This document shows, piece after piece, positions 1 through 64,000 of a DNA stretch of 64,000 nt (its first letter is position 1; each line of letters begins with the position of its first letter). Both the position numbers and the translations under genes were made by a program. Origin of the DNA: an uncultured Pseudomonadota bacterium. Lineage in GTDB: Bacteria; Myxococcota_A; UBA796; GCA-2862545. Under the pieces are notes generated by a model. It worked only from the letters and a program-made list of their open reading frames with translations, had not been told where the DNA came from and did no database searches. The stretch spans positions 124,001 to 188,000 of the forward strand of contig CAJXTB010000003.1 of assembly GCA_913061235.1 (NCBI GenBank). Reading direction: 5' to 3'.

Positions 1-1139
1 ATGGGGTGAAGGCAGCTGACCCGGCGGCAGACCTTGTTCGCCTCTTCATCATTGCAGGCCATGTGGAACATGTTTGCGGTGGGGCCGCCCAGGTCGCTAA
101 TAATCCCGTTGAACCCTTTGCGTTGCGGAAGCGCTTCCACTTCCCTCATCACGCTCTCGGTGCTCCGACTGGTGACGTCCTTGCCCTGGTGAATGGTCAG
201 TGCGCAGAAGCTACAGCCCCCGCTACAGCCACGGTTGACGGTCACGGAGCCCTGCATGGACTGAAGGGCGGCAATGGGCTGGCGGTAGCAAGGATGCGGC
301 TCGTAGGTGAACGGAAGCTCGTGCAAGCGGTCCATCTCGGCGGTGGTCAGCGGCACAGCCGGCGTGTTCTGCACGACGTGTCGCGAACCGTGAGCCTGCA
401 CAACAATCCGGCCGCAGTGCGGATTGGATTCTTTGTACATGACCTTGGTGACTTCGTTCATGGCATCACCGCTGGCCTTGCACTCAGCGAGGCTGGGCAC
501 CGTGATGACGTTTTCGCCTTCAGGAGGCGTCTCCTTTGCACCGAGCGAGTACGCGACTCCGGGAATGTCACGGCAGTCCTGCGGCGTTCCGCCGTCGCGA
601 AGCCTCTGCGCAATGGCTACGACAGGGTGCTCGCCCATGCCAAACACACACAGGTCCGCCTTGCTGTCGATGAGCATGCTGCCGCGAACCTTGTTCTGCC
701 AGAAGTCGTAGTGGGCCAACCGGCGCAGCGAGGCCTCAACACCACCAATCACAATTGGAACACCCTTGTGGGCTTGCCGTAGGCGCGACACGTAAGCAAT
801 CGTCGCCCGGTCAGGCCGTCCACCAATCGTGCCACCCGGTGTGTAGGCATCTTTGCTGCGCAAGCGCTTTGCGGCGGTGTACTTGTTGACCATGGTGTCC
901 ATGTTCCCGGCGGTCACGCCGAAGAACAGGTTGGGACGGCCCAGTGTGCGAAAGCTGTCGGGGTCTTCCCAGTCGGGCTGCGCAATGATGCCAACGCTGA
1001 AGCCATGGCTCTCTACCCAGCGTCCAATCGCAGACACACCCCAGCTCGGGTGGTCCACGTAGGCGTCTCCAGTGATGAGAATGATGTCGAGCGGCTTTCC
1101 GTTCGTTTCCTCAAGAGTCATCGGAAGGGGGCGTCGCAT
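1..1139 (-). CDS. ygiQ: YgiQ family radical SAM protein (3' end cut off by the window)
   Basis: The reading frame opens at an ATG at 1139 and runs off the left edge, giving 379 visible residues without a stop. It contains the radical SAM cluster signature CSGGCSFC (C305, C309, C312), preceded by the VTVNRGC stretch typical of the YgiQ/UPF0313 family; the N-terminus MRRPLPMTLEETNGKPLDII and the motif GVEASLRRLAHYDFW also match that family. YgiQ proteins bind a 4Fe-4S cluster and cleave S-adenosylmethionine; their substrate is not established. The gene lies 59 bp downstream of the DsbA-like gene and is probably the last member of the minus-strand redox cluster. The C-terminal half is missing only because the window ends. 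Confidence 0.9.
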   Translation of the reverse strand, partial: MRRPLPMTLEETNGKPLDIILITGDAYVDHPSWGVSAIGRWVESHGFSVGIIAQPDWEDPDSFRTLGRPNLFFGVTAGNMDTMVNKYTAAKRLRSKDAYTPGGTIGGRPDRATIAYVSRLRQAHKGVPIVIGGVEASLRRLAHYDFWQNKVRGSMLIDSKADLCVFGMGEHPVVAIAQRLRDGGTPQDCRDIPGVAYSLGAKETPPEGENVITVPSLAECKASGDAMNEVTKVMYKESNPHCGRIVVQAHGSRHVVQNTPAVPLTTAEMDRLHELPFTYEPHPCYRQPIAALQSMQGSVTVNRGCSGGCSFCALTIHQGKDVTSRSTESVMREVEALPQRKGFNGIISDLGGPTANMFHMACNDEEANKVCRRVSCLHP

Positions 1140-1198
1140 GCAAACCTCTGGTGGTTGTGGCGTGTAACGCTCCCGAGGGTTGCGTGGCTAAAACCAGT

Positions 1199-1891
1199 CT
1201 ATTCGATGGCGCAGCCGTCGCTGTCGCATGCAACTCCGTCCGAATTCTGGACCGGTACGACTCGCCGTTCAACGGCCTGTTTCATAGCCTGCACCAAGTT
1301 CTCCGGCGGATGGGCTCCCGATACAGCCACCGATTCTTCGAATACAAAGAACGGCACACCGGTCACACCGATTTGTTTGGCGAGCTGCAAGTCCGTGCGA
1401 ACGGCCTCCGCATACGCGTCAGTCTCCAACACGCGGCGGACCTGAGCTTCGTCTAGGCCCACATCTACGGCTAGACCTACAAGCGCCTCAGCCTTGCCCA
1501 CAGCAACCCCTTGCTCGAAGTAGCCGCTGAACAGACGCGCCTTGAGCGCATCCTGAAGACCGTGTTCTGCCGCAAAATGCAGCAAGCGATGGGCGTTGAA
1601 GGTGTTGCCCGGGCGAATCTTGGAGAAGTCGAAAGCCACGCCAACCTCGGCGCCGCGCTCGGACATCTGTTCAATCCAGCCCTGTGCTTCTTGGCGTGTC
1701 TTACCGTACTTGCTGGCCAGTTTCTGAACGTAGTCCCCTTCCACAACCTCTGGCGCAGACGGGTCCAGCTGAAAAGACCGCCAGCGAATCTCAACGGTTT
1801 CCCCATCAAAAGACTCAAGCGCCTTCAACAGGTTGCCACGTCCAACGGAACACCAGGGACACATCACGTCTGACCACACATCCACTCTCAT
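1199..1891 (-). CDS. DsbA/FrnE family thiol oxidoreductase
   Basis: This 230-residue protein starts with MRVDVWSDVMCPWC, placing a CPWC redox motif at C11-C14 right after the first beta strand, as in the cytoplasmic FrnE branch of the DsbA thioredoxin-fold family. The late motif GVTGVPFFVFEE contains the cis-proline loop (TGVP) expected for this fold. No signal peptide is visible, so it should act in the cytoplasm. I chose the ATG at 1891, which has GGAG seven bases upstream, over the GTG two codons earlier. The tail ends with two more cysteines (ACDSDGC). Neighbours are a GNAT-like gene upstream and ygiQ downstream, all on the same strand. Confidence 0.9.
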   Translation of the reverse strand: MRVDVWSDVMCPWCSVGRGNLLKALESFDGETVEIRWRSFQLDPSAPEVVEGDYVQKLASKYGKTRQEAQGWIEQMSERGAEVGVAFDFSKIRPGNTFNAHRLLHFAAEHGLQDALKARLFSGYFEQGVAVGKAEALVGLAVDVGLDEAQVRRVLETDAYAEAVRTDLQLAKQIGVTGVPFFVFEESVAVSGAHPPENLVQAMKQAVERRVVPVQNSDGVACDSDGCAIE

Positions 1892-1968
1892 CACCACTCC
1901 AACAGTTGCCGGTCGAACCTAGTCACCCGAGCACAAGCGTCAGGTCAGGGCTTGTCATGCCCGCAGGT

Positions 1969-2892
1969 CTACCCGCGAAGGTCAATGAACCACGACGTCT
2001 GAACGATGCGACGACCGCAGCGCAACGCCGTCTTGAGCGACGGCCGATTGCTCGCATGAATGGTCCCCCACAGCACATCCCGACCATGGTCGACCAACGT
2101 ATCGATAAGACGCCGCTGAACCGACGCCGCCCGTCGCTTTCCACGAATCGACGGCATCAAGAACAGTTCCATGACCTCGTAGCCATCTGCCAAGGCATGG
2201 GCGCTACGACGTGCTCCCATCCACCCACACCACTCGCTTCCTTGCCAGACACTGACCAACGCTCCAGTGGCCACGCAAGACTCTAGGTCCGAGCGGGTCG
2301 CCGGCCACACCTGCGCTCCTCGCGGCCCGACACGCTGTTTCCACTGTGAAAAGGCATGTTCAAACACCGGATACGCATCGAGGCTCACCGTGCGTCGTAC
2401 GTCTACAGACAGCTGTGTCCAAGGCTTGGGGCCCGCACGAAGCTGTTCCAGCTTTCCCAGTAGATGGTGCTGGTCCGCCACCGCTGCTGCATGAGGACGC
2501 CCATCACCAGGCCAGTACACGGACAGAGCAATCGGCTCAAACATCGCAAACTCAGCACGCAATGCAGACAGCGCACCAGGAGTCAGTGGCGCGTCTCCAA
2601 CCCAACCCACCACACGGACGAACGGAAAGGATGCATCTCCCCCTTTGAACCGAATTCCGGCAAAAACCGTGCCTGTTGGGGTGTTCACCCAGCGTGGCAG
2701 AAAGGCAGATGGCGGCAGCCGGAACTCCGGTCGGACCCGGGAAAACCGAATCCCGAACAGCTCATTTCCCGCCTCGTTGATCTCTGCAACAGCCCAGTTG
2801 AACAGACAGTCGCCGGCCCCGCGGGAAAGCGAGACCTCGCAGCGTTCAAACTCCGAGAGCGTCTGGGCAACAATGTCGTGAGCCGAGGGCAT
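1969..2892 (-). CDS. GNAT-type acetyltransferase-like protein
   Basis: This 307-residue protein has no motif that fixes its substrate. The C-terminal third looks like a GNAT fold: a strand with MELFLMPSIRGKRRAASVQR, where R/G-x-x-R residues would bind acyl-CoA pyrophosphate, followed by ASNRPSLKTALRCG, the usual Asn-rich helix of GNAT enzymes. The N-terminal two thirds are not recognised. It follows msrA by 12 bp and is probably cotranscribed with it. The start could also be the TTG two codons upstream. The acetyltransferase call is an inference from these two motifs; acceptor unknown. Confidence 0.65.
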   Translation of the reverse strand: MPSAHDIVAQTLSEFERCEVSLSRGAGDCLFNWAVAEINEAGNELFGIRFSRVRPEFRLPPSAFLPRWVNTPTGTVFAGIRFKGGDASFPFVRVVGWVGDAPLTPGALSALRAEFAMFEPIALSVYWPGDGRPHAAAVADQHHLLGKLEQLRAGPKPWTQLSVDVRRTVSLDAYPVFEHAFSQWKQRVGPRGAQVWPATRSDLESCVATGALVSVWQGSEWCGWMGARRSAHALADGYEVMELFLMPSIRGKRRAASVQRRLIDTLVDHGRDVLWGTIHASNRPSLKTALRCGRRIVQTSWFIDLRG

Positions 2893-2904
2893 CGTCAAAC
2901 GAAC

Positions 2905-3564
2905 CTAGTGTGCGACGACACTGCCCCACACGCGCTCCACTTGCCGGTCCCGCCCGCAGCCGGTCCGGTAGCGCAAATAGTGGCTTGCGTTCTTCTTGTA
3001 GTAGTCTTGGTGATACTCTTCAGCCGGCCAAAACGTTGCATCGTCGCGAATATCGGTGGCAATCGTCTGCCCCAGCTGCTCGGCATACTGGACCTTCTGC
3101 GCCTCTACAATGGCCCTCTCAGCGGGGTCACTCGTGAAGATGGCGGTCGTATACTGGTGGCCGCGGTCGCAGAACTGACCGTCCGCCTGGGTCGGGTCAA
3201 TGCTGTGCCAGAACCGCTCAGTGAGCGCCTCGTAGGTCACCACATCCGGGTTGTAGATGACCTGAACCACTTCAATATGCTCAGTCTGGTGACTGCTCAC
3301 TTGCTGGTAGGTCGGGTTGGACCGTTCTCCACCGGCGTACCCGCTGAGCACTTCCGTGACGCCTTCAAGCTTCTCCAGGTCGCTCTCAATGCACCAAAAA
3401 CACCCGCCCGCGACAACCGCAGTCTTGTGGCCTTCGGGCACAGCCGTCAGTGGAGCGTCCACCGCGACAGCGTCACCGGCGGTGCTCGGCTCACTCGCGT
3501 TGGTCGCATGGGGGGCACAAGCGGCAAGCGCCAACAACACGGCACTCATCAATGGAAAACGCAT
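2905..3564 (-). CDS. msrA: Peptide-methionine (S)-S-oxide reductase MsrA, lipoprotein form
   Basis: The enzyme reduces the S epimer of methionine sulfoxide. The catalytic motif GGCFWC is present at about residue 56, followed by the usual SGYAGGERSNPTYQQV, DQ/HIEVVQV and YHQDYY motifs. The protein is 219 residues long when started at the ATG at 3564, giving MRFPLMSAVLLALAAC, a signal peptide with an LAAC lipobox. A longer in-frame start at 3747 exists but would bury this signal inside msrB, so I rejected it. MsrA is therefore predicted to be anchored in the cell envelope. It sits four bases after msrB, so the two form a translationally close pair acting on oxidised envelope proteins. Confidence 0.95.
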   Translation of the reverse strand: MRFPLMSAVLLALAACAPHATNASEPSTAGDAVAVDAPLTAVPEGHKTAVVAGGCFWCIESDLEKLEGVTEVLSGYAGGERSNPTYQQVSSHQTEHIEVVQVIYNPDVVTYEALTERFWHSIDPTQADGQFCDRGHQYTTAIFTSDPAERAIVEAQKVQYAEQLGQTIATDIRDDATFWPAEEYHQDYYKKNASHYLRYRTGCGRDRQVERVWGSVVAH

Positions 3565-3568
3565 GAAC

Positions 3569-4150
3569 TTACTCACTTGCTGTGGGGACAGGGTAGCCGC
3601 CGAGGGCGACGGGCGGTGGCGATGGCAGCGCCGATGCTTGGGCGCGAGGCAGGAAGTCGAGCGATGCCGCATTGATGCAGAATCGCTGGCCTGTTGGACG
3701 AGGACCGTCATTGAACACATGCCCCAGATGACCACCGCATCGTCCACACACGTTCTCGGTGCGCCTCATGCCGTAGGCGCTGTCCACACGGTCCTCCACT
3801 CGTCCATCTGCAATCGGTTGGTAGAAACTTGGCCAGCCGGTTCCCGACTCAAACTTGGTCTCACTGTCGAAGAGCGGCAGACCGCATCCAGCGCAGGAGT
3901 ACACACCGTCTTCGTGGTTGCTGACGAGGTCACCCGTGCCGGCACGCTCGGTTCCCGCGCGGCGCAGAATGTTGTACTCATTCGCCGTCAGAAGCTGCTC
4001 CCACTCGGAGTCTGGAAGGGCCACGACGGTCTCGGTGACCGTGCGCGTGGACTCGGTGATTGGCTCACTCGCTTGTGCGCTGTCTTTGGCACCACAGGCA
4101 GCAAGTGCCGCCAGCGATACCACAGTGAACAAAAAGTTTCGTCGGTTCAT
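3569..4150 (-). CDS. msrB: Peptide-methionine (R)-S-oxide reductase MsrB, probable Tat lipoprotein
   Basis: MsrB reduces the R epimer of methionine sulfoxide and complements MsrA. The 193-residue product shows two zinc CxxC pairs (SCAGCG and VCGRCGGH), the core [11 protein letters not shown], and the catalytic segment [11 protein letters not shown] with the active cysteine. The N-terminus [20 protein letters not shown] carries a twin-arginine motif (RRNFL) and an LAAC lipobox, suggesting Tat export and lipid anchoring. The start at ATG 4150 is supported by GGAGGG a few bases upstream. It is the first gene of the minus-strand cluster msrB-msrA-GNAT-DsbA-ygiQ. Confidence 0.95.
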
Positions 4151-4221
4151 CAAACCCTCCGGCAATGCTTACGCCAATCGTGGTCTACGGTTACCCCGAT
4201 GCTCTGCCACCAAGGAACACG

Positions 4222-5412
4222 ATGCGTCACGCCTTGCCCTGTCTTCTCTTGCTCGTCGCCTGCAAGAAGGATGCACAAGACACCGAAGAAACAGGCGAAC
4301 CGGACGGGACCGACCTCTCGACAGAAGTGGAGCCGGATACGGACCCACCGGTCGAACCGGAAGTTCGAAACGCCTTTTGCGGCGGAATTGAGCCGGCAGA
4401 TGCAGGCCCCATGGGCGGGCGGGTCACTCTGACGTTTGATGACGGTCCGGACGCCGAAGACACTGCCGAGCTTCTGGCCCTCCTCGACGCCGAGAACATC
4501 CCCGCGACGTTCTTCATTGTCGGACAACAGCTCGACGACCCCAGCAGCTGGCCTGCCGCAGAAGACATCGTTGAGAATCCTTTGTTTGAGCTGGCGAATC
4601 ACTCCTACGACCACGCCAATCTGGCTCGCTTGTCGCTTGGAGCTGTCGCCGACCAGATCGATGACACCGACGCCCTCATCGACACCTTCGGCCAGCAGAC
4701 CCAGTTTTTCCGCTTCCCCTTTGGCAGCAGCACCTGTGAGACCGCCGACTTGGTACGGGAGCGTGGTCACCGCATCACCGGCTGGCACATTGACACTGCC
4801 GACTGGTGTTACTCGGCCGTTGGCGTCGAAGGCGTCTGTCTTCAGGACGACTATTGGCGCGTTCCCACCGAATACGAAGCCGATATGCGGAGCTTTATCC
4901 TTGAACAAGCGGCACGGTACGACGGCGGAATCCTGCTGTTCCACGACATCCACGCATGGACTGTGGACAGCATGCCAGACATCATCGCCGACCTTCGCGG
5001 CGCTGGGTACACCTTCGTTCCCCTCACCGATCTGGACACGCATCCGAACCTGAATGCCGGAACACCGGACGATATCCCCTACTTGGGCGAAGCCTGTGAC
5101 ACCGCCAACGACCTGTGCTTCCACTCCGAATACTTCTCCTGGTGTGAGCCAACCGACCCCGACAACAGCGCTGTGACGACCGGCGTGTGCACCATGCCGT
5201 GCGAGGGACTGTGCCCTGACCGAGACGGTGCAGCCGGAACGTTCTGTGCCGAGACCTCTGCTGAATACGGTCAGTGCCTGGCCCGAAGCGGCGACATCAA
5301 CGAGCAGTGCACACTTGTCGCCGGGTCCGTTCCCACAGCGTATTCACGCTTCGTTGGGGATAGCAGTGCGAACGCCTCAACTGCCACGGTCTGCGCGCCG
5401 TCGTCCAACTGA
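4222..5412 (+). CDS. Polysaccharide deacetylase lipoprotein with a Cys-rich C-terminal extension
   Basis: NodB-type deacetylases remove acetyl groups from chitin-like or peptidoglycan sugars. All main motifs are visible: TLTFDDGPD (catalytic Asp and metal Asp), ELANHSYDHANL (HxxxxH metal site), FFRFPFGS, DTADW and LLFHDIH. The ATG at 4222 gives MRHALPCLLLLVACKK, a lipoprotein signal. The NodB domain covers roughly residues 70-280. It is followed by about 110 residues with around a dozen cysteines (for example GEACDTANDLC and CTMPCEGLC), probably a disulfide-rich module of unknown role. The gene is divergent from msrB with a 71-bp gap. Confidence 0.9.
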   Translation: MRHALPCLLLLVACKKDAQDTEETGEPDGTDLSTEVEPDTDPPVEPEVRNAFCGGIEPADAGPMGGRVTLTFDDGPDAEDTAELLALLDAENIPATFFIVGQQLDDPSSWPAAEDIVENPLFELANHSYDHANLARLSLGAVADQIDDTDALIDTFGQQTQFFRFPFGSSTCETADLVRERGHRITGWHIDTADWCYSAVGVEGVCLQDDYWRVPTEYEADMRSFILEQAARYDGGILLFHDIHAWTVDSMPDIIADLRGAGYTFVPLTDLDTHPNLNAGTPDDIPYLGEACDTANDLCFHSEYFSWCEPTDPDNSAVTTGVCTMPCEGLCPDRDGAAGTFCAETSAEYGQCLARSGDINEQCTLVAGSVPTAYSRFVGDSSANASTATVCAPSSN

Positions 5413-5484
5413 CGGTGCACTGACGCCAAGGCCGTACACAGCCAGCACCCATGGGCAACCTCGCCCACAGACTTGGATGCTGAC

Positions 5485-7209
5485 GTGTACACACGCCCTG
5501 TAGTGATTCTCTCCGCCCTACTCACCGCATGCCCCGGTCCCGTCGACACAGGCGACACCGGTGGTGAGGTCATCGACCCCAGCACCTGCACCGCTTGGAA
5601 TGCCGAGACGTCAGGCACGCTAGACGACGACTGCTACCGCTTATCAGACGGCGTGCGTGTCTCGAATGCCATTGTCCTTTCCGCCGGCACCGTCGTCGTC
5701 GCCGATGCCAACGCATCACTGACCATCGAAGGCAACGGCTCTTTGCGTACCAACGGCACACAAGCCGACCCGGTGCGATTCGAGGGCGTGAGCTCGGGAG
5801 CAGGAACATGGCGAGGCATCTCATTCTCCAATACCCCTAGCGGCGAGAACGTGCTGTCTTGGCTACAGATCGACGGTGCAGGCGGTCAAAACTGGAACGG
5901 TGCAGAGGGGAGCAGCGGTGCCCTGTTTGCCGACGGGGGCAGTCGTATTGCGGCAGACAACCTCACCATTACCAACTCCGCTGGCATCGGCATCACATGG
6001 TGGGACAACGACGTTGACGCAACACTCGACACCGTCACCATCTCTTCGACCGCCCAGGCCATGTCTGTTCACCTACGACACACCACAGACTTTTCGGGCG
6101 CGTTTTGGTTGGACGGGGACGACCCAACCGTCCATATCAGCAACGACACCTTAGACGATGACACGACCATGCCGGCCCTCGACTACACCATCGAAATCGG
6201 TCTGGACGTCGCCGCTGACCTGACCATTGAGCCAGGTGCGACGCTATCGTTTTCCGCGAATACCTCCGTCGTCATCGACGGCGGCAGCCTAAACGCCGAG
6301 GGTACGGCAGACGCGCCAATCACCCTACAGGGTCTCGAAGCGGTCAGCGGATACTGGTTAGGGGTCCGCCTTCAGACCAGTCCAAGCGCTAACAATGTGT
6401 GGACCCATGTCTCCATCCTGCACGGCGGTAGCCAGCCATGGAACGGGAACGATGACTCCGACGCCAGCGTATTCTTAGACAATGACAACATCCGCCTGAC
6501 GGTCACCGACAGCCGCATCGCTGACTCCGACGCTGCTGGTATTCGCATTGAGCTGGATGCCGTCAATGACGACGTCTCCTTCGAGCGTGTTGCCTTCGAC
6601 AATACCGAAGAACCCGTCAAAACAAGTCCTGCTGGCGTTGCGAGTCTGGGTGCCGACCTCACATTCTCGGGCAACGACGACACCGTGATTCGCGTGCTCG
6701 CTGGTGATCTTAACGAAGACGCAACCTGGCTCAACCATGGCATCGACTACGCGTTGCCGGTCGGAATGGACGTATACGCTGATCTGACCTTGTCTCCCGG
6801 TAGCCAGCTACGCTTCGGCCCAGGTGCACGTCTGCGCATTAGCGATGCCATTTCGGGCGGGGTGCTCATTGCCGACGCCGAGGGCGGCGACCCCATCCTC
6901 TTCTCGGGTATGGAACAGACCCCAGGATACTGGCTCGGCATCTCGCTGAACACCGCTACCGGCTCCAACGTGCTTCACAATACGCGTATCGAGTACGCAG
7001 GTTCCAACTCATGGAATGGCAACCCCGACAATATTGGCGCACTGTTCCTGCAAAGCGGAAGCCGCCTAGAGCTGCGCGACACAACGTTCGCGAACAACTT
7101 GGGCGATAGCGACGTGCTCGTCGCCGGTGCCTCCACCGTCATCAGCGGCTGTACCAACATCACCGGGACCTTCCGAGGTGATGCTCAGGCCACGTTCTGC
7201 ACACAATAG
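5485..7209 (+). CDS. Beta-helix-like repeat lipoprotein
   Basis: A 574-residue secreted protein, started here at GTG 5485 so that MYTRPVVILSALLTAC forms a lipobox; a TTG four codons earlier is the alternative. After the cysteine comes an Asp/Thr/Gly linker (PGPVDTGDTGG). The rest is built of three long internal repeats, each containing TIEG/TIEPGA...L, then YWLG[VI][RS]L (TWRGISF in the first), then WNG. The aromatic signature codons begin at 5806, 6352 and 6928, so the units are about 182 and 192 residues apart. The pattern of N/T/D-rich beta strands suggests a right-handed parallel beta-helix on the cell surface. No enzyme motif is seen. Confidence 0.75.
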   Translation: MYTRPVVILSALLTACPGPVDTGDTGGEVIDPSTCTAWNAETSGTLDDDCYRLSDGVRVSNAIVLSAGTVVVADANASLTIEGNGSLRTNGTQADPVRFEGVSSGAGTWRGISFSNTPSGENVLSWLQIDGAGGQNWNGAEGSSGALFADGGSRIAADNLTITNSAGIGITWWDNDVDATLDTVTISSTAQAMSVHLRHTTDFSGAFWLDGDDPTVHISNDTLDDDTTMPALDYTIEIGLDVAADLTIEPGATLSFSANTSVVIDGGSLNAEGTADAPITLQGLEAVSGYWLGVRLQTSPSANNVWTHVSILHGGSQPWNGNDDSDASVFLDNDNIRLTVTDSRIADSDAAGIRIELDAVNDDVSFERVAFDNTEEPVKTSPAGVASLGADLTFSGNDDTVIRVLAGDLNEDATWLNHGIDYALPVGMDVYADLTLSPGSQLRFGPGARLRISDAISGGVLIADAEGGDPILFSGMEQTPGYWLGISLNTATGSNVLHNTRIEYAGSNSWNGNPDNIGALFLQSGSRLELRDTTFANNLGDSDVLVAGASTVISGCTNITGTFRGDAQATFCTQ

Positions 7210-7234
7210 CTTCGACAGCGCTGCTTGCTGATGC

Positions 7235-7603
7235 CTAGTCAGCCCGGGACGACGCCCCATCGTCCCAGGCCCACTCAGCTCCCAGCGCCACAACACCGCT
7301 CAGTCCGTAAAAAGCGATGTCCCACGGATCAAAGGTCGAGCCCAAGGTGAGGTGCCACAGCCAGTGGCTGTCACGGTCGACAAGACCGAGCAGCTGAATG
7401 CACTCGGCGAGCACGCCGAGGACAAGAACCACTGCAATCCGAATGCGGGGTGTCCACAGGCGGACCGAGGCGAAGAGTGCCGTGATCAGCACGACGATGA
7501 GCACATCTCCGCCAGAACTACGTACCGGTCCACTGCCCCATCGAAACAGAGCAAGCCCTGCTACAAGCGTCACCGCTGCACACACTAGCGCCCGCTTGTT
7601 CAT
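7235..7603 (-). CDS. DUF2809-like small membrane protein
   Basis: This 122-residue protein begins MNKRALVCAAVTLVAGLALF and has about four hydrophobic segments: near residues 5-22, 32-48, 53-72 and 95-112. The pattern with a central AECIQLL helix and the conserved TLGSTFDPWDIAFYGLSG segment matches the DUF2809 family of small integral membrane proteins, whose function is unknown. I chose the ATG at 7603 because the longer version adds a basic, non-hydrophobic leader. It converges on the beta-helix gene with a 25-bp gap. Confidence 0.7.
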   Translation of the reverse strand: MNKRALVCAAVTLVAGLALFRWGSGPVRSSGGDVLIVVLITALFASVRLWTPRIRIAVVLVLGVLAECIQLLGLVDRDSHWLWHLTLGSTFDPWDIAFYGLSGVVALGAEWAWDDGASSRAD

Positions 7604-7828
7604 CGTTCGTATCCCTCGCGGGACTGCATAACGAAGCCACGGCAAGCGCCCCATTCCCTACACAAACAGCAAATCCGTCCACCAGCTCTTCCCAGCCAGT
7701 GGACGGTGCACGGACGCTGCTCACAAAGGCGAGGTTTCGTCCATAGAAGATGTAGAAAGTGCATAGATGACGAGGGACCTGAACTTCTGAGGCCCAGTGG
7801 TGTTGCGGGGAATCTCGGTGATTCGGGA

Positions 7829-7857
7829 GGTCAGACATCAGACGTCAGATGTCAGAG
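7829..7857. repeat. Heptamer tract, TCAGAYR-like units
   Basis: Four imperfect 7-base units of the form TCAGACA, TCAGACG, TCAGATG, TCAGAG follow each other. The last bases, GATGTCAGAG, recur as the reverse complement at the tract starting at 8071, so the two tracts are inverted relative to each other. Confidence 0.75.
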
Positions 7858-8070
7858 CAGGCGCCCTCCGGCGCCGGCGTCTCGGGCCCGGGCTGTGGGA
7901 GTCCCAGCGCTGGGGGGCAGCGGATGGGCAAAAGACGCCGAACTGGAACGGTTTTCGCGTTGTCGAGCCGTTCTCCAAGCGAAACACTTCCGCGCAAAAA
8001 ACAACCGAATCACAACGGCCTACGACCTCACCGACACACTCCGCAAACGCAGCCCGCGCAAGCGCGGTTG

Positions 8071-8099
8071 CTCTGACCTCTGACCTCTGACCTCTGACA
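8071..8099. repeat. Heptamer tract, (CTCTGAC)4
   Basis: Four exact copies of CTCTGAC in tandem. Read on the other strand this is GTCAGAG, the unit that ends the tract at 7829-7857, so the two tracts bound about 210 bases as inverted copies. Confidence 0.85.
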
Positions 8100-8122
8100 T
8101 CAAAACTGCCGAATTCTTCGCA

Positions 8123-8145
8123 AGCTCACAGCTCACAGCTCACAG
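8123..8145. repeat. Heptamer tract, (AGCTCAC)3
   Basis: Three copies of AGCTCAC in tandem, ending seven bases from the flgE stop codon. The 7-base period is the same as in the two neighbouring tracts but the unit differs. Confidence 0.8.
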
Positions 8146-8151
8146 TCTCGA

Positions 8152-9489
8152 CTAGATCAGGTTGACCAACTCCTGCAGCGTCTCATCAGCAGTGCGGACG
8201 GTTCCTGCATTTGCCGAGAAGCTACGCTGGGCCTTAATCATTGCAATAAACTCGCTCTCCAAGTCGGTATTCGACGCTTCCAAGGCACGACTTACCACAC
8301 TTCCATTCGCGCCCTGTTCCGCGTTTCCTACCAGCGGTTCACCCGACGCAAACGTGGCCCGGTACATGTTTCCGCCCGTGCGCTCAAGCTGGTTGGTAGC
8401 CGCAAATGTCACGAGCGCCACGCCTCCCACAACTCGGTTCTGGCCGTTGTCGTAGATGGCTTCGATCTGACCATCCGGCTGAACGGCGAGGTCAACGAGA
8501 TTTCCCTGTGGAAAGCCATCTTGCGAAAGACTGGTGAGTGAGCTCTCTTCGCCAGACACGCGAATCGCACCGTTGTCTGTTGGGTTGCCCGCTGCATCCA
8601 AGCCGCCGTCGAACGTAAACGTAAACGGCTCAGCGCCGCCCCAGTTCCACGCAGTGGTGGTGTCGGTCTGGGTGAATGCAACCATGTCACCGGTGCCAGA
8701 GAAGCTCATGGTGCCGCCGCTAAGCTCGAAGGCTTGGCCAGGCTCACCGTCAGGCGCACCATCTCCGTCCAGATCGATTTCGCCGCCGTCAACCACCGCC
8801 TTCCACGTCCAGTCTGTAGAGGATGTGGCCTCAAAGACTACGTTGACCTCGTGCGGCATGCCCAAGCTGTCGTAGACGGTGAGTGAGGTGTCGTAGTCGG
8901 CTGCATCGGACAGCTCGGTGAGCCCCATTGCTGCTGCCGTTCCGTCGAAGGTCCCCGCTGCAATGGGAGATGACGTGATGTCGGGGTCGGCGGTGAGCGT
9001 CGCGGCCATAGACACGGTCGACGTCGCTTGCTGCGGATAGGGACCGGTATCGAGCTGCAGCTCACCGAAGTTGCTAGAGAGCACGCCATCTTCCGCTTGG
9101 TAACCTTGCAGTCGTGCACCAGACAAGTTGGTCACGAACCCATCACGGTCCAGCTGGAAGCTGCCGTCGCGGGTGTACATCGACTCTCCGCCCGCCGAGA
9201 CCGGGAACAGCCCATTGCCGACGACCGCCATGTCCAGCACACCGCCCGTCTGGGTCAGTGCGCCCTGCTCAAAAGATGAGCTGATGCCGCCAAGCATCGC
9301 TCCCCGTCCAAGGGTGGCGGGGCCGGATGCCGAGCCCATCTTGCCAGGCATCATGTCCACGTAGAACGCTCGGCTCGACTTGAACCCTGTAGTGCCAACA
9401 TTGGCAATATTATCGCCGATGACTCCGAGGGTTGAACTACTAGCGCTCATTCCACTAGCGCCGGTTCCAAGCGTACTAAATAGCGACAT
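8152..9489 (-). CDS. flgE: Flagellar hook protein FlgE
   Basis: FlgE builds the flagellar hook. The 445-residue product has the conserved N-terminal rod helix (MSLFSTLGTGASGMSAS, then VIGDNIANVGTTGFKSSRA) and the matching C-terminal coiled coil (ALEASNTDLESEFIAMIKAQ, ending DETLQELVNLI), which form the D0 domain. The centre contains FlgE-type beta domains with YDSLGMPHEVNV. ATG at 9489 has GGGAG upstream. No other flagellar gene is present anywhere in the window, so the gene is isolated from the usual hook-basal-body cluster. It is separated from the MOSC gene by 94 bp. Confidence 0.95.
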   Translation of the reverse strand: MSLFSTLGTGASGMSASSSTLGVIGDNIANVGTTGFKSSRAFYVDMMPGKMGSASGPATLGRGAMLGGISSSFEQGALTQTGGVLDMAVVGNGLFPVSAGGESMYTRDGSFQLDRDGFVTNLSGARLQGYQAEDGVLSSNFGELQLDTGPYPQQATSTVSMAATLTADPDITSSPIAAGTFDGTAAAMGLTELSDAADYDTSLTVYDSLGMPHEVNVVFEATSSTDWTWKAVVDGGEIDLDGDGAPDGEPGQAFELSGGTMSFSGTGDMVAFTQTDTTTAWNWGGAEPFTFTFDGGLDAAGNPTDNGAIRVSGEESSLTSLSQDGFPQGNLVDLAVQPDGQIEAIYDNGQNRVVGGVALVTFAATNQLERTGGNMYRATFASGEPLVGNAEQGANGSVVSRALEASNTDLESEFIAMIKAQRSFSANAGTVRTADETLQELVNLI

Positions 9490-9583
9490 TCAGGCTCCCT
9501 TTGTTGAAGCCATGTCGACCGGACTCGCCGCCAGTTAAGAAAAATTGGTAGCTTTTATTCGCGGCACCAGAGCACGCCGGCCT

Positions 9584-10105
9584 CTATGCCAGCTTCCCCG
9601 GGGTACTGGGGCCGACAATCGCGATGACCTTGTCGCCAATGCGGACCTCACCGGCTTCAAGGACCCGTGTGGTGATGCCACCGTGGCCGCGCATGGCATT
9701 GAAGCCGCCCGTCCCAAGCGTCTCTTCCATACGGCTACAGGGGTCGCACGGGCCTGTGTACTCAAGCACAGCAGTACCCAGGCGGAAGGTCTTGTTCTTC
9801 AGCGCCAGCAAGTTCAGCCCTGAGACCACCACGTTGCGTCGCAGGTCTGCAGGGGTCAGCGCGTCCAAGCCAGCCATTGAGCGAATCGCATCAAGGTGTT
9901 CGGCCTGAATGAGCGTCACCTGACGCTTGCCCCGACCCGAGGAGGCATGACGGTCGCCATCCAGGCCGGTACCCACCTGAATCGTCGCATGTTCCACCTC
10001 GTTAATCGGCGCCCGACGCGCCGGAGATAGACCAATCCACGTCACCGTGCCCTGCTGCGGGATGGTGTTGAGCAGATGTTGAACGGTCGAAAGGTCTTCT
10101 GACAT
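9584..10105 (-). CDS. MOSC domain protein
   Basis: A stand-alone MOSC domain of 173 residues. MOSC domains are beta-strand-rich folds found in molybdenum cofactor sulfurases and in YiiM-like molybdoenzymes; they carry sulfur or molybdenum cofactor via a conserved cysteine. Visible motifs are GLDGDRHASSG near residue 47, RRNVVVSGLNLL, and CDPCSRMEE with the expected cysteine, then RGHGGITTRVLEAGEVRIGD. It is the last gene of a five-gene packed operon, three bases after gor. The substrate cannot be told from sequence. Confidence 0.9.
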   Translation of the reverse strand: MSEDLSTVQHLLNTIPQQGTVTWIGLSPARRAPINEVEHATIQVGTGLDGDRHASSGRGKRQVTLIQAEHLDAIRSMAGLDALTPADLRRNVVVSGLNLLALKNKTFRLGTAVLEYTGPCDPCSRMEETLGTGGFNAMRGHGGITTRVLEAGEVRIGDKVIAIVGPSTPGKLA

Positions 10106-10108
10106 GGC

Positions 10109-11470
10109 TCAGTCCTCGGTGACCGGATGGCGCATTGTGACGAACTCTTCAGCCGCCGTTGGGTGGACTCCGATGGTCGCATCGAACATGGCCTTGGTGG
10201 CGCCGGCGTGCATTGCAACGGCCAAGCCCTGAATGATCTCACCGGCATCCGGCCCCACCATATGGCAGCCAATGACGCGGTCATTCGCCTTGTCGACAAT
10301 CAGCTTCATCATCGTCTTCTCCTCGCGACCGGTCATCGTATGACGCATGCCACGGAAGCGACTGCGGTAGGCCTCGATGTCGTGGCCTGCCGTGCGCGCT
10401 TGCTGTTCGGTCAGTCCTACCGTTCCAACGTTCGGCTGCGAGAACACCGCTGTAGGGAGAATCGTGAGGTCAACCGTGTCCTGCGCGGCACCATACATGC
10501 GCTTTGCAAAGGCCATCCCCTGCTCCAACGCCACCGGCGTGAGTTCCGGCGTACCAATGACGTCTCCGACAGCGTGAATGTGCGGGATGTTCGTCTGGAA
10601 GTCGTCGCCCTCAACAATGATGCTTCCGTTCGCACGCATCTTCACACCGGCGGCGGCTAGGTTGAGCTTCGCAGTGTTCGGTGCCCGGCCTGTCGCCCAC
10701 ATCAGACAGTCGGTCGTGAGCTGGGTCTTGTCGTCAAGGTCGACACACAGGGTGCCGTCGTCGTTCTTCATGACGTGAATGACGCTCGTTTCTACGCGCA
10801 CATCAATGCCCTTCTTACGCATCTCTTCGCGCAGAGTCACCTGAATATCTGCGTCAAACCCCCGCAGAACGTGTGCGCTCCGCTGAAGCACAACAGTCTG
10901 TACACCCATGCCATTGAGGATGCCGGCAAACTCAACCCCAATGTACCCGCCACCAACAATGGCAATGCGCTTCGGCAGCTTGGCCAAGCTGAACAGGTCG
11001 TCGCTGACCAACCCCAGCTCGGCGCCCGGAATCGGCGGCCGTATGGGCTGTCCGCCCGTGGCGATCAGAATGCGCTCGGCGGTGTAGGTCTTGTCCCCGA
11101 CCTTCACGGTGTGCTCGTCTACGAACGTCGCGAATCCTCGGACAACCTGGACACCTGTGCGCTCCAACAGATGCTGGTAGATGCTATTGAGACGGCTAAT
11201 CTCGCGGTCTTTGTTGGCAATGAGCGCGGACCAATCGAAGGTAGGCTTGGTGAACGACCAGCCGAATCCCTTCGAGTCCTCAACAACATCGCCGTACTCC
11301 GAGGCGTAGACCATCAGCTTCTTCGGCACACAGCCAACGTTGACGCAGGTGCCGCCCATGGGGCCAGCCTCCGCCACAATCACCTTAGCGCCAAGACTTC
11401 CAGCAAAGCGCGCAGCACGCACTCCGCCGGAGCCAGCGCCGATAACAAACAGGTCGGCGTCGTAGCTCAA
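10109..11470 (-). CDS. gor: Glutathione-disulfide reductase (class I flavoprotein disulfide reductase)
   Basis: The FAD enzyme reduces oxidised glutathione with NADPH. The 453-residue product shows the FAD motif GAGSGGVRAARFA at 11-23, the redox pair GGTCVNVGCVPKK (C42 and C47), the second dinucleotide motif GGGYIGVEFA, and the C-terminal HPTAAEEFVTM with the His-Glu pair of the other subunit. The HPTAAEE ending and length fit glutathione reductase better than dihydrolipoamide dehydrogenase. The start codon is TTG at 11470. It follows the YbjN-like gene by one base and is probably translated by coupling. Confidence 0.92.
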   Translation of the reverse strand: MSYDADLFVIGAGSGGVRAARFAGSLGAKVIVAEAGPMGGTCVNVGCVPKKLMVYASEYGDVVEDSKGFGWSFTKPTFDWSALIANKDREISRLNSIYQHLLERTGVQVVRGFATFVDEHTVKVGDKTYTAERILIATGGQPIRPPIPGAELGLVSDDLFSLAKLPKRIAIVGGGYIGVEFAGILNGMGVQTVVLQRSAHVLRGFDADIQVTLREEMRKKGIDVRVETSVIHVMKNDDGTLCVDLDDKTQLTTDCLMWATGRAPNTAKLNLAAAGVKMRANGSIIVEGDDFQTNIPHIHAVGDVIGTPELTPVALEQGMAFAKRMYGAAQDTVDLTILPTAVFSQPNVGTVGLTEQQARTAGHDIEAYRSRFRGMRHTMTGREEKTMMKLIVDKANDRVIGCHMVGPDAGEIIQGLAVAMHAGATKAMFDATIGVHPTAAEEFVTMRHPVTED

Positions 11471-11471
11471 A

Positions 11472-11957
11472 TTAGGCCTCCGTAATGGTCTGCCCGTCTC
11501 TAGCGCCTTGCAGCGTGCCGACCAGCGCTAAGGCTTCATCAACTGTCGCCCCGTGCTTGAGCATGGCCTCGATACCCGGCCATGTGCCGTCTAGTGCAAA
11601 CACCGCGCGGTAGACCAAGTTCCGAATCAACGCCTCATCCGGCGCGACATCGTGCAGGTCGAGACCCACCTTGAACCGCAGCTCACCTGTCCGCACATCC
11701 AGCTCAAAGTTGCCAACGGCAACGCCAGAGTTGGCCCGCGTGGCAAAATCCAGGACCTTGAGCCGGTGCGCCGGTGCGACGGAGCCAGGAACCAGTGCAT
11801 AGGCAGTGATGCGCTCACGCTCGTCATCTGGAATGACCACGGCGTGGAACGCGAGATGTTCGCCGCGGACTCGAGTCAGCAGCATGCCGTCCTCGTGGGT
11901 GGCGACATCCCAGCCATCTGCCTTAAAGAAGGCCAAGCAAGCGTCTGTAAGACTCAC
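11472..11957 (-). CDS. YbjN-like domain protein, copy 1
   Basis: A 161-residue protein that starts at GTG 11957, overlapping the stop of its upstream paralogue by four bases (GTGA). The sequence, with YALVP, RLKVLDFATRANSGVAVGNF and GELRFKVGLDL...EALIRNLV, resembles the YbjN/type III chaperone-like fold. It shares the block FxTRANxGxxxGxFxLxxxxGExxFxxxxD and the LIRNLVY segment with the neighbouring gene, so the two are tandem paralogues. Function is unknown; location next to gor suggests a role linked to redox stress, which is inference only. Confidence 0.75.
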   Translation of the reverse strand: MSLTDACLAFFKADGWDVATHEDGMLLTRVRGEHLAFHAVVIPDDERERITAYALVPGSVAPAHRLKVLDFATRANSGVAVGNFELDVRTGELRFKVGLDLHDVAPDEALIRNLVYRAVFALDGTWPGIEAMLKHGATVDEALALVGTLQGARDGQTITEA

Positions 11958-12409
11958 TGTGCGTCCTCCACAGCAGCAATCGCCTGTTCAGGAGTCGCCT
12001 CGCCGCTGAGCACCATGGCAATGCCGGGCGCGTAGGCGTCCATTGCCAAACAGTTGGTATACACAAGGTTTCTGATGAGTGCGGTGTTGATATTCACCCC
12101 GTCAACGTCTGCGCTGGTGCGAAACTGAACCTCGCCCGAGTCAGACTCCAGGGTGAAGCAGCCAAGCGGCAGACCGAAGTTGGCCCGTGTGATGAACTCC
12201 AACACTCGGACCCTCGCTTCCGGATGGACCAAACGGCCATAGAGCGTTGCGAAGGTCACCGTCTGCAGGTCTTCGTCCACCCGAGCCAGTGCAGCGAAGC
12301 TCGTCGACTTGCCTTGGTAGCTCGTGGTCAACGCCCACTGCTTGGGCAAGGCCTGATACGGCCAGGCATCTTCATCAAAGAAGCGTTCCATTGTATCGAA
12401 TAGCGACAT
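11954..12409 (-). CDS. YbjN-like domain protein, copy 2
   Basis: A 151-residue paralogue of the next gene. It begins MSLFDTMERFFDEDAWPY and contains RVLEFITRANFGLPLGCF and NTALIRNLVYTNCLAMD, the same blocks as copy 1. A longer frame to 12583 exists, but it reads through the 3' end of the esterase gene, so I chose the ATG at 12409, one base after the esterase stop. Both copies are translated in sequence within the operon. Confidence 0.75.
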   Translation of the reverse strand: MSLFDTMERFFDEDAWPYQALPKQWALTTSYQGKSTSFAALARVDEDLQTVTFATLYGRLVHPEARVRVLEFITRANFGLPLGCFTLESDSGEVQFRTSADVDGVNINTALIRNLVYTNCLAMDAYAPGIAMVLSGEATPEQAIAAVEDAQ

Positions 12410-12410
12410 T

Positions 12411-13445
12411 CTATTCGTCTCCGGTGAGCGCAGCATACAAGTACGGAAGCGACACGTCCATTCGCGGGTCTGTTCCACGATGCGTCCCGGAAAAGGCTTC
12501 CCAGACGTGGCCAATTCCCAGCTCGCACAGGCGGTCGACGAAGCGCCGCGCACCGTACTGCAGATGGTACTCGTCTTGATCACCGCAGTCGATGTACAGG
12601 CCTTTGAGGGCGGACAATGCCTGCTGACTGGCTGACTTCTCCAGCATCACGAGGGGGTCGTGTTCGCACCATCGCTGCCAGGCCTGCTCATCGACCTCGC
12701 AGGTGTAGGGGTCGAAGGGAAGACGGATTCCGTACGGTGCGGTGGGGTCTGGGTCGTACGACGCACAAAGTGCTAGCAGCATCATGCAGTGGAAGTCGGA
12801 GCCCTTAAAGGTGGGACGGTTCCAGATGTTCTCCAGCCACGCCGCCGGGTCACCGCCGGTCGATTGAAGCCGTGTGCACAGCTCCGGAAAGCCAGAGCGC
12901 ACGCCCCACTCCCAACCGATATCGCCGCTATGACACGCCACAGCTCCCCAGGTCTCCGGGTACAACATGCCGTGAACCAGGGCACCGTAGCCCCCAGATG
13001 ACTTGCCAAAGAGCCCACGATGCTCGCGCCCTCTTCGCACCCGGAATGCGCCTTCAAGCGCCGGAACAAGGTCCTGGGTCAAGAAGGTTGCCCAGTTTCC
13101 AACGGCAGGTGTGTCGATGTACTGGTTGCCGCCTAGGCGCGTGAAAGCGTCCGGCATTGCCAGAACGACAGGCCCCATCTTGCCCTCAGCCACCAAGCGG
13201 TCGATTCGCTGGGGAAGGGTCTCCTCAAAGGCTCGCCACGCCGTGCGCTTGAGCCCGCTGCTGCTAAACGCGGCCAAGTCGACCAGAAGTGGGTAGTCCC
13301 GATCCCCGTCGTCGTACCCCTTCGGGAGGTACACAGACACACGGCGCTCGTGAGGATCTCCCAGGAGATTCCCCGCCAACGCGTCAGAGCGCACGGTGAT
13401 GTGAGTGAGGCGTCCTTGGGGGGCATTGAAGGGGTGGTTCGGCAT
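12411..13445 (-). CDS. Alpha/beta hydrolase, esterase-D / enterochelin-esterase type
   Basis: A 344-residue cytoplasmic hydrolase of the putative esterase family (Fes/esterase D type). RRVSVYLPKGYDD opens the alpha/beta core, the nucleophile elbow is GKSSGGYGA (family pattern G-x-S-x-G), and the late FSGTHRGTD supplies the catalytic histidine. DCGDQDEYHLQYGA is the expected acid region. ATG at 13445 is chosen over one five codons upstream. It is the first gene of the five-gene operon running down to the MOSC gene. Substrate unknown; S-formylglutathione-type substrates are conceivable given the glutathione reductase downstream, but this is speculation. Confidence 0.85.
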   Translation of the reverse strand: MPNHPFNAPQGRLTHITVRSDALAGNLLGDPHERRVSVYLPKGYDDGDRDYPLLVDLAAFSSSGLKRTAWRAFEETLPQRIDRLVAEGKMGPVVLAMPDAFTRLGGNQYIDTPAVGNWATFLTQDLVPALEGAFRVRRGREHRGLFGKSSGGYGALVHGMLYPETWGAVACHSGDIGWEWGVRSGFPELCTRLQSTGGDPAAWLENIWNRPTFKGSDFHCMMLLALCASYDPDPTAPYGIRLPFDPYTCEVDEQAWQRWCEHDPLVMLEKSASQQALSALKGLYIDCGDQDEYHLQYGARRFVDRLCELGIGHVWEAFSGTHRGTDPRMDVSLPYLYAALTGDE

Positions 13446-13517
13446 GGCCCGTGCTACCACAAGGGGTGGTCCTCACGCGCGCCACGCAGCGAGATAGGGG
13501 GCGCGCCCGGAGGACCT

Positions 13518-14498
13518 ATGAAGCTCGCTACTCTCGACAACGGAACCCGCGACGGGCAGCTGCACATTGTGCGCCGCGACAACACCGCAATGGTCAGCGC
13601 TGCTGATATTGCGCCAACCCTACAGGCCGCGCTGGACAGCTGGGATGCACTGGCGCCCAAGCTCATCGAGCGATCTGAAGCGCTCAACGCAGGCACCGTT
13701 ACTGGTGTCCCCGTAGACATCAGCAAGCTGCGTTCTCCCCTACCCCGCGCCTACGAGTGGATTGACGGCTCCGCCTACATCAACCACATCGTTCTGGTGC
13801 GCAAAGCCCGAAACGCAGAGCCGCCGGCCACGCTCGAGACCGACCCGCTTGTCTACCAAGGCGGTAGCGGTGTGCTGCTAAGCCCGACTCAAGACATTCC
13901 CCTAGCCAATGCCGACTGGGGCCTCGACTACGAGTCGGAGATCGCTGTAATCCTTGGCGACACACCGCAGGGCACCACGAAGGACAACGCGCTTGGCAAC
14001 GTCAAGCTGCTGATGCTGGTGAACGACATCACCCTGCGGAACCTGATTCCGACAGAGCTCAAGAAGAACTTCGGCTTCTTCCAGAGCAAGCCTGCAACTG
14101 CCTTCTCGCCGTTCGCCTTGACCCCAGACGAGCTCGGCACCGCTTGGCATGACGGCCGTATTCACCTGAACCTTGAAAGTGAGCTGAACGGCACGGTCAT
14201 TGGTGATGTGAAAGCCGGACCGGAGATGCACTTCAGCTTCGCCGACCTCATCGCCCACCTGTGCAAGACCCGCAGCTACACAGCCGGCACCATCTTGGGC
14301 TCGGGCACCGTCTCCAATACCGTTCCAGAGGCTGGCGTCAGCTGCCTTGCCGAGCGCCGCATGCGTGAGACCATCGACACCGGCACGGCAACGACTGGCT
14401 TCTTGAAGGTTGGCGACCGAATCCGGATTCAGATGCACAACGCTGACGGCGACAACCTGTTCGGCACCATCGACCAGACGGTTGTGGCGTTCAAGTGA
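13518..14498 (+). CDS. fahA: Fumarylacetoacetate hydrolase family protein
   Basis: FAH splits fumarylacetoacetate into fumarate and acetoacetate, the last step of tyrosine breakdown. The 326-residue product has the family core: DWGLDYESEIAVIL with the metal-binding Glu pair, VNDITLRNLIP, FFQSKPATAFSPFAL and GTILGSGTVSN. The start at ATG 13518 has GGAGG eight bases upstream; longer frames overlap the esterase on the other strand. Its stop overlaps the maiA start (GTGA), so the two are coupled. With maiA beside it and hpd 3.5 kb away, the tyrosine-pathway assignment is better than that of a generic family member. Confidence 0.88.
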   Translation: MKLATLDNGTRDGQLHIVRRDNTAMVSAADIAPTLQAALDSWDALAPKLIERSEALNAGTVTGVPVDISKLRSPLPRAYEWIDGSAYINHIVLVRKARNAEPPATLETDPLVYQGGSGVLLSPTQDIPLANADWGLDYESEIAVILGDTPQGTTKDNALGNVKLLMLVNDITLRNLIPTELKKNFGFFQSKPATAFSPFALTPDELGTAWHDGRIHLNLESELNGTVIGDVKAGPEMHFSFADLIAHLCKTRSYTAGTILGSGTVSNTVPEAGVSCLAERRMRETIDTGTATTGFLKVGDRIRIQMHNADGDNLFGTIDQTVVAFK

Positions 14499-15115
14499 CG
14501 CTGTACGGCTACTGGCGCAGCAGCAGCACGTGGCGCGTTCGCATTGGTCTGGCCCTCAAAGGGTTGGACTACACGAACGAGCCGGTAAACCTGCTGCACA
14601 GTGCCCAACTCGGTGACGAACACCGCGCGCGCAATCCGATGGGTCAAGTACCGGCGCTAGCAGACGGCGACGTTGTGCTGACCCAGTCGCTGCCCATCTT
14701 GGAATACCTTGAAGAGCGGTACCCACAAGTACCGCTACTTCCAGGGTCTTATGCACAGCGCGCCAAGATTCGCGCCATGGCTGAGGTCGTCAACAGCGGC
14801 ATTCAGCCGCTTCAGAACCTCGCTGTGCTCAAGCACCTCGACACCCACAGCGTGGACCGAGGCGACTGGTCACGGCACTGGATCGATACGGGCCTGCGCG
14901 CGCTCGAGTCCATGGCCACCGGTTCCGGTCCGTTCTTGGTGACGGACGGCCCCACCCTCGCTGAAGCCTGTCTGATCCCACAGCTGTACAACGCCCGACG
15001 CTTCAAGATGGACGTCGCCGCCTACCCGCGTCTTGCAGTGTGCGAGGCGGCCTGCCTGGCCCTGCCGGCATTCCAGCAGAGCCACCCGGACCAGCAGCCC
15101 GACGCCGTCGTCTAG
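14495..15115 (+). CDS. maiA: Maleylacetoacetate isomerase (zeta-class GST)
   Basis: The enzyme isomerises maleylacetoacetate to fumarylacetoacetate using glutathione. The 206-residue product begins MTLYGYWRSSSTWRVRIGLA; the SSSTWRVR block matches the zeta-class signature SSxxxxVR with the catalytic serine. NPMGQVPAL and TQSLPILEYLEERYP are standard GST N-domain motifs, and the C-domain has the helix TLAEACLIPQLYNA. It starts at GTG 14495 inside the fahA stop. Its TAG stop shares a CTAG tetranucleotide with the convergent MscS gene. Confidence 0.92.
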   Translation: MTLYGYWRSSSTWRVRIGLALKGLDYTNEPVNLLHSAQLGDEHRARNPMGQVPALADGDVVLTQSLPILEYLEERYPQVPLLPGSYAQRAKIRAMAEVVNSGIQPLQNLAVLKHLDTHSVDRGDWSRHWIDTGLRALESMATGSGPFLVTDGPTLAEACLIPQLYNARRFKMDVAAYPRLAVCEAACLALPAFQQSHPDQQPDAVV

Positions 15116-16941
15116 ACCGAAGCCTGGTGCATGACCCGCTGCGGGTATGGAATCTCAATGCCTTCGTTGTCCAGAGCCACCTTCATGCGACGGTACAGCT
15201 CGCGCTGGGCGGCCCACTGATCTCCCGGCAAGACTCGGACGTGTAGACGGATGTTCACCGACGAATCGGCAAGGGCCACAACCCCCACAAAGACCGGCGC
15301 TTCTTCGAGGCGTTCCTTCCAAGAAGCGTCCGCATACATCGCCTGACCGACCTCGTTGGAGATGCGCTCGACCACGTCAATGTCGGCGTCGTAGCTCACT
15401 CCAATGTCCACAATCGTGCGTGACCAGCCGCGTGTCAGATTGCTGACCAGGCTAATCCCGCCATTCGGCATTGTGTGCAGGTCACCATTGTAGGAGCGTA
15501 CCCACGTCGACCGAATGGTGATGCGCTCGACAGTGCCGGTCTCGCCGTTAATCTTGACGACGTCGCCAACCGCGTACTGGTTCTCTAGCAAGATGAAGAA
15601 GCCGTTCACAACGTCGCGCACAAGGTTCTGCGAGCCGAACGAGATGGCCAGACCCAAGATTGCGACCGAGCCCAGCAAGGGTCCCGTGTTCACGCCGACC
15701 TGTTCGAGCGCCAACAGGGCACCAATCACGTAGATGGCAATCGTTGCTACGCCAATAAAGACCTCGGCCAGGGTCGTTCGGCGCTGGTCACCACCATCAT
15801 CGACGTCAACATCATCATCGGCCCGGTGGACCACATACGCAGTTGCACGCCGCATGAAGCGCTTGGCAACACGTACACCGATGTAGACGGCACCCAAGCC
15901 CAGCAAGATGCGCCACAGTTCGGACCGCAGCCACAACAAGACCGTCGCCCAGGTCGCGGACAGCCAGCTGTTGAGGGACGCTTCTTTGTCATAGGCACCT
16001 TGAAGCGCCGCCAACCGCGAGTCACGGAAGGCAATCTTCGACTGAGTGAGTCCCAGCTCAACCTCACGCCCGCGTCGACGCATCTTGCCGTACTCGACCT
16101 CGGCTCCAATCGACTCGACCTTCGCTTCCGTCCGGAGCACAATCGTGCTCCACAGCTGTCCCCAAGGGTCCACAGAGTTCGCTAGCGACTTGGCAATGGA
16201 GAGTTCAGTCTGTGCGAGCTGAAGGTCCGTCTCAAGGGCCGTTCCCAAGACTTCTTTGGCCGACAGAATCTGCTGAATGTACGCAACCTCCGCCTCGGCT
16301 TCCACTCGCTTGGCATGTTGAGCGGCCATGTCCGCTTCCAGCTCGCCCATACGAAGCGAGCGCTGTTCGTACGGCGTAGGGTCCTCAGAGATGATTTCGA
16401 CAGCCGCGTCGTCCTCACCTTCAGCGGTGATCGACGCTTCTAGACGAGCTTCGAGTGCATCGCGCTCCATCTCGATGGCTTCGAAATACGCGTCCTGGTT
16501 GGTGACCTTGGATGCCGCAAGATCAATCCACTGCTGCATAGGGTCCACAATTCCTAGACCCGTGTTCGACGCCTGCACAGCCTGCATCAGGGTCGTCATC
16601 GTGGAGCCTTGCTGCTCCCAGTACGACCGCCACTCGCGGTTGCTGTACACCTTTTCACCGAGCGCTGAGAGTCGACGCTCCAGCTCGCCCTCTACATTTG
16701 AGGCCTCGCTGTCACTGCGCAGGCTGACCAAGGAAGGGACGTCCGCCCAAGACTCCGACCAGGCGATAGCCGCGTCCCGAACGTCCGCGCTGTACGCGCC
16801 GAGAAGTCCAGCCGCAACCACCTCAACCGGAGCCTCGATACCCGGTGCTTCGATACCGGGTTCCGCGTCGACCGGGACCTCCTGGGCGGATGCCAGCGAC
16901 GCGGCAGACAGAGCGATGAAACACAGACAGTGCCTGAGCAT
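15112..16941 (-). CDS. MscS-family mechanosensitive channel with long periplasmic coiled coil
   Basis: A 609-residue membrane protein. A signal peptide (MLRHCLCFIALSAASLASA) is followed by about 300 residues rich in Glu, Ala and Leu, probably a periplasmic coiled coil. Membrane segments appear near residues 330-355, 395-415 and 425-450; the last is the pore helix of MscS type (LLGSVAILGLAISFGSQNLV). The beta domain follows (NQYAVGDVVKINGETGTVE, then HTMPNGGISLVSNLTRGWS). This layout is that of larger MscK/YbdG-like channels. An acidic loop (DDDVDVDDGGD) lies between the first two helices. It would release solutes on hypo-osmotic shock. Confidence 0.9.
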   Translation of the reverse strand: MLRHCLCFIALSAASLASAQEVPVDAEPGIEAPGIEAPVEVVAAGLLGAYSADVRDAAIAWSESWADVPSLVSLRSDSEASNVEGELERRLSALGEKVYSNREWRSYWEQQGSTMTTLMQAVQASNTGLGIVDPMQQWIDLAASKVTNQDAYFEAIEMERDALEARLEASITAEGEDDAAVEIISEDPTPYEQRSLRMGELEADMAAQHAKRVEAEAEVAYIQQILSAKEVLGTALETDLQLAQTELSIAKSLANSVDPWGQLWSTIVLRTEAKVESIGAEVEYGKMRRRGREVELGLTQSKIAFRDSRLAALQGAYDKEASLNSWLSATWATVLLWLRSELWRILLGLGAVYIGVRVAKRFMRRATAYVVHRADDDVDVDDGGDQRRTTLAEVFIGVATIAIYVIGALLALEQVGVNTGPLLGSVAILGLAISFGSQNLVRDVVNGFFILLENQYAVGDVVKINGETGTVERITIRSTWVRSYNGDLHTMPNGGISLVSNLTRGWSRTIVDIGVSYDADIDVVERISNEVGQAMYADASWKERLEEAPVFVGVVALADSSVNIRLHVRVLPGDQWAAQRELYRRMKVALDNEGIEIPYPQRVMHQASV

Positions 16942-17062
16942 GAGACCTCAATGGATGGGGTTTTCGCGGGCATACTCCGACTACACCAAGCAAGCATGCT
17001 GTCAGTCCATCACCATCGATCGGAGCAACCGGATACGCTCCGCCCCCCACAACGGAGGCCAC

Positions 17063-18220
17063 GTGTCCAAGCGCGAATCTCTCGGCATCAAGCGACTTCA
17101 CTCCCTGCACTACTACGTGCGTGACCTGGAGCGCATGACGCGCCTGTTCGTTGACCGTCTCGACTTCATTGAAGTCGGCCGGTCGTCCGCAGAACGCACC
17201 GCAGCAGGGCGGCAACAATCTGTCGCCTTTGCCGCTGGCGACGCCGTCTTCACGTTCAGCGCTCCGCTGGACGATACCGCTCGTGCCGCGCGGTTCCTCA
17301 ACAAGCACCCCGAAGGTGTTGGCACCATCGTCTTTGAGGTTGCCGACTGCGACCATGCCCTCAAGGTCATCGAGTCCCGCGGCGGCACCCCCATCACAGA
17401 CGTGCAGACCACTACGGACGACAACGGCACCTTCCGTACGTTCTCCATCACCACTCCCTTCGGTGACACCACCTTCCGATTCGTTGAATCTGAAAAATAT
17501 GATGGCTTGTACCCGGGTTTTGTCAAGACGGCTCCGCGCCCCAATGGCAACAGCTTCGACATCTCGCACATCGACCACATCACCAGCAACTTCCCAACGA
17601 TGGCCCCAGCGTTGTTGTGGATGGAGCACGTTCTTGGCTTCGAACGCTACTGGACAGTCGAGTTCCACACAGACGATGTGGCCGGCGACAGAGACCATGG
17701 CTCTGGACTCAAGTCTATTGTGATGTGGGAGCCCGAGAGTGGCGTGAAGTTCGCCAACAACGAGCCTAAGCGTCCGTTTTTCCGACGCAGCCAGATCAAC
17801 GTGTTCAGCGAAGAACACCGCGGCGCCGGCGTTCAGCACACCGCCCTTGTTGTGAAGGACATCGTGACAAGCGTCCAGACCTTGCGCGAGCGCGGCGTGG
17901 AGTTCATGCCCACTCCCGATACCTACTACGACGCCTTGCCCGAACGCCTGAAGACCTGCGGCATCGGTGAAATCGACGAAGACATTGAAGTCCTGCGCAA
18001 GCATGGTGTTCTGGTCGACGGCGACCAAGACAAAGCGTACATGTTGCAGATTTTCATGAAGGAACAAGCCAGCCAGTTCAACGCACCCGAGGCTGGACCG
18101 TTCTTCTTGGAAATCATCCAACGCAAGGGAGACCAAGGCTTCGGCGCTGGAAACTTCCGTGCTTTGTTCGAGAGTATCGAGCGCCAACAGGTTGCTGAAG
18201 GCAAGGTTTCGCCGTCGTAA
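17063..18220 (+). CDS. hpd: 4-hydroxyphenylpyruvate dioxygenase
   Basis: The Fe(II) enzyme converts 4-hydroxyphenylpyruvate to homogentisate in tyrosine catabolism. The 385-residue product starts at GTG 17063 with GGAGG just upstream and begins MSKRESLGIKRLHSLHYYVRD. Iron ligands are visible in the C-terminal domain: HIDHITSN, GVQHTALVVKDI and FFLEIIQRKGDQGFGAGNF, the last being the hallmark of the family. A longer frame to 16328 has no support and overlaps the channel gene. Homogentisate dioxygenase, the next enzyme, is not encoded in the window, although fahA and maiA are close. Confidence 0.96.
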   Translation: MSKRESLGIKRLHSLHYYVRDLERMTRLFVDRLDFIEVGRSSAERTAAGRQQSVAFAAGDAVFTFSAPLDDTARAARFLNKHPEGVGTIVFEVADCDHALKVIESRGGTPITDVQTTTDDNGTFRTFSITTPFGDTTFRFVESEKYDGLYPGFVKTAPRPNGNSFDISHIDHITSNFPTMAPALLWMEHVLGFERYWTVEFHTDDVAGDRDHGSGLKSIVMWEPESGVKFANNEPKRPFFRRSQINVFSEEHRGAGVQHTALVVKDIVTSVQTLRERGVEFMPTPDTYYDALPERLKTCGIGEIDEDIEVLRKHGVLVDGDQDKAYMLQIFMKEQASQFNAPEAGPFFLEIIQRKGDQGFGAGNFRALFESIERQQVAEGKVSPS

Positions 18221-18311
18221 GCGGGTGGTTAGCTTCGGTGACAACCACACCGCAGGCTACACAACCGAGAATTGTCGGATAGGGTGCCCTGAATTTTGAA
18301 TTGGAGACGAC

Positions 18312-19637
18312 GTGCTACTCGCACTCGCAGCACTGGCTATGGCCAGCGGTACCGCGGATATCGAGCTTCTTCCGCCACTTGCATCAGAGGTCGTTCCCGG
18401 AGTTCCGGAAACAGCCTCAACCGTTCGCGGAATGGTGCGCGTGAATGTTGGGCTCCAGTACGAGCTTGACCCCCTCGTGGCATCGGAAGAGGGCACCGAA
18501 TTCGGCGCCGTCGTCCATCACCGCGTGGGTGGGTTCCTCGCAGCCCAGTTCACCCCAGCAAAGCGTGTGTCCTTGGACATCGCTATTCCCCTGGCTGCCC
18601 AGTTCGGCAACCAGGTGGGCTACCTGTCGGGTGACGGCGTGGGTCTGCAAGATCCCGTGCTTGGCGTGAACTTCGGTCTGCAGAGCAGCGAAGGTTCCGA
18701 CCTCGGCCTGCGTATTGCCCTGTCCGCTCCCATCGGCGCCAAAGAAATGTGGCTCGGTGATGCTGGCGTTCGCGGCACCGTCGCTCTGAACGGTCGTGTC
18801 GGAACCAAGGTCATCGCTGGCTGGGCATTGGGTGCCAACATCCGAGACGCCTCCAACCAAGATGACTTCTTGGCCCTCGGGACCGAGTTCTGGCTCAACG
18901 CCGGCGTTCGCATCCCAATCGGCCAAGTCGAGCCCCTCGTCTTCGTCGCGGGTCGTTCTGGCCTACGCGGCGTCGTAGACGGCAGCCCGACCTTCACTAT
19001 CGAGCCTGGCATTGGCGCTCGCTACAACCTGACCGAAGAGTTCGCCCTGCAAGGCACTGTGGGTCGTGGCGTCACCAAAGGCTACGGCGCAACCGACTTC
19101 CGCGGTCGGATCACCCTCACCTGGCGCAAGGCCCCAGCTCCCGAGCTGCCGCCGATTGTCCAAGTGATCGAAATCGAAGAGCCGCCAGACGAGCTGGTCA
19201 TCCAGTTCGCGCCCGAGCCCGAGCCCGAGCCACCGGCACCACCACCCCGTGTTGAGATTGCACAGCAAGTGGTCTTCGGCATCAACAACGACCTCATCCC
19301 GCCGGCCATGCTGGTGAAGATTGATGAAGTCGCGGCCACCATGCTGGTCAACAAAAACATCGACCACGTGGTCATTGAAGGTCGCGCCAGTGACGAGGCC
19401 TCCTTCGAATACAACTACGCATTGTCCGAACGACGAGCTCGCGCAGTATTCGAAGCCTTGGTCAAGAAGGGCATCCACCCGGACCGCCTGTCCTACCGAG
19501 CAATGGGTGAGGTTCGCGCCGCCGGAACTGCCGACCCTCAAGATCGTATCGTGACCTTCGAAGTCACACGCTATGCTGACACCCCACCTGAAAGGGCGCC
19601 TGTAGCGACACCCTGGAACGGAGCACGCGGACAATGA
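18312..19637 (+). CDS. OmpA-family outer membrane protein
   Basis: A 441-residue outer membrane protein starting at GTG 18312 with GGAG upstream. After a short hydrophobic leader, residues 20-275 alternate in the way of a beta-barrel (many VG/GV turns and aromatic ends such as GRITLTW). A Pro/Glu linker follows (EPEPEPPAPPPR). Residues about 325-430 form an OmpA C-terminal domain, with VVIEGRASDEASFEYNYALS and RRARAVFEALVKKGIHPDRL, which binds peptidoglycan. A Thr/Pro tail ends the protein. The stop overlaps the start of the next gene (ATGA), so the two are coupled. Confidence 0.9.
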   Translation: MLLALAALAMASGTADIELLPPLASEVVPGVPETASTVRGMVRVNVGLQYELDPLVASEEGTEFGAVVHHRVGGFLAAQFTPAKRVSLDIAIPLAAQFGNQVGYLSGDGVGLQDPVLGVNFGLQSSEGSDLGLRIALSAPIGAKEMWLGDAGVRGTVALNGRVGTKVIAGWALGANIRDASNQDDFLALGTEFWLNAGVRIPIGQVEPLVFVAGRSGLRGVVDGSPTFTIEPGIGARYNLTEEFALQGTVGRGVTKGYGATDFRGRITLTWRKAPAPELPPIVQVIEIEEPPDELVIQFAPEPEPEPPAPPPRVEIAQQVVFGINNDLIPPAMLVKIDEVAATMLVNKNIDHVVIEGRASDEASFEYNYALSERRARAVFEALVKKGIHPDRLSYRAMGEVRAAGTADPQDRIVTFEVTRYADTPPERAPVATPWNGARGQ

Positions 19638-20566
19638 TGATTCTACTGCTGACCAGCTTCTTCGCGTTCGCCCAAGACACCGACTGCATGTCAGAGCCAG
19701 CGACGGACATCAACTGCAATGGCGTCGTCTACGAAGACGAGCCTCCCGTTGACCCGACTCTGGACCTGTGTGCCCAAGCCATCGGCCTAAACCCAGATGC
19801 TACAAGCCAAGACTGGTTCTACGACTACGCGTCGTTCGGCTGCCAGTACTACCTAGGCGAGCAAGAAGCAGACGAAGACGGCCTTGGTGGTGGCAATATC
19901 AGCATCTCCAGCGGCCCCGACGCACCCGACCGAAGCGTCACCCTGCTCTGCGACAACTGCCCGGAAGACTTCAATCCAATGCAGGAAGACGTGGACTGCG
20001 ACAACGTTGGTGACCTCTGCGACAACTGTCCAGAGATCAGCAACCCCAACCAGTTTGACGCAGACATGGATGGCATCGGCGACGACTGCGACCTTTGTCC
20101 ACGCATCCCGTCGGACAACTCCGACACAGACGGCGACCTTCGCGGCGACCAGTGCGACAACTGCGTCGACCTGCCCAACCCTCTTCAGGGTGACACGGAC
20201 GAAGACGGCTTCGGTGATGTCTGCGACACCTGCCCCGGCTTGGTCGACCCAGGCCAAGAAGACGAAGACGGCGACGGCCGCGGCGACCAGTGCGACAACT
20301 GCTTGGGCATGCCCAACACCGACCAGTCCGACCTTGACCAGGACGACCTCGGTGACGCCTGCGACTTGTGCCCGGAAGTGTTCAACCGCAACCGGAACCC
20401 TGGCGGAGACGTCGACGGTGACGGTATCGGTGATGCTTGCGACAACGGCTTGACCGTTCACGGCGGAGGCGCTTCCTTCGGCTGTTCCTCTACCGGCTTG
20501 GCCCCAGGCTTGGCACTTGGCTTCGGCTTGCTGATGTTCCCATTGGTTCGTCGCCGCCGCAGCTAA
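19634..20566 (+). CDS. Thrombospondin type 3 repeat protein with MYXO-CTERM-like tail
   Basis: A 310-residue exported protein. A signal peptide (MMILLLTSFFAFAQD) leads to a Cys/Asp-rich region of about six calcium-binding repeats of the form DxDxDGxGDxCDxCP (for example DADMDGIGDDCDLCPRIP and DEDGDGRGDQCDNCLGMP). The C-terminus has a Gly/Ser/Cys patch (GASFGCS), one hydrophobic helix and the cluster RRRRS, which is the tripartite pattern of MYXO-CTERM sorting tails, here with a single cysteine. It is cotranscribed with the OmpA gene and may be surface-anchored. The TAA stop is also the left flanking copy of a target-site repeat of the element that follows. Confidence 0.88.
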   Translation: MMILLLTSFFAFAQDTDCMSEPATDINCNGVVYEDEPPVDPTLDLCAQAIGLNPDATSQDWFYDYASFGCQYYLGEQEADEDGLGGGNISISSGPDAPDRSVTLLCDNCPEDFNPMQEDVDCDNVGDLCDNCPEISNPNQFDADMDGIGDDCDLCPRIPSDNSDTDGDLRGDQCDNCVDLPNPLQGDTDEDGFGDVCDTCPGLVDPGQEDEDGDGRGDQCDNCLGMPNTDQSDLDQDDLGDACDLCPEVFNRNRNPGGDVDGDGIGDACDNGLTVHGGGASFGCSSTGLAPGLALGFGLLMFPLVRRRRS

Positions 20567-20724
20567 GGGCCCGTCTCAAAATAATCGCTCCGTTTCAGCG
20601 CCAATGCATCCGCGATGGCAGCGTTGCTCACCCATCGAAATGACACGTCATTCCCTCGGGTTCGCGCCTTGCCCTCGCGACGCCTCGACACCGAAACCTG
20701 AAGCGCTAATTTTGAGACGCACCC
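20567..20724. mobile_element. 158-bp MITE-like element with inverted ends and TAA target duplication
   Basis: The left end GGGCCCGTCTCAAAATAATC and the reverse complement of the right end, GGGTGCGTCTCAAAATTAGC, match at most positions (19 of 23 over the full ends). Both sides are flanked by TAA (20564-20566 and 20725-20727). There is no transposase inside. Terminal sequence and a three-base TNA duplication are reminiscent of IS5-superfamily elements; the family call is an inference. The left TAA is the stop codon of the upstream gene. Confidence 0.7.
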
Positions 20725-20757
20725 TAACGCACCCCGCACACTGCAGGAGCCCCTCGT

Positions 20758-21810
20758 ATGTCGCTTGATTTACATCGCGTACGGGGGGCTTTGCTGTGTT
20801 CGGCAGTAGGAGACGCCCTCGGCCGCCCGATCAAAGCCATAGAAGTCACCCGTCGCATTCACTTCAAGTACGGCAAAGAGGCGCCAACACGCCTTGCCTA
20901 CAGCGGAGCGGCCCCAGCTCGCGTCACAGACGAGACCCAGCAAGTCCTGTTCGTGGCAGACGGTCTTATTCGGCACCAACTGCACGAAACAGACCGTTCA
21001 ACATCTGTCGTGCACGCCCTGCGCAACTGGCGCCGGACCCAGCGTGGACCTGGCTTGATTCACAGCGATGGTTGGCTCGCCTCTGATAAGCGGCTGTACT
21101 TCAGGCACCTTCCAGAACGCACGACTGAGCTTGCCCTCGACGAAGACGGTCCGACGGAACGCCCAACGCTCGCCCACCCCGTCAATACTAGCGCTGGCCC
21201 TACGGCAATGACCCGAGCGCTCCCGTACAGCATTGTCAGCGCAACCCTCGAAGAGGCCTTCCAGTCCGCCTTCGAAGACGCAGCCTGGACGCACGGAGAC
21301 CCCATCGCGCAGCTCGCTGCTGGGTACTACGCCGCCCTAAACCACGGCATCCTACGCGGTATTCCCTTTGCCCAAGCCATTGAATCCGCCTCCGTTCCGC
21401 TGCTCGCTGCTGAAGGACTAGACGGCCCAATCGGTCGCTGTATTGATGCCGCGAAGCACATCGCCGCTGGTGGCCCACCATCCACCGAGCACCTCGAAGC
21501 GATGGGTGACGCACGCCATGCGGATGCAGCCCTGGCCATCGGGCTGTGCTGTGCCATGTCCGTAGAAGACGGCACGGCGTATGGCTTTGTACGAGCAATG
21601 TGGCGAGCCGTCGCCCATGGGGGCTCATCGGACACCACTGGAGCCGTTGCCGGTGCACTGCTGGGCGGCTTGCTCGGCGTGGACGTTGTCCCACACCCTT
21701 GGCTCATCGATCTCGAGATGCTCGACATCTTGGAAAAGACCGCCAAGGACCTCTTCGCGACAGCGACAAGCCGTCCGTTCAATGAGAGCGACTACCCGCC
21801 GTTTCGGTAA
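20758..21810 (+). CDS. ADP-ribosylglycohydrolase family protein
   Basis: These dinuclear magnesium enzymes remove ADP-ribose from proteins or small molecules. The 350-residue product shows GALLCSAVGDALGRP at the N-terminus, TDETQQV (the usual T-D-D/E-T metal motif) and HGGSSDTTGAVAGALLGG near the C-terminus. The canonical last motif is G-D-x-D-T; here the first Asp is Ser (GSSDT), which could weaken one metal site. ATG at 20758 has AGGAG upstream. It converges on the kinase gene, overlapping it by 19 bases. Substrate cannot be inferred. Confidence 0.88.
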   Translation: MSLDLHRVRGALLCSAVGDALGRPIKAIEVTRRIHFKYGKEAPTRLAYSGAAPARVTDETQQVLFVADGLIRHQLHETDRSTSVVHALRNWRRTQRGPGLIHSDGWLASDKRLYFRHLPERTTELALDEDGPTERPTLAHPVNTSAGPTAMTRALPYSIVSATLEEAFQSAFEDAAWTHGDPIAQLAAGYYAALNHGILRGIPFAQAIESASVPLLAAEGLDGPIGRCIDAAKHIAAGGPPSTEHLEAMGDARHADAALAIGLCCAMSVEDGTAYGFVRAMWRAVAHGGSSDTTGAVAGALLGGLLGVDVVPHPWLIDLEMLDILEKTAKDLFATATSRPFNESDYPPFR

Positions 21811-23774
21811 GCAGGGTTCACGTCGACCATCAAGCGGTCACCGCTAGTGTCGACTGCGCCGGACAACGACGGGTCCTGTCCGGCCCACCAGTCGCGGGCC
21901 CGCTGTTCTGTCCACGCATCTGCGCAGCCATCTCGACGAATCGCGTCAATGACCGCAAACGCATCTGCAGGTCTATCCTTCGGGTCCTTCGCAAGACACG
22001 ACAAGACGAGTGCCTCCAACGACGCTTCTACGCCAGGCACGCGGAGTGACGGCGGAATCGGTGGACTGCTCACCTGCGCCAAGAGGACCTCCTTGACCGA
22101 CCCTCCGAACGGTGGACGACCGACAAGCAGTTCGTAGGCAAGGCATCCCAGCGCGTACAGATCACTCTTCGGAGACGGTGAATACGGCGGTTCAATCAGC
22201 TCAGGGGCCAGGTAGATCGGCGTGCCGATCAAGCCGCCAACCGACGACTCGGGGTCCGACATGGCCACGACCAAACCAAAGTCACACACCTTGGCAACAT
22301 CTGGCACACCGCCGCGCTGGCACAGAATGACGTTGGCCGCTTTGATGTCCCGATGCACCAGCCCGCGCGCATGGGCCTCGGACAACGAACCTGCGACCTG
22401 CACAATGATGTGCGCTACACGTTCCGAACACTGTGGCCCATGGACTTCGATTAGCCCGCGAAGGTCAATGCCCGGCAGATACTCCATCGCGTAGTAAAAG
22501 CGCCCATCTTCGGTTCGGCCAAAGTCGTAGATCTGTACGGTATTCGGGTGCGTCAGCTCCGCAGTCATGCGCACTTCCCGCTCAAAGCGCATGATGGCGC
22601 GCGCCTGACCGGGGTCGCGTAGGACCTTGACTGCTGTAGGCCGCTGAAGCAGACGATGCCGCGCTCGGTACACCGTGCCCATCGCTCCCTGACCCAGCCG
22701 GCCAAACAGCTGGTACTGGCCGAGCTCCTCGGCCACTTCCTGGGCCTTTTGGGCGCGCGTTCGCAGCTCGGCCGAGAGCATGGCCGAGGCTATCAACACC
22801 AGAATCAACAAACACAGCAGTGCAGACAACAGCAACACTGTGGTTCGCAGACGCCTCGCCGGCAGAAAGGCTTCTTGCACATCGAGCTCTGTGGCAAGGC
22901 CTGCCCGCAGCTCCGGCAACCAAGTCCACAGGCCGACAACATCAGTTCCTAGATAAGACTCATAGACGACGGGGGTCCCACTCGGCTCTCCCAGCTGGGC
23001 GGACAGCACCGGCTCGGTCGGCAAGCCATCTGCCGTGGTGAGCCGAAGCTCGAGAGCGCCGCCCGCATTCGTAGGGTCGGAAACCCGCCCATCCGCGAGC
23101 AATGTGGAGGAAAAACGACTGTCGGTCAGTAGCATTCCCTCGTCAGAAAACAGGTAACTCTCGCCACTTTCACCCGGACGCGCCACAGCCAAAATATCGA
23201 ACAGCTCGTCGGCGGGGTCGCCGAGCAAGTGCAGAACGGCAAGCACTGCACCGGCTTGACTTCGAATCGCTGAACTCGCAGCAATACGCCGCTCACCGAG
23301 CGGGCCCCGGAAGGGTGCCGATATGGCAGTACCGCGGGTTTGAACGTCGACTGATGCGGTCTCAATAACCGTACCGGCCAGCTGACCACGCTCCCAGGCA
23401 GCATCACTCGAGGCACGGACGGTGCCATCTAGGTGGGTGAGCAGGAACTGGTCAAAGCCAAAAAAACCGCCTGCTGCCTCGCATCTCCGACTAATCTCGG
23501 CCAGGTTCTCTGCACCGACCTCCCCTTCTGGGTCAGCGACGAACCTGCGAACAGGAGGTGCGACATAGGTCGCAACACTCCCCACAGCATCGGACTGGCG
23601 GCGGGACCACAACAACAAGGATGCGACGTCACTCGAGTGCACGGCTCGTAGATGAACGGCCGTGGAGTCCCGTATGGATTGCTCCACGACTGAAACCGCC
23701 CACACTCCGAGCCCGACAAAACCGAGCAGGAGGATGGACCCGAGGGCGACGAGGATGAGGCGCGTACGGGGCAT
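21792..23774 (-). CDS. Membrane Ser/Thr protein kinase with N-terminal Cache-like sensor
   Basis: A 660-residue transmembrane kinase. A first membrane helix lies at 5-28, followed by about 280 extracytoplasmic residues with Cache-type features (RRIAASSAIRSQAGAVLAV and GESGESYLFSDEGMLLTDSR). A second helix is at 312-332. The kinase domain starts near 353: GRLGQGAMGTVY loop, Lys383 in AVKV, HRDIKAAN with Asp476, DFG at 498-500, and APE. Catalytic residues are intact, so it should be active and sense an external ligand. Most bacterial kinases carry the kinase domain first; here the order is reversed. It ends next to the ADP-ribosylglycohydrolase and lies upstream of polysaccharide genes. Confidence 0.93.
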   Translation of the reverse strand: MPRTRLILVALGSILLLGFVGLGVWAVSVVEQSIRDSTAVHLRAVHSSDVASLLLWSRRQSDAVGSVATYVAPPVRRFVADPEGEVGAENLAEISRRCEAAGGFFGFDQFLLTHLDGTVRASSDAAWERGQLAGTVIETASVDVQTRGTAISAPFRGPLGERRIAASSAIRSQAGAVLAVLHLLGDPADELFDILAVARPGESGESYLFSDEGMLLTDSRFSSTLLADGRVSDPTNAGGALELRLTTADGLPTEPVLSAQLGEPSGTPVVYESYLGTDVVGLWTWLPELRAGLATELDVQEAFLPARRLRTTVLLLSALLCLLILVLIASAMLSAELRTRAQKAQEVAEELGQYQLFGRLGQGAMGTVYRARHRLLQRPTAVKVLRDPGQARAIMRFEREVRMTAELTHPNTVQIYDFGRTEDGRFYYAMEYLPGIDLRGLIEVHGPQCSERVAHIIVQVAGSLSEAHARGLVHRDIKAANVILCQRGGVPDVAKVCDFGLVVAMSDPESSVGGLIGTPIYLAPELIEPPYSPSPKSDLYALGCLAYELLVGRPPFGGSVKEVLLAQVSSPPIPPSLRVPGVEASLEALVLSCLAKDPKDRPADAFAVIDAIRRDGCADAWTEQRARDWWAGQDPSLSGAVDTSGDRLMVDVNPAYRNGG

Positions 23775-23801
23775 TTGGGCGGAATACCACGTACTCCGTC
23801 C

Positions 23802-24581
23802 CTAGTCGTGCATGGAAGTGTACAGGCCCAGCCGGGCGCGCACGACCTTGCTGATAAAGCCACCATGCTCCACAACATTTCGGCGCATTAGCCGTGATGG
23901 GTCCTGGGCCAAACGGTGCAGCCACTCCAATCCTAGGTCGCCAAGAGCAGGCGGCGTCCGACGCGCCACATTGGCCACCACAGAAAAGCTCCCGCCAACG
24001 CCCATGGAGAACCCAGCCTGCAGCGCCGATTGGTGCGCATGTAGGAACACCTCCTGCCGTGGCGTGCCCATCGCTACAAACAGCAGGGCTGGCTTGGCGT
24101 CGCGAATCTGTGCAACGACGGCCTGCTCGTCGTCAAAAAACCCATGGTGGTACCCCGCCAACTGCAACGTTGGGTAGGCGTGCCGCAGCTTGTTCGCGAC
24201 CGCCGCCACAACGGGCTCACGGTCGCCCAACAGGAAAATCGGCCAGCCACTGTTCGCGGCAAGGCGCACGAGTTGGAGGAACAGTGCAATGCCGGTCACC
24301 CGTGGCGGAACGACCTGTCCGAGCATCTTCGCCGCCCACAACACCCCCGCACCATCCGCGCTGATGATGTCGGAGGAGCGGACCGCCTGACGAAGCGCCG
24401 AGTCGTGGTGCATGCGATTCAACTTCGCGGCACTGACACAGCTATGACGAAGGGAAACCCTGGTTTCAATCGCCTGACGCACGCGTTGCACCGTCGCATC
24501 CATGTCCAAGACATCGACAGGACACCCGAGTACCGAGATTCGAGAGGCAGTGGCCATACGCGGCGTTATCGTCTCACGCAT
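23802..24581 (-). CDS. WecG/TagA/CpsF family glycosyltransferase
   Basis: These enzymes add N-acetylmannosamine-type or similar sugars to undecaprenyl-linked precursors. The 259-residue product has ISVLGCPVDVLDMD, IISADGAGVLWAAKMLG, RVTGIALFL, GWPIFLLGD, LLFVAMGTPRQE and MGVGGSFSVVANVARR, all family motifs. The start is either the ATG at 24581 or the one at 24557; the shorter avoids overlap with the divergent gene. It lies just upstream of the kinase gene in transcription order (28-bp gap) and near an O-antigen ligase, suggesting exopolysaccharide synthesis. Confidence 0.92.
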   Translation of the reverse strand: MRETITPRMATASRISVLGCPVDVLDMDATVQRVRQAIETRVSLRHSCVSAAKLNRMHHDSALRQAVRSSDIISADGAGVLWAAKMLGQVVPPRVTGIALFLQLVRLAANSGWPIFLLGDREPVVAAVANKLRHAYPTLQLAGYHHGFFDDEQAVVAQIRDAKPALLFVAMGTPRQEVFLHAHQSALQAGFSMGVGGSFSVVANVARRTPPALGDLGLEWLHRLAQDPSRLMRRNVVEHGGFISKVVRARLGLYTSMHD

Positions 24582-25158
24582 GACAATGGTGCACCGATTG
24601 CGACGCCGATGGCACTTGGCCCGCGCAGCTATGACAGCCGAGCCTACCGTACGTACATGGTGGTTCGTTGTTGGGGAAGACCCGCTGGCGGTCGAGCGCG
24701 TGGCAGGGATGCTGACCGTACGTGAAGCGGCGTCTGCAGTCCCCTTTCCATCCTGTGACTACCAAGACGAGCTGGCGCGCCCCTCGACACATCGACACGT
24801 GCACACCTGGGGAATGGAGCCTGTTCACTACGCGCTTGAGGCGGACGACCTTGGCGTGAACCCGGCTCGGCTGCGCAGACAATGGGCTCAACATGCATCG
24901 AACGGTGCAGCTTTGATCGTTGCCGACCCCGTCAATAGCTTGCGTATCCCTTGGTTGCACAAGCACTTTGCACACGCTCACTTCGTGCATGCAACCCTGC
25001 CTGAGCAAGACGCCATTGCCTGGACCCGAGCGCGGTCTGGCCTGCCCCAGCCCATGGCTCATGAGCACGTGCACCGCATCCGACGCATTCTGCTCAATGA
25101 CCTGGCCGCCGTGCCTCACGAGACACTCACTCCGTCGATGCCGGCAACGCCGCTGTGA
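24580..25158 (+). CDS. Divergent sulfotransferase-like protein
   Basis: A 192-residue protein that I recognise only weakly. The segments LRRQWAQHASNGAALIVADP, RIPWLHKHFAHAHFVHA and PEQDAIAWTRARSG look like the second half of Sulfotransfer_3-type enzymes (the x-D-P-x strand and the R-D-P-like ligand region). The N-terminal strand WWFVVGEDPLAVERVAG stands where a PAPS-binding loop (usually G-x-P-R-S-G-T) should be, but the loop residues are missing. The start is uncertain: ATG at 24580, 24586 or 24631. It overlaps the convergent O-antigen ligase gene by 32 bases. It may modify a polysaccharide or be inactive. Confidence 0.55.
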   Translation: MTMVHRLRRRWHLARAAMTAEPTVRTWWFVVGEDPLAVERVAGMLTVREAASAVPFPSCDYQDELARPSTHRHVHTWGMEPVHYALEADDLGVNPARLRRQWAQHASNGAALIVADPVNSLRIPWLHKHFAHAHFVHATLPEQDAIAWTRARSGLPQPMAHEHVHRIRRILLNDLAAVPHETLTPSMPATPL

Positions 25159-26305
25159 ACAGCACGCCCACGGCCACCCAGAACACCCACGAAACCACCA
25201 AGCGGACCAACAGCGTGCTGCCCACAAGACTCGTCACTAGAGTGGCGACAACCAGACCAATGAACAGCGCACTCTCCGAAGCTCTGCGCTTGCGCACAGC
25301 CACAACAATGGCCGACACACCCGTCACAACAAAGAGCAGCGGTCCAGCAGGACCAAACTGGTACATGAGCGACAGATACTCGCTGTGTGGCTCCTTTGCC
25401 TTCCAGAACGTCTCGTAGCCAGCAAGCCCCGTCCCGAGAGCACGGTCCATGAGCGGAAGCTCCGAGAATGCCGCCCACGACCGTGTCCAGATCGCGACTC
25501 GCCCGGTTCCAAGCCACTCCCAGCCTCGCTCGGGCGCCTGACCGCCAAGGGCGAGTACCAGCTCCACCGTGCGCACACGCAAGCCGGGTACTGCAACCAC
25601 TCCGAGTACCGCTGCCACCGCCAAGACCCCCAGCAATCGCCACCGTCGCTGAACCGCAGCCGTGACCAGAACCGCGGTTCCCACAAGCACAACGCCGCTG
25701 CGTGTGGCCGATGCCCCCAGCGGAATCAATGCACACAGCCCAACAGCGAGACCCGCTCCTCGAGCCAGGCCCGGTCGTTGTGAGTCAGCGGCGACACCAA
25801 CGCCCACAGCAGCTACGACCGCCATGGCCATCGCGAGGGCATGCAACACCGAGTAGGGCCCGATGAACCGCCATGTGTCGTGCAGTTCAAGCCATCGGTC
25901 GCCAGACAACATCAGCAGCGACAGTCCAACCGGAAATAGCGCCGCCGCGATCATGGCCATGGGCCAGACACGCCGGTGCACCCGCGTCCAGGTTGCGGCA
26001 ACCGCCATGCCCACCACAACACCGCTCGCGTAGCGCAGCCCCACAACCGCAGCCCCCGCAGCATCCGCCCGTAAGGCCCCCACTACAAGCATCAGGAGCC
26101 ATCCCGCACACAGCGCGCCCATGCTGGTGGAGAGGTTCTTCCGCCAATGTACCGCGACCGCCACGCACAGTGCCATCACCGCGAGCGTGCCAACATGAGC
26201 AACCGAGACACCCGTACCCGGCAAAACAACCGACGTGCACAAGTCCAGCCACAGCCGACTGGCCGCTGCACCCACCACTAGCAGTCCTGCCGCACGCCTG
26301 TTCAT
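25127..26305 (-). CDS. O-antigen ligase / Wzy-like polymerase family membrane protein
   Basis: A 392-residue integral membrane protein with about ten to twelve hydrophobic helices. Family marks are the large extracytoplasmic loop with WLGTGRVAIWTRSW, GTGLAGYETFW and KEPHSEYLSLMYQFG, the typical H-S/N-x-Y region of O-antigen ligase/polymerase proteins. These join or polymerise lipid-linked glycans in the periplasm. Ligase and polymerase cannot be told apart from sequence. With the WecG-type gene nearby it forms a small polysaccharide group. I chose the ATG at 26305 over one two codons upstream. Confidence 0.88.
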   Translation of the reverse strand: MNRRAAGLLVVGAAASRLWLDLCTSVVLPGTGVSVAHVGTLAVMALCVAVAVHWRKNLSTSMGALCAGWLLMLVVGALRADAAGAAVVGLRYASGVVVGMAVAATWTRVHRRVWPMAMIAAALFPVGLSLLMLSGDRWLELHDTWRFIGPYSVLHALAMAMAVVAAVGVGVAADSQRPGLARGAGLAVGLCALIPLGASATRSGVVLVGTAVLVTAAVQRRWRLLGVLAVAAVLGVVAVPGLRVRTVELVLALGGQAPERGWEWLGTGRVAIWTRSWAAFSELPLMDRALGTGLAGYETFWKAKEPHSEYLSLMYQFGPAGPLLFVVTGVSAIVVAVRKRRASESALFIGLVVATLVTSLVGSTLLVRLVVSWVFWVAVGVLFTAALPASTE

Positions 26306-26442
26306 CGCCACCTTGTGTCGCTACTCCCTCGCGTCCTTCACCCATTGTCGCAGATACGTCGCACCAAACCACTCATGAGATCACTGAAATCCTCGCGGCT
26401 CGCTACAAAACCTGACACACTATGCGCGTTCAGGGGGAACAC

Positions 26443-29100
26443 ATGCGCTCAATCTCAGTACTGGTCCTGCTCGCTCTCGCTGGCTGCCGTGCCACTCTCG
26501 AAAACCCGACCGAAACAGGCATCGACGGCACAGATGCCCTAGACGCAGACCTCGATGGCTTCTTCGCCGCCGACGACTGCGACGACAACAACGCGCTCAT
26601 CAATCCAGATGCCGATGAACTGTGCGACGGCATCGACAACAACTGCGACGGCAGCGTAGATGGTCCAGATGCCATCGACACGCTGACCTTCTACGCAGAC
26701 GCCGATGGTGACGGCCACGGTGATGCCGACTCCCCGATTGAGGCGTGCGCCCTTCCAGACGGCCTGTCCACCTTGGCAGACGACTGTGACGATGATGACG
26801 GCGGCGTCTTCCCAGGCGCTGAAGAAGCCGACTGCTCCGACCCCGTCGACTACAACTGTGACGGCAGTGTTGGCTACGAAGACGACGACACTGACGGCTT
26901 TGCCGCATGCGAAGACTGTGACGATAGCGACCCCGCTATCAACGAATCCGCCGTAGAAGTCCCGTATGACGGTGACGACAACGACTGTGATCCCGAGACG
27001 CTAGACGACGACCTGGACCAAGACGGCTTCGTCCTCCTCATCGACTGCGACGACGAAGACCCGGAAATCAACCCGGACATCGAAGAAGTCCCGTACGACG
27101 GCATCGACAACGACTGCAACGCCGCCACATATGACGACGACCTGGACGGAGACGGCTTCGAGGCTGTTGACGACTGCAACGATGACGATGACGACGTCAA
27201 TCCCGATGCCACAGAGGTCCCATACGACGGCCTCGACAACGACTGTGACCCCGAGACCTTGGACAACGACCTCGACCAAGACGGGTACAGCGACGACTCC
27301 GACTGCGACGACTCCGACCCACTCGTCAGCCCCGGCACAGCCGAAGTTGCCTACAACGGCGTGGACGACGACTGCGACCCGGCCACCTTGGACGACGACC
27401 TCGACCAAGACGGCTTCGGTGAGTCATCCGACTGCGAGGACGACAACCCCGCCGTCAACCCAGGCACCAGCGAGCTGCCCTACGACCAAGTCGACAACGA
27501 CTGCGACCCAAGCACGCCAGACGACGACCTCGACCAAGATGGCTTTGGCCAAGAGACCGACTGCGACGACACCAACCCAGCGGTCAACCCAGACGCCAAC
27601 GAAGTCATCTACGACTTCGTCGACAACGACTGCGACCCCAGCACACGCGACCAAGACCTCGATGAAGACGGCGTTGGTTTTGGCGACTGCAACGACCGTG
27701 ACGCGAGCATCTACCCAGGTGCCACGGAAGTCGCGTACAACGGCGTGGACGACGACTGCGACGAGAGCACCCGCGACGACGACTTGGACGCAGACGGCTA
27801 CGGCTTCGCATCCGACTGCCAAGAGGACAACCCGAACGTCAACCCAGGCGTCTCCGAGGTCCCCTACGACCAAGTCGACAACGACTGCGACCCAAGCACC
27901 CGTGATGATGACGTAGACGGCGACGGCTTTGGCCAAGACACCGACTGCGACGACACCAACCCCGCCGTCAACCCCAACGCCAACGAAGTCACCTACGACG
28001 GCATCGACAACGACTGTGACGCCACCACCCTCGACTCTGACCTCGACCAAGACGGTGTTGGATTCGGAGACTGCAACGACCGCGACGCCAGCGTCTACCC
28101 AGGTGCCACGGAAGTTCCGTACGACGGCGTCGACAACGACTGCGACCCCAGCACGCGCGACGACGACATCGACGGTGACGGCTTCCCCAACGCAGTTGAC
28201 TGTGACGACAACGAAGCAGACATCAACCCATCCGCAGTCGAAGTCATCTACGACGGCATCGACAACGACTGCCGCGCCGCCACCCTGGATGACGACCTCG
28301 ACCAAGACGGCTTTGCGCTCGCCGACGACTGCGACGACGACAACGCAGACGCCAACCCCAATGCCGATGAGGTCTTCTACAACGGCGTGGATGAAGCCTG
28401 CGATGAAGGCGACGACTACGACCAAGACGGCGATGGCCGCCAAGCCTACGGCGTTGGCGTAGACGGCGATGACTGCGACGACAACGACGCGAACATCTCC
28501 GACTGTGGCCGCTCCCCCGAGACCGCCCTGCCCACCTGCATGGACATCGCGACCATCGCTCCCACCCTTGGTGACGGCGAGTACTGGATTGACCCAGACG
28601 GCTCCAACCCCACCTTGGTGTCCTGCGACATGACCACAGACGGCGGCGGCTGGACCGTCATCGAGTACGTCAACGACCTGCCCTTCATCCAGCAGTTCTC
28701 CGGCGGCGACCGCTACCAGTACCTCGCAGATGACTTTGAGTTGGCGCTGACCGACTCCCAGGTGGACGCGCTGCGCACCGCATCGACCGAAGCCCGCCAG
28801 ACATACGTGGCCGACTGTCACCACGTCATCCACTACCGCTACCAAGAAGCGAACTTTGCCTACGCTGCTGGCTTCCGCTTCCACGACGGTACCGATTCTG
28901 TGAGTGCAACCTCCGAGTACGGCGACACCATCACCGTCACCTCGGATGCCTGCCAGCCCAACGACTACGTGGACCGTCAGACCATCTTCGAGATTCGCAC
29001 GCTCTCGTTGCCCGTCATGAACATCTACACACGCGACTCTGCAGACGCCAACGAGCGTTTCGGAAGCCGCCTGACCAACCACCCAGTGCGCATGCGCTAG
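26443..29100 (+). CDS. Giant MopE-type metal-binding repeat lipoprotein with fibrinogen-like C-terminus
   Basis: An 885-residue secreted protein. MRSISVLVLLALAGC is a lipoprotein signal; the ATG at 26443 has GGGGGA upstream. Residues about 30-690 are some 14 repeats of about 43 residues of the form DxDxDGFxxxxDCDDxxPxxNP, then EVxYDGIDNDCDxxT, the putative metal-binding motif (MopE family). Almost every third residue is Asp or Asn, so it should bind calcium or copper on the cell surface. The last 200 residues start with GEYWIDPDGSNPTLVSCDM then TTDGGGWTVIEY, a fibrinogen-like signature. Units 7-9 and 10-12 form two 384-nt tandem blocks. Confidence 0.9.
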   Translation: MRSISVLVLLALAGCRATLENPTETGIDGTDALDADLDGFFAADDCDDNNALINPDADELCDGIDNNCDGSVDGPDAIDTLTFYADADGDGHGDADSPIEACALPDGLSTLADDCDDDDGGVFPGAEEADCSDPVDYNCDGSVGYEDDDTDGFAACEDCDDSDPAINESAVEVPYDGDDNDCDPETLDDDLDQDGFVLLIDCDDEDPEINPDIEEVPYDGIDNDCNAATYDDDLDGDGFEAVDDCNDDDDDVNPDATEVPYDGLDNDCDPETLDNDLDQDGYSDDSDCDDSDPLVSPGTAEVAYNGVDDDCDPATLDDDLDQDGFGESSDCEDDNPAVNPGTSELPYDQVDNDCDPSTPDDDLDQDGFGQETDCDDTNPAVNPDANEVIYDFVDNDCDPSTRDQDLDEDGVGFGDCNDRDASIYPGATEVAYNGVDDDCDESTRDDDLDADGYGFASDCQEDNPNVNPGVSEVPYDQVDNDCDPSTRDDDVDGDGFGQDTDCDDTNPAVNPNANEVTYDGIDNDCDATTLDSDLDQDGVGFGDCNDRDASVYPGATEVPYDGVDNDCDPSTRDDDIDGDGFPNAVDCDDNEADINPSAVEVIYDGIDNDCRAATLDDDLDQDGFALADDCDDDNADANPNADEVFYNGVDEACDEGDDYDQDGDGRQAYGVGVDGDDCDDNDANISDCGRSPETALPTCMDIATIAPTLGDGEYWIDPDGSNPTLVSCDMTTDGGGWTVIEYVNDLPFIQQFSGGDRYQYLADDFELALTDSQVDALRTASTEARQTYVADCHHVIHYRYQEANFAYAAGFRFHDGTDSVSATSEYGDTITVTSDACQPNDYVDRQTIFEIRTLSLPVMNIYTRDSADANERFGSRLTNHPVRMR
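27391..28158 (+). repeat. Tandem duplication of a three-unit (384-nt) MopE block
   Basis: Repeat units 7, 8 and 9 (27391-27774) correspond in order and length to units 10, 11 and 12 (27775-28158). Each block encodes 43+43+42 residues. The short third unit with VGFGDCNDRDAS occurs only at position three of both blocks, showing that the block, not the single unit, was duplicated. Confidence 0.8.
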
Positions 29101-29108
29101 GACTGGAG

Positions 29109-29134
29109 TCGCTGACCGCACTGGCGGTCAGCGA
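29109..29134 (+). terminator. Strong hairpin after the MopE gene
   Basis: TCGCTGACCGC and GCGGTCAGCGA form a perfect 11-bp stem with the loop ACTG, nine bases after the stop codon at 29100. The following TTCAGT is not a clear T-run, so it may be a weak intrinsic terminator or an mRNA-protecting hairpin. Confidence 0.55.
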
Positions 29135-29181
29135 TTCAGTGTCAGATGCGCTAGGCTGCGCACACTACTCGCGGAGCCTCG

Positions 29182-30573
29182 ATGACCCTTCCCTTCCCCG
29201 TGACCTTCGCGCACCGCGTGCGACAGCTCCCGTTGGGCGTCCTGCTCGTCGCATCCCTTGCCGGCTGTCCGTACATCGGTGGCCAGACCCACAAGGACAA
29301 CGTCGCAGAGGACATCGTGGACGCCGACAATGACGGTGTCGCCGCACAAGACGACTGCGACGACAACGACGCAACCGCGTTCCCCGGCAATACCGAGCTG
29401 TGTGACGGCGTCGACAACAACTGCGACAATCTCATAGACGAAGATTTTGTCGACTTGTACCTAGACAATGATGAAGACGGCTTCGGCGACGTAGCAACCG
29501 ACCGGTGCAACGTGACCGACACCACCAGCGAGATTGGTGGCGACTGCGACGACGGTGAAGCGGCGCGCTACCCTGGAAATCCCGAGGTGTGCGACGCCCT
29601 CGACAACGACTGCAACACACTCGTTGATGACGCCCTGCCCCAGCTGTACGTCGACCGAGACCGTGACGGCTTCGGCAACACGCCCATCGACGACTGCACC
29701 GTTGCCATCCCTTCCTCCACACAAGATGGGGACTGCGACGACAACAACTCCAATCGGTTCCCCGGCAACCTTGAGATCTGCGACGAGATCGACAACGACT
29801 GCAATGCCAACACCGGCAATGCTGGCCTAGCCACCCTCGTCCCGCAGAACGGCAACCCACCGCGTAACCTCGACACAATGAGCACCGCGGTCAACATCAT
29901 CGCCGGTCGGACCGACAGGGCTGAGGTTCGTTTCTGCAGTGGCACGTTTGAAATGACCTTTCAGTTCCAGAACAACACACAGCCACTGTTGATGAGTGGC
30001 CTTGGACGCGTGGAGCTCAAGCCGGTCAGCACCAGCGAGCGCGTGGTCTATGTAGAGGACTCGGTTCTTGAGCTCAACAACCTGACAGTGGTCGACGGTA
30101 ACCGGACCGACGGCGGCGGTGGCCTGTTCTGCCTGGACAGCACGGTCACTCTCAACGCGGTCGGCTTTCGCAACAACACGGCGCCCTACGGTGCCGCGCT
30201 ACTCGCGGACAACTGTGGACTAGACGGCGACCAGGTCACCTTCGACGGCAATTCATCTTCCGCACCTGGCGGCGTCATTGCTCAGGTAAGCCTCGGGTCC
30301 ACGGTGGACTGGTCGAGCACGCTGTGGACGAACAACACCGCCCAGCGCTCCTTCACCATCTCGGACTCCGTGGTCACGCTCGACAACCCCACCTTTGAGG
30401 ACGATACCCCGGTTGCCATCTACCTGACCGGCAACAGCACCGTGACAATCTCCAGTGGGAATTTCAGCAGACACGACGGCACAGACCTGCAGTTGGCGGA
30501 CGGTCCCGACCTCAGCATCAGCGGTGAGACCATCAGTTGTTCAACCCCGAGCAACACCTGCATCGCACGCTAG
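29182..30573 (+). CDS. MopE-repeat lipoprotein with beta-helix-like C-terminal half
   Basis: A 463-residue exported protein. The signal region is long (PLGVLLVASLAGC as lipobox). Residues about 45-215 hold four MopE-type units such as DDCDDNDATAFPGNTELCDG and DGDCDDNNSNRFPGNLEICD, which are predicted to bind divalent metal. From residue 230 on the sequence is rich in beta strands with N/T ladders and GGGGLFC, like pectate-lyase-type beta-helix proteins. It follows the giant MopE gene by 81 bp and shares its repeat type but has no fibrinogen-like end. Confidence 0.82.
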   Translation: MTLPFPVTFAHRVRQLPLGVLLVASLAGCPYIGGQTHKDNVAEDIVDADNDGVAAQDDCDDNDATAFPGNTELCDGVDNNCDNLIDEDFVDLYLDNDEDGFGDVATDRCNVTDTTSEIGGDCDDGEAARYPGNPEVCDALDNDCNTLVDDALPQLYVDRDRDGFGNTPIDDCTVAIPSSTQDGDCDDNNSNRFPGNLEICDEIDNDCNANTGNAGLATLVPQNGNPPRNLDTMSTAVNIIAGRTDRAEVRFCSGTFEMTFQFQNNTQPLLMSGLGRVELKPVSTSERVVYVEDSVLELNNLTVVDGNRTDGGGGLFCLDSTVTLNAVGFRNNTAPYGAALLADNCGLDGDQVTFDGNSSSAPGGVIAQVSLGSTVDWSSTLWTNNTAQRSFTISDSVVTLDNPTFEDDTPVAIYLTGNSTVTISSGNFSRHDGTDLQLADGPDLSISGETISCSTPSNTCIAR

Positions 30574-30653
30574 GCCGCAGCCCAACGACCACACGCGACA
30601 TCTCGACTGTCCAAGGGTGCCACACGTGTCGTTAGTGACTGCGTGGAGGCCCT

Positions 30654-32120
30654 ATGCACGCACCCAAAGTCCGCGTTCACAACGTCAACGACGCCCCCAT
30701 CCAGGCAGAGGGCGACTACGTCCTGTACTGGATGATTGCGGCACGACGTCGCCGGTACAACTGGGCTCTGGAACACGCCGTGGCTGTCGCCAACGAGCTC
30801 GGCAAGCCACTTCTCGTCTTGGAGCCGCTGCGGATTGGCTACCGTTGGGCATCCACCCGGATGCATCTCTTCGCCGTCGAAGGCATGGCCGACAATGCAG
30901 CCCAGTTTGCCGATTCGGGCGTGCACTACCTGCCATACCTAGAGCGCAACGACGGTGACGGAAAGGGCCTACTGACGGCGTTGTCACAGCGTGCCTGCCA
31001 CGTCATCACCGATACCTACCCGTGCTTCTTCCTCCCCCGAATGGTCGCCGCCGCCGGCAAGCGACTCCCCGTTCGTCTGACCGAGGTCGACGGCATCGGC
31101 CTGTACCCGCTGCGCGCCACCGACCAAGAGAAGAAGCGCGCCGTCGACTTTCGCCGCCTGTTGCAGAAGGAACTTCGACCGCACCTAGAACACCTGCCGG
31201 AGCCCGATCCACTCGCTGCCTACACTGGCGGTACCGCACCGGTCGCACAAGACATTCTCGACAAGTGGGACTTCCTGACGGACAGCGAGCTGTCTGGCGA
31301 CCTCACCGCCCTGTGTGATGGGCTGGACATCAACACTGCCGTCCGCCCCGCGGTCGTGAAGGGTGGGTGGACAAACGCCAAGACTGTGCTCGATGACTGG
31401 CTCGTCAGCGGCCTGCCCCACTATGCAGACGGTCGGAACCACCCGGATGAAGAGGTTGCAACAGGCCTGTCTCCGTGGCTTCACTGGGGTCATATGGGCG
31501 CCCACGAGCTCATCCACGCCTGCCTAGACCGAGACGACTGGACCCTAGACTGCTTGGCCGAGAAAGCGACCGCGAAGCGTGAGGGTTGGTGGGGTGCGAG
31601 CCCAGAGGTCGAAGCTTTCTTGGACCAAATCGTCACGTGGCGAGAGCTCGGGCACCACTTCAGCTTCCGTCATCCAGACGACTACGACCAGTTCTCCAGT
31701 CTGCCGGAATGGGCCCAGAAGACCATTGCAGAGCACGCCGAAGACGAACGCCCGATCTTGTACGACTTGGCAACCCTCGACGCCGCTGCCACACACGACC
31801 CCATCTGGAACGCCGCCCAACGTCAGCTCAAAGAGACCGGAGTCATGCACAACTACCTGCGCATGTTGTGGGGAAAGAAGGTGCTGGAGTGGTCAGAGTC
31901 TGCGCAGCAGGCGATTCATCGACTCATTCACCTGAACAATCTGTACGCCATCGATGGCCGCGACCCCAACTCTTACAGCGGCATCTTCTGGGTGTTCGGA
32001 CGCTTCGACCGCGCGTGGGGGCCGGTCCGGCCTATCTTTGGCAAGCTGCGCTACATGACCAGCGATTCGACAAAGCGAAAGCTGAAAATGAAAGAATACC
32101 TAGAGGAATGGGGCGACTAG
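30654..32120 (+). CDS. phr: Class II deoxyribodipyrimidine photolyase
   Basis: The flavoenzyme repairs UV-made cyclobutane pyrimidine dimers with blue light. The 488-residue product has the class II ending: LRMLWGKKVLEWSESAQQA, then LNNLYAIDGRDPNSYSGIFW and FGRFDRAWGPVRPIFGK, with the FAD-binding Arg/Asn and Trp residues. The N-terminal photolyase domain has YVLYWMIAARRRRYNWAL, where class II enzymes have WMxxxxRxxxNxAL. ATG at 30654 has GGAGG upstream. It converges on a lipase-like gene with an 8-bp gap. Confidence 0.95.
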   Translation: MHAPKVRVHNVNDAPIQAEGDYVLYWMIAARRRRYNWALEHAVAVANELGKPLLVLEPLRIGYRWASTRMHLFAVEGMADNAAQFADSGVHYLPYLERNDGDGKGLLTALSQRACHVITDTYPCFFLPRMVAAAGKRLPVRLTEVDGIGLYPLRATDQEKKRAVDFRRLLQKELRPHLEHLPEPDPLAAYTGGTAPVAQDILDKWDFLTDSELSGDLTALCDGLDINTAVRPAVVKGGWTNAKTVLDDWLVSGLPHYADGRNHPDEEVATGLSPWLHWGHMGAHELIHACLDRDDWTLDCLAEKATAKREGWWGASPEVEAFLDQIVTWRELGHHFSFRHPDDYDQFSSLPEWAQKTIAEHAEDERPILYDLATLDAAATHDPIWNAAQRQLKETGVMHNYLRMLWGKKVLEWSESAQQAIHRLIHLNNLYAIDGRDPNSYSGIFWVFGRFDRAWGPVRPIFGKLRYMTSDSTKRKLKMKEYLEEWGD

Positions 32121-32128
32121 CTCGTTGT

Positions 32129-33133
32129 TCATGAAGTCTGGCACCAGATCAGAACCTGGGCATACACGTCGTCGTCCCCGGCAATACCAACATGAGAGAC
32201 CCCGGGAAACACCCGAGTCTCTGTCGCCACTCGGTCCGTCAGGGCCCCTGTCACGCCCTCATCTTTTGCGCTGAAGGGGGTCACCATTCCGTCTCCGACC
32301 AGCTTGCTGACGACGTGGTGCTCGGACGGCCCCACCGAGCCAGCAGCACAGTAGTGGTCGATATGCGTGGTCAACGGAACCAGATGACGTCGACCGATCG
32401 TGAGTGATTCATCGTGGCGCTCCTGCCACTCCTCGTGAACCAGGTAGCCATGCCGAAGGTCGCGAATGCCCTCACTGCGCTGACGCAGTAGCCAGCTAAT
32501 GCCCCAGGTCCAAGGGTTGGGAATGGCAGCCAGGGTAAATGCGGCAATGTGCGCAACCTGTTCCAGCGGTGCCCCACGTTGAGGAACTCCAAGCAAGACC
32601 AACCGCCGACATAGCGCTATCCACGGCAGCTCCACACTGTAGTGAATGGCACTGCGGGCAACCAGGCCCCCCATGCTGTGCGCCACAAGAGTGACCTGTT
32701 CGACGGGTACCGGCCAGTGTGCGACCAGCGCATCTAGGGCAGCGGCGAGCTCCTCTCCATTGGTAGAAATGTGCCGCCCGGAGTTGTAGCGCACACACAC
32801 AACAGTGGCGTCGAGGTCGGCGGCGAGGCGCGAATCGAAACCAGGACTCGAGACCTGGCCCCAGAACCGCTCTGTCGCCATCAGACCGTGAATCATCACC
32901 ACCAAGTGCGGACGTGCATCGGGAACTACGAGGGTGTGGGACGGGTCCAGCACCGCGCCAGACAGGCGGATGTCGAGGGACGGGGTCGCGTCGACATCCC
33001 CGACCGGAATCCGACTACCAACTGCTCCTTGAACCACCGCGACAACATCATCGCGCCGCTCTGGAACATCACGCGTCCACCGCCACAGGCGTCCCCAGTC
33101 GAAGCTATCGTTGGGTTCGTTGGTATTGGACAT
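32129..33133 (-). CDS. Alpha/beta hydrolase, lipase-like
   Basis: A 334-residue hydrolase without signal peptide. The oxyanion-hole region is LVVMIHGLMATERFWGQ, the nucleophile elbow VAHSMGGLVARSA, and the C-terminal FPGVSHVGIAGDD supplies the catalytic histidine; the acid is probably Asp in KLVGDGMV. This pattern matches PGAP1/esterase-lipase-type enzymes that act on lipids or membrane esters. ATG at 33133 has GGAGGG upstream; a longer frame to 33268 has no such site. It is divergent from the beta-helix gene. Confidence 0.85.
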   Translation of the reverse strand: MSNTNEPNDSFDWGRLWRWTRDVPERRDDVVAVVQGAVGSRIPVGDVDATPSLDIRLSGAVLDPSHTLVVPDARPHLVVMIHGLMATERFWGQVSSPGFDSRLAADLDATVVCVRYNSGRHISTNGEELAAALDALVAHWPVPVEQVTLVAHSMGGLVARSAIHYSVELPWIALCRRLVLLGVPQRGAPLEQVAHIAAFTLAAIPNPWTWGISWLLRQRSEGIRDLRHGYLVHEEWQERHDESLTIGRRHLVPLTTHIDHYCAAGSVGPSEHHVVSKLVGDGMVTPFSAKDEGVTGALTDRVATETRVFPGVSHVGIAGDDDVYAQVLIWCQTS

Positions 33134-33305
33134 GCGCCCTCCGTCTTCAGCGTAGCGCATCACCTCGGCCGGGCAACAGTTCAACGAGCCCACGGATCGG
33201 GCCTCCAGCTTCGTCCAGCGATTACAGCCGGACTCCGACAAACCACTTTGTAAAACCAACCACACCAATTAACGCGACCATCAAACTACCACAGGGGAGA
33301 TTTTC

Positions 33306-34808
33306 ATGGTTCGGTGCAGCTTTTTGGTCTGGATGATGGCAGGTTCCGTCGCTTTCGCAACCGACTCGAATGAGGACGGATGTCAAGACGAGTTCCCAGC
33401 TGCTGGCGCTTGTGTCGATGTTGACGCGACGGTCGATCCCTCAAGCACTGTGGCCACGGGCGCATCCGTACAGGGAGGGGCCACCGTTGGTCCACAAGTC
33501 GCTCTGGGTGCAAACGTCGTCGTGGCATCGCGTGCCTCACTCGCCGGTCGGGTTGCCCACGCGAGCAACCCCATCCCTGTTGGTGCAGGCACGGTCATCG
33601 GTCGCTCGGCACAGCTCGGGGCCGACCATTTGATCGGCACAGACGCGTCAATCGGCCGTGCTGTCGTTGCTGGTGAACGCCTGACCATCGCAAACGGTGG
33701 AACCCTAGGGTACGCAGCCCAGATCGGAGACGACGTCACGATTGGCGCAGACGCAGTGGTCGGCAACCTTGTCACCCTCGGCGACTTCACGACCCTTGGC
33801 GACAACGCCGTTGTGGCTCGTAATGTCACCGTCGCAAACGCGCCCAACGCCGGCGGTAGCACCTCCATCAATGGCATTGTTGGACCCGAAGTGACCATCG
33901 CAGCTGGCGCACGCATCGAACAAGGCGCTCGTGTCCGGAAGCTGACCGACATTGGGGCCGGAGCTGCCATCGAATCGACCGGTCGTGTAGGCCGCGGGGC
34001 CACCATTGAGTCCAATTCAACTGTCTTTGGACGCGTTGGTGCGAACGCAACGGTCGGTGCCGGAGCCACCGTCGAGTCTGGCTCCGCCGTGGGTCGAGGC
34101 GGCGAGGTGTGCTCGGGAGAGACGCTTCCCACCGGCACAGATGTCGCCAGTGACGCCACGTACCCGGACGTTGGGTGCGGCCCGCAGATCAGCTGCAAAG
34201 CCATCAAGACGAACTCGCCAAGCGCAACAACTGGCACCTACACTATCGACCCAGACGGGGTGGGTGGCATCGCGGCCGTGGACGTGACCTGTGACATGAC
34301 CACAGATGGTGGCGGCTGGACGCTCCTGTTCCGCGAAGCATTCACCGATGTGGAAGACGGTCCAACACAGTCGGAGATGAACAGCAGTGCCGGTGACCCC
34401 AGCACCGGTGAAGGTCGGATCGCTCCGAGTCCAGTGGGTCTGTACACGGCCATGGGGTCCACCGACATCATGTACGACCTTGAGACACAAAAACTGGTGA
34501 CTCCCGATATTTCCGCAACGGACTGGGCGTGGTTCATGAGCGCCACCGGTAGCGAAGCGACACGAACGCTGGCGTCTGGTGCGTACTTCGTGGGCGGCTC
34601 CACATACGCAACGGCCTACATGCACAAGTGGAGTCAAAGCCAAGGTCAGATCTCCACAAACACAACGTGGGACAACAGCATCATGCTGGACTACGGCCAA
34701 GACACCAACCACGGCTGGGCGCTGTGGACCGCTAGTAACGGCACCTACAAGCGCCTCGATGGCTACCAAACGCCAGAGAACGTCACTACCCGCATCTGGG
34801 CCCGCTAG
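33306..34808 (+). CDS. Secreted left-handed beta-helix protein with fibrinogen-like C-terminal domain
   Basis: A 500-residue protein with a signal peptide (MVRCSFLVWMMAGSVAFA). Residues about 35-285 are hexapeptide repeats of the type [VIL]G-x4 (for example ATVGPQVALGANVV and AQIGDDVTIGADAVVG), which fold as a left-handed parallel beta-helix. From residue 300, the segment ISCKAIKTN...GTYTIDPDG, then VTCDMTTDGGGWTLLFRE, is a fibrinogen C-terminal-like domain. Hexapeptide helices are normally cytoplasmic acyltransferases; here it is exported and probably structural. The fibrinogen-like part resembles the end of the giant MopE protein. Confidence 0.88.
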   Translation: MVRCSFLVWMMAGSVAFATDSNEDGCQDEFPAAGACVDVDATVDPSSTVATGASVQGGATVGPQVALGANVVVASRASLAGRVAHASNPIPVGAGTVIGRSAQLGADHLIGTDASIGRAVVAGERLTIANGGTLGYAAQIGDDVTIGADAVVGNLVTLGDFTTLGDNAVVARNVTVANAPNAGGSTSINGIVGPEVTIAAGARIEQGARVRKLTDIGAGAAIESTGRVGRGATIESNSTVFGRVGANATVGAGATVESGSAVGRGGEVCSGETLPTGTDVASDATYPDVGCGPQISCKAIKTNSPSATTGTYTIDPDGVGGIAAVDVTCDMTTDGGGWTLLFREAFTDVEDGPTQSEMNSSAGDPSTGEGRIAPSPVGLYTAMGSTDIMYDLETQKLVTPDISATDWAWFMSATGSEATRTLASGAYFVGGSTYATAYMHKWSQSQGQISTNTTWDNSIMLDYGQDTNHGWALWTASNGTYKRLDGYQTPENVTTRIWAR

Positions 34809-34987
34809 TAGCGCTCGCCCATGTCTAGGATGACCTTGACAGCCGTCTTCAGAGAACTGCCATCTTCTAGTTCCCCGTAGACCTCTTCAGCGTCGTACAT
34901 ACTGGCTCTGTGCATGTCGCCTCGGTAGGCGCCAGCCAGAGCCAGTCGTGCAAGTGCACTCGCTTCCCCTTCGTGGGGTGAGGTGCC
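34805..34987 (-). pseudogene. 60-codon coding-like tail directly after the serine hydrolase stop
   Basis: On the minus strand, in the same frame as the serine hydrolase and immediately beyond its TAG stop, 60 more codons stay open with protein-like content: EGEASALARLALAGAYRGDM and EDGSSLKTAVKVILDMGERY. It ends in a TAG that shares CTAG with the stop of the convergent beta-helix gene. No start codon precedes residue 24 (an ATG, 36 codons to the end). It may be the 3' remnant of a lost gene, a tail reached only by stop readthrough, or a short independent gene. Confidence 0.4.
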
Positions 34988-36394
34988 CTACGCACCCGCC
35001 GCCATCAGCGACCACAGGTTGTTGGTCAAGTAGGTCATCAGCGCCAACAGGCCCACAAACACGCTGCTGCCTGCAAGTGCCAGTGCTCCGCTGACCACAC
35101 CCAAGATGGCCAGCAGTCCTCCACGCTCTCGCTCCGTCGCTCGCCACCCGCGCACGCCGGAGAGCACCAAGACGACCGCGGCCATGCCCAGACCGAGGCC
35201 CGCATGGGTGAGGCCGAAGCATGCCAAGACCACGCTTGCACTCCAGAATGAGGTGCCGACACGCCCAATCTTGCTCGTGCCCAGCAAGGAGAGAAGCAGC
35301 CCAAGGACGCCAACCCCCCAGTGCAGGCAGAGCGTCGACACCAGTGCGACCCACCCGAGCGGTCCGGACGAGACCTCCACAACGTCTGTGGTCTCGCCGG
35401 CGAGCGCCTGCTCCACCGGAACGCGTAGTTCCGGTCGCAGGCTCGACACACTCGGGGAGCCGCACACCGCAACCGCCACATCATTCGACGTCGACCAGCG
35501 CACGTAGGCATAGATGCCCAGCGGCTCAAGAGCACCGTTGTGCCACACCACGTCGTCGTCACGAACCCAGCCCGCCGCCATGTCGCTACCATCTGCAGCG
35601 CGAATGAGCTCTGCGCGCGCACCGTCCGACAGAATCCGCCCAGACGCGAGTCCGCGGGTGTATCGGGCCAGCTCCACGGGGGACGACACCAAGGCACCCT
35701 GCCCACCAATCGGGTAGCGACCGTCGTACGGCATCAGTCGGGGAAGCGCCCGCTGCGAGTCCACGAGCCCGACCACGGTTGGAATTCGCCCAGAGATGAG
35801 GCGGTCGTCATCCACCCCAGTGATGCGCGTATCGGGCAGGTTCAGCGGCGCCAAGACATGCTGTTTGACGGCATCTTCGTAGGACAGACCACTCGCGGCC
35901 TCAATGGTCGCAGCGAGCAATAGGAACCCGGTATTGCTGTACTCCTCGCGCTCTCCGGGCGGCACCTCTTGGGTGAGCTCTGCTCGAACCATCGGCTTGA
36001 GGTCGTCCCACTGCGGCGGACGCACCCACGGGTTGAACACAAGCTCACTCAGGCCACCACGATGGGTCATCAGCTGACGAAGCGTTGGCCCGTCGCCAAC
36101 GACATCATGAACCGTGGGAAGCCACGTTCCAACAGCATCGTCGACCGAGAGCATACCGGCATCCTGCAAGGCGTAGACCGTTGCTGCGGTGAAGCTCTTG
36201 GTCACCGAGCCAATCCGGCACAGGGGGTTGTCTGGCACGTCTCCATAGGACTGGTGCAACAACACCTGGTCGCCGTCCAGCACGGCAACCGCGCCTACGA
36301 ACTGCCCAGCCGCGGCTTGCTCAGTCAGAAAGGTGTCTAGAGCGTCGACATTCGGAGCCTGTGCCATCGCAGCGGCGAACAAAACCCAGACCAT
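34988..36394 (-). CDS. Serine hydrolase of beta-lactamase class C type with membrane C-terminus
   Basis: A 468-residue penicillin-binding-protein-like hydrolase. A signal peptide (MVWVLFAAAMAQA) precedes the catalytic domain with S63-V-T-K66, Y152-S-N154 and the third box WHNGALEP (HxG). The last 130 residues carry three to four hydrophobic helices, so the enzyme is membrane-anchored with its active domain outside. Family members are D-aminopeptidases, esterases or beta-lactamases; sequence alone does not decide. It begins nine bases after the CrtI-like gene and is probably cotranscribed with it. Confidence 0.9.
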   Translation of the reverse strand: MVWVLFAAAMAQAPNVDALDTFLTEQAAAGQFVGAVAVLDGDQVLLHQSYGDVPDNPLCRIGSVTKSFTAATVYALQDAGMLSVDDAVGTWLPTVHDVVGDGPTLRQLMTHRGGLSELVFNPWVRPPQWDDLKPMVRAELTQEVPPGEREEYSNTGFLLLAATIEAASGLSYEDAVKQHVLAPLNLPDTRITGVDDDRLISGRIPTVVGLVDSQRALPRLMPYDGRYPIGGQGALVSSPVELARYTRGLASGRILSDGARAELIRAADGSDMAAGWVRDDDVVWHNGALEPLGIYAYVRWSTSNDVAVAVCGSPSVSSLRPELRVPVEQALAGETTDVVEVSSGPLGWVALVSTLCLHWGVGVLGLLLSLLGTSKIGRVGTSFWSASVVLACFGLTHAGLGLGMAAVVLVLSGVRGWRATERERGGLLAILGVVSGALALAGSSVFVGLLALMTYLTNNLWSLMAAGA

Positions 36395-36403
36395 GTGTCG
36401 CTC

Positions 36404-37843
36404 CTAAGGTCGCTTCCCTATCGCAGACGCCACACGATACCCGCCGATTGCGACCGAGAGCACGCTCTGCCCTGGAAATGCACTGTCTCCCACTATCCAC
36501 AGCCCACGAGCCACTGGACGCGGCCACAGCCCAGCGTAGTTGTGCCAGCCCACTCGTCGAGGAACGCCGCCAACCAAGCCGTCTGTCCTACGGGTGAAGC
36601 GCTCAAACGTTCGTGGAGAGGCGGTGTATTCCTCAACGACCTGGAGCTGCGGAAGCTTACGAGAGATGTTCACCCGCATACGGTCCTGCACCGCTGACAA
36701 GGTTCGCGCCGGATGATCAGAGTTCGGGTGCACATGCGTGCTGGCAGACGCCGTGCGAAATCCCGGCGGCGCGCGCCGGTCGTCACGTGCTGCAATGGAG
36801 ACCAACACATGGTTTCCGCCGGGCAATGGCCGCGCGGCATCCTCGACGAGCTCGTGATGCACCGCATGAGCGGGCAGTCCCTCGTCTCGAACCACCATGT
36901 AGAGCATGGCAGCCCCCCAGCCTCCCTCGACCGCTGAGCGCATGCTGTCCAAACGGGCGCTCGACACGTCCGCCAGCCGCATGAGGTCTTGGGGCAGCTG
37001 ATTGGCGACGACATGACGTGTTTGGATGGCACCACTGCGCGTCTGGACCGTCCATCCGTCCGCTGTTTTTTCCAGCGCTTTCACCCGATTGGCAAAGCGG
37101 ACTGAGCCACCCATGCGCTCGATGGCAGCACACACCGCCTGCCCGAGCTCCCCAACGCCACCGTGAATGTGAGCCGCCCCTCGGAAGAAGTTCTCGACCG
37201 CTCCAATGGCAAAGGTCGCCTCCGCCTCTGACGCCGGTACCTGCACCGTGATCTGACAGGCAGCGTCGAGAAACGCACGCAACGGCTCAAAGTCCGCAAC
37301 GCCAAAGCGCTCGAGGGCATGGCTCATGGGTCGGTTGACGAGCGGAAGCAGTCGCAAGTAGCGGGGGCCGCGCAGCGCATGACGCCACAGCGCTGAAAGC
37401 GACCATGGCGGCAGTAGTTCAGGCTCGTCCAGCACGCTCCACAGGACATCCCCGATACGCTCTTGGTAGGCCATCCACGCCCGAATCTTGTCAGCCGGTG
37501 CGTTCGGCAATGCACACAGATGGTCGGCGAAAGCGGTCCGGTCGCTCGGTACATCCATGACCGCTGGACCATGAAAGGTGAACACCGGGTCGACCGGTTC
37601 CACGCGCACATCCAGGTCAAACCTGTCAATCCACCGAGCCATCCACTGTCCGGGCCCGAACCCGGAGAACAGCGTAGCGCCGGCCTCAAAGCGATATCCG
37701 TCCTTGCTGAAGGTGCTCGCACAGCCGCCTGGGTAGGTCAGCGCCTCGCACAGCACGACCTTGTGACCCGCCTCAGCAAGGTGAAGGGCTGCGGACAGGC
37801 CGCCAAAACCAGCCCCAATAACAACGGTGTCTGCTTGTTCCAC
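36404..37843 (-). CDS. FAD-dependent CrtI-type oxidoreductase (carotenoid desaturase/isomerase-like)
   Basis: A 479-residue flavoprotein. The FAD motif VIGAGFGGLSAALHLAEAGH lies at 8-27, followed by the CrtI feature YPGGCASTFSKDGYRFEAGA. The C-terminus has GLWIVGDSAFPGQSVLSVAI and GGYRVASAI, the typical second FAD-contact region of phytoene desaturase-like enzymes. The protein is close to carotenoid isomerases (CrtISO-like), which transfer electrons on polyenes. No other carotenoid gene is in the window, so the substrate is open. Confidence 0.87.
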   Translation of the reverse strand: MEQADTVVIGAGFGGLSAALHLAEAGHKVVLCEALTYPGGCASTFSKDGYRFEAGATLFSGFGPGQWMARWIDRFDLDVRVEPVDPVFTFHGPAVMDVPSDRTAFADHLCALPNAPADKIRAWMAYQERIGDVLWSVLDEPELLPPWSLSALWRHALRGPRYLRLLPLVNRPMSHALERFGVADFEPLRAFLDAACQITVQVPASEAEATFAIGAVENFFRGAAHIHGGVGELGQAVCAAIERMGGSVRFANRVKALEKTADGWTVQTRSGAIQTRHVVANQLPQDLMRLADVSSARLDSMRSAVEGGWGAAMLYMVVRDEGLPAHAVHHELVEDAARPLPGGNHVLVSIAARDDRRAPPGFRTASASTHVHPNSDHPARTLSAVQDRMRVNISRKLPQLQVVEEYTASPRTFERFTRRTDGLVGGVPRRVGWHNYAGLWPRPVARGLWIVGDSAFPGQSVLSVAIGGYRVASAIGKRP

Positions 37844-37870
37844 GCTGGCAGCGGTATCGCAATTGCCGTG

Positions 37871-37899
37871 CTGGATGGTGCTTCGTGACGCGCCTTGAC
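37871..37899 (+). repeat. 29-nt direct repeat, copy 1
   Basis: CTGGATGGTGCTTCGTGACG continues as CGCCTTGAC. It differs from copy 2 at three positions. It lies 119 bp upstream of the DUF4282 gene start and just outside the CrtI gene. It could be a shared regulatory site. Confidence 0.6.
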
Positions 37900-38018
37900 G
37901 GCCCGGTCACAGTCCGACCCGACGGTTCACTCCACCCTTCCCGTCATGGCAATTGCAACTGTGGTGGACATCACCTACGGTGCGGCGAAACCCAACCGAC
38001 CAAGGCAGGCACACACCC

Positions 38019-38366
38019 ATGATTCTTGACTTTTTTACCTTCAAATCAATGATCACCCCAAAGATTATTCAGATCATCTTCGTCATTGGCAGCATTCTGT
38101 TGGTGCTCGCTGGCATCGGGATTGGCGTGATGTCGGTCTTGACGGGTCTCGGCGCTGGCGTCGGTGGCGGAACCGGAGAGGCGGCGGCGGCGGGCATGTT
38201 CACCGCAATATTCGGAGTCGTGGCCGGCGTGTTCTACGCGATTGTGGGTCCGCTCGTTCTACGGGTCTACTGTGAAGTCCTGATCCTCTTCTTCCGCATC
38301 AACACCACGCTCAACGAAATGTCGGCCACTGGCACGGCCATTCTAAAAGCTACGCGAGCCAAGTAG
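38019..38366 (+). CDS. DUF4282 membrane protein
   Basis: A 115-residue protein starting MILDFFTFKSMITPKIIQII at the ATG at 38019, the typical start of DUF4282 proteins. It has two hydrophobic segments (around 15-45 and 62-90) separated by a Gly/Ala-rich loop (GAGVGGGTGEAAAAG). The conserved RVYCEVLILFFRINTTLNE follows. These small proteins are widespread and of unknown function. A longer frame to 37953 lacks signal or family support. Confidence 0.8.
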   Translation: MILDFFTFKSMITPKIIQIIFVIGSILLVLAGIGIGVMSVLTGLGAGVGGGTGEAAAAGMFTAIFGVVAGVFYAIVGPLVLRVYCEVLILFFRINTTLNEMSATGTAILKATRAK

Positions 38367-38374
38367 CTGCAGCG

Positions 38375-38403
38375 TTGGATGGCGCTTCGTGACGCGCGTT
38401 GAC
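38375..38403 (+). repeat. 29-nt direct repeat, copy 2
   Basis: TTGGATGGCGCTTCGTGACG continues as CGCGTTGAC. It lies 25 bp upstream of the start of the next membrane protein gene and matches copy 1 at 26 of 29 positions. Confidence 0.6.
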
Positions 38404-38428
38404 CGGCAAGCCGGATACAGGCGCCGCT

Positions 38429-38968
38429 ATGCAACCCACCCGCTTCGCAGGAATGACCCCGGGCCAGCTTGCCGTCTTCGGTTGGGCGATTTTGGGGACC
38501 GTTCTGATCTTGATTCAGGCGCTCATCAAGCTGTGGCCAATGGCCTCAGGCGCCATTGAGGTCGGACTACAGCCCATTCATTGGGTTTTCCTGCCATTTT
38601 GGATTGGGTTCATGGCCTTTACCGAAGGCTACAAGGGGTTTTTCCAGCGCTTCAGCCCACGAGCGGCGGTGCGGGCGGACTGGCTGGCGCGTCATCCGAC
38701 TCCGATACTCGTGGTCTTCGCCCCCTTGATGGCCATGGGACTCGTCTATGCGAACCGTCGCAGGCTCATTGGGTCGTGGATGCTGTTGCTTGGCATTGTG
38801 ACAATCGTAGTGATTGTGCGGCAGTTTCCACAGCCGTGGCGGGGCGTTGTGGATGCCGGAGTTTTGGTTGGGTTGTCGCTAGGCACGCTGTCTACGCTGT
38901 GGTTTGGCATTCGTACGCTTGCCGGCCGACCACCGGCGATCAAGGCGGACCTACCAACACGGCCTTGA
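38429..38968 (+). CDS. Conserved-looking integral membrane protein of unknown function
   Basis: A 179-residue protein that I do not recognise. It has about four hydrophobic segments: LAVFGWAILGTVLILIQALI, WVFLPFWIGFMAF, PILVVFAPLMAMGLVYA and GSWMLLLGIVTIVVIVRQF, plus a last one near VVDAGVLVGLSLGTLSTLWF. The polar stretch EGYKGFFQRFSPRAAVRADW lies after the second segment and is probably cytoplasmic. ATG at 38429 is preferred over a TTG at 38399. It follows the DUF4282 gene and the second copy of a short direct repeat. Confidence 0.7.
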   Translation: MQPTRFAGMTPGQLAVFGWAILGTVLILIQALIKLWPMASGAIEVGLQPIHWVFLPFWIGFMAFTEGYKGFFQRFSPRAAVRADWLARHPTPILVVFAPLMAMGLVYANRRRLIGSWMLLLGIVTIVVIVRQFPQPWRGVVDAGVLVGLSLGTLSTLWFGIRTLAGRPPAIKADLPTRP

Positions 38969-39035
38969 CAAGCAGTGACACGCAACATTATCGGCGGGCC
39001 AGCTCACCATGCCCCACGGGCGAATTGGAGTCTCT

Positions 39036-41264
39036 ATGCTGCGTTTTTCCCCGGTTCTGCTTCTGTCCTTGTTCGCTTGCAACAACGACAGCCTCGACGA
39101 CAACAACAACATCGACCTGACCTGGAACGAAGCGGAAGTCTTCTACGTCGGTGCTGCCTACCGCGAGACCAGCAACAAGGGCGTCAACAACCCCATCGAG
39201 CTCGAAGCTGCCGTCACCCCAGAGTTTGACGACAACTGGAGCGACGAAGCCTTCTGGACCTACCAGGTTGTTGAAACCGGCCTCTTCCCCAGCGAAGACG
39301 ACCCGCTGTACGAATACGCACTGTCCAACGGTGAGGTTCAGAGCCTCTCTGTCCTGCGTGCCTACGTCGACGCATCGCTCAACACAGATGACGCACTCAT
39401 CGAGAACGACCCGGTCGTCTACATGGTGTTCCGCGAAGACCGCGACCGCCTGGCCGCCATCATCTCGTTCTCGAACAATGACGGCGAGCGCGTTGAGCAA
39501 GCCTGGTCGACCCACGAGCTCGACGCCAGCTTCGGCACTCTCTCACAGTCCATGCTGACGAACGCCCCAACATACTTGGCTCCGTTCACCACCAGCTTCG
39601 AGAACGACGCTATCACCCTCGAGAACGGCACCGAGCTGTACACCGAAGTCGTCTCTGACGGCGTTGTCGACGCTTCCTTTGAAGACGAACTCGGCGGCGA
39701 CTTGGTTACCACTCGCTACGAAGTCGGTCAGCCCTGGCCCACATTAACCATCAGCAGCAACCTGCAGGCACGCCTTCTCACCGAAGACGACCTCGCTGCA
39801 CGCCGCTCCGAACTTCCGCCGCTGCTCGACGAGCCGCCCGAGAACTTCGACTACCGAAGTGCTCTGCGCGCGACCATCAACATCGACAGCTCACTGACTC
39901 TGGACCCAGAGACCATCGAAGGCGGTTGGGCTTCCGAAGCCTACGAAGGCTACCGCCCGTGGGCCGGCTCTTGGTGGGCCCTGTCCAAGGCTGAGCTTGT
40001 CTTTGGCTACGACGATTCGCGCGAGACCTACAGCGGACTCATCCTAGATGACGTCAAGCCCATCAAAGAAGACATGGACCGCCTGTCCGAAGCACTCCGC
40101 GAAATCGATGACCGGAGCAGCGAAGAGTACGAGACAAAGCGCACCGAGTACAGCGACAAGCAGAGCGAGCTGGTCACAATCCTCCGCGACTTCTATGACG
40201 GCCTCCGTCAGGACCTCGACGGCGGCATCATCACCATCGAAGATGGCATCATGAGCCACAGCACGGACGAGTGGTCGTTCGAAGTCAACGAACTCTCCCC
40301 CTTCGACAAGTTCGCCCTGCACCGCCACCTCGCCGGTGACAGCTCACCGAACCCGTTTTACGGACCGGCCAGCGAAATTCTCAACGGGTACAACCCCGTC
40401 GGCGGCTCGTGGTGGGGACACTGCAACGGCTGGGCCGCCGCCGCCATCCTGGTTGACGAACCTCGTGAGCCCATCACCCGCGAAGCTGCTGGTGTTGAGA
40501 TTGAGTACACGACGGGTGACCTGAAGGGTCTGCTCTCCGAGACTCACTACAGCACTCGCAGCAGCTTCTACGGTGCTCGCTACAACGGTGAAGAGGACGA
40601 CCTGTCGGACCTCAGCCCGAAGGCCTTCCACCACATCATCCAGTTCTACCTGCGCGAACAACAAGTGCCGCTGGTCTTCGATACCACCGCATCTGAAGCC
40701 GTTTGGAACTTCCCAGCTTGGGGCGCCGACGTCAACGTGACCGAGACCACCCCGGCCGGCCAGGCCGACCTGATCAACGTGAACACAGCGACCAAGGAAG
40801 AGCTCGACACCCTTCCCGGCGTTGGCCCGGCAACCGCCGATGCCATCATCGAGTACCGCATGTTCAAGCGTCCGTTCCAGAGCATCGACGAGCTGGCCGA
40901 AGTCAGCGGCATCGGCCAGTCAAAGCTCGACGGAATGTTCGACCTTGTGACCGTCAGCGCCTTTGAGCGCACCTTCGACGTCATGGCAGTCGTTCGCTTC
41001 ACCACAGACGGCGTTGATGAGACCCACGTGGACACCGACATCAACAACCCACAAGGGTTCGATGAACGTTGGGGCTATACGCTCACCACGGACGCCAAGG
41101 GCCGCGTCACCGGTGGCGAGTGGGACGACAACAACAACCACCCCGACTTCGCGTGGGTTCCCTACTACAATGCCAAGACCGAAGGCCAAGGTAGCTCCGA
41201 GAACCAGTACGTCCCGCACGGCTCGTTCCTGACCCTCATCACCGACGAACTCGAACGCCGCTAG
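39036..41264 (+). CDS. Transglutaminase-elicitor-type lipoprotein with inserted helix-hairpin-helix domain
   Basis: A 742-residue secreted lipoprotein (MLRFSPVLLLSLFAC). The core GGSWWGHCNGWAAAAILVDE with Cys463 is the active-site signature of the transglutaminase elicitor family (M81/GP42-like), followed by PKAFHHII with the candidate His and VFDTTASEAVWNFPAWG with the candidate Asp. Between this region and the final beta strands (ERTFDVMAVVRF), residues about 579-637 form a ComEA-type helix-hairpin-helix unit: INVNTATKEELDTLPGVGPA, then FQSIDELAEVSGIGQSKLDG. The start has GGAG upstream. It is followed by a clear terminator. Confidence 0.88.
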   Translation: MLRFSPVLLLSLFACNNDSLDDNNNIDLTWNEAEVFYVGAAYRETSNKGVNNPIELEAAVTPEFDDNWSDEAFWTYQVVETGLFPSEDDPLYEYALSNGEVQSLSVLRAYVDASLNTDDALIENDPVVYMVFREDRDRLAAIISFSNNDGERVEQAWSTHELDASFGTLSQSMLTNAPTYLAPFTTSFENDAITLENGTELYTEVVSDGVVDASFEDELGGDLVTTRYEVGQPWPTLTISSNLQARLLTEDDLAARRSELPPLLDEPPENFDYRSALRATINIDSSLTLDPETIEGGWASEAYEGYRPWAGSWWALSKAELVFGYDDSRETYSGLILDDVKPIKEDMDRLSEALREIDDRSSEEYETKRTEYSDKQSELVTILRDFYDGLRQDLDGGIITIEDGIMSHSTDEWSFEVNELSPFDKFALHRHLAGDSSPNPFYGPASEILNGYNPVGGSWWGHCNGWAAAAILVDEPREPITREAAGVEIEYTTGDLKGLLSETHYSTRSSFYGARYNGEEDDLSDLSPKAFHHIIQFYLREQQVPLVFDTTASEAVWNFPAWGADVNVTETTPAGQADLINVNTATKEELDTLPGVGPATADAIIEYRMFKRPFQSIDELAEVSGIGQSKLDGMFDLVTVSAFERTFDVMAVVRFTTDGVDETHVDTDINNPQGFDERWGYTLTTDAKGRVTGGEWDDNNNHPDFAWVPYYNAKTEGQGSSENQYVPHGSFLTLITDELERR

Positions 41265-41284
41265 ATACTGCTGGCTCGTAAATC

Positions 41285-41319
41285 GGCGGCTCGTCCAGCA
41301 ATGGACGGGCCGCCTTTTT
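41285..41319 (+). terminator. Rho-independent terminator after the transglutaminase-like gene
   Basis: GGCGGCTCGTCC pairs with GGACGGGCCGCC around the loop AGCAAT, and TTTTT follows at once. This is the clearest intrinsic terminator in the window and separates the gene from the amidohydrolase. Confidence 0.9.
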
Positions 41320-41387
41320 GTTGGGACTCCGCGCGCTGTGTCGGCATCATGTACACTTGCCAGCCAACCTGCCCCTGGAGCAACACC

Positions 41388-42797
41388 GTGCGCATCTACT
41401 CCGACAAGGTGGTGCTCCATACTCTGGACGGCGTCGATATCGTCCCCGCCCGTGTAGACGTGATGCGCGGACGCATCCAAGCGGTTCACCGTGGGGAGCG
41501 TTCCGACGTCATGGAGCGCGGCGTCGTCGACTTTGGTGACAAGCTCATTGCCCCCGCGTTTGTCAACGGCCACACGCACATCGCAATGGGAGCCTACCGA
41601 GGCATCGGCGGCCGGGCATCACAGGCCGGAAACGTGGTTGAAGAGCTCTATTTCAAGCTAGAGAGTCACGCGACGGACGAGGACTTTCGCGCCTTCGCCA
41701 GAATGGGTGCCTGGGACGTCGCTCTCAGCGGCACCGGCGCTATCATCGACCAATACTACGGCGGACTGTATGTGGCCGAGGCCATGCGAGACGTCGGCCT
41801 GACCGGCATCGTCTCCCCCACACTTCAAGACCTGGCAGGTCCCGGCGCGACGGGCTGGGCAGAGGCCATGGCCATCACCGAGACCCTGGCCACCGACCCC
41901 GTGTGGGCCAAGGCTGGCATCTTCCCAGCACTGGGACCACACGCCACAGACACCGTGGGCGACAACCTCTGGGGGCGCCTTCTCACCCTGGCCAAACGAC
42001 TGAACCTGCCTGTACACGTACACGTCGGACAGTCTTTGGCTGAGGTCGAGCGAAGCTGGGCGGTACATCGCTGCTCCCCCGTCGAACGCCTACAGCGCGT
42101 GGGCGCTATCGACGCCGACGTGCGCATGTTGCTCGTACACATGCTGTTTGTCTCAGACGCCGACTTGGCGCTGTTGTCGCCCGAAAAGCACACGCTTGGC
42201 TACTGCCCGCGCAGCCAGGTCCAGTTCGCCTACCCAGCAAACATCGACTCGTGGCGCCGCGCTGGGCTGCCGTTCATTCTGGGTACAGACGCCGGCCTGT
42301 GCAACGACAGCATGAATGTCCAGCAAGAGCTGCGCTGGCTTGCCGGTGCCGGTGTGTACGACGTGCCCTTTGGTGACGCCCACGCGCGCTTGAGGCGCCA
42401 AGGAGACCTCAACAGCGCTCGCGCCGTCGAACGCCACCGCAAAGAGCGGTTCGCTACGGACAAGGCACTCGCAGAGCCAATCGCACTGCTCGACACAATC
42501 GGACGCACTGCGGCCCGGCTACACCCCAAGTTCAACGTGGGTACCCTCAATGTGGGCGCCATTGCCAACGTCTGTGTGTGGGACCTCAACCACCCATCTG
42601 TGTGGCCAGCCACCGACCCACTCAGGGCCCTGACCCTTGGAGACGCTGGACCCGCGCTGCACGCCATGGTGCTCAACGGCGAGTGGTTCGGCACACCCGG
42701 CTACGTTGCGCCGTCGATTATTGGAGGCGACCTGTACCAAGCGCACCGCGAAGAAGCGCAGGGGCGGCTCGCGGCCTTGATGACCCGAATCGGCTAG
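41388..42797 (+). CDS. Metal-dependent amidohydrolase (chlorohydrolase/deaminase type)
   Basis: A 469-residue cytoplasmic enzyme. I started it at GTG 41388 with GGAG upstream, giving MRIYSDKVVLHTLDGVDIVP; the longer frame runs back into the terminator. Metal ligands are visible: PAFVNGHTHIAMG, HVHVGQSLAEVE, LLVHMLF and ILGTDAGLCND. This pattern belongs to the ATZ/TRZ-SsnA-guanine-deaminase group, so the substrate is probably a heterocycle or amidine; it is not fixed. The TAG stop shares CTAG with the SCO gene. Confidence 0.88.
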   Translation: MRIYSDKVVLHTLDGVDIVPARVDVMRGRIQAVHRGERSDVMERGVVDFGDKLIAPAFVNGHTHIAMGAYRGIGGRASQAGNVVEELYFKLESHATDEDFRAFARMGAWDVALSGTGAIIDQYYGGLYVAEAMRDVGLTGIVSPTLQDLAGPGATGWAEAMAITETLATDPVWAKAGIFPALGPHATDTVGDNLWGRLLTLAKRLNLPVHVHVGQSLAEVERSWAVHRCSPVERLQRVGAIDADVRMLLVHMLFVSDADLALLSPEKHTLGYCPRSQVQFAYPANIDSWRRAGLPFILGTDAGLCNDSMNVQQELRWLAGAGVYDVPFGDAHARLRRQGDLNSARAVERHRKERFATDKALAEPIALLDTIGRTAARLHPKFNVGTLNVGAIANVCVWDLNHPSVWPATDPLRALTLGDAGPALHAMVLNGEWFGTPGYVAPSIIGGDLYQAHREEAQGRLAALMTRIG

Positions 42798-43474
42798 CGC
42801 ACAGAAGAATCGGCTTCGGCCAAAAGGGTCTGCGCATCGGTGATGAGCTGGCGGACAGAGGCGTCAGTGACGCCATTGTAGATGCCTCGAATCCTTCGGT
42901 TTTGGTCGATCAGGACCACATTCTCGGTGTGTAGAAACTCATCATCGTCGCGTTCAATGCCCATGCTCTCCTCTACAAAGTAGGCGGTCCTACCCAATGA
43001 GTAGATCTGAGCACGGTCCCCCGTCAGAAAGTGCCAGCGTGGCGACGTCACGCCCCGGGTCTGCGCGTACGTGGCAAGTACATCGACCGTGTCGTGTTCA
43101 GGCATGACGCTGTACGACAACAACAGCACGGGAGCATCCGAGGGGAACGCCTCGTCAATGGTCTGCATACTCTGTGCGAGGCGTGGGCAAATCCCCCGGC
43201 ATGAGGCGAAGAAGAAGTCCACGACCGTCACCTTGCCGGTCATCGCCGCCTCCGTCACCTCCGCTCCGTGTTGGTCGGTCATGGCGTGTTCGGGAATCTG
43301 GTGAAAGCCCGTTGGAACCTCAGTCGGCTCCAACCATCGCGGGGTGAACTCCGGAGAATCAAAGAACGGCAGGTGCTGCGGGGCAGTGGCCACTACCGGT
43401 ACCGTCTGATCGACCGACTCATTCGTCGAACAAGCCATCAGTACAAGCCCGACCAATGCACTCTTATGGGTCAC
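42794..43474 (-). CDS. SCO1/SenC family copper-chaperone-like lipoprotein
   Basis: SCO proteins bind copper for cytochrome oxidase assembly or act as periplasmic thiol reductases. The 226-residue product has DFFFASCRGICPRLAQS (CxxxC at about residue 94) and the late histidine in EFLHTENVVLIDQ, so all three copper ligands are present. I chose GTG 43474, preceded by AGGAGG seven bases upstream, giving MTHKSALVGLVLMAC as lipobox; an ATG six codons earlier overlaps that ribosome site. It is the last gene of a three-gene operon with MORN and YHYH proteins. Confidence 0.9.
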   Translation of the reverse strand: MTHKSALVGLVLMACSTNESVDQTVPVVATAPQHLPFFDSPEFTPRWLEPTEVPTGFHQIPEHAMTDQHGAEVTEAAMTGKVTVVDFFFASCRGICPRLAQSMQTIDEAFPSDAPVLLLSYSVMPEHDTVDVLATYAQTRGVTSPRWHFLTGDRAQIYSLGRTAYFVEESMGIERDDDEFLHTENVVLIDQNRRIRGIYNGVTDASVRQLITDAQTLLAEADSSVR

Positions 43475-44054
43475 CGACCACCTCCTCTTCATCTAGGTCA
43501 AAACACAACTTAGAGCGTCGAAGACCATAGATTCGACCCCCACGAGCTTCGTAGTTGTTGTACACCGCACCGTTCTCTCGCCAGGCACGCTGCATGCCTT
43601 CTTCTCGGCCATCAACAAGGTGCATTTCCTTGAAAAGCTCGCCGGAAGCGTACCATTGGCGCTGCACACCGTGGGTCACGCCATCCACCCACATGGCTTC
43701 ACTTCGCTGAACGCCAGTGGCGAACCAGGTCCGCGACAGTCCCTCGAGCCGCCCGTGCACGTACAAGCTCTCCTGCGATAGCTGGCCATTCGGGTAGTAT
43801 TGACGCCTGGCCCCGTCCCGTTTTCCTTCGTAGAAACTGGCCTCTTCAGCGAGCCCCCCTCCGGGTACCTCACGAACCGCCACTCCCGTAAACGGCGTAC
43901 CATCGACCAAGAACACGCCGCGCCTCGCGTGAAGCTCAACGCGTTCAAAAGCAACCACCTGTGGGGGCGCAACGACTACACCGGCAAGTTTCGTTGCAAA
44001 TGCAGCCGCCACGACAAGCACAGCACCTGCGAGGCCGATGGTCCGAGTCCGCAC
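43464..44054 (-). CDS. MORN-2 repeat protein with N-terminal membrane anchor
   Basis: A 196-residue protein starting at GTG 44054, adjacent to the stop of the YHYH gene. An N-terminal hydrophobic segment (IGLAGAVLVVAAAFATKLAG) is followed by four to five MORN-2/YwqK-type repeats: EEASFYEGKRDGARRQYYPN, then GQLSQESLYVHGRLEG, RTWFATGV, VDGVTHGVQRQWYASGELFK. These repeats form beta hairpins and often act as binding scaffolds. The end overlaps the start of the SCO gene by 11 bases. Confidence 0.85.
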   Translation of the reverse strand: MRTRTIGLAGAVLVVAAAFATKLAGVVVAPPQVVAFERVELHARRGVFLVDGTPFTGVAVREVPGGGLAEEASFYEGKRDGARRQYYPNGQLSQESLYVHGRLEGLSRTWFATGVQRSEAMWVDGVTHGVQRQWYASGELFKEMHLVDGREEGMQRAWRENGAVYNNYEARGGRIYGLRRSKLCFDLDEEEVVGDP

Positions 44055-44828
44055 CTACTGAATGTTGTTCGGTGTGCCTTGGTAGTCACCCGCAAACAGG
44101 AGGATGTACTGCCCAGCATACAGCTCGTTGATGATATGATAGTGGTAGCTGGCCTCATCACTATATTGAGTTGTCGAGGTATGCCCTCCGGAATCATCGA
44201 GGTCATCGGGGTGGTCATCCGTGGACGCACACTTGCGGCCGAACAAGAAGAAGCCGTCGGCAATCACACCGATCAATTCATCATCGTCTTCTGACCAAGC
44301 CTTGGTCTCAAGGTGATAATGGTAGCTTGAAGGTCCGGTATGAGCGCCAGTGTAGTCAAGTCCTCCGGCAGCGTCGTCAATCGGTTGGTTTCCCCCCTCT
44401 CGGTCGTTGTAGAGCATGGAGCCGCTGCGGGCGATGCCAATCGGGCCAAGGGTCGTACCGCTTGATGAGGCTGCAAGCTGCGGAGAAGCAGGCACACGTA
44501 GGGTGTACGAGCCGGTAAAGTTATCAATGAAGCCTGGAACCAGGCGCTCGGCAACGGTGGCCTCCACGTAGAGCGGGTGGTCCGGACTCCAGTAGGGAGA
44601 GGTATGGTCAGGCAGGCCGTTCGTCTCGACGACCACCTCATCACCGTCCATGTACACGGTGACATTTTCAGAGAACTCGTCCCAAGCCCCCCCCAGCGTG
44701 TCGTCGCTGTCACCAGTGTCGCCAGTGTCGCCACTCGTGTCATCACTGATGTCGTCAGAATCGACTGGGTCTTCAAGACCGTCGCATCCGAACAAGCACA
44801 ACACCGCTACCAACGTTCCAAATCGCAT
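44055..44828 (-). CDS. YHYH domain lipoprotein
   Basis: A 257-residue exported protein. ATG 44828 with AGGAGG upstream gives MRFGTLVAVLCLFGC, a lipobox, followed by an acidic Asp/Ser/Thr/Gly linker (TSGDTGDTGDSDDT). The C-terminal half holds the family features: PIGIARSGSMLYNDREGGNQ, a first YHYHLETKAW and a second YHYHIINELY, with IGVIADGFFLFGRK between. YHYH proteins are predicted metal-dependent extracellular proteins without known activity. First gene of the YHYH-MORN-SCO operon; the SCO partner hints at copper. Confidence 0.88.
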   Translation of the reverse strand: MRFGTLVAVLCLFGCDGLEDPVDSDDISDDTSGDTGDTGDSDDTLGGAWDEFSENVTVYMDGDEVVVETNGLPDHTSPYWSPDHPLYVEATVAERLVPGFIDNFTGSYTLRVPASPQLAASSSGTTLGPIGIARSGSMLYNDREGGNQPIDDAAGGLDYTGAHTGPSSYHYHLETKAWSEDDDELIGVIADGFFLFGRKCASTDDHPDDLDDSGGHTSTTQYSDEASYHYHIINELYAGQYILLFAGDYQGTPNNIQ

Positions 44829-44932
44829 GTTCTTTCCTCCTGGACCATCAGTGTAGGCATGCAAATGTGCGTTTTGTGTTGAAGTAGTACATGACGGTCG
44901 CAATCGACGAACTGCCGCACTCACATCCAAGA

Positions 44933-44947
44933 GCGCTTTCAAAGCGC
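44933..44947. promoter_or_regulatory. 15-bp palindrome between divergent YHYH and cysS genes
   Basis: GCGCTTTCAAAGCGC is a perfect palindrome around one central base, 51 bp upstream of the cysS start and about 105 bp upstream of the YHYH start. It could be an operator for either gene. No known regulator is matched. Confidence 0.3.
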
Positions 44948-44997
44948 CCCCCGCCGCCGTCGCGTTATGCACGCGGGCCCAAACCTTTGGAGGCCCT

Positions 44998-46467
44998 GTG
45001 GCAGCGCCGTTTCGTCTGTACAACTCGCTCACCCGCTCGCTCGAAGACTTCGAGCCACTCACACCGGACCACGTTGGTCTGTACGTGTGCGGAATGACTG
45101 TGTACGACCGCTGCCATGTCGGTCACGCGCGCGCCATGGTCGTGTTTGACAGCTTCGTTCGCTACTTGCGGCACCAAGACTGGAACGTCACCTTCGTTCG
45201 CAACTTCACCGATGTTGACGACAAGATCATTGCTCGCGCCGCCCAGAATGGCGAAGAGCCACTCGCACTCGCCGCACGATTCATCGACGTGTTTCATGAA
45301 GACATGCGCGCCATGGGCCTGCTCATGCCGGACCACGAGCCGAAGGTCAGCGACAACATCGACGAGATCATTGCCATGACCAAGACCTTGGTCGACAAGG
45401 GCAATGCCTACGAGATCGATGGCAGCGTGTGGTACTCGGTCAAGTCGTTCGACGAGTACGGAAAGCTGTCCGGTCAGCGCGTAGACGAACTGCGCAGCGC
45501 GGATGCCGGCGACAAGCGTCATCCGGCTGACTTTGCTCTGTGGAAAGCTGCCAAGCCCGGTGAGCCGTCGTGGGAGAGCCCCTGGGGCCCTGGACGCCCT
45601 GGCTGGCACATTGAGTGCTCCGCAATGGCAGGAACCACGCTCGGCAAGACCCTCGACATTCACGGTGGCGGGCTCGACCTGGTCTTCCCACACCACGAAA
45701 ACGAGATTGCACAGTCCGAAGCTTGCAATGGTGAGCACTACTCGCGCTACTGGATGCACAACGGTCTGCTGACCATGTCCAGCGGCCAAAAGATGGGCAA
45801 GAGCCTTGGCAATGTCATCGACATTCAGGACGCCCTCGCTGGCTTCCCGGCAGACGCACTGCGCGTGTACTACCTGCAGAACCACTACCGTTCGCCCCTG
45901 CCCTGGTCAGAAGAAGCGCTCCCCGAAGCGCTGACCATGGTCGCCCGCTTGTACGAGACCCGTGAGCTGCTTGAGTCCATGAGCGGCACAGAACGCGCCG
46001 ACCCCGTCGCACAGGACCTCGGTTCTGATGCCATGGACGTGCTCAAGCTCTCCCAGCGTTTCGAGGCACGGTTCTTCAAGGCACTGTCCGAAGACTTCAA
46101 CACTTCGCAGGCCCTCGGACACTTGTTCGAGCTGTCCCGCGCGGTCAACAAGATGGCCAACCACAAGAAGGCCAAGACCCGCGGCGGGCCCATCGCAGAA
46201 ATCGCACTCAAGGCCTACGATGTTGCCCATGAAGCTCTCGGTCTGTTCGTCCTAGAGCCCCAAGCCTTCTTCGAAGAGGTCAAGACCAAGCGCTTGGCCG
46301 CTTCAGGAGTCTCAGTGGAAGACATTGACGCGCTCGTCGCCGCTCGCTCGCAAGCACGGGCTGATAAGGACTGGGCCAAAGCAGATACGCTCCGCGACGA
46401 AATCGATGCCAAGGGCATTGATGTGCGAGACGGTGCAGACGGCGTCACATGGCGCGTCCGCGTCTAG
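44998..46467 (+). CDS. cysS: Cysteinyl-tRNA synthetase
   Basis: CysRS charges tRNA-Cys. The 489-residue product begins at GTG 44998 with GGAGG upstream. It has the class I HIGH motif as HVGH at 40-43, zinc ligands at C31 (LYVCGMT), in GWHIECSAM and in HHENEIAQSE. The KMSKS loop is K265-M-G-K-S269, with Gly in place of the first Ser. The C-terminal helical domain ends ADKDWAKADTLRDEIDAKGI as expected. Length and order are those of standard bacterial CysRS. Confidence 0.97.
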   Translation: MAAPFRLYNSLTRSLEDFEPLTPDHVGLYVCGMTVYDRCHVGHARAMVVFDSFVRYLRHQDWNVTFVRNFTDVDDKIIARAAQNGEEPLALAARFIDVFHEDMRAMGLLMPDHEPKVSDNIDEIIAMTKTLVDKGNAYEIDGSVWYSVKSFDEYGKLSGQRVDELRSADAGDKRHPADFALWKAAKPGEPSWESPWGPGRPGWHIECSAMAGTTLGKTLDIHGGGLDLVFPHHENEIAQSEACNGEHYSRYWMHNGLLTMSSGQKMGKSLGNVIDIQDALAGFPADALRVYYLQNHYRSPLPWSEEALPEALTMVARLYETRELLESMSGTERADPVAQDLGSDAMDVLKLSQRFEARFFKALSEDFNTSQALGHLFELSRAVNKMANHKKAKTRGGPIAEIALKAYDVAHEALGLFVLEPQAFFEEVKTKRLAASGVSVEDIDALVAARSQARADKDWAKADTLRDEIDAKGIDVRDGADGVTWRVRV

Positions 46468-46468
46468 T

Positions 46469-47677
46469 CTAGTCGCTGGTTGGCGCTGCGCCCGCATCTA
46501 GGGTCATTCCGGCGGTGCGCAGCGCATCCACCAAGGCATCTCCAAAGGCAGTCGCTGGGGTCAAGAACCCGGACTTGTCTGGCAGCTCATCACGACGCAT
46601 GGCCAACAACAAAGCGGCTTCACACACGCAGCGCACCGTGGTGCGATTGCCGGGGTCACCTTGGCCCGAGACCTCGCCTGATACGCGCTTTCCAGAGACC
46701 GTCGCCCCTACCAACTTGAGCTTAAACCAGCCGTTGTCCATCTTGTCTTCGGAGGGCCCCTCGCCAGGCTTAGGCCCGAGGGTCTTGAGAATCTTGCGAC
46801 CCAAGCGCCCCTGGGCCAAGCCGAAGACCGCACCGATGCCCAACATGAGCGCCTTTGCTTTGATTCGCCCAGACGCGCGTTGGTACTCTTGGTAGAAGAA
46901 GTCCGGCCCGTAAGGTTGGCCATCAATGTCCATGAGAGCGGCACTTCGACGCACGACACGTGTGTTGATAGCGCCCATCATGAATGGGGCTGTCCAACAG
47001 CCAAGGTCGTCATCAAATTGGGAGCGGCGCGGGTCGTAGTGCCGGGTCTTGTCGGCAACATCCCGGTGGCTGGTGGGATTGAGCAAGAACGGGTCCAGCA
47101 TGTCTTTGGTGCCGTCTTCGGCCCCCATGTGTAGGACCGTGTCCAACGTTCCGCCGTTGAGTCCGCCCGCGGCCGAGTAAGTGCCTTTTACCCAAGCACA
47201 GGCCTCGCCATGAACCGACTGGCACGCGCGAGCGACCAACATCGCTCCAAGGTCCGCAGGTACCGAGTCAAACCCACAGAAGGGCACGATTCGAGCGCCA
47301 GAGGCAATCGCGGTGTCCTGATGGGCGTCGAGCATCTCGCGTACCCATGGCGTCTCACCCGTAATGTCGACGTAGTCCGTCCCGTGTTCAGCGCAGGCAC
47401 GAATCACTTCATGGCCGTACTTGGCGTAGGGGCCCACAGTCGTAATGACCACACGGGCCTGCTTGACCGCCGCATCAACGGCGGGCCCATTGAGCACGTC
47501 TAGGACCATAGTGGGCGGGTCCCCTTCGCGGTGAGCGACCACCGCGAGAGCCGCCTCTCTTCGTGCCGCTAACGCCCACGTCACACCATCTGGCGCATGC
47601 TCGTGGAGGTACTGGGCGACTTGGCGACCGGTAAAGCCGGTGGCACCAAGAACCAGGATGTCAAACGGTCGAGTCAT
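46469..47677 (-). CDS. Saccharopine-dehydrogenase-like NAD(P) oxidoreductase
   Basis: A 402-residue enzyme of the SCCPDH/trans-acting enoyl-reductase type. The N-terminal dinucleotide motif is ILVLGATGFTGRQVAQYLHE (GxTGxxG pattern), followed by GPYAKYGHEVIRACAEHGTD and YVDITGETPWVREML, family hallmarks. GARIVPFCGFDSVPADLGAM is also conserved. Members act in lipid or lysine metabolism; here the substrate is unknown. Six bases separate it from the upstream hypothetical gene, so they are likely one operon. Confidence 0.88.
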   Translation of the reverse strand: MTRPFDILVLGATGFTGRQVAQYLHEHAPDGVTWALAARREAALAVVAHREGDPPTMVLDVLNGPAVDAAVKQARVVITTVGPYAKYGHEVIRACAEHGTDYVDITGETPWVREMLDAHQDTAIASGARIVPFCGFDSVPADLGAMLVARACQSVHGEACAWVKGTYSAAGGLNGGTLDTVLHMGAEDGTKDMLDPFLLNPTSHRDVADKTRHYDPRRSQFDDDLGCWTAPFMMGAINTRVVRRSAALMDIDGQPYGPDFFYQEYQRASGRIKAKALMLGIGAVFGLAQGRLGRKILKTLGPKPGEGPSEDKMDNGWFKLKLVGATVSGKRVSGEVSGQGDPGNRTTVRCVCEAALLLAMRRDELPDKSGFLTPATAFGDALVDALRTAGMTLDAGAAPTSD

Positions 47678-47683
47678 GGGGCC

Positions 47684-48130
47684 TCACTCGTGGTCATGGT
47701 CATGTGTGGGTGGCGCTTGGGCTGGCGCAGGTCCGTGATGTTCGCCGTGTTCCGCACGAAATGCAATCCACCAGGGTCCAAACCAGGTCCAGACACGAAC
47801 GCTATGGGCGTCCATCGCGCGGGTGACTTGGTCAACGAACTCACTCGCAGCGGCTTCGTCCAGCACCACGCTGCGAATGGGCCGGGCACGCACGCCATCG
47901 AGCCAGATCCAGTCCGCGTTCACATTCACAACAGTGTGCGTCTGCTCACCATCTGCGAACTGAAACGTGACCTGAAACACGTTCTCTAGCGACTCGCCCG
48001 TACGGTACGGCCACGCCCACAGGTGATTGTGCGCAACACTTGCGAGCCACACTTCGCGAACGGCGCCAGCAAGCGTTGTTGCGTCGGCTAGGCCAAGGCG
48101 CTCCAGGCGCTCTGATATGTCGGTCTGCAT
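47684..48130 (-). CDS. Hypothetical protein with His-rich tail
   Basis: A 148-residue protein that I do not recognise. It is rich in Trp (seven residues), including LWAWPYRTGE and VWTWFGPWWIAF, and ends in a His/Asp/Glu tail (EHGEHHG, then THDHDHE) that could bind metal. No signal peptide or membrane helix is visible. The ATG at 48130 lies 57 bp from the start of a divergent regulator-like gene, and the stop is six bases before the saccharopine-dehydrogenase-like gene. Confidence 0.65.
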   Translation of the reverse strand: MQTDISERLERLGLADATTLAGAVREVWLASVAHNHLWAWPYRTGESLENVFQVTFQFADGEQTHTVVNVNADWIWLDGVRARPIRSVVLDEAAASEFVDQVTRAMDAHSVRVWTWFGPWWIAFRAEHGEHHGPAPAQAPPTHDHDHE

Positions 48131-48187
48131 TGTACGCTCACAGGTTACCGATTCGCCTGCACCCTATCCCATCCACTCGACCGTCCA

Positions 48188-49357
48188 TTGGCCACACTGC
48201 ACACACCGACCAACCCGGGCCCCTGTCTCACTGTCTGCGCAGTGTGCCAGCTCTCCGAACCCGCGTTTACCGCTGTCGCCACAGACGGGCTTCACTGGCT
48301 GAGCCACGTCAACGCCGCCATGTGCATTGCGTTGGGCGTTCCGGCTCACAAGCTTGTGGGTCAAACCCTAAATGACGTCTTTCAGCTCGGTCCGAACGTG
48401 GCGCATGCGTTCCGTTCCGGCAGTGTTGCCATGCTCGTCCGCACCCGCGACCGTGCCTATTGGACGCGGCTGTCAACGGTCGAACTCCACGAGCCTAAGG
48501 GCCACTGCCTCGGTGTCGTCCGGCAGTTTCCAGTAGACGCCAACGAGCTTGCTCTGTCCGGTGACAGCCCAGCAAGCATGTTGCTCGTAGAGCAGCTGTC
48601 GAGTGCCGCAAACCGGGATGGTCCCGTGGTCTTGGTGGGCGAGCCACACACCTGGAAACGGCACTACGCCCGGGCACTGTGGCAGGCCTCCAGGTGGACA
48701 GATGCTCCCCTGCACACCTTCAGTGGTCACAACACAACCCCTGACGAACTACGACTGGCGGCAGTGTCTGGTGGAACCCTCTTGTTGGCGCACTTGGACG
48801 AAGCACCGCTGGCGGTTCAGGACCTCGTCTTGGCGCTGCTTGAGACGCCTGGACTGCGGTTCATCTTCACGTCCAATACTGATCTACTGGATGTGTCGCG
48901 CCGAGGCACCATGCGTCGCCCGTTGACGGCACACCTCGCTAGCGCCGCCATTTGGGTACCGCCCCTGCGAGAACGGCTGGAGGACGTCCCCCTGATGGCG
49001 CATCAGATTGCCGACGACATCACCCCAGCCAGCGAACCACTACGGGCGCTGTCACCGGCGAGCCTTCGACGCATTGCACTACACACATGGGCGGGCAACC
49101 GCGCAGAACTCAAAGCGACTATCCAACGGGCGATCTCGCTCGCACGAGGACCCGTCCTTGAGGTCCGCCCTCATCAGTCGTGGGCACGTCGTAGGCGGAC
49201 AACCATGCCTCTCGACCACATCATCCGCGATGCTATCCGCGACGCACTCACTCAGACCGAATGGAAGGTCGAGGGCCCCAACGGTGCAGCCAGCCTACTG
49301 GGCGTGGCCGCGTCTACACTGCGCTCCAAGATGAAGAAGCTCGGCATCCAGCGCTGA
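48188..49357 (+). CDS. Sigma-54-activator-like protein with degenerate ATPase domain
   Basis: A 389-residue regulator, started at TTG 48188 (a GTG at 48242 is the alternative). A PAS-like region lies at about 25-115. The centre aligns with NtrC-type AAA domains: VLVGEPHTWKRHYARALWQA where Walker A GESGTGKE should be, GGTLLLAHLDEAPLAVQDLV in place of Walker B, no GAFTGA loop, but VPPLRERLEDVPLMAHQIAD kept. The end is a Fis-type helix-turn-helix (ASLLGVAASTLRSKMKKLGI). Loss of the ATP loop and of GAFTGA suggests it no longer drives sigma-54 but may still bind DNA. Confidence 0.82.
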   Translation: MATLHTPTNPGPCLTVCAVCQLSEPAFTAVATDGLHWLSHVNAAMCIALGVPAHKLVGQTLNDVFQLGPNVAHAFRSGSVAMLVRTRDRAYWTRLSTVELHEPKGHCLGVVRQFPVDANELALSGDSPASMLLVEQLSSAANRDGPVVLVGEPHTWKRHYARALWQASRWTDAPLHTFSGHNTTPDELRLAAVSGGTLLLAHLDEAPLAVQDLVLALLETPGLRFIFTSNTDLLDVSRRGTMRRPLTAHLASAAIWVPPLRERLEDVPLMAHQIADDITPASEPLRALSPASLRRIALHTWAGNRAELKATIQRAISLARGPVLEVRPHQSWARRRRTTMPLDHIIRDAIRDALTQTEWKVEGPNGAASLLGVAASTLRSKMKKLGIQR

Positions 49358-49358
49358 C

Positions 49359-50129
49359 CTACGGCAGAGAATCGCGCAGGGTCTGAAAGTCGGTCAACCC
49401 CGACAGTTCCGTCGAGCACCCTTCGTCCACGGCGAGCTGCCGCACGTCCTCCACCCGATTCGCAGGCGCCGGATGTGTGGACAAGAATGTCGGGCCATTG
49501 CTCTCACCAAGGTCTTCGAAGAACATGGCCACTGAGTCCGCCGCATAGGGCGTGTCACACAGGTAGGTCACCGAGCGTTCGTCGGCGTCGCGCTCGTTGG
49601 CCCGGCTGAACTCAAGACCCGCAAGGCCTTCGGCAATGTCGCCAGCAAGTGCACCCGCACCATTGTTGCCCAACACGACGTCCAGCAGGATGCCCAAGCC
49701 GTAGACCCGGGTCAGCGCTTCGGTGCTGTGCCGACCATCCGCGTGGCCAATCTCATGCGCGATGACGCCAGCAAAGCTGTCTTCGTTGTCTAGGGTGCGG
49801 ATGAGACCTGTGTAGATCCAGACGTACCCACCGGGGGCTGCGAACGCGTTGACGACCGTGTCATCGTCGATGATGCGAAACTCCCACGCCAGCTCGTCAC
49901 GCAGATCGATGCCATTGGCAGCCAGGACACGACCGGTGATGGCGTCTAGGGCGGCGTACGCTTCCGGAGCGTCGGCCCGCTCTAGCGTTGGGTAAGCAAC
50001 GGGGTCCGACGCAATCTCGTCGCGAAGCTGTTGCCCCAACTCTAGGTCGTCCTGCACGCTGAAGAGGTTGAGGCCGCCCTTACACCCAGACATGCCCACA
50101 ATGAGTGTGCCGAGCAGAATTCGATGCAT
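49359..50129 (-). CDS. M48 family metalloprotease lipoprotein
   Basis: A 256-residue envelope protease. MHRILLGTLIVGMSGC gives a lipobox; longer frames have only a TTG start. The zinc site is HEIGHADGRH (125-134), followed by the third-ligand region FSRANERDADERSVTYL. STHPAPANRVEDVRQL at the end is the usual BepA-like substrate-pocket segment. M48 lipoproteins such as LoiP/BepA degrade or help assemble outer membrane proteins. It converges on the regulator gene, one base apart. Confidence 0.92.
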   Translation of the reverse strand: MHRILLGTLIVGMSGCKGGLNLFSVQDDLELGQQLRDEIASDPVAYPTLERADAPEAYAALDAITGRVLAANGIDLRDELAWEFRIIDDDTVVNAFAAPGGYVWIYTGLIRTLDNEDSFAGVIAHEIGHADGRHSTEALTRVYGLGILLDVVLGNNGAGALAGDIAEGLAGLEFSRANERDADERSVTYLCDTPYAADSVAMFFEDLGESNGPTFLSTHPAPANRVEDVRQLAVDEGCSTELSGLTDFQTLRDSLP

Positions 50130-50223
50130 GGGAAAGCCTCCAGAGAGTCCGAGTTGAGCCTCGCGACGTCGCTGTATGACGCTCGCACCGCCCAAGCATT
50201 CAGCCGCGGGCCGGAGAGTTCGC

Positions 50224-50835
50224 TCACCCGGGGGGCTTCAAGAGCACTCCAGCCGCGATGTCCGCACATCCCGACGACAGAATGAGCGCCTGATGACGCA
50301 GTGGGGAGCGGGTGGATGGCGCCGTGATGAAGTCAGCACCCGCGAGGCGGCATGATGCGAGTGGGGCTACCGGGTCGCCTGGAATCGCAACGGAGGTGAC
50401 TTGAACACCCGCCGGAACTCCGGCTGCCGCAAGCTCTGCGATGAGGGGGCTGTTGGGAAGCGACTGCCAGACACCGCGTGAGACGGCACCCAAGAGTGGA
50501 ACTCCGAGTGCGGCGAACCACGTGCCAGCGAAGGGGGTTCCCAGCGCCACAAACCGTCGCGTCCGCGAGGCACCACCGCTCTGAAGCCACCTCAGCGCCG
50601 CAAGACCTCCCTGACTGACGCCAACAAGGTCCACCTGCGCATCACCGGTCTCCGCCAAGATCTGATCGACCGATCGATCGATCGCTTCTGCCAAACGATC
50701 CACGGACTGAATGCCGAGCGGAGGCATGTGTGCAATGCGAACCCGCTGAACGCCTCTAGAACCCAGCCGCCACCGGAGTGGATGCATAGAAAGTCGAGGA
50801 GCCAAAAAGCCGTTGATGAGCAGTGCGGTAGGCAT
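50224..50835 (-). CDS. Lipase-like alpha/beta hydrolase
   Basis: A 203-residue hydrolase with a short lipase core. TALLINGFLAPRLSM provides the oxyanion region, the nucleophile is in VDLVGVSQGGLAALRWL, and FVALGTPFAGTWFA follows. Catalytic Asp is probably in VAIPGDPVAP and His in PLRHQALILS. The pattern is that of class 2 lipases/triacylglycerol lipases, but without a signal peptide. It lies 95 bp upstream of the M48 gene on the same strand. Confidence 0.8.
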   Translation of the reverse strand: MPTALLINGFLAPRLSMHPLRWRLGSRGVQRVRIAHMPPLGIQSVDRLAEAIDRSVDQILAETGDAQVDLVGVSQGGLAALRWLQSGGASRTRRFVALGTPFAGTWFAALGVPLLGAVSRGVWQSLPNSPLIAELAAAGVPAGVQVTSVAIPGDPVAPLASCRLAGADFITAPSTRSPLRHQALILSSGCADIAAGVLLKPPG

Positions 50836-50975
50836 AGGTTGGGGTAGCCGACTGCTGCGTGCAGCGGAACCTCAAGTCGGGTTTTTACCCAAGATGGGAG
50901 GCGACTTCCGCGCCGCGTGCTAGTGTCCGCCGTCCAAACCCCCGGGGACCGACCGCCCCCCCAAGGAGAATGATC

Positions 50976-51173
50976 ATGGAAGACGAAGGAAACCTCTTTA
51001 TTGGCCTCGCACTAGGATTCTTCCTGGGATGCCTCGGCATTATCATCGCATTCGTCGCTCTACCCCAGCCGAAGACCAAGCAGGGAGCCATCTACGGCTT
51101 CATCGCTGCCATCGTGCTCGGTGTCTGTCTGGGCGGTACCGGAGGCATCCTCTCCGTCGTGCTGGGCGGCTAG
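50976..51173 (+). CDS. Small two-helix membrane protein
   Basis: A 65-residue protein beginning MEDEGNLFIGLALGFFLGCL. Two hydrophobic helices (about 8-29 and 40-62) are joined by the polar loop PQPKTKQG. The ATG at 50976 is favoured because AAGGAG lies nine bases upstream; another ATG two codons earlier is too close to it. Gly-rich helix faces (GVCLGGTGGILSVVLGG) suggest tight packing. Function unknown. Confidence 0.75.
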   Translation: MEDEGNLFIGLALGFFLGCLGIIIAFVALPQPKTKQGAIYGFIAAIVLGVCLGGTGGILSVVLGG

Positions 51174-51211
51174 CGCTCTGCGGGGGCTCTCGGGCCCAAC
51201 AACTGCACTCG

Positions 51212-51235
51212 ACGCCGACCTCTTGAGGTCGGCGT
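51212..51235 (+). terminator. Perfect hairpin after the small membrane protein gene
   Basis: ACGCCGACCT and AGGTCGGCGT pair perfectly around CTTG. The following TCCTG has no T-run, so this is a probable but not classic intrinsic terminator between the small membrane gene and hydA. Confidence 0.6.
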
Positions 51236-51279
51236 TCCTGCTCAGGACGTGCTCAACACAATACAGTGCCGCTCCATAG

Positions 51280-52746
<1,467 letters not shown>

Positions 52747-52763
52747 CGCGGTCGCTGCTCGAC

Positions 52764-52816
52764 ACACGCAACGGCCCAGCATTCGACATCCCGAGTGCTG
52801 GACCGCCTTCGCGTGT
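52764..52816 (+). terminator. Long hairpin after hydA
   Basis: ACACGC...GCGTGT encloses CGG...CCG, which encloses CCAGCATTCG paired with CGAGTGCTGG (one G-T pair) around ACATCC. The arms total about 19 bp. No T-run follows. It ends eight bases before the sulfotransferase start and may separate the two genes. Confidence 0.55.
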
Positions 52817-52823
52817 CTACGTA

Positions 52824-53489
52824 GTGCTGAGTACGCCCCGTACCGCCAGCACCTTGCTGTGCCGAAGCCTGTGGGACACCGGTCTCGTGGGCGCCCCAAA
52901 AGAGTACTGCAACCCCATGCAGTTGCGAGACTGGACCGTCCGCTTCGCCCGCTCACAGGCTGTTGGTGCTGGCATTGCAGCAATGCCCAGTCGTCTGCTT
53001 CCCTTGTGGGAACGCAGTTGCGGGACGAACACGCGGCAGTCGCACATCGAGCGTGTCGTTCGTTGCCGAACCGGTACCAACGGCGTCTTCGGACTCAAGC
53101 TTCAGCCCGACCAACTACAGCGGTGGTTCGGTGACTTGGCATCGCTACAAGCGGTGCTCGGACCGGCGCGTCTTGTGCGGTTGTACCGACGCGACCGCCA
53201 CGCTCAGATCAACAGCTTCGTACACGCACTTCGAACCGGTCAATGGTCCGCCAACGACCGGGCAAGTCGTGTGAAAATCCCGGTGAACCGCCGGTGGGCG
53301 TCGCGCGAAATCGACCGTCAGGAACGACAGCTGGACCGATTCACTGCAGGCCGAACCGTTCACACGTTGACGACCGAGCACCTCGTTAGCAATTTCGAAA
53401 CGTCTGTACGCTCAGTGCTAGCATTCCTTGGCGAGCCGCACCGAGGGCCCCTTCCAGGTCCCAGTCACTCCCGCCAACACCGAGAGTAG
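52824..53489 (+). CDS. Stf0-type sulfotransferase
   Basis: A 221-residue PAPS-dependent sulfotransferase. The N-terminal loop STPRTASTLLCRSLWDTG matches the Stf0/trehalose-2-sulfotransferase type P-loop, and GAPKEYCNP follows. Later segments include GVFGLKLQPDQLQ and RLVRLYRRDRHAQINSF, the 3'-phosphate-binding region (R-R-D-R). The visible start is GTG 52824, but VYVV in front of LSTPRT in the same frame looks like the missing first strand; no standard start codon precedes it, so the true start is uncertain. Confidence 0.85.
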   Translation: MLSTPRTASTLLCRSLWDTGLVGAPKEYCNPMQLRDWTVRFARSQAVGAGIAAMPSRLLPLWERSCGTNTRQSHIERVVRCRTGTNGVFGLKLQPDQLQRWFGDLASLQAVLGPARLVRLYRRDRHAQINSFVHALRTGQWSANDRASRVKIPVNRRWASREIDRQERQLDRFTAGRTVHTLTTEHLVSNFETSVRSVLAFLGEPHRGPLPGPSHSRQHRE

Positions 53490-53501
53490 CGCCGGACCGT
53501 C

Positions 53502-53819
53502 CTAGACGTGCAGACGTCTGTGGAGCTTGCGATTTTCGCGCTCGACTGCCGCATTCGCGAGCATGGGCGACATGATCATAAACGCCACCCAGGTCAATGG
53601 CGTGGTTACCACACCAATGACCACGAACATCAGCAGGATGTTGAAGAACAGCGCCACCCAGTAGCCGAACATGAGCGCCAAACCCACGCCAACGTTGCCA
53701 GCAACGATATTGCCAATGCCAAAGGTCTGAAACAGGAAGCCGCCAAGCAGCTCTAGAATGACGGGAACACCGGGACTCTTCTTCAAGACCTCGTACTGGA
53801 ATGCGGAATCCTGGGCCAT
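53502..53819 (-). CDS. TM2-like small membrane protein
   Basis: A 105-residue protein with three hydrophobic stretches, GVPVILELLGGFLFQTFGIG, GVGLALMFGYWVALFFNILL and MFVVIGVVTTPLTWVAFMIM. A polar N-terminus (MAQDSAFQYEVLKKSP) and a basic C-terminus (ERENRKLHRRLHV) flank them. The G-F-x2-Q-x-F-G-I-G-x2-x-A-G pattern resembles TM2-domain proteins. Function unknown. It converges on the Stf0 gene with a 12-bp gap. Confidence 0.7.
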   Translation of the reverse strand: MAQDSAFQYEVLKKSPGVPVILELLGGFLFQTFGIGNIVAGNVGVGLALMFGYWVALFFNILLMFVVIGVVTTPLTWVAFMIMSPMLANAAVERENRKLHRRLHV

Positions 53820-54125
53820 GACGTCTCCTGATGCGTTGGCCGCACCGGTAACCTCAACCTGGCAGCAAGCAATGCCGAAAAGTGGACTTCTACCTTGGAA
53901 CGTTACAGCGTTGCCGGGTCAGGTTGACCCGCGGGATGCGTCGTTCAGGTGCGTGCATGGCGACTCAGCGCACCGGAGTTGTGTCGGGACACACTGCGAT
54001 GCGCTGAGGAAGCTAGGCGCGTGCATGAGCGGCGCAGCCCGGATCAACGTGGACCGGCACCGCTGTACCGGTCAGCCATCGAAGGCCCATCAACAGCATC
54101 CAGGGGGATGTGCCAACGTTCACCG
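53820..54125. other. Gap of about 300 bases without a recognisable gene
   Basis: Short reading frames here have no protein-like character or ribosome site. An inverted repeat GGGTCA-GGT-TGACCC lies near 53918 and a second weaker one (CACCGCTGTACCGGT) near 54059. I see nothing else that I can support. Confidence 0.6.
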
Positions 54126-56165
54126 TCAGCCGCGTCGGAACAATGCAGAAGCACCCACGTCCTCGTGAACTTCGGCGCGAATACTCGCGGGCAGCTTCAC
54201 CGTGAAGACCGCGCCGCAGCCAGGTCCTTCACTGTTGCCAACCAGGGACCCACCCATCTCTTTGGCCGCAATAGCCGAGCTGTGAAGGCCGAAGCCATGC
54301 CCATCCCGGCGAGATGTGAAGCCATGGTTGAACACCCGGTCTAGATTCTCGGGCCCAATACCAACCCCGCTGTCCTTGATGTGAATGGTCAGGCCATCCG
54401 TGTCCGACCAGAGCAGCTCAGCCACCAGCTCTCGTTTGCCGTCGCCTTCCTTGATGGCATGTTTCGCATTGGTGATGAGGTTGATGAGGATCTGTAGCAT
54501 CTTGTGGCGATCAACCACCACTTCCGGAGCCTCGTCAAACTCTCGAATCACAGCAATGTCATGCTTGCGGAACGACTCACTATCAATACCAAGCGCTTCT
54601 TCGACCATGTCCACCGGTGAGCAGCGTTCGGTCACACCACCCGCGCGTGCCAGCGACTGCTGCATCACCACAATCTGCTTGATGTGATCGATGTGATTTC
54701 GCAGACCGTCGACTTCCTGAACGAGCTCGTCGCGCTCTTCTTGAAGCGTAGTGGCGAGTTTATTGAGGTAGGTCGGTAGAAGTCGGCCGCGAGGGTCACT
54801 ACTGGCGAACACACCAAAGTCCGGTTGTTCACCAACAAGCTGGGCAAGTCGCCCAACGGCCTCTCCACGTGAGTTCTTCAGCCTGTCGCACAGGAAGGTG
54901 GCACTCACATTGACGCTGTTGAGCACGTTTCCGACGTTGTGCAGCACCCCAGTAGCCACCTCCGCCATACCCGCACGGCGCGAGGCTTCCCGAAGTTGGG
55001 TGTTCAGCGTCTCGCGCTCTGCCTCCGCCCGGCGTCGTTCGGTGACGTCGGCCACCGTTCCCGCTCGGCTTCCGGCGAGGTCTGACGGAGACGCCGCAAA
55101 GTGCAGCCAGCGAATACCCAGTGGCCCCAAATCAAGCTCAAATTCACGGCTCCATCCGGCGCTGTCGACACTCGCCCAACACGACCGCAGCCAGCGTTGG
55201 TCGGCACGACTCAGCCGACGGGACCAGCCGTAGCCCATCACATCATCTCGGGTTGCCGAGAACATCTCCAGTAACCGGGGGTTGCAGTAGACAAACCGCC
55301 CGGCCACATCTACCTGGAAGATGCCGAGCGGGGCTGCAGTGGACAACGAGCGGAACCGCTCCTCACTGACTCTGAGCGAGCCAGCCGAGAGCTCTGCGGC
55401 TTCCTTCGCGCGCGCAAGGTCCCGTGTACGCTGACGAACGCGCACTTCAAGACGGGTTCGGCTCTCCACCAGGGCTTGGTCTCGCGCCTCAATCTCGTTG
55501 AGCATGTAGTTGACGGTGTCCACCAAGTCCCCAATCTCATCGCGAGACTGCCGCTGGACACGCACGCTGTAGTCGCCTTCGTTGCCGACACGAGCCAGGT
55601 CTTGCGACAGGGTCCGAATCGGGTCGACAAGCGACCTAGACAGCCGGTTACCAGCCAAGAACGCTAGAAACAACGCCAACACGAACACCACGCAAGCCAT
55701 GATTCCGTACTGGCGCATTTGTTCAGCGACAACGACAGCATCCGCGGCAATCACAATGTGGCCAATCTGCTCCCCATCGTGAATCAACGGCTCTACGTAC
55801 GAAATCAGGCCCTGTGAGCGCTGCAGCCCGTCTGCTCCAGGCTCGACGGGGGCGGGACGGTCAGGCTGACGGGCGTAGCTCGCGACAATCGCGCCTTGCT
55901 CGTCGTACAGGGCAGCGAACAGCATCCGGGGGTCCGCGCCAAGACCCTGGAGAAGCGTCTCTCCCCCCTCCACATCTTCAAACAGGACGACAGCAGCCGC
56001 ATTGCCTTCGAGGATGGCCGCCTGGACCTGAAGGTCTCGGGCGACGCCAGAGCGGTGTGCCATGACGCGCATGCCAAAGAACAACAAACAGGCGCACAAG
56101 AGCGCTAGTAGAGTGGTCGCAGCCATCGACAAGAAGACGCGATGCCGAAAGGACAAGCGGTTCAT
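54126..56165 (-). CDS. CHASE8-HAMP-PAS sensor histidine kinase
   Basis: A 679-residue membrane kinase. Helices at 8-32 and 153-172 flank a periplasmic domain whose GNAAAVVLFEDVEGGETLLQ and MLFAALYDEQGAIVASYAR resemble CHASE8, the sensor of YfiN-type proteins. HAMP (about 173-228), a coiled coil and a PAS domain (about 265-378) follow. The H-box is GVLHNVGNVLNSVN with His409; the ATPase domain has NLITNAKHAIKE, DSGVGIGPENLDRVF and RDGHGFGLHSSA. The start overlaps the YfiR-like stop by four bases. No receiver domain is fused and no response regulator gene is in the window. Confidence 0.92.
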   Translation of the reverse strand: MNRLSFRHRVFLSMAATTLLALLCACLLFFGMRVMAHRSGVARDLQVQAAILEGNAAAVVLFEDVEGGETLLQGLGADPRMLFAALYDEQGAIVASYARQPDRPAPVEPGADGLQRSQGLISYVEPLIHDGEQIGHIVIAADAVVVAEQMRQYGIMACVVFVLALFLAFLAGNRLSRSLVDPIRTLSQDLARVGNEGDYSVRVQRQSRDEIGDLVDTVNYMLNEIEARDQALVESRTRLEVRVRQRTRDLARAKEAAELSAGSLRVSEERFRSLSTAAPLGIFQVDVAGRFVYCNPRLLEMFSATRDDVMGYGWSRRLSRADQRWLRSCWASVDSAGWSREFELDLGPLGIRWLHFAASPSDLAGSRAGTVADVTERRRAEAERETLNTQLREASRRAGMAEVATGVLHNVGNVLNSVNVSATFLCDRLKNSRGEAVGRLAQLVGEQPDFGVFASSDPRGRLLPTYLNKLATTLQEERDELVQEVDGLRNHIDHIKQIVVMQQSLARAGGVTERCSPVDMVEEALGIDSESFRKHDIAVIREFDEAPEVVVDRHKMLQILINLITNAKHAIKEGDGKRELVAELLWSDTDGLTIHIKDSGVGIGPENLDRVFNHGFTSRRDGHGFGLHSSAIAAKEMGGSLVGNSEGPGCGAVFTVKLPASIRAEVHEDVGASALFRRG

Positions 56166-56710
56166 CGCACCACCGCCAAGCGGAGCAGCTGACTCGACAG
56201 GTCCATCCCCGTCGCTTCTGCAACACCTCGGTCCACGGTGACAACGGGTCGAGCATCCGCTCCCAACGACACACTAATCGCGACACCATGGGGTTCGTGG
56301 CCGTGTCCAAGCGTAAAGTAGCCGCTACGGACCGCATCTTCGGCTATCGCCGGTATCCACGAGTCTGTGCCAGGAAGCACAAGTACGGCGTCGGGGTGAT
56401 GGGACTCAATCTCTTCGTCCCACGACACCATTGTGCGGAGGTCTACCTCCACAATCTTCAGGTCCGCGCCACCCAAGCGCATGCCGGAGAGCCGGGCACG
56501 TTCCGCTTGATTGCTCCGCAACGTCTCCATGCTCTCGGCATCGCGAGAGTTGTAGGCAATCAGCAAGGTGGCTTCCGCCCCCACTCTGTCCGAGAGGTTC
56601 CGGTCGAAAGACGCGGCTCGCAGCAGCACGCGCATGCACACATCTGCACGTGGTGGCGCTCCTGCTAGACACAAGACAACCGCAACGACCAACGGAAACA
56701 GGCGCTTCAC
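56162..56710 (-). CDS. YfiR/DUF4154 family periplasmic protein
   Basis: A 182-residue protein with a signal peptide (LVVAVVLCLAGAPPRADV). The segment MRVLLRAASFDRNLSDRVGA, then ATLLIAYN, and the C-terminal pattern GVAISVSLGADARPVVTVDR, then GMDLSSQLLRLAVV, match the DUF4154/YfiR family, in which the ending is N/D-R-x2-A-x2-x-G-x2-F/L-S-S-x-L-L-R-L-A. YfiR inhibits the CHASE8 sensor of YfiN in Pseudomonas. Here it lies between a TonB receptor (four-base overlap) and a CHASE8 kinase (four-base overlap), which supports a switch role. Confidence 0.85.
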   Translation of the reverse strand: MKRLFPLVVAVVLCLAGAPPRADVCMRVLLRAASFDRNLSDRVGAEATLLIAYNSRDAESMETLRSNQAERARLSGMRLGGADLKIVEVDLRTMVSWDEEIESHHPDAVLVLPGTDSWIPAIAEDAVRSGYFTLGHGHEPHGVAISVSLGADARPVVTVDRGVAEATGMDLSSQLLRLAVVR

Positions 56711-58638
56711 TCGCGCACCATCAGCGTCACCATCACGCGTGTTCCAAGAGGGGCCGCGCCTGGCAGCGGAGACTGGCGCGTGCTCGGCACATTGGTCTCT
56801 GCAAGAGCGCCAACGGACACAATGCCGTCCCGACCGGGTGTGTAGTGAACCTCACTCCCCATCCGAGCCATGGCCGGGATGTTGGTGGTAATCCGCTGCA
56901 CCGGCAGCCCAACAGCCGTGTCGAAACGACGCGCGGACATCCAGTCTGCCGATACGCCGTAGCGCACCCGTCCAACCTCACCACGCACAGATGCGGACGC
57001 AGTAAAGCGGCTGTTTTGCTCAGGGACGCCCACCGTCTGGGACGTGTCGACGGGGTCAGCAATGTGCATCGCGGTGAACGCCATGCGTGGGACGAACGTG
57101 GTGTCGCGCTCCCAGGAAGCCTCAACCTCTACGCCCACCGTGTCCAGCCAACGTTCGGACTGTACCGAGTGAAAGCTCTTGAAGACGAAGGGACTGCTGT
57201 CTTGGCTAATGAGCGAGTCGAAGCTACCAACAAACACCGTAGGGCGGAACGCCAAACCATAGGACGAGGCGTACACCATGGCCGCCTCGATACTGGTGTT
57301 GCGTTGCGGTTGCAGCTCGGCCTCACCCTCTAGGAGAATGACGTTGTCGGCTGGGTCGCGGAAGCGAGACGCCGCCTCAATCCACGAGGGGCGACGGTAG
57401 GCACTGCCCCCAGACACCCGGAACAAGGTCTGTTCGGTGAACTGTAGCTGAACACTCGACCGCCAAGACCCTCGGGTTCCCGTCAATACGTGGTTGTCCA
57501 CACGGTAACCAGCATCGACCAACCAGCGCTCGCCCAGCGGCTGAGCCCATGTACCGCGGACATGACCATGCGCGAAAAAGTCACCGCCGGCAGGCAGGTA
57601 AGGCGCAGACACACGGTCCGTACCGAAGCCTGAAGCAGCGATAACAGAGCCACCAGCGGGTAAGTTCAAGCGTAGAGTCGCGGTCGCGTGCCCACCCGCT
57701 TCCTGCGTTTCGTCTTGAGTAGGAGTGAGTGCCTCGCCAAGCAATGACGTCTGTCGCGCGACGTACCCCCCCTCGAGCGACAGGCTGTCTACAAACGTGC
57801 CAACCGTGTAGGTGGTACCCGCAGTGAGCATCGTTGTGGGCTCAACGTAGTGAACGCGGTTCGCCACAACCGCGTTCTCACCCCTGCGCATATCCAACGT
57901 CCATGCAAGCCGCGCAGACCCCGACCAGCGGCCCTTCGGATTGAACAGCATCGACACGTCTGTACCGAGACCTCCAATCCGCTGCCCCGCCTGGCGGTTC
58001 GACGTCGTCCGTACATCATTCCCACGTACGTTCACCCGCCACGACAGTAGGTCGCCACCACCCCCACCCGAGGCCCAGATTAGGCGCTCAAACAGTCGCT
58101 CGGAGCGCCCACCAAAGGTCACCCCCGCCATAGGACGTGGGTCGGATGGGTCGGTGATAATGTTGACCACTGCAGATGACGCATTCGCACCGTACAGCGT
58201 ACTCAATGGACCGCGAATGACCTCAATTCGGTCGATTTGGTGCAACCCCATCGGCAGGCCACTCCACCGGACAGAACCGTCCGCCAGGGTGTTCATGGGG
58301 CCACCGTCCACAAGGACCAAGACGTTGTTGTCTTGAAGGCCGCCAAACCCCCGTGCGGCAACCACAAAGTTCCCAGGAGAGACTTCCACGACCTGCAGCC
58401 CCGGAACTCGTCGAAGCAGATCAGGGATGCTCGCTACGCCCGACAGCGCAATGTCTTCATGAGACAGCACAGTCACAGACGCCGGGGCATTCGCCGTCGT
58501 ACGCTCATGGTCTGACTCGGTAACCACCACTTGCAGCAAGCCTTCGAGATCCCAGTCCTCGATGTCGTCATCGCCGGCGAACGCCAACGGACTCCAGACT
58601 CCGACAAGGAGGGCGGCAACAGTGGATACAACGCGCAT
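56707..58638 (-). CDS. TonB-dependent receptor
   Basis: A 643-residue outer membrane receptor. A signal peptide (MRVVSTVAALLVGVWSPLAFA) is followed by an acidic linker and a plug domain with APASVTVLSHEDIALSGVAS, DLLRRVPGLQVVEV, RGFGGLQDNNVLVLVDGGPM and IDRIEVIRGPLSTLYGANAS. The remaining 480 residues form the barrel, ending in MVTLMVRE. Strand LSRPS-like NSYRRPSW (here SAYRRPSWIEAA) is the usual conserved barrel motif. No siderophore or vitamin gene is close. It begins the receptor-YfiR-kinase operon, so its ligand may feed into signalling. Confidence 0.93.
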   Translation of the reverse strand: MRVVSTVAALLVGVWSPLAFAGDDDIEDWDLEGLLQVVVTESDHERTTANAPASVTVLSHEDIALSGVASIPDLLRRVPGLQVVEVSPGNFVVAARGFGGLQDNNVLVLVDGGPMNTLADGSVRWSGLPMGLHQIDRIEVIRGPLSTLYGANASSAVVNIITDPSDPRPMAGVTFGGRSERLFERLIWASGGGGGDLLSWRVNVRGNDVRTTSNRQAGQRIGGLGTDVSMLFNPKGRWSGSARLAWTLDMRRGENAVVANRVHYVEPTTMLTAGTTYTVGTFVDSLSLEGGYVARQTSLLGEALTPTQDETQEAGGHATATLRLNLPAGGSVIAASGFGTDRVSAPYLPAGGDFFAHGHVRGTWAQPLGERWLVDAGYRVDNHVLTGTRGSWRSSVQLQFTEQTLFRVSGGSAYRRPSWIEAASRFRDPADNVILLEGEAELQPQRNTSIEAAMVYASSYGLAFRPTVFVGSFDSLISQDSSPFVFKSFHSVQSERWLDTVGVEVEASWERDTTFVPRMAFTAMHIADPVDTSQTVGVPEQNSRFTASASVRGEVGRVRYGVSADWMSARRFDTAVGLPVQRITTNIPAMARMGSEVHYTPGRDGIVSVGALAETNVPSTRQSPLPGAAPLGTRVMVTLMVRE

Positions 58639-58718
58639 GTGTTCCCAATCGGCAATCGCGCGGAGAAATGAAGCTTAAGTTTTGCAGCGATCTGAACGAC
58701 TCAGGACTCGGAGGGGTC

Positions 58719-59261
58719 ATGCGTTGGATTGCACTAGTGGGACTCGGGGCGTGCGCGGAACTACCACCACTGCCGGACGTCGACGCAGGTCCAGACTGGA
58801 CCTGTGACGACGGATTCATCGAGGCCGTACAAGCGTGTGAGGCGTCGGAATGCTCTGGCTTCATGGCCATGAACAGCCTTGTCGACGCCGAGAACGTCCG
58901 CTTCGTCTCGAACTCCGCCCACGCCGTCGTCAAGTTCGGAGACACCGACTCCATTGAGACGATTGAACTGCACAGTACGACCGACTACTTCCGCAGCGTG
59001 GTCACCATCAGCAGCATTGGCTTGCACCCGGGCGGCACACCCATCCCCTACCGGGTCCTCACGCGAGAATTTGCAGAAGCCTACAGCGACGCAGTCACCT
59101 TGCAGTGGGATGCATCGAACTCGGAAATCCCACAGATGATGATCGGCGTCAGTGGTCTGTCAAGCATTGACGTCAGGGACGACTGGGTTCGCGTCACCTT
59201 CCTTGTGACCGACCAACATGACGAGCTCCTACAGGGGTGCGCCTACATCCCGTTGGACTGA
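58719..59261 (+). CDS. Hypothetical lipoprotein
   Basis: A 180-residue protein that I do not recognise. ATG 58719 with GGAGGGG upstream gives MRWIALVGLGACAELPP, a short lipoprotein signal. Four cysteines in the first third (WTCDD, QACEASEC) suggest disulfides. The rest is beta-rich and polar with no motif. It is divergent from the TonB receptor gene and converges on another lipoprotein gene, overlapping it by 19 bases. Confidence 0.7.
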   Translation: MRWIALVGLGACAELPPLPDVDAGPDWTCDDGFIEAVQACEASECSGFMAMNSLVDAENVRFVSNSAHAVVKFGDTDSIETIELHSTTDYFRSVVTISSIGLHPGGTPIPYRVLTREFAEAYSDAVTLQWDASNSEIPQMMIGVSGLSSIDVRDDWVRVTFLVTDQHDELLQGCAYIPLD

Positions 59262-59770
59262 AGAGTCATCGAGAAGACAGCCGTCGCTCCATCAAACTGC
59301 GCCGTGTAGACGGGAGGTCCGGCAGTATCCACGTTGAAGCACGCCTTCGTCACGCGGTCTTCCGACTCGGAAACCGTGTACAGCACACACTGCACCGAAC
59401 CGCTCGGCAGCTCTACGTTCGACCATACGCGCGTGGTCTCCCCGGCTGGGTAGGCCGCGTGGCTCTGCAACTCCTCCCACCGCTGATAGGAACGTGTGGA
59501 GTCCGCCAGCGCCTCCTCCTGATCCCACAGGCCAATCGTAGAGACCACCCAAGCCCCCTCACCGTCAACCTCATCAAACCGCATGGTGCGACGCATGGCT
59601 GGGGCGGCTGCACTCTCAACGCGGAACACGTACGTTCTTCCGACCTGGTTGAACGCTGAGAGCTGCTCTACGGTGTACGGGACGGGGGCTGACGCCTCGG
59701 ACACCACGACACCTTCAGGCAGTGGAGGTGGGGAGGAGCAGGCCATGAACATTGGGACGAATACAATCAT
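59243..59770 (-). CDS. Hypothetical lipoprotein
   Basis: A 175-residue protein. ATG 59770 gives MIVFVPMFMACSSPPP, a lipobox (FMAC); the longer frame to 59932 overlaps the upstream oxidoreductase. The mature part has the strand-rich segments YVFRVESAAAPAMRRTMRFD and WDQEEALADSTRSYQRWEEL, with no known domain. It lies 13 bp after the FAD oxidoreductase stop on the same strand and may be cotranscribed with it. Confidence 0.65.
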   Translation of the reverse strand: MIVFVPMFMACSSPPPLPEGVVVSEASAPVPYTVEQLSAFNQVGRTYVFRVESAAAPAMRRTMRFDEVDGEGAWVVSTIGLWDQEEALADSTRSYQRWEELQSHAAYPAGETTRVWSNVELPSGSVQCVLYTVSESEDRVTKACFNVDTAGPPVYTAQFDGATAVFSMTLQSNGM

Positions 59771-59783
59771 GCGGCCTGCTATC

Positions 59784-60917
59784 TCACACCGCCGGTGCGA
59801 GCCGCGCCTCATGTACCGCACCAGAATGACGAACTGGCCAGCGGGTAGGCAGCGGACGACTCGGACGTACCCAGTCATGACTGATGTAGTCGACCGGTGC
59901 GCCGAGTAGTCCCTGGGCAACGACTTCTCCAACGCCCACGCAGCACGTCACTCCAAACCCGCCGAGGCCCGCCGCCCACCACAGTCCGGGGGCGTCTTCG
60001 TCTTCGCCCAGCATGGGCCGGCGATCTGCGGCAAAGGTCCGCAGTCCACTCCACATTTGAGCGAGCGCCGGCGTTCCCAAAGTGGGCAGCCATCGTGACA
60101 AACGGGCCTGCGTCAGCGCCATCGCTTCTGGACTTGCCGGTCCCGTGCTTCCGGGCCCTACCGGTGGCGTCTCGGGTACCTCATCGCAGCTACTCACTAG
60201 CCACGCGCCATCCCGCGGACGCGCGTACACCCCCACATCATCCAGCCACACCCACGGGTGCTCGTCCGTCGCCAGATCATGCGGTTCGGTCTGGGCAATG
60301 GAGCGCCGTACCGGCATGAGCGCACGCTGTCCAAGCACGCCACTCCACGCGCCGGCAGCGAGCACAACCGCGTCCGCCTCCAGCACGCCCTGTGCTGTCT
60401 GAACACCGACCACACGACCGGCACGGCGTGCGAGCGACAGTACCGGTGTGTTGACCCGAACCTCTACCGGCGCTGACAGGAACCCACGAACCAACGCCGC
60501 TGGGTCCGCCACGCGCTCTGCTGGCAGCCACCACGCAAAGGGAAGGTCGGACCCCGCCAACACCGGCGCCAAGTCCGCTGGACGGTCGCACGCATGCACC
60601 TCAACGCCACGAGCGCGCAGGTGAGAGGCCGCGTCATGGAGGTGCCACTTGTCGTGCCCCAGACCGAGCACAGCGCCGGTGACTCGGGAGGCTGCATGAA
60701 ATGCCGGAGGCGCGTCTGCCAGCCACTCCGCTGTACGAATCGCCAACCCGCGCTCAGCAGGGTCTTCCCCCATGCGCCGGACCATACCGGCATTCTGAGC
60801 AGTCGCCTCTGCCCCCGGCTCAGCACCCGCTTCAAGTACCACAACCGTTGCATGCGGCGCCAAGTGCCAAGCGACACTGCACCCCACCACACCACCACCG
60901 ACTACAATCACGCGCAT
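59784..60917 (-). CDS. DAO-family FAD-dependent oxidoreductase (glycine oxidase/amino-acid oxidase type)
   Basis: A 377-residue flavoprotein starting MRVIVVGGGVVGCSVAWHLA, with the FAD motif GGGVVG at 7-12. EATAQNAGMVRRMGE is the usual substrate-site strand, EADAVVLAAGAWSGVLG the second FAD contact, and MWSGLRTFAADRRPMLGE with WWAAGLGGFGVTCCVGVGE the C-terminal signature of the DAO family (ThiO/SoxA/DadA). The substrate, an amine or amino acid, is unknown. It is divergent from the zinc-less dehydrogenase gene by 35 bp. Confidence 0.9.
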   Translation of the reverse strand: MRVIVVGGGVVGCSVAWHLAPHATVVVLEAGAEPGAEATAQNAGMVRRMGEDPAERGLAIRTAEWLADAPPAFHAASRVTGAVLGLGHDKWHLHDAASHLRARGVEVHACDRPADLAPVLAGSDLPFAWWLPAERVADPAALVRGFLSAPVEVRVNTPVLSLARRAGRVVGVQTAQGVLEADAVVLAAGAWSGVLGQRALMPVRRSIAQTEPHDLATDEHPWVWLDDVGVYARPRDGAWLVSSCDEVPETPPVGPGSTGPASPEAMALTQARLSRWLPTLGTPALAQMWSGLRTFAADRRPMLGEDEDAPGLWWAAGLGGFGVTCCVGVGEVVAQGLLGAPVDYISHDWVRPSRPLPTRWPVRHSGAVHEARLAPAV

Positions 60918-60952
60918 GACGTGGGTTATTTCTCTAGTCACTGGAGAGCCAC

Positions 60953-61945
60953 ATGCGCGCTTGGCACATCGAGTCATTCGGCACCCTCACCTGCTCTGAC
61001 GTCCCCGAACCCGTGCCAGGACCTGGCGAGCTGCTGGTGGAAGTCCGCGCGGTAAGCCTGAACTTCCGCGACCACTTGATGGTTGCCGGTCTGTACAACC
61101 CGCGACTGGCATTGCCGTTGATTCCTGGGTCTGACTGTTGCGGAGTTGTTGTAGGGAGTGGCGACGGCACAAGTACAGCCCTCGGTACCCGAGTGATTCC
61201 GAGCTTCAACAGCCTGTGGGTCGACGGCCCCCTCACGGACGACGCGCTCACCGGAACCCTCGGCGGACCTGTGAGCGGTGTCTTCGCACAGCGCATCGTC
61301 GTGCCGGAAGACAGCGTCATTGTGGCCCCAGAACACCTGACAGACGCAGAAGCGGCAACCCTGCCCTGCGCCGGAGTGACGGCCTGGCGCGCATTAGTGA
61401 CGGACGCAAGCGTGGGTCCTGGCACCTCTGTCCTGACGCTTGGAACCGGTGGCGTCAGCGTCTTTGCGGTTCAGCTGGCCACGGCGCTGGGCGCTGACGT
61501 CGCGGTGACCAGCTCGTCAGACGCCAAGCTCGAACAGATGCGCGCCCTCGGTGCAGTGCACACCGTCAACTACCGCTCAACCCCAAAGTGGGGACGCGCC
61601 ATTCGCGACTGGAGACCGGTCGATGTCGTGGTCGAGCTCGGCGGTGCGGGTACGCTCAAGCAATCGCTGTCGGCCATCAAGACCGGTGGCCATATTGCCC
61701 TGATTGGTGTGCTGGATGGCGTCGTTACCGAGCTGCCGCTCACCCAGATCTTGATGCGGGCTATTCGAGTGCAAGGCGTCTTTGTAGGCAGTCGCGCCGA
61801 CCTTGTTGCCCTGGCCGACTTCCTGACCGGGCACCCCACCGTTCGGCCCGTTATCGACCACGTAGGCGGCTTTGACGACCTTGGTGCTGAGCTCCACAAG
61901 TTGTCCGCCGGCACCCACGTCGGCAAGGTTGTGCTGACGTTCTAG
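60953..61945 (+). CDS. MDR-superfamily NADPH:quinone reductase-like dehydrogenase
   Basis: A 330-residue medium-chain dehydrogenase/reductase. The N-terminal GroES-like domain has EPVPGPGELLVEVRAVSLNF, then RDHLMVAGLY and PLIPGSDCCGVVV. ATLPCAGVTAWRAL and VLTLGTGGVSVFAVQLATAL (GxGGV-type Rossmann loop) follow. The structural and catalytic zinc cysteines of alcohol dehydrogenases are absent, so it is a quinone oxidoreductase-like enzyme. Substrate unknown. Confidence 0.9.
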   Translation: MRAWHIESFGTLTCSDVPEPVPGPGELLVEVRAVSLNFRDHLMVAGLYNPRLALPLIPGSDCCGVVVGSGDGTSTALGTRVIPSFNSLWVDGPLTDDALTGTLGGPVSGVFAQRIVVPEDSVIVAPEHLTDAEAATLPCAGVTAWRALVTDASVGPGTSVLTLGTGGVSVFAVQLATALGADVAVTSSSDAKLEQMRALGAVHTVNYRSTPKWGRAIRDWRPVDVVVELGGAGTLKQSLSAIKTGGHIALIGVLDGVVTELPLTQILMRAIRVQGVFVGSRADLVALADFLTGHPTVRPVIDHVGGFDDLGAELHKLSAGTHVGKVVLTF

Positions 61946-62024
61946 GAACGATTCAAAGAAACTGAGACGCCGCTGTAAGCTCCAGGCGACAACGCCGTTG
62001 CCCCACCGAACCACGGAGCACAGC

Positions 62025-62267
62025 ATGCGCATCGAACTTGCAATCCTCGCCGCCCTCGGAACCATGGCCTGTAGCGCCCAAGCCGACGGCCTGTCGCCAT
62101 CCGTCGAAGATGCGACCAACATCTCCGTCGAGCTGGAAAGCGTGCCCACCATTCAGGACATCGCGTCCAAGCCCACCTCTGACATGGACCCGGCGCTGCT
62201 CGTTGAGCTGACAGTGGACGACGACCCGTTCCACGGTGACCCATGCCCCCCATGTGGACGCGGCTAA
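62025..62267 (+). CDS. Small lipoprotein
   Basis: An 80-residue protein starting at ATG 62025 with CGGAG upstream. MRIELAILAALGTMAC is a lipoprotein signal. The mature part (AQADGLSPSVEDATNISVEL, then DDDPFHGDPCPPCGRG) is acidic and ends with a CPPC pair, which could bind metal or be redox-active. Its TAA shares CTAA with the stop of the convergent lipid kinase gene. Not recognised beyond this. Confidence 0.65.
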   Translation: MRIELAILAALGTMACSAQADGLSPSVEDATNISVELESVPTIQDIASKPTSDMDPALLVELTVDDDPFHGDPCPPCGRG

Positions 62268-63157
62268 GGCATTAATGTTTGGGGAATGGCCGGCAGTGCG
62301 AGACGGACCGCGCCTGGGACGACGCCGACGTTCCACTGCGCAGCCTGACTCACAGCGCCATCTAGACTTCCCGCGATGGGCGCCGCCGACGCGACCACGA
62401 CCTGGGACGTTCTCCAGGTGACCAACCCGGAGACCTGCTCCGTACCGCCCATCCATCGAGATACAAACTGCGACATCAGCTGGGGCACTCCGGCTGCTGG
62501 AATGACCAAGATGTCGAGCAGACCATCGTTCAGCTTTGCCGTTGGCGCCACGGGCATGCCGCCCCCCGCAGAGCGACCGTTGCACACGCACACGCCCAGT
62601 GCCTCCCCCTGCCAGACCCCAGCATCCGACACAATGTGCACCGAGATGGGGTCCCACTCAGCAATCGCGCGAATCCCATGCAGCGGGTAGGCAATCCCGC
62701 CGAGAGCGTCCTTCAGAGGCCGAGGTACACTCTCACTCAGACGTGCGGCGAAACCCAGCGTGAGCATGTTTGCAAAGCGTCGGCCGTTCACCGTACCAAC
62801 GTCTACCGGTAGACCCAGGGCACCCGCCGCAGCGCGCACCGTGTCGGCCAGCGGAAGGCCTTCCAGCTCGACGGCCCGCGCGAAGTCATTCGCCGTTCCT
62901 GCGGGCACAACACCCAACTCACAAGTCCTCTGACTGCGCGCAAGACCGTTGAGAACGGCATTGACAGTGCCGTCTCCCCCAACCGCGACCACCCTGGTGG
63001 CACCCGACTCAGCGGCTCGGAAAGCGGCGTCTTCGGCTTGCTGCGACGACGAAACGGTCACGGCCCGATGCTCGTCACCACCGTCGCACATCTCCGCACC
63101 AAGAGCACGCTCAAAATCTGCCTGTCGAGCCCCGACCGAAACAATCCACTGCACCAT
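62264..63157 (-). CDS. Diacylglycerol/lipid kinase (DagK/YegS type)
   Basis: A 297-residue enzyme that phosphorylates lipids. The ATP-binding motif VVAVGGDGTVNAVLNGL lies around 56-72, followed by LGVVPAGTANDFARAV and VDVGTVNGRRFANMLTLGFA. GVCVCNGRSAGGGMPVAPTA and LNDGLLDILVIPA are family blocks. The C-terminal strand SLDGAV stands where DGE is usual. ATG 63157 is the start. The first domain is the typical diacylglycerol kinase catalytic domain; the lipid substrate is not decided. Confidence 0.9.
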   Translation of the reverse strand: MVQWIVSVGARQADFERALGAEMCDGGDEHRAVTVSSSQQAEDAAFRAAESGATRVVAVGGDGTVNAVLNGLARSQRTCELGVVPAGTANDFARAVELEGLPLADTVRAAAGALGLPVDVGTVNGRRFANMLTLGFAARLSESVPRPLKDALGGIAYPLHGIRAIAEWDPISVHIVSDAGVWQGEALGVCVCNGRSAGGGMPVAPTAKLNDGLLDILVIPAAGVPQLMSQFVSRWMGGTEQVSGLVTWRTSQVVVASAAPIAGSLDGAVSQAAQWNVGVVPGAVRLALPAIPQTLMP

Positions 63158-63597
63158 GGCTCTGTCCTTGTTCTACAGGTCAACCGAGCCCTTCGGCCGC
63201 AAGGGTCCGTATCGGCAACCCGGTCGAACGGCTCGCACGACTGTCATGTCGCGTTCACGTCGCCATGCAAAGACGACTCGACATCACCATATCCAAGATT
63301 TAAGTGTGAAATATCCCATCCAAATAGATATTTGTTTCGCTCATACTTGCCTGTTTAATTTGACACAGCCGGAACCACGCACTATATGCTCACCATCAAC
63401 GAAGAAACGAACTTGAGACGTTGAACGCGCACTTGGCAGTATTTCATGCCGAATCGCATCACTGAAACCGTCTCATTTCAATCCCGGTCCGAGCACCCTA
63501 CAACCACTCGGGCCTACAAGCCTCACGGTACCCCATCGATCCAGAGAATCCGCAAGACTTAGCCGCACCGACAACACAAGAACTACTCCAGACCCTC
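63158..63597. other. Gap with an AT-rich core upstream of the MscS gene
   Basis: About 440 bases without a convincing gene. The core from about 63280 to 63410 is clearly richer in A and T than the rest of the window (AAATAGATATTTGTTTCGCT and similar). A sigma-70-like promoter is listed separately. A 38-codon frame at 63446-63562 (ATG to TAG) has no ribosome site or protein-like features. Confidence 0.6.
63360..63388 (+). promoter_or_regulatory. Sigma-70-like promoter upstream of the MscS gene
   Basis: A perfect TTGACA box (63360-63365) is followed after 17 bases by TATATG (63383-63388), four of six bases of TATAAT. The AT-rich surroundings favour promoter activity. The next gene on this strand is the MscS gene about 210 bases downstream, which would leave a long leader. 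Confidence 0.5.
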
Positions 63598-64000
63598 GTG
63601 AATAAGCTCACTGGCTGGCTCGAAGCCCTTGTCGCAAACCTTCCGAACCTCGTCATCGCCGCACTGTTGATGGTCGCTGCCTGGTTCGCCTCTCGCTGGC
63701 TAGCCCGCGCCATACAGGCCGGTATTCAGCGGGTCTCGAAGAATCGCCAGCTGGCAGACCTCGTGGGCTCCCTCGCTCGCGTCGCCATTCTCGGCTTGGC
63801 ACTGTTCGCTGCACTCGGCATCTTGCAGCTTGATAAGACCGTCACCTCGCTGCTCGCCGGCGTAGGTATTCTAGGTATCGCTCTTGGTTTTGCGGTTCAG
63901 GACCTTGTCGCAAACCTCATCTCTGGCTCGTTCATGGCCGTTCGAAGGCCTTTCCGGGTTGGCGACCTCATCGAGACCAACGACTTCACCGCTGTCGTGA
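63598..64000 (+). CDS. mscS: MscS-type small mechanosensitive channel (3' end cut off by the window)
   Basis: The frame opens at GTG 63598 (MNKLTGWLEALVANLPNLVI) and runs off the right edge; 134 residues are visible. Three membrane helices lie at about 13-38, 59-80 and 86-110; the third, AGVGILGIALGFAVQDLVAN, is the MscS pore helix. LISGSFMAVRRPFRVGDLIE starts the beta domain. Unlike the large channel at 15112-16941 it has no periplasmic coiled coil. The frame stays open upstream to 63466, but there is no start codon there. Confidence 0.88.
   Translation, partial: MNKLTGWLEALVANLPNLVIAALLMVAAWFASRWLARAIQAGIQRVSKNRQLADLVGSLARVAILGLALFAALGILQLDKTVTSLLAGVGILGIALGFAVQDLVANLISGSFMAVRRPFRVGDLIETNDFTAVV

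Follow-up and report, generated by a model that had tools for sequence, protein, structure and literature searches.

The window analysed here, a stretch of 64,000 nucleotides from an uncultured bacterium (contig CAJXTB010000003.1), carries five open reading frames at positions 9584-13445, all on the minus strand, which in the order of transcription encode an esterase, two YbjN-family proteins (YbjN-1 and YbjN-2), a glutathione-disulfide reductase and a MOSC-domain protein. The coordinates and strand of these five genes agree with those given in an earlier, sequence-only reading, and the gaps that it listed between them (1, −4, 1 and 3 bases in transcription order) were matched exactly upon re-measurement from the ORF coordinates. 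The cluster is flanked on one side by flgE (8152-9489) and on the other by the divergent fahA-maiA pair (13518-15115), the two genes of which lie on the plus strand and overlap by 4 bases. Together with a 4-hydroxyphenylpyruvate dioxygenase gene at 17042-18220, likewise on the plus strand, fahA-maiA makes up a tyrosine-catabolic cluster.

The best anti-Shine-Dalgarno pairing upstream of the start codons amounted to −6.6 kcal/mol for YbjN-1, −9.3 for YbjN-2, −9.5 for the reductase and −5.9 for the MOSC gene, and each of these four ribosome-binding sites sits within the end of the preceding gene. As a background, 1500 start codons were sampled on the same strand of the window, of which 18.6% reached −6 kcal/mol or lower and 2.9% reached −9 or lower. 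At the head of the cluster, the ATG of the esterase gene at 13445 shows poor pairing (−2.8) and a GTG located 15 bases upstream shows better pairing (−5.9), which makes 13460 a possible start of the esterase. Judged from the coordinates, the intergenic space 13461-13517, assigned to neither strand and shared with the divergent fahA-maiA, would be the sole room for a promoter immediately upstream of the cluster. A consensus scan of 9300-13700 returned no promoter-like and no terminator-like site, a result of little weight, as promoters of another type may be in use in the lineage. Gaps of at most 5 bases were found in 10 of the 30 co-directional gene pairs of the window, a base rate that derives from a rough gene caller whose threshold dropped low-scoring ORFs, and four of these ten pairs belong to the cluster. 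With 6/26 of the other pairs equally tight, such packing is thus common in the window, yet four such gaps in a row are still unusual. From this gene anatomy, the five genes likely constitute one transcription unit, and the suggestion that all five are made together appears well placed as far as co-transcription is concerned.

The reductase, esterase and MOSC protein

The reductase gene (10109-11470, minus strand, TTG start) encodes 453 residues, and its product was assigned from the NCBIfam model NF004776 and from solved relatives. The protein matches NF004776 over its full length with 608.3 bits, above the cut-off of 480, and scores below the cut-offs of both TIGR01424 (578.6 bits vs 606) and TIGR01421 (480.6 bits vs 556); its best solved-structure matches are glutathione reductases. 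Hallmarks of glutathione reductases are a redox CxxxxC motif and a C-terminal HPT-EE. The window protein has GGTCVNVGCVPKK as its redox motif and a C-terminal HPTAAEE, both located in its sequence and in an alignment with 3o0h. By family, it is a genuine glutathione reductase. It shares with gor (glutathione-disulfide reductase) the full-length match over the NF004776 cut-off but differs in being encoded within a five-gene cluster, a setting found at none of the nine relative loci. At E ≤ 1e-90, the reductase was detected in 9 of the 57 other relatives (10/58 with the window's own genome). The window's genome also contains a glutathione-synthetase-type ATP-grasp match (E = 6.8e-64), and matches to the glutathione synthetase ATP-binding family were obtained in 63/63 genomes of the order, the weaker of which may represent related ATP-grasp enzymes.

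The esterase gene (minus strand; 12411-13445 with the ATG start, or 12411-13460 with the GTG start) encodes an alpha/beta hydrolase of the Pfam family Esterase (PF00756, 59.9 bits, cut-off 22) with the nucleophile motif GKSSG. Its solved relatives comprise 8z91, named 'Esterase' (E = 2.2e-33), and 7xrt, a ferulic acid esterase (E = 4.3e-25), and in sequence the protein resembles the ferulic acid esterases. An assignment as S-formylglutathione hydrolase was rejected, as TIGR02821 gave only 18.4 bits against a cut-off of 281.7. The last gene of the cluster (9584-10105, minus strand) encodes a 173-residue MOSC-domain protein (PF03473, 61.6 bits, cut-off 22.7), for which no solved relative was found at E ≤ 0.01 and none of the thiol-specific features tested was present.

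The tandem YbjN genes

YbjN-1 (11954-12409, minus strand, 151 residues) matches PF10722 with 29 bits (cut-off 22). YbjN-2 (11472-11957, minus strand, GTG start, 161 residues) gave no match in the same scan, though 40 of the 41 members of its alignment do match, and was assigned as a paralogue of YbjN-1 with the aid of its predicted fold. Of the two tandem YbjN-like proteins described previously, only the first passes a Pfam threshold; the second is supported by 37% identity to YbjN-1 and by the predicted fold.

In the AlphaFold2 model of YbjN-2 (pLDDT 89.9), the elements follow the order alpha-beta3-alpha-beta2-alpha, and a short additional strand is present. No YbjN structure was retrieved when solved structures were searched with a sequence profile from the YbjN alignment; fold comparison did find such structures, and Foldseek matched the model to AmyR (5fr7), E. 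coli YbjN (6vu7), DR1245 (4h5b) and 2plg, with a best E per structure of 6.8e-4 to 4.4e-3 and TM ≤ 0.70 by target. The model also matches many type III secretion chaperones. YbjN proteins are classed with the TY-type chaperones in PMC9503650, and DR1245 is described in PMC3575483. The predicted fold of YbjN-2 and the Pfam match of YbjN-1 are shared with this YbjN/TY-chaperone superfamily (AmyR, DR1245, T110839 and E. coli YbjN), whereas the tandem divergent pair sets the window apart.

YbjN-1 and YbjN-2 form a weakly supported group (88/43) in a 57-row tree. Their branches are very long, measuring 1.48 and 2.85 where the median is 0.37, so that long-branch attraction may account for the grouping. 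The pair fits an old duplication followed by fast divergence, perhaps yielding a heterodimer. A further YbjN-like copy in the same genome (G000:C17:99686-100111) gave a match that crosses an in-frame TAG, and a shorter Pfam match at this place is free of the TAG.

Besides the window, directly adjacent YbjN copies were observed once among the 117 loci with a YbjN located by the profile, namely in Anabaena sp. UHCC 0204 (L090, 6794-9020); in one other genome (G222) two copies lie about 1.3 kb apart. The survey of close same-strand neighbours of YbjN covered 55 of 75 by Pfam scan, the 20 left out being mostly short ORFs and also some longer ones, e.g. L078:8407-9420 and L090:2060-6733. Nitroreductase was the commonest family among the scanned neighbours (6/55), which were otherwise varied. 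Genes of about 170 residues were seen directly downstream of YbjN, with gaps of 0 to 5, in the Anaerolineae loci L092, L127, L138, L140, L151 and L152, and their size and location make it probable that they are the six nitroreductase matches. In a relative (L234), YbjN and a RimK-type gene are located about 2 kb from each other.

In E. coli, ybjN is found in the unit ybjC-nfsA-rimK-ybjN beside grxA. This unit is SoxS-activated with paraquat and OxyR-repressed according to PMC4207228, and PMC3181261 places enterobacterial ybjN after nfsA or rimK. The window cluster is similar to the E. coli unit and its divergent grxA in that YbjN shares a unit with an NADPH-dependent flavin oxidoreductase and lies near a glutathione-linked gene; in contrast, the E. 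coli unit has another reductase and a single YbjN, and is without esterase and MOSC genes. Common ancestry of the two arrangements is not indicated. A literature search for a link between actinobacterial YbjN and mycothiol synthesis found nothing, and no weight is placed on such a link here. Across lineages, YbjN proteins are argued in PMC5398634 to act through protein binding, with partners that differ from lineage to lineage.

Gene neighbourhoods in relatives

Matches to the esterase (E ≤ 1e-20) and to the MOSC protein (E ≤ 1e-15) were obtained in 28/58 and 13/58 relatives, respectively, and the YbjN profile at E ≤ 1e-8 matched 19/63 genomes of the order, the window's own genome being counted in each case. 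A phylum search with the same profile covered 332 genomes, 43 of which gave a match at E ≤ 1e-15; the 40 YbjN regions taken from the phylum and order matches are a subset of all hits. In six-frame searches, no other cluster member was detected within 1.5 kb of the reductase (0/9 relative loci), the esterase (0/27) or the MOSC gene (0/11, with 11 of 12 loci covered). Likewise, none was detected near YbjN at any of 139 loci (119 + 20) searched over up to 8 kb per side, flanks often being shorter than 8 kb where contigs end. The 119 loci (79 + 40) include three other YbjN places of the window's own genome, and the loci L093 and L187 are probably one contig. As a positive control, fahA was found to adjoin maiA in 13 of 17 relative maiA loci, and the method can hence detect a conserved pair at that distance. 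Conservation of the cluster across relatives was rejected, since no neighbour pair recurs with the reductase, the esterase, MOSC or YbjN as bait. A conserved link between maiA and the reductase was rejected as well, no reductase being present within 1.5 kb of the 17 relative maiA loci.

Within the genomes examined, neither the family nor the order shows conservation of the five-gene cluster. A gene order conserved in no relative had been named beforehand as the outcome that would speak against a functional unit, and this is the outcome among these genomes for all four baits. Relatives with several of the components, e.g. G024 and G012, carry them on different contigs; many relatives are fragmented drafts, in which placement on separate contigs is no proof that genes lie far apart. 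Of the 63 genomes of the order examined, only the present one belongs to the window's genus. Conservation limited to closely related species would therefore give the same picture, and the cluster could still be conserved inside the genus. The five-gene arrangement is undescribed among the matches listed for a literature search combining glutathione reductase, operon, MOSC and YbjN, and a search on glutathione reductase gene neighbourhoods in myxobacteria returned nothing.

Possible roles of the cluster

The interpretation that we favour, with somewhat better than even confidence, is that the cluster is a real, lineage-private operon of genes that lie apart in the relatives examined, and that it co-expresses a glutathione reductase with a probable YbjN-type chaperone pair and two enzymes of unrelated chemistry, the genes having expression in common rather than a pathway. 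As the relatives examined are without the arrangement, the operon was probably assembled locally and is not likely to be a conserved detoxification machine. The five genes would be transcribed as one unit from the space of 57-72 bases shared with the divergent fahA-maiA, the operon having apparently been put together from genes that are separate in these relatives. The reductase would, in line with its family, keep glutathione reduced using NADPH. Fold and literature suggest that YbjN-1 and YbjN-2 probably form dimers, perhaps with one another, and that they may bind client peptide segments with no need for ATP, a mode of action proposed both for YbjN and for class I type III chaperones. The esterase and the MOSC protein, to go by their families, would each have a chemistry of their own, hydrolytic for the former and of a molybdenum-cofactor or sulfur type for the latter.

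A dedicated glutathione or electrophile-stress unit, in which the esterase cuts thioesters or esters, the YbjN proteins shield enzymes, the reductase regenerates glutathione and the MOSC protein detoxifies N-hydroxylated or sulfur compounds, is considered unlikely. It is consistent with the real glutathione reductase assignment, with the glutathione-synthetase-type ATP-grasp match in the same genome (a family found throughout the order) and with the divergent maiA, which matches its model with 244 bits (cut-off 171) and which we take to be a member of a glutathione-dependent enzyme class. The location of E. coli ybjN in an oxidative-stress-regulated operon beside grxA, as given in PMC4207228, points in the same direction; however, the linkage is conserved in none of the relatives examined, and the esterase falls far under the cut-off of the S-formylglutathione hydrolase model. 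The glutathione- or thiol-linked detoxification unit put forward in the sequence-only reading does not find backing in an esterase that fails this score, a MOSC protein free of the thiol features tested and a set of genes of which no pair recurs. Such a unit is possible but unsupported: the case for it comes from a single gene and from loose ties between YbjN and redox stress seen in other bacteria.

Quite unlikely, in our estimate, is that the YbjN pair serves as a specific chaperone of one operon product, the reductase or the esterase, in the manner of the class I type III chaperones that are encoded beside their clients. The predicted fold of YbjN-2 agrees with such a role, as do the client-specific peptide binding proposed in PMC5398634 and the occurrence of YbjN elsewhere near nitroreductase, another flavin enzyme (the 6/55 noted above, and nfsA in enterobacteria). 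However, the six nitroreductase cases appear to be all from Anaerolineae and so amount to roughly one origin, and YbjN is absent near the reductase in 9/9 relative loci. A more novel reading takes the tandem to be an old local duplication that became a fast-diverged, obligate heterodimeric chaperone in a redox operon, made together with glutathione reductase. This would be a further independent case in which YbjN is tied, under stress, to an NADPH reductase that depends on flavin, and we regard it as very unlikely. The type III chaperone-like fold predicted for YbjN-2 could also be read as that of an export chaperone for the flagellar hook protein, the gene of which (flgE) lies on the minus strand 94 bases downstream of the MOSC gene; but no FlgE relative was found near any of the 139 YbjN loci, and PMC5398634 describes YbjN proteins as being without evidence of a secretion role. 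We deem this role hardly credible.

The locally assembled operon that we favour is a single unreplicated arrangement, and its main lesson is that close spacing of genes does not by itself demonstrate a pathway. The YbjN family is widespread and its fold has been solved, but there is no agreement on a client. Operons that make YbjN together with a well-understood enzyme point to candidate clients that can be tested; should the reductase be the client, the YbjN family would gain an enzyme partner.

Elsewhere in the window, a plus-strand gene at 19634-20566 encodes a protein with many D-x-D-x-D repeats, followed by a C-terminal Cys, a hydrophobic stretch and an Arg-rich tail, an ending which we take to look like a myxobacterial surface-sorting signal.

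Follow-up and report, generated by a model that had tools for sequence, protein, structure and literature searches.

Three consecutive genes in the window (the whole stretch of 64,000 nucleotides analysed here), running on the minus strand from position 58638 to 54126, encode a TonB-dependent outer-membrane receptor, a YfiR-like periplasmic protein and a CHASE8 sensor histidine kinase of the inner membrane, and very probably work together as a single envelope-spanning signalling unit of the modular YfiR-CHASE8 kind. The trio is real and widespread, and the window copy is a divergent member of a known cassette. The coordinates, strand and two 4-base overlaps (56707-56710 between receptor and YfiR-like genes; 56162-56165 between YfiR-like and kinase genes) given in a sequence-only reading of this DNA were all confirmed, as were its three gene types: Pfam identified the receptor and the kinase, and the YfiR label was supported by a subfamily profile and a fold model. 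The features of the locus are listed below.

56707..58638, minus strand: TonB-dependent outer-membrane receptor, 643 aa, with signal peptide, Plug domain (residues 49-157) and barrel (Pfam)
58534..58551, minus strand: DLEGLL, receptor residues 30-35, directly before the TonB-box-like VVVT (residues 37-40) ([DS]LExLL motif)
56162..56710, minus strand: YfiR-like soluble periplasmic protein, 182 aa, GTG start, of the divergent YDRNL subfamily (subfamily alignment, fold model)
54126..56165, minus strand: sensor histidine kinase of CHASE8-HAMP-PAS-HATPase architecture, 679 aa (Pfam)
55980..56000, minus strand: AAAVVLF, kinase residues 56-62, ending in Phe62, counterpart of the YfiR-binding motif AAVVF of YfiN (alignment)
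55749..56045, minus strand: CHASE8 periplasmic sensor domain, kinase residues 41-139 (PF17152, E 6.7e-13, 49.2 bits against a cut-off of 27)
54939..54941, minus strand: predicted phospho-acceptor His409 in GVLHNVGNVLNS (sequence)
54186..54512, minus strand: HATPase_c catalytic domain, kinase residues 552-660, with N (562), G1 (598) and G2 (624) boxes (Pfam, E 4.2e-15)

The source genome (7.18 Mb, 99% complete) was searched for further copies of these components. Only one CHASE8 match and one YfiR-family gene could be detected, namely the window kinase and the window gene, and one of the 15 receptor plugs lies at the trio. Since the sole detected CHASE8, the sole detected YfiR-family gene and one of 15 plugs adjoin each other in 7.18 Mb, chance adjacency could be excluded. 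No response regulator gene adjoins the trio, and a Pfam scan of nine flanking genes revealed no OmpA/Pal protein of the YfiB kind. A domain search of 54126-56165 supported the CHASE8 assignment of the sequence-only reading above the Pfam cut-off. This domain lies between two membrane helices, as read from the sequence, and is followed by HAMP (residues 174-226; 39.3 bits against a cut-off of 25) and PAS (residues 269-379) domains. Genetic data from Pseudomonas place the YfiR-binding site of YfiN in the AAVVF motif, whose last residue is Phe70, and the corresponding patch of YfiR around Phe162 (PMC3375315). The corresponding phenylalanine, Phe62 in the window kinase, was kept in nearly all of the 59 aligned CHASE8 proteins. 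Plug and barrel of the receptor both exceeded the Pfam cut-off, with E values of 4.4e-21 and 1.6e-10, respectively.

Identification of the YfiR-like protein required evidence beyond Pfam, whose DUF4154 model (PF13689) covers only the last ~38 residues and scores 14.7 bits (cut-off 24.9, E 0.033). No NCBIfam model matched the protein, including NF053591 (YfiR_like_TOL0243). Its relatives in other genomes share an RxLxYDRNLxxRA motif, from which the subfamily name YDRNL was coined here, and a C-terminal GxxLxxxLLRLA. A profile built from 26 classical YfiRs detected these relatives, mostly with E values (for 1000 sequences) of 1e-5 to 1e-12 and at the weakest 2.4e-3, and on the same scale it found the window protein at 7.6e-4 through its last 30 residues. 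An AlphaFold2 model, based on an alignment of nine rows, had a pLDDT of 91.4 and a pTM of 0.88, and resembled the Pseudomonas PaYfiR entries with Z ~13 and rmsd 2.5-2.7 over 135-137 aligned residues. It should be noted that the model scored as high or higher against substrate-binding lobes (3lft, 6hni and 3lkv; Z 14-15) and reached Z 13.6 with a single-domain binding protein of Rhodothermus marinus, whereas unrelated structures scored at most 9.2; the modelled fold thus does not separate YfiR from single substrate-binding lobes. On the basis of the motifs of its relatives, the matches of the classical profile and the fold model, we consider the protein to be a YfiR type of a divergent subfamily, so that the original label holds although Pfam alone does not show it. 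When named genomes were searched with the window protein as a single query, no matches were obtained; a tighter subfamily alignment used as the query returned nine named loci. Archangium lansinium, in which the partner kinase has a CHASE domain, and a Latescibacterota MAG are among the named carriers. Matches of the subfamily profile to a DARPin and designed proteins in a search of PDB sequences were judged to be due to chance. The contact residue Phe162 of PaYfiR corresponds to Val157 in the window protein. At this position none of 28 YDRNL members had Phe (Leu, Ile, Met or Val was present, mostly Leu or Ile), compared with 21 of 27 classical YfiRs.

The arrangement is of an already known kind, as is evident from one publication and from a set of NCBIfam models. 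Malone et al. (2012) described YfiR-YfiN modules that have a kinase, Hpt, MCP or GGDEF-EAL output and usually lack YfiB (PMC3375315). The window agrees with their modular YfiR-YfiN[PAS/HAMP] systems in having YfiR with CHASE8-HAMP, a kinase output, no adjacent YfiB and an AAVVF-type motif; it differs in that the text of that paper contains no occurrence of a TonB receptor and in that the window YfiR-like protein lacks Phe162. Among the papers searched, none was found that joins YfiR to TonB receptors or places a receptor in the arrangement. NCBIfam holds consecutive models for a trio of the Thalassolituus oleivorans type, NF053590 (receptor), NF053591 (YfiR-like) and NF053592 (histidine kinase near YfiR). 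All three components, as well as the adjacency of their genes, are common to that trio and the window, but none of the models was reached at its cut-off: the receptor scored 130.7 bits against 645 with its best model, NF053590 (TonB_dep_TOL0244), the YfiR-like protein, being of the YDRNL subfamily, gave no match, and the kinase N-terminus scored 163.7 bits against 194 with NF053592 (HK_near_YfiR_like), also its best match. Compared with YfiBNR of P. aeruginosa, the YfiR fold and a CHASE8-HAMP protein with the YfiR-binding motif are held in common, whereas the output is a kinase (HATPase) instead of GGDEF, a TonB receptor takes the place of the Pal-like lipoprotein YfiB in the outer membrane, and the YfiR-like protein lacks the four conserved cysteines of PaYfiR. 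Thus, the proposal that the periplasmic parts of YfiNR govern a histidine kinase here is supported by the CHASE8 match, the YfiR-contact motif, the recurring trio and the co-segregating partner types, but the novelty it implied is not, given PMC3375315 and NF053590-592.

Further investigation of other genomes revealed that the cassette recurs across the phylum and is not a chance find of the source genome alone. Of 284 genomes in the phylum, 31 contained the CHASE8-HAMP region modelled by NF053592 at E <= 1e-30. Among 40 loci picked by this model, with the window left out, a YfiR-type gene was nearby in 28 and a receptor plug in 14, while only ~1 receptor in 40 stretches of 12 kb would be expected by chance at the receptor density of the source genome. 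With the YDRNL protein as an independent starting point, about 29 separate loci were picked, of which about 24 had a receptor and about 19 a CHASE8 protein. Some CHASE8 proteins lacked a neighbouring YfiR, and several pairs of YfiR and receptor lacked a neighbouring CHASE8. Gene order was shuffled: a genome of the same family as the source genome (G014) has kinase, YfiR and receptor in this order. In genome G011, two response-regulator genes, one of them with a LuxR-like end, are followed by receptor, YfiR and kinase. The outputs joined to CHASE8-HAMP included kinase, hybrid kinase, Hpt-CheA-like protein, MCP and, rarely, GGDEF; in three loci (L039, L056 and L057) the receptor has upstream of it a gene that reads as REC-GGDEF-EAL.

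Analysis of the two periplasmic partners showed that their types co-segregate. YDRNL and classical YfiRs were separated in the tree with support 100/99, and 18 of the 19 CHASE8s paired with YDRNL proteins fell on one side of their tree (support 99/91). The single exception was the window, whose CHASE8 grouped with the classical side in the best trees. As the alternatives had p values of 0.15 and 0.29 in AU tests and were thus not rejected, a clear mosaic of classical-type CHASE8 and YDRNL-type YfiR is only a possibility. The co-segregation of sequence types is in line with paired specificity, and operon linkage alone could also yield such congruence.

With regard to the receptor, a motif of the form [DS]LExLL, represented by DLEGLL in the window, was observed between signal peptide and plug, beside the TonB box, in each of the 40 receptors encoded at the collected loci. 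When 85 receptors from eight genomes were searched with a pattern looser than this form, 8 of the 10 receptors near a YfiR gene were positive compared with 6 of the 75 others (Fisher P 2.4e-6). Six of those 10 belonged to the set from which the motif had been read, and two of the remaining four were positive; independent support for the motif is therefore modest. By analogy with Phe57 of YfiB, which sits in a pocket of YfiR (PMC4887326), the tail may dock YfiR. It is tentatively conceivable, and on balance rather doubtful, that TonB-dependent receptors dock a YfiR-type adaptor by the [DS]LExLL tail, so that engagement by TonB or binding of a ligand is signalled across the periplasm to a CHASE8 protein with any of several interchangeable outputs (kinase, CheA-like or chemoreceptor). 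As for the ligand, TOL_0244, the namesake receptor of NF053590, was upregulated by a factor of seven on C28 alkane; it is similar to OmpS of Alcanivorax dieselolei, a protein linked to the detection of alkanes and to chemotaxis (PMC6304351). Since TOL_0244 and the window receptor are only distantly related (130.7 of 645 bits), this response provides a ligand lead only.

The sequence-only reading also suggested a search for a cognate response regulator elsewhere in the genome. In three loci (L044, L046 and L129), kinases of the HNVGNVLN type like that of the window adjoin genes with one receiver subtype. The source genome contains one strong match to this subtype, on contig 7 at ~255132-256430 (52% identity, E 3e-54), whose product is a candidate partner of the window kinase on sequence grounds. 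The genome encodes two HNVGNVLN-type kinases, the window kinase included, and both could use this candidate.

Taken as a whole, the explanation that we favour, with roughly an even chance of being correct, is a trans-envelope unit in which receptor status is relayed through YfiR to the kinase. In this scheme, YfiR would bind the Phe62 patch of CHASE8 and keep the kinase in a single signalling state. Once the receptor has been occupied or energised by TonB, its periplasm-facing N-terminal tail (DLEGLL) and/or the imported ligand would alter the hold of YfiR on the kinase. This change would travel via HAMP and PAS to His409, and from there to a receiver encoded elsewhere, for which the contig 7 protein is a candidate. 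We infer that receptor occupancy is the signal and that it reaches His409 through YfiR. The detailed order of the relay, from receptor to YfiR, kinase and receiver, is held with slightly less than even confidence. Several observations count against such a relay: Val157 replaces Phe162 of the YfiR patch, all three proteins are below the NF053590-592 cut-offs, no response regulator is adjacent, the candidate receiver could serve two kinases of this type, and CHASE8 and YfiR are not always paired.

The similarity of the YfiR-like model to substrate-binding lobes and to the R. marinus protein, as good as that to YfiR, would also suit a system of ligand import, in which the receptor imports a small molecule and the YfiR-like single lobe binds it and presents it to CHASE8, as LuxP does to LuxQ, so that receptor and YfiR never touch. 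The pocket of PaYfiR that YfiB uses also takes up L-Trp and vitamin B6, but with an affinity of only tens of millimolar (PMC4887326). MCP-output cassettes would fit ligand sensing, whereas the receptor-tail motif would be left unexplained, and we consider this account possible but well short of even probability. The R. marinus protein RmSBP (5z6v, 6k1x) was the best Foldseek match of the YfiR-like model (E 5e-8), with a weak sequence match (E 0.16-0.25), and genes of its type have been reported to adjoin an MCP gene (PMC10805632), resembling the MCP-output cassettes of our survey.

The receptor might instead be merely a target or a co-transcribed transporter, with YfiR and the kinase alone sensing the redox or folding state of the periplasm. 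Many CHASE8-selected loci have YfiR and no receptor detected nearby, and YfiR of P. aeruginosa itself senses the periplasmic redox state without YfiB (PMC3375315). However, YfiR is paired more tightly with the receptor than with CHASE8 in the YDRNL subfamily, and the window protein has a single cysteine (residue 25) outside its signal peptide and hence no pair for an internal disulfide, which makes this explanation unlikely. It appears very improbable that the YfiR-like protein is a small periplasmic protein of some unrelated kind and that the kinase works without it: Pfam and NCBIfam leave it unassigned, but the subfamily profile, the fold model and the conserved neighbourhood all speak against this view.

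If the relay through YfiR is correct, kinases and chemoreceptors would be coupled to the status of an outer-membrane receptor with neither an STN domain nor an anti-sigma factor involved, and docking of the tail, if true, would be a route of receptor signalling that differs from the sigma-regulator route of FecA/FecR. Specific residues that are open to mutation are provided by the motif in the receptor tail and by the YfiR and CHASE8 subtypes that pair with each other. In addition, our survey suggests a possible role for the single-domain binding protein of R. marinus that has been crystallised.

Four CHASE8-HAMP proteins with Hpt-CheA-like outputs, encoded in the collected loci L059, L061, L063 and L066, formed a separate group (100/100), and neither a YfiR-like gene nor a receptor could be detected near any of them. 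As for the YfiR family, one genome of the phylum (G058) contained nine matches, for most of which no receptor was located close by.

YfiR-receptor pairs were also observed with other partners. The kinase adjoining a YfiR-like gene and a receptor in Archangium lansinium (L130:4584-9759) has CHASE (PF03924), not CHASE8, as its sensor domain. In another genome (G007, locus L118), the row comprises a YfiR-like gene, a 651-aa exported-looking protein that takes the usual position of the kinase, a receptor and a REC-PAS-like gene.

Two of the genes flanking the trio in the window had no match in Pfam:
53502-53819, small membrane protein
58668-59261, divergent lipoprotein-like gene

On contig 7 of the same genome, the receiver protein considered as a candidate partner of the kinase (L136:5133-6431) is of the D[LM]RMPPG subtype, and its receiver is followed by an apparently degenerate HATPase-like part lacking the N box.

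When the AlphaFold2 model of the YfiR-like protein (56162-56710) was compared with PDB structures, the top fold match was RmSBP of Rhodothermus marinus (PDB 5z6v/6k1x), a single-domain substrate-binding protein. Because an MCP gene has been reported to adjoin the RmSBP gene (PMC10805632), this match suggests that RmSBP may fill the role of YfiR in a cassette with MCP output.
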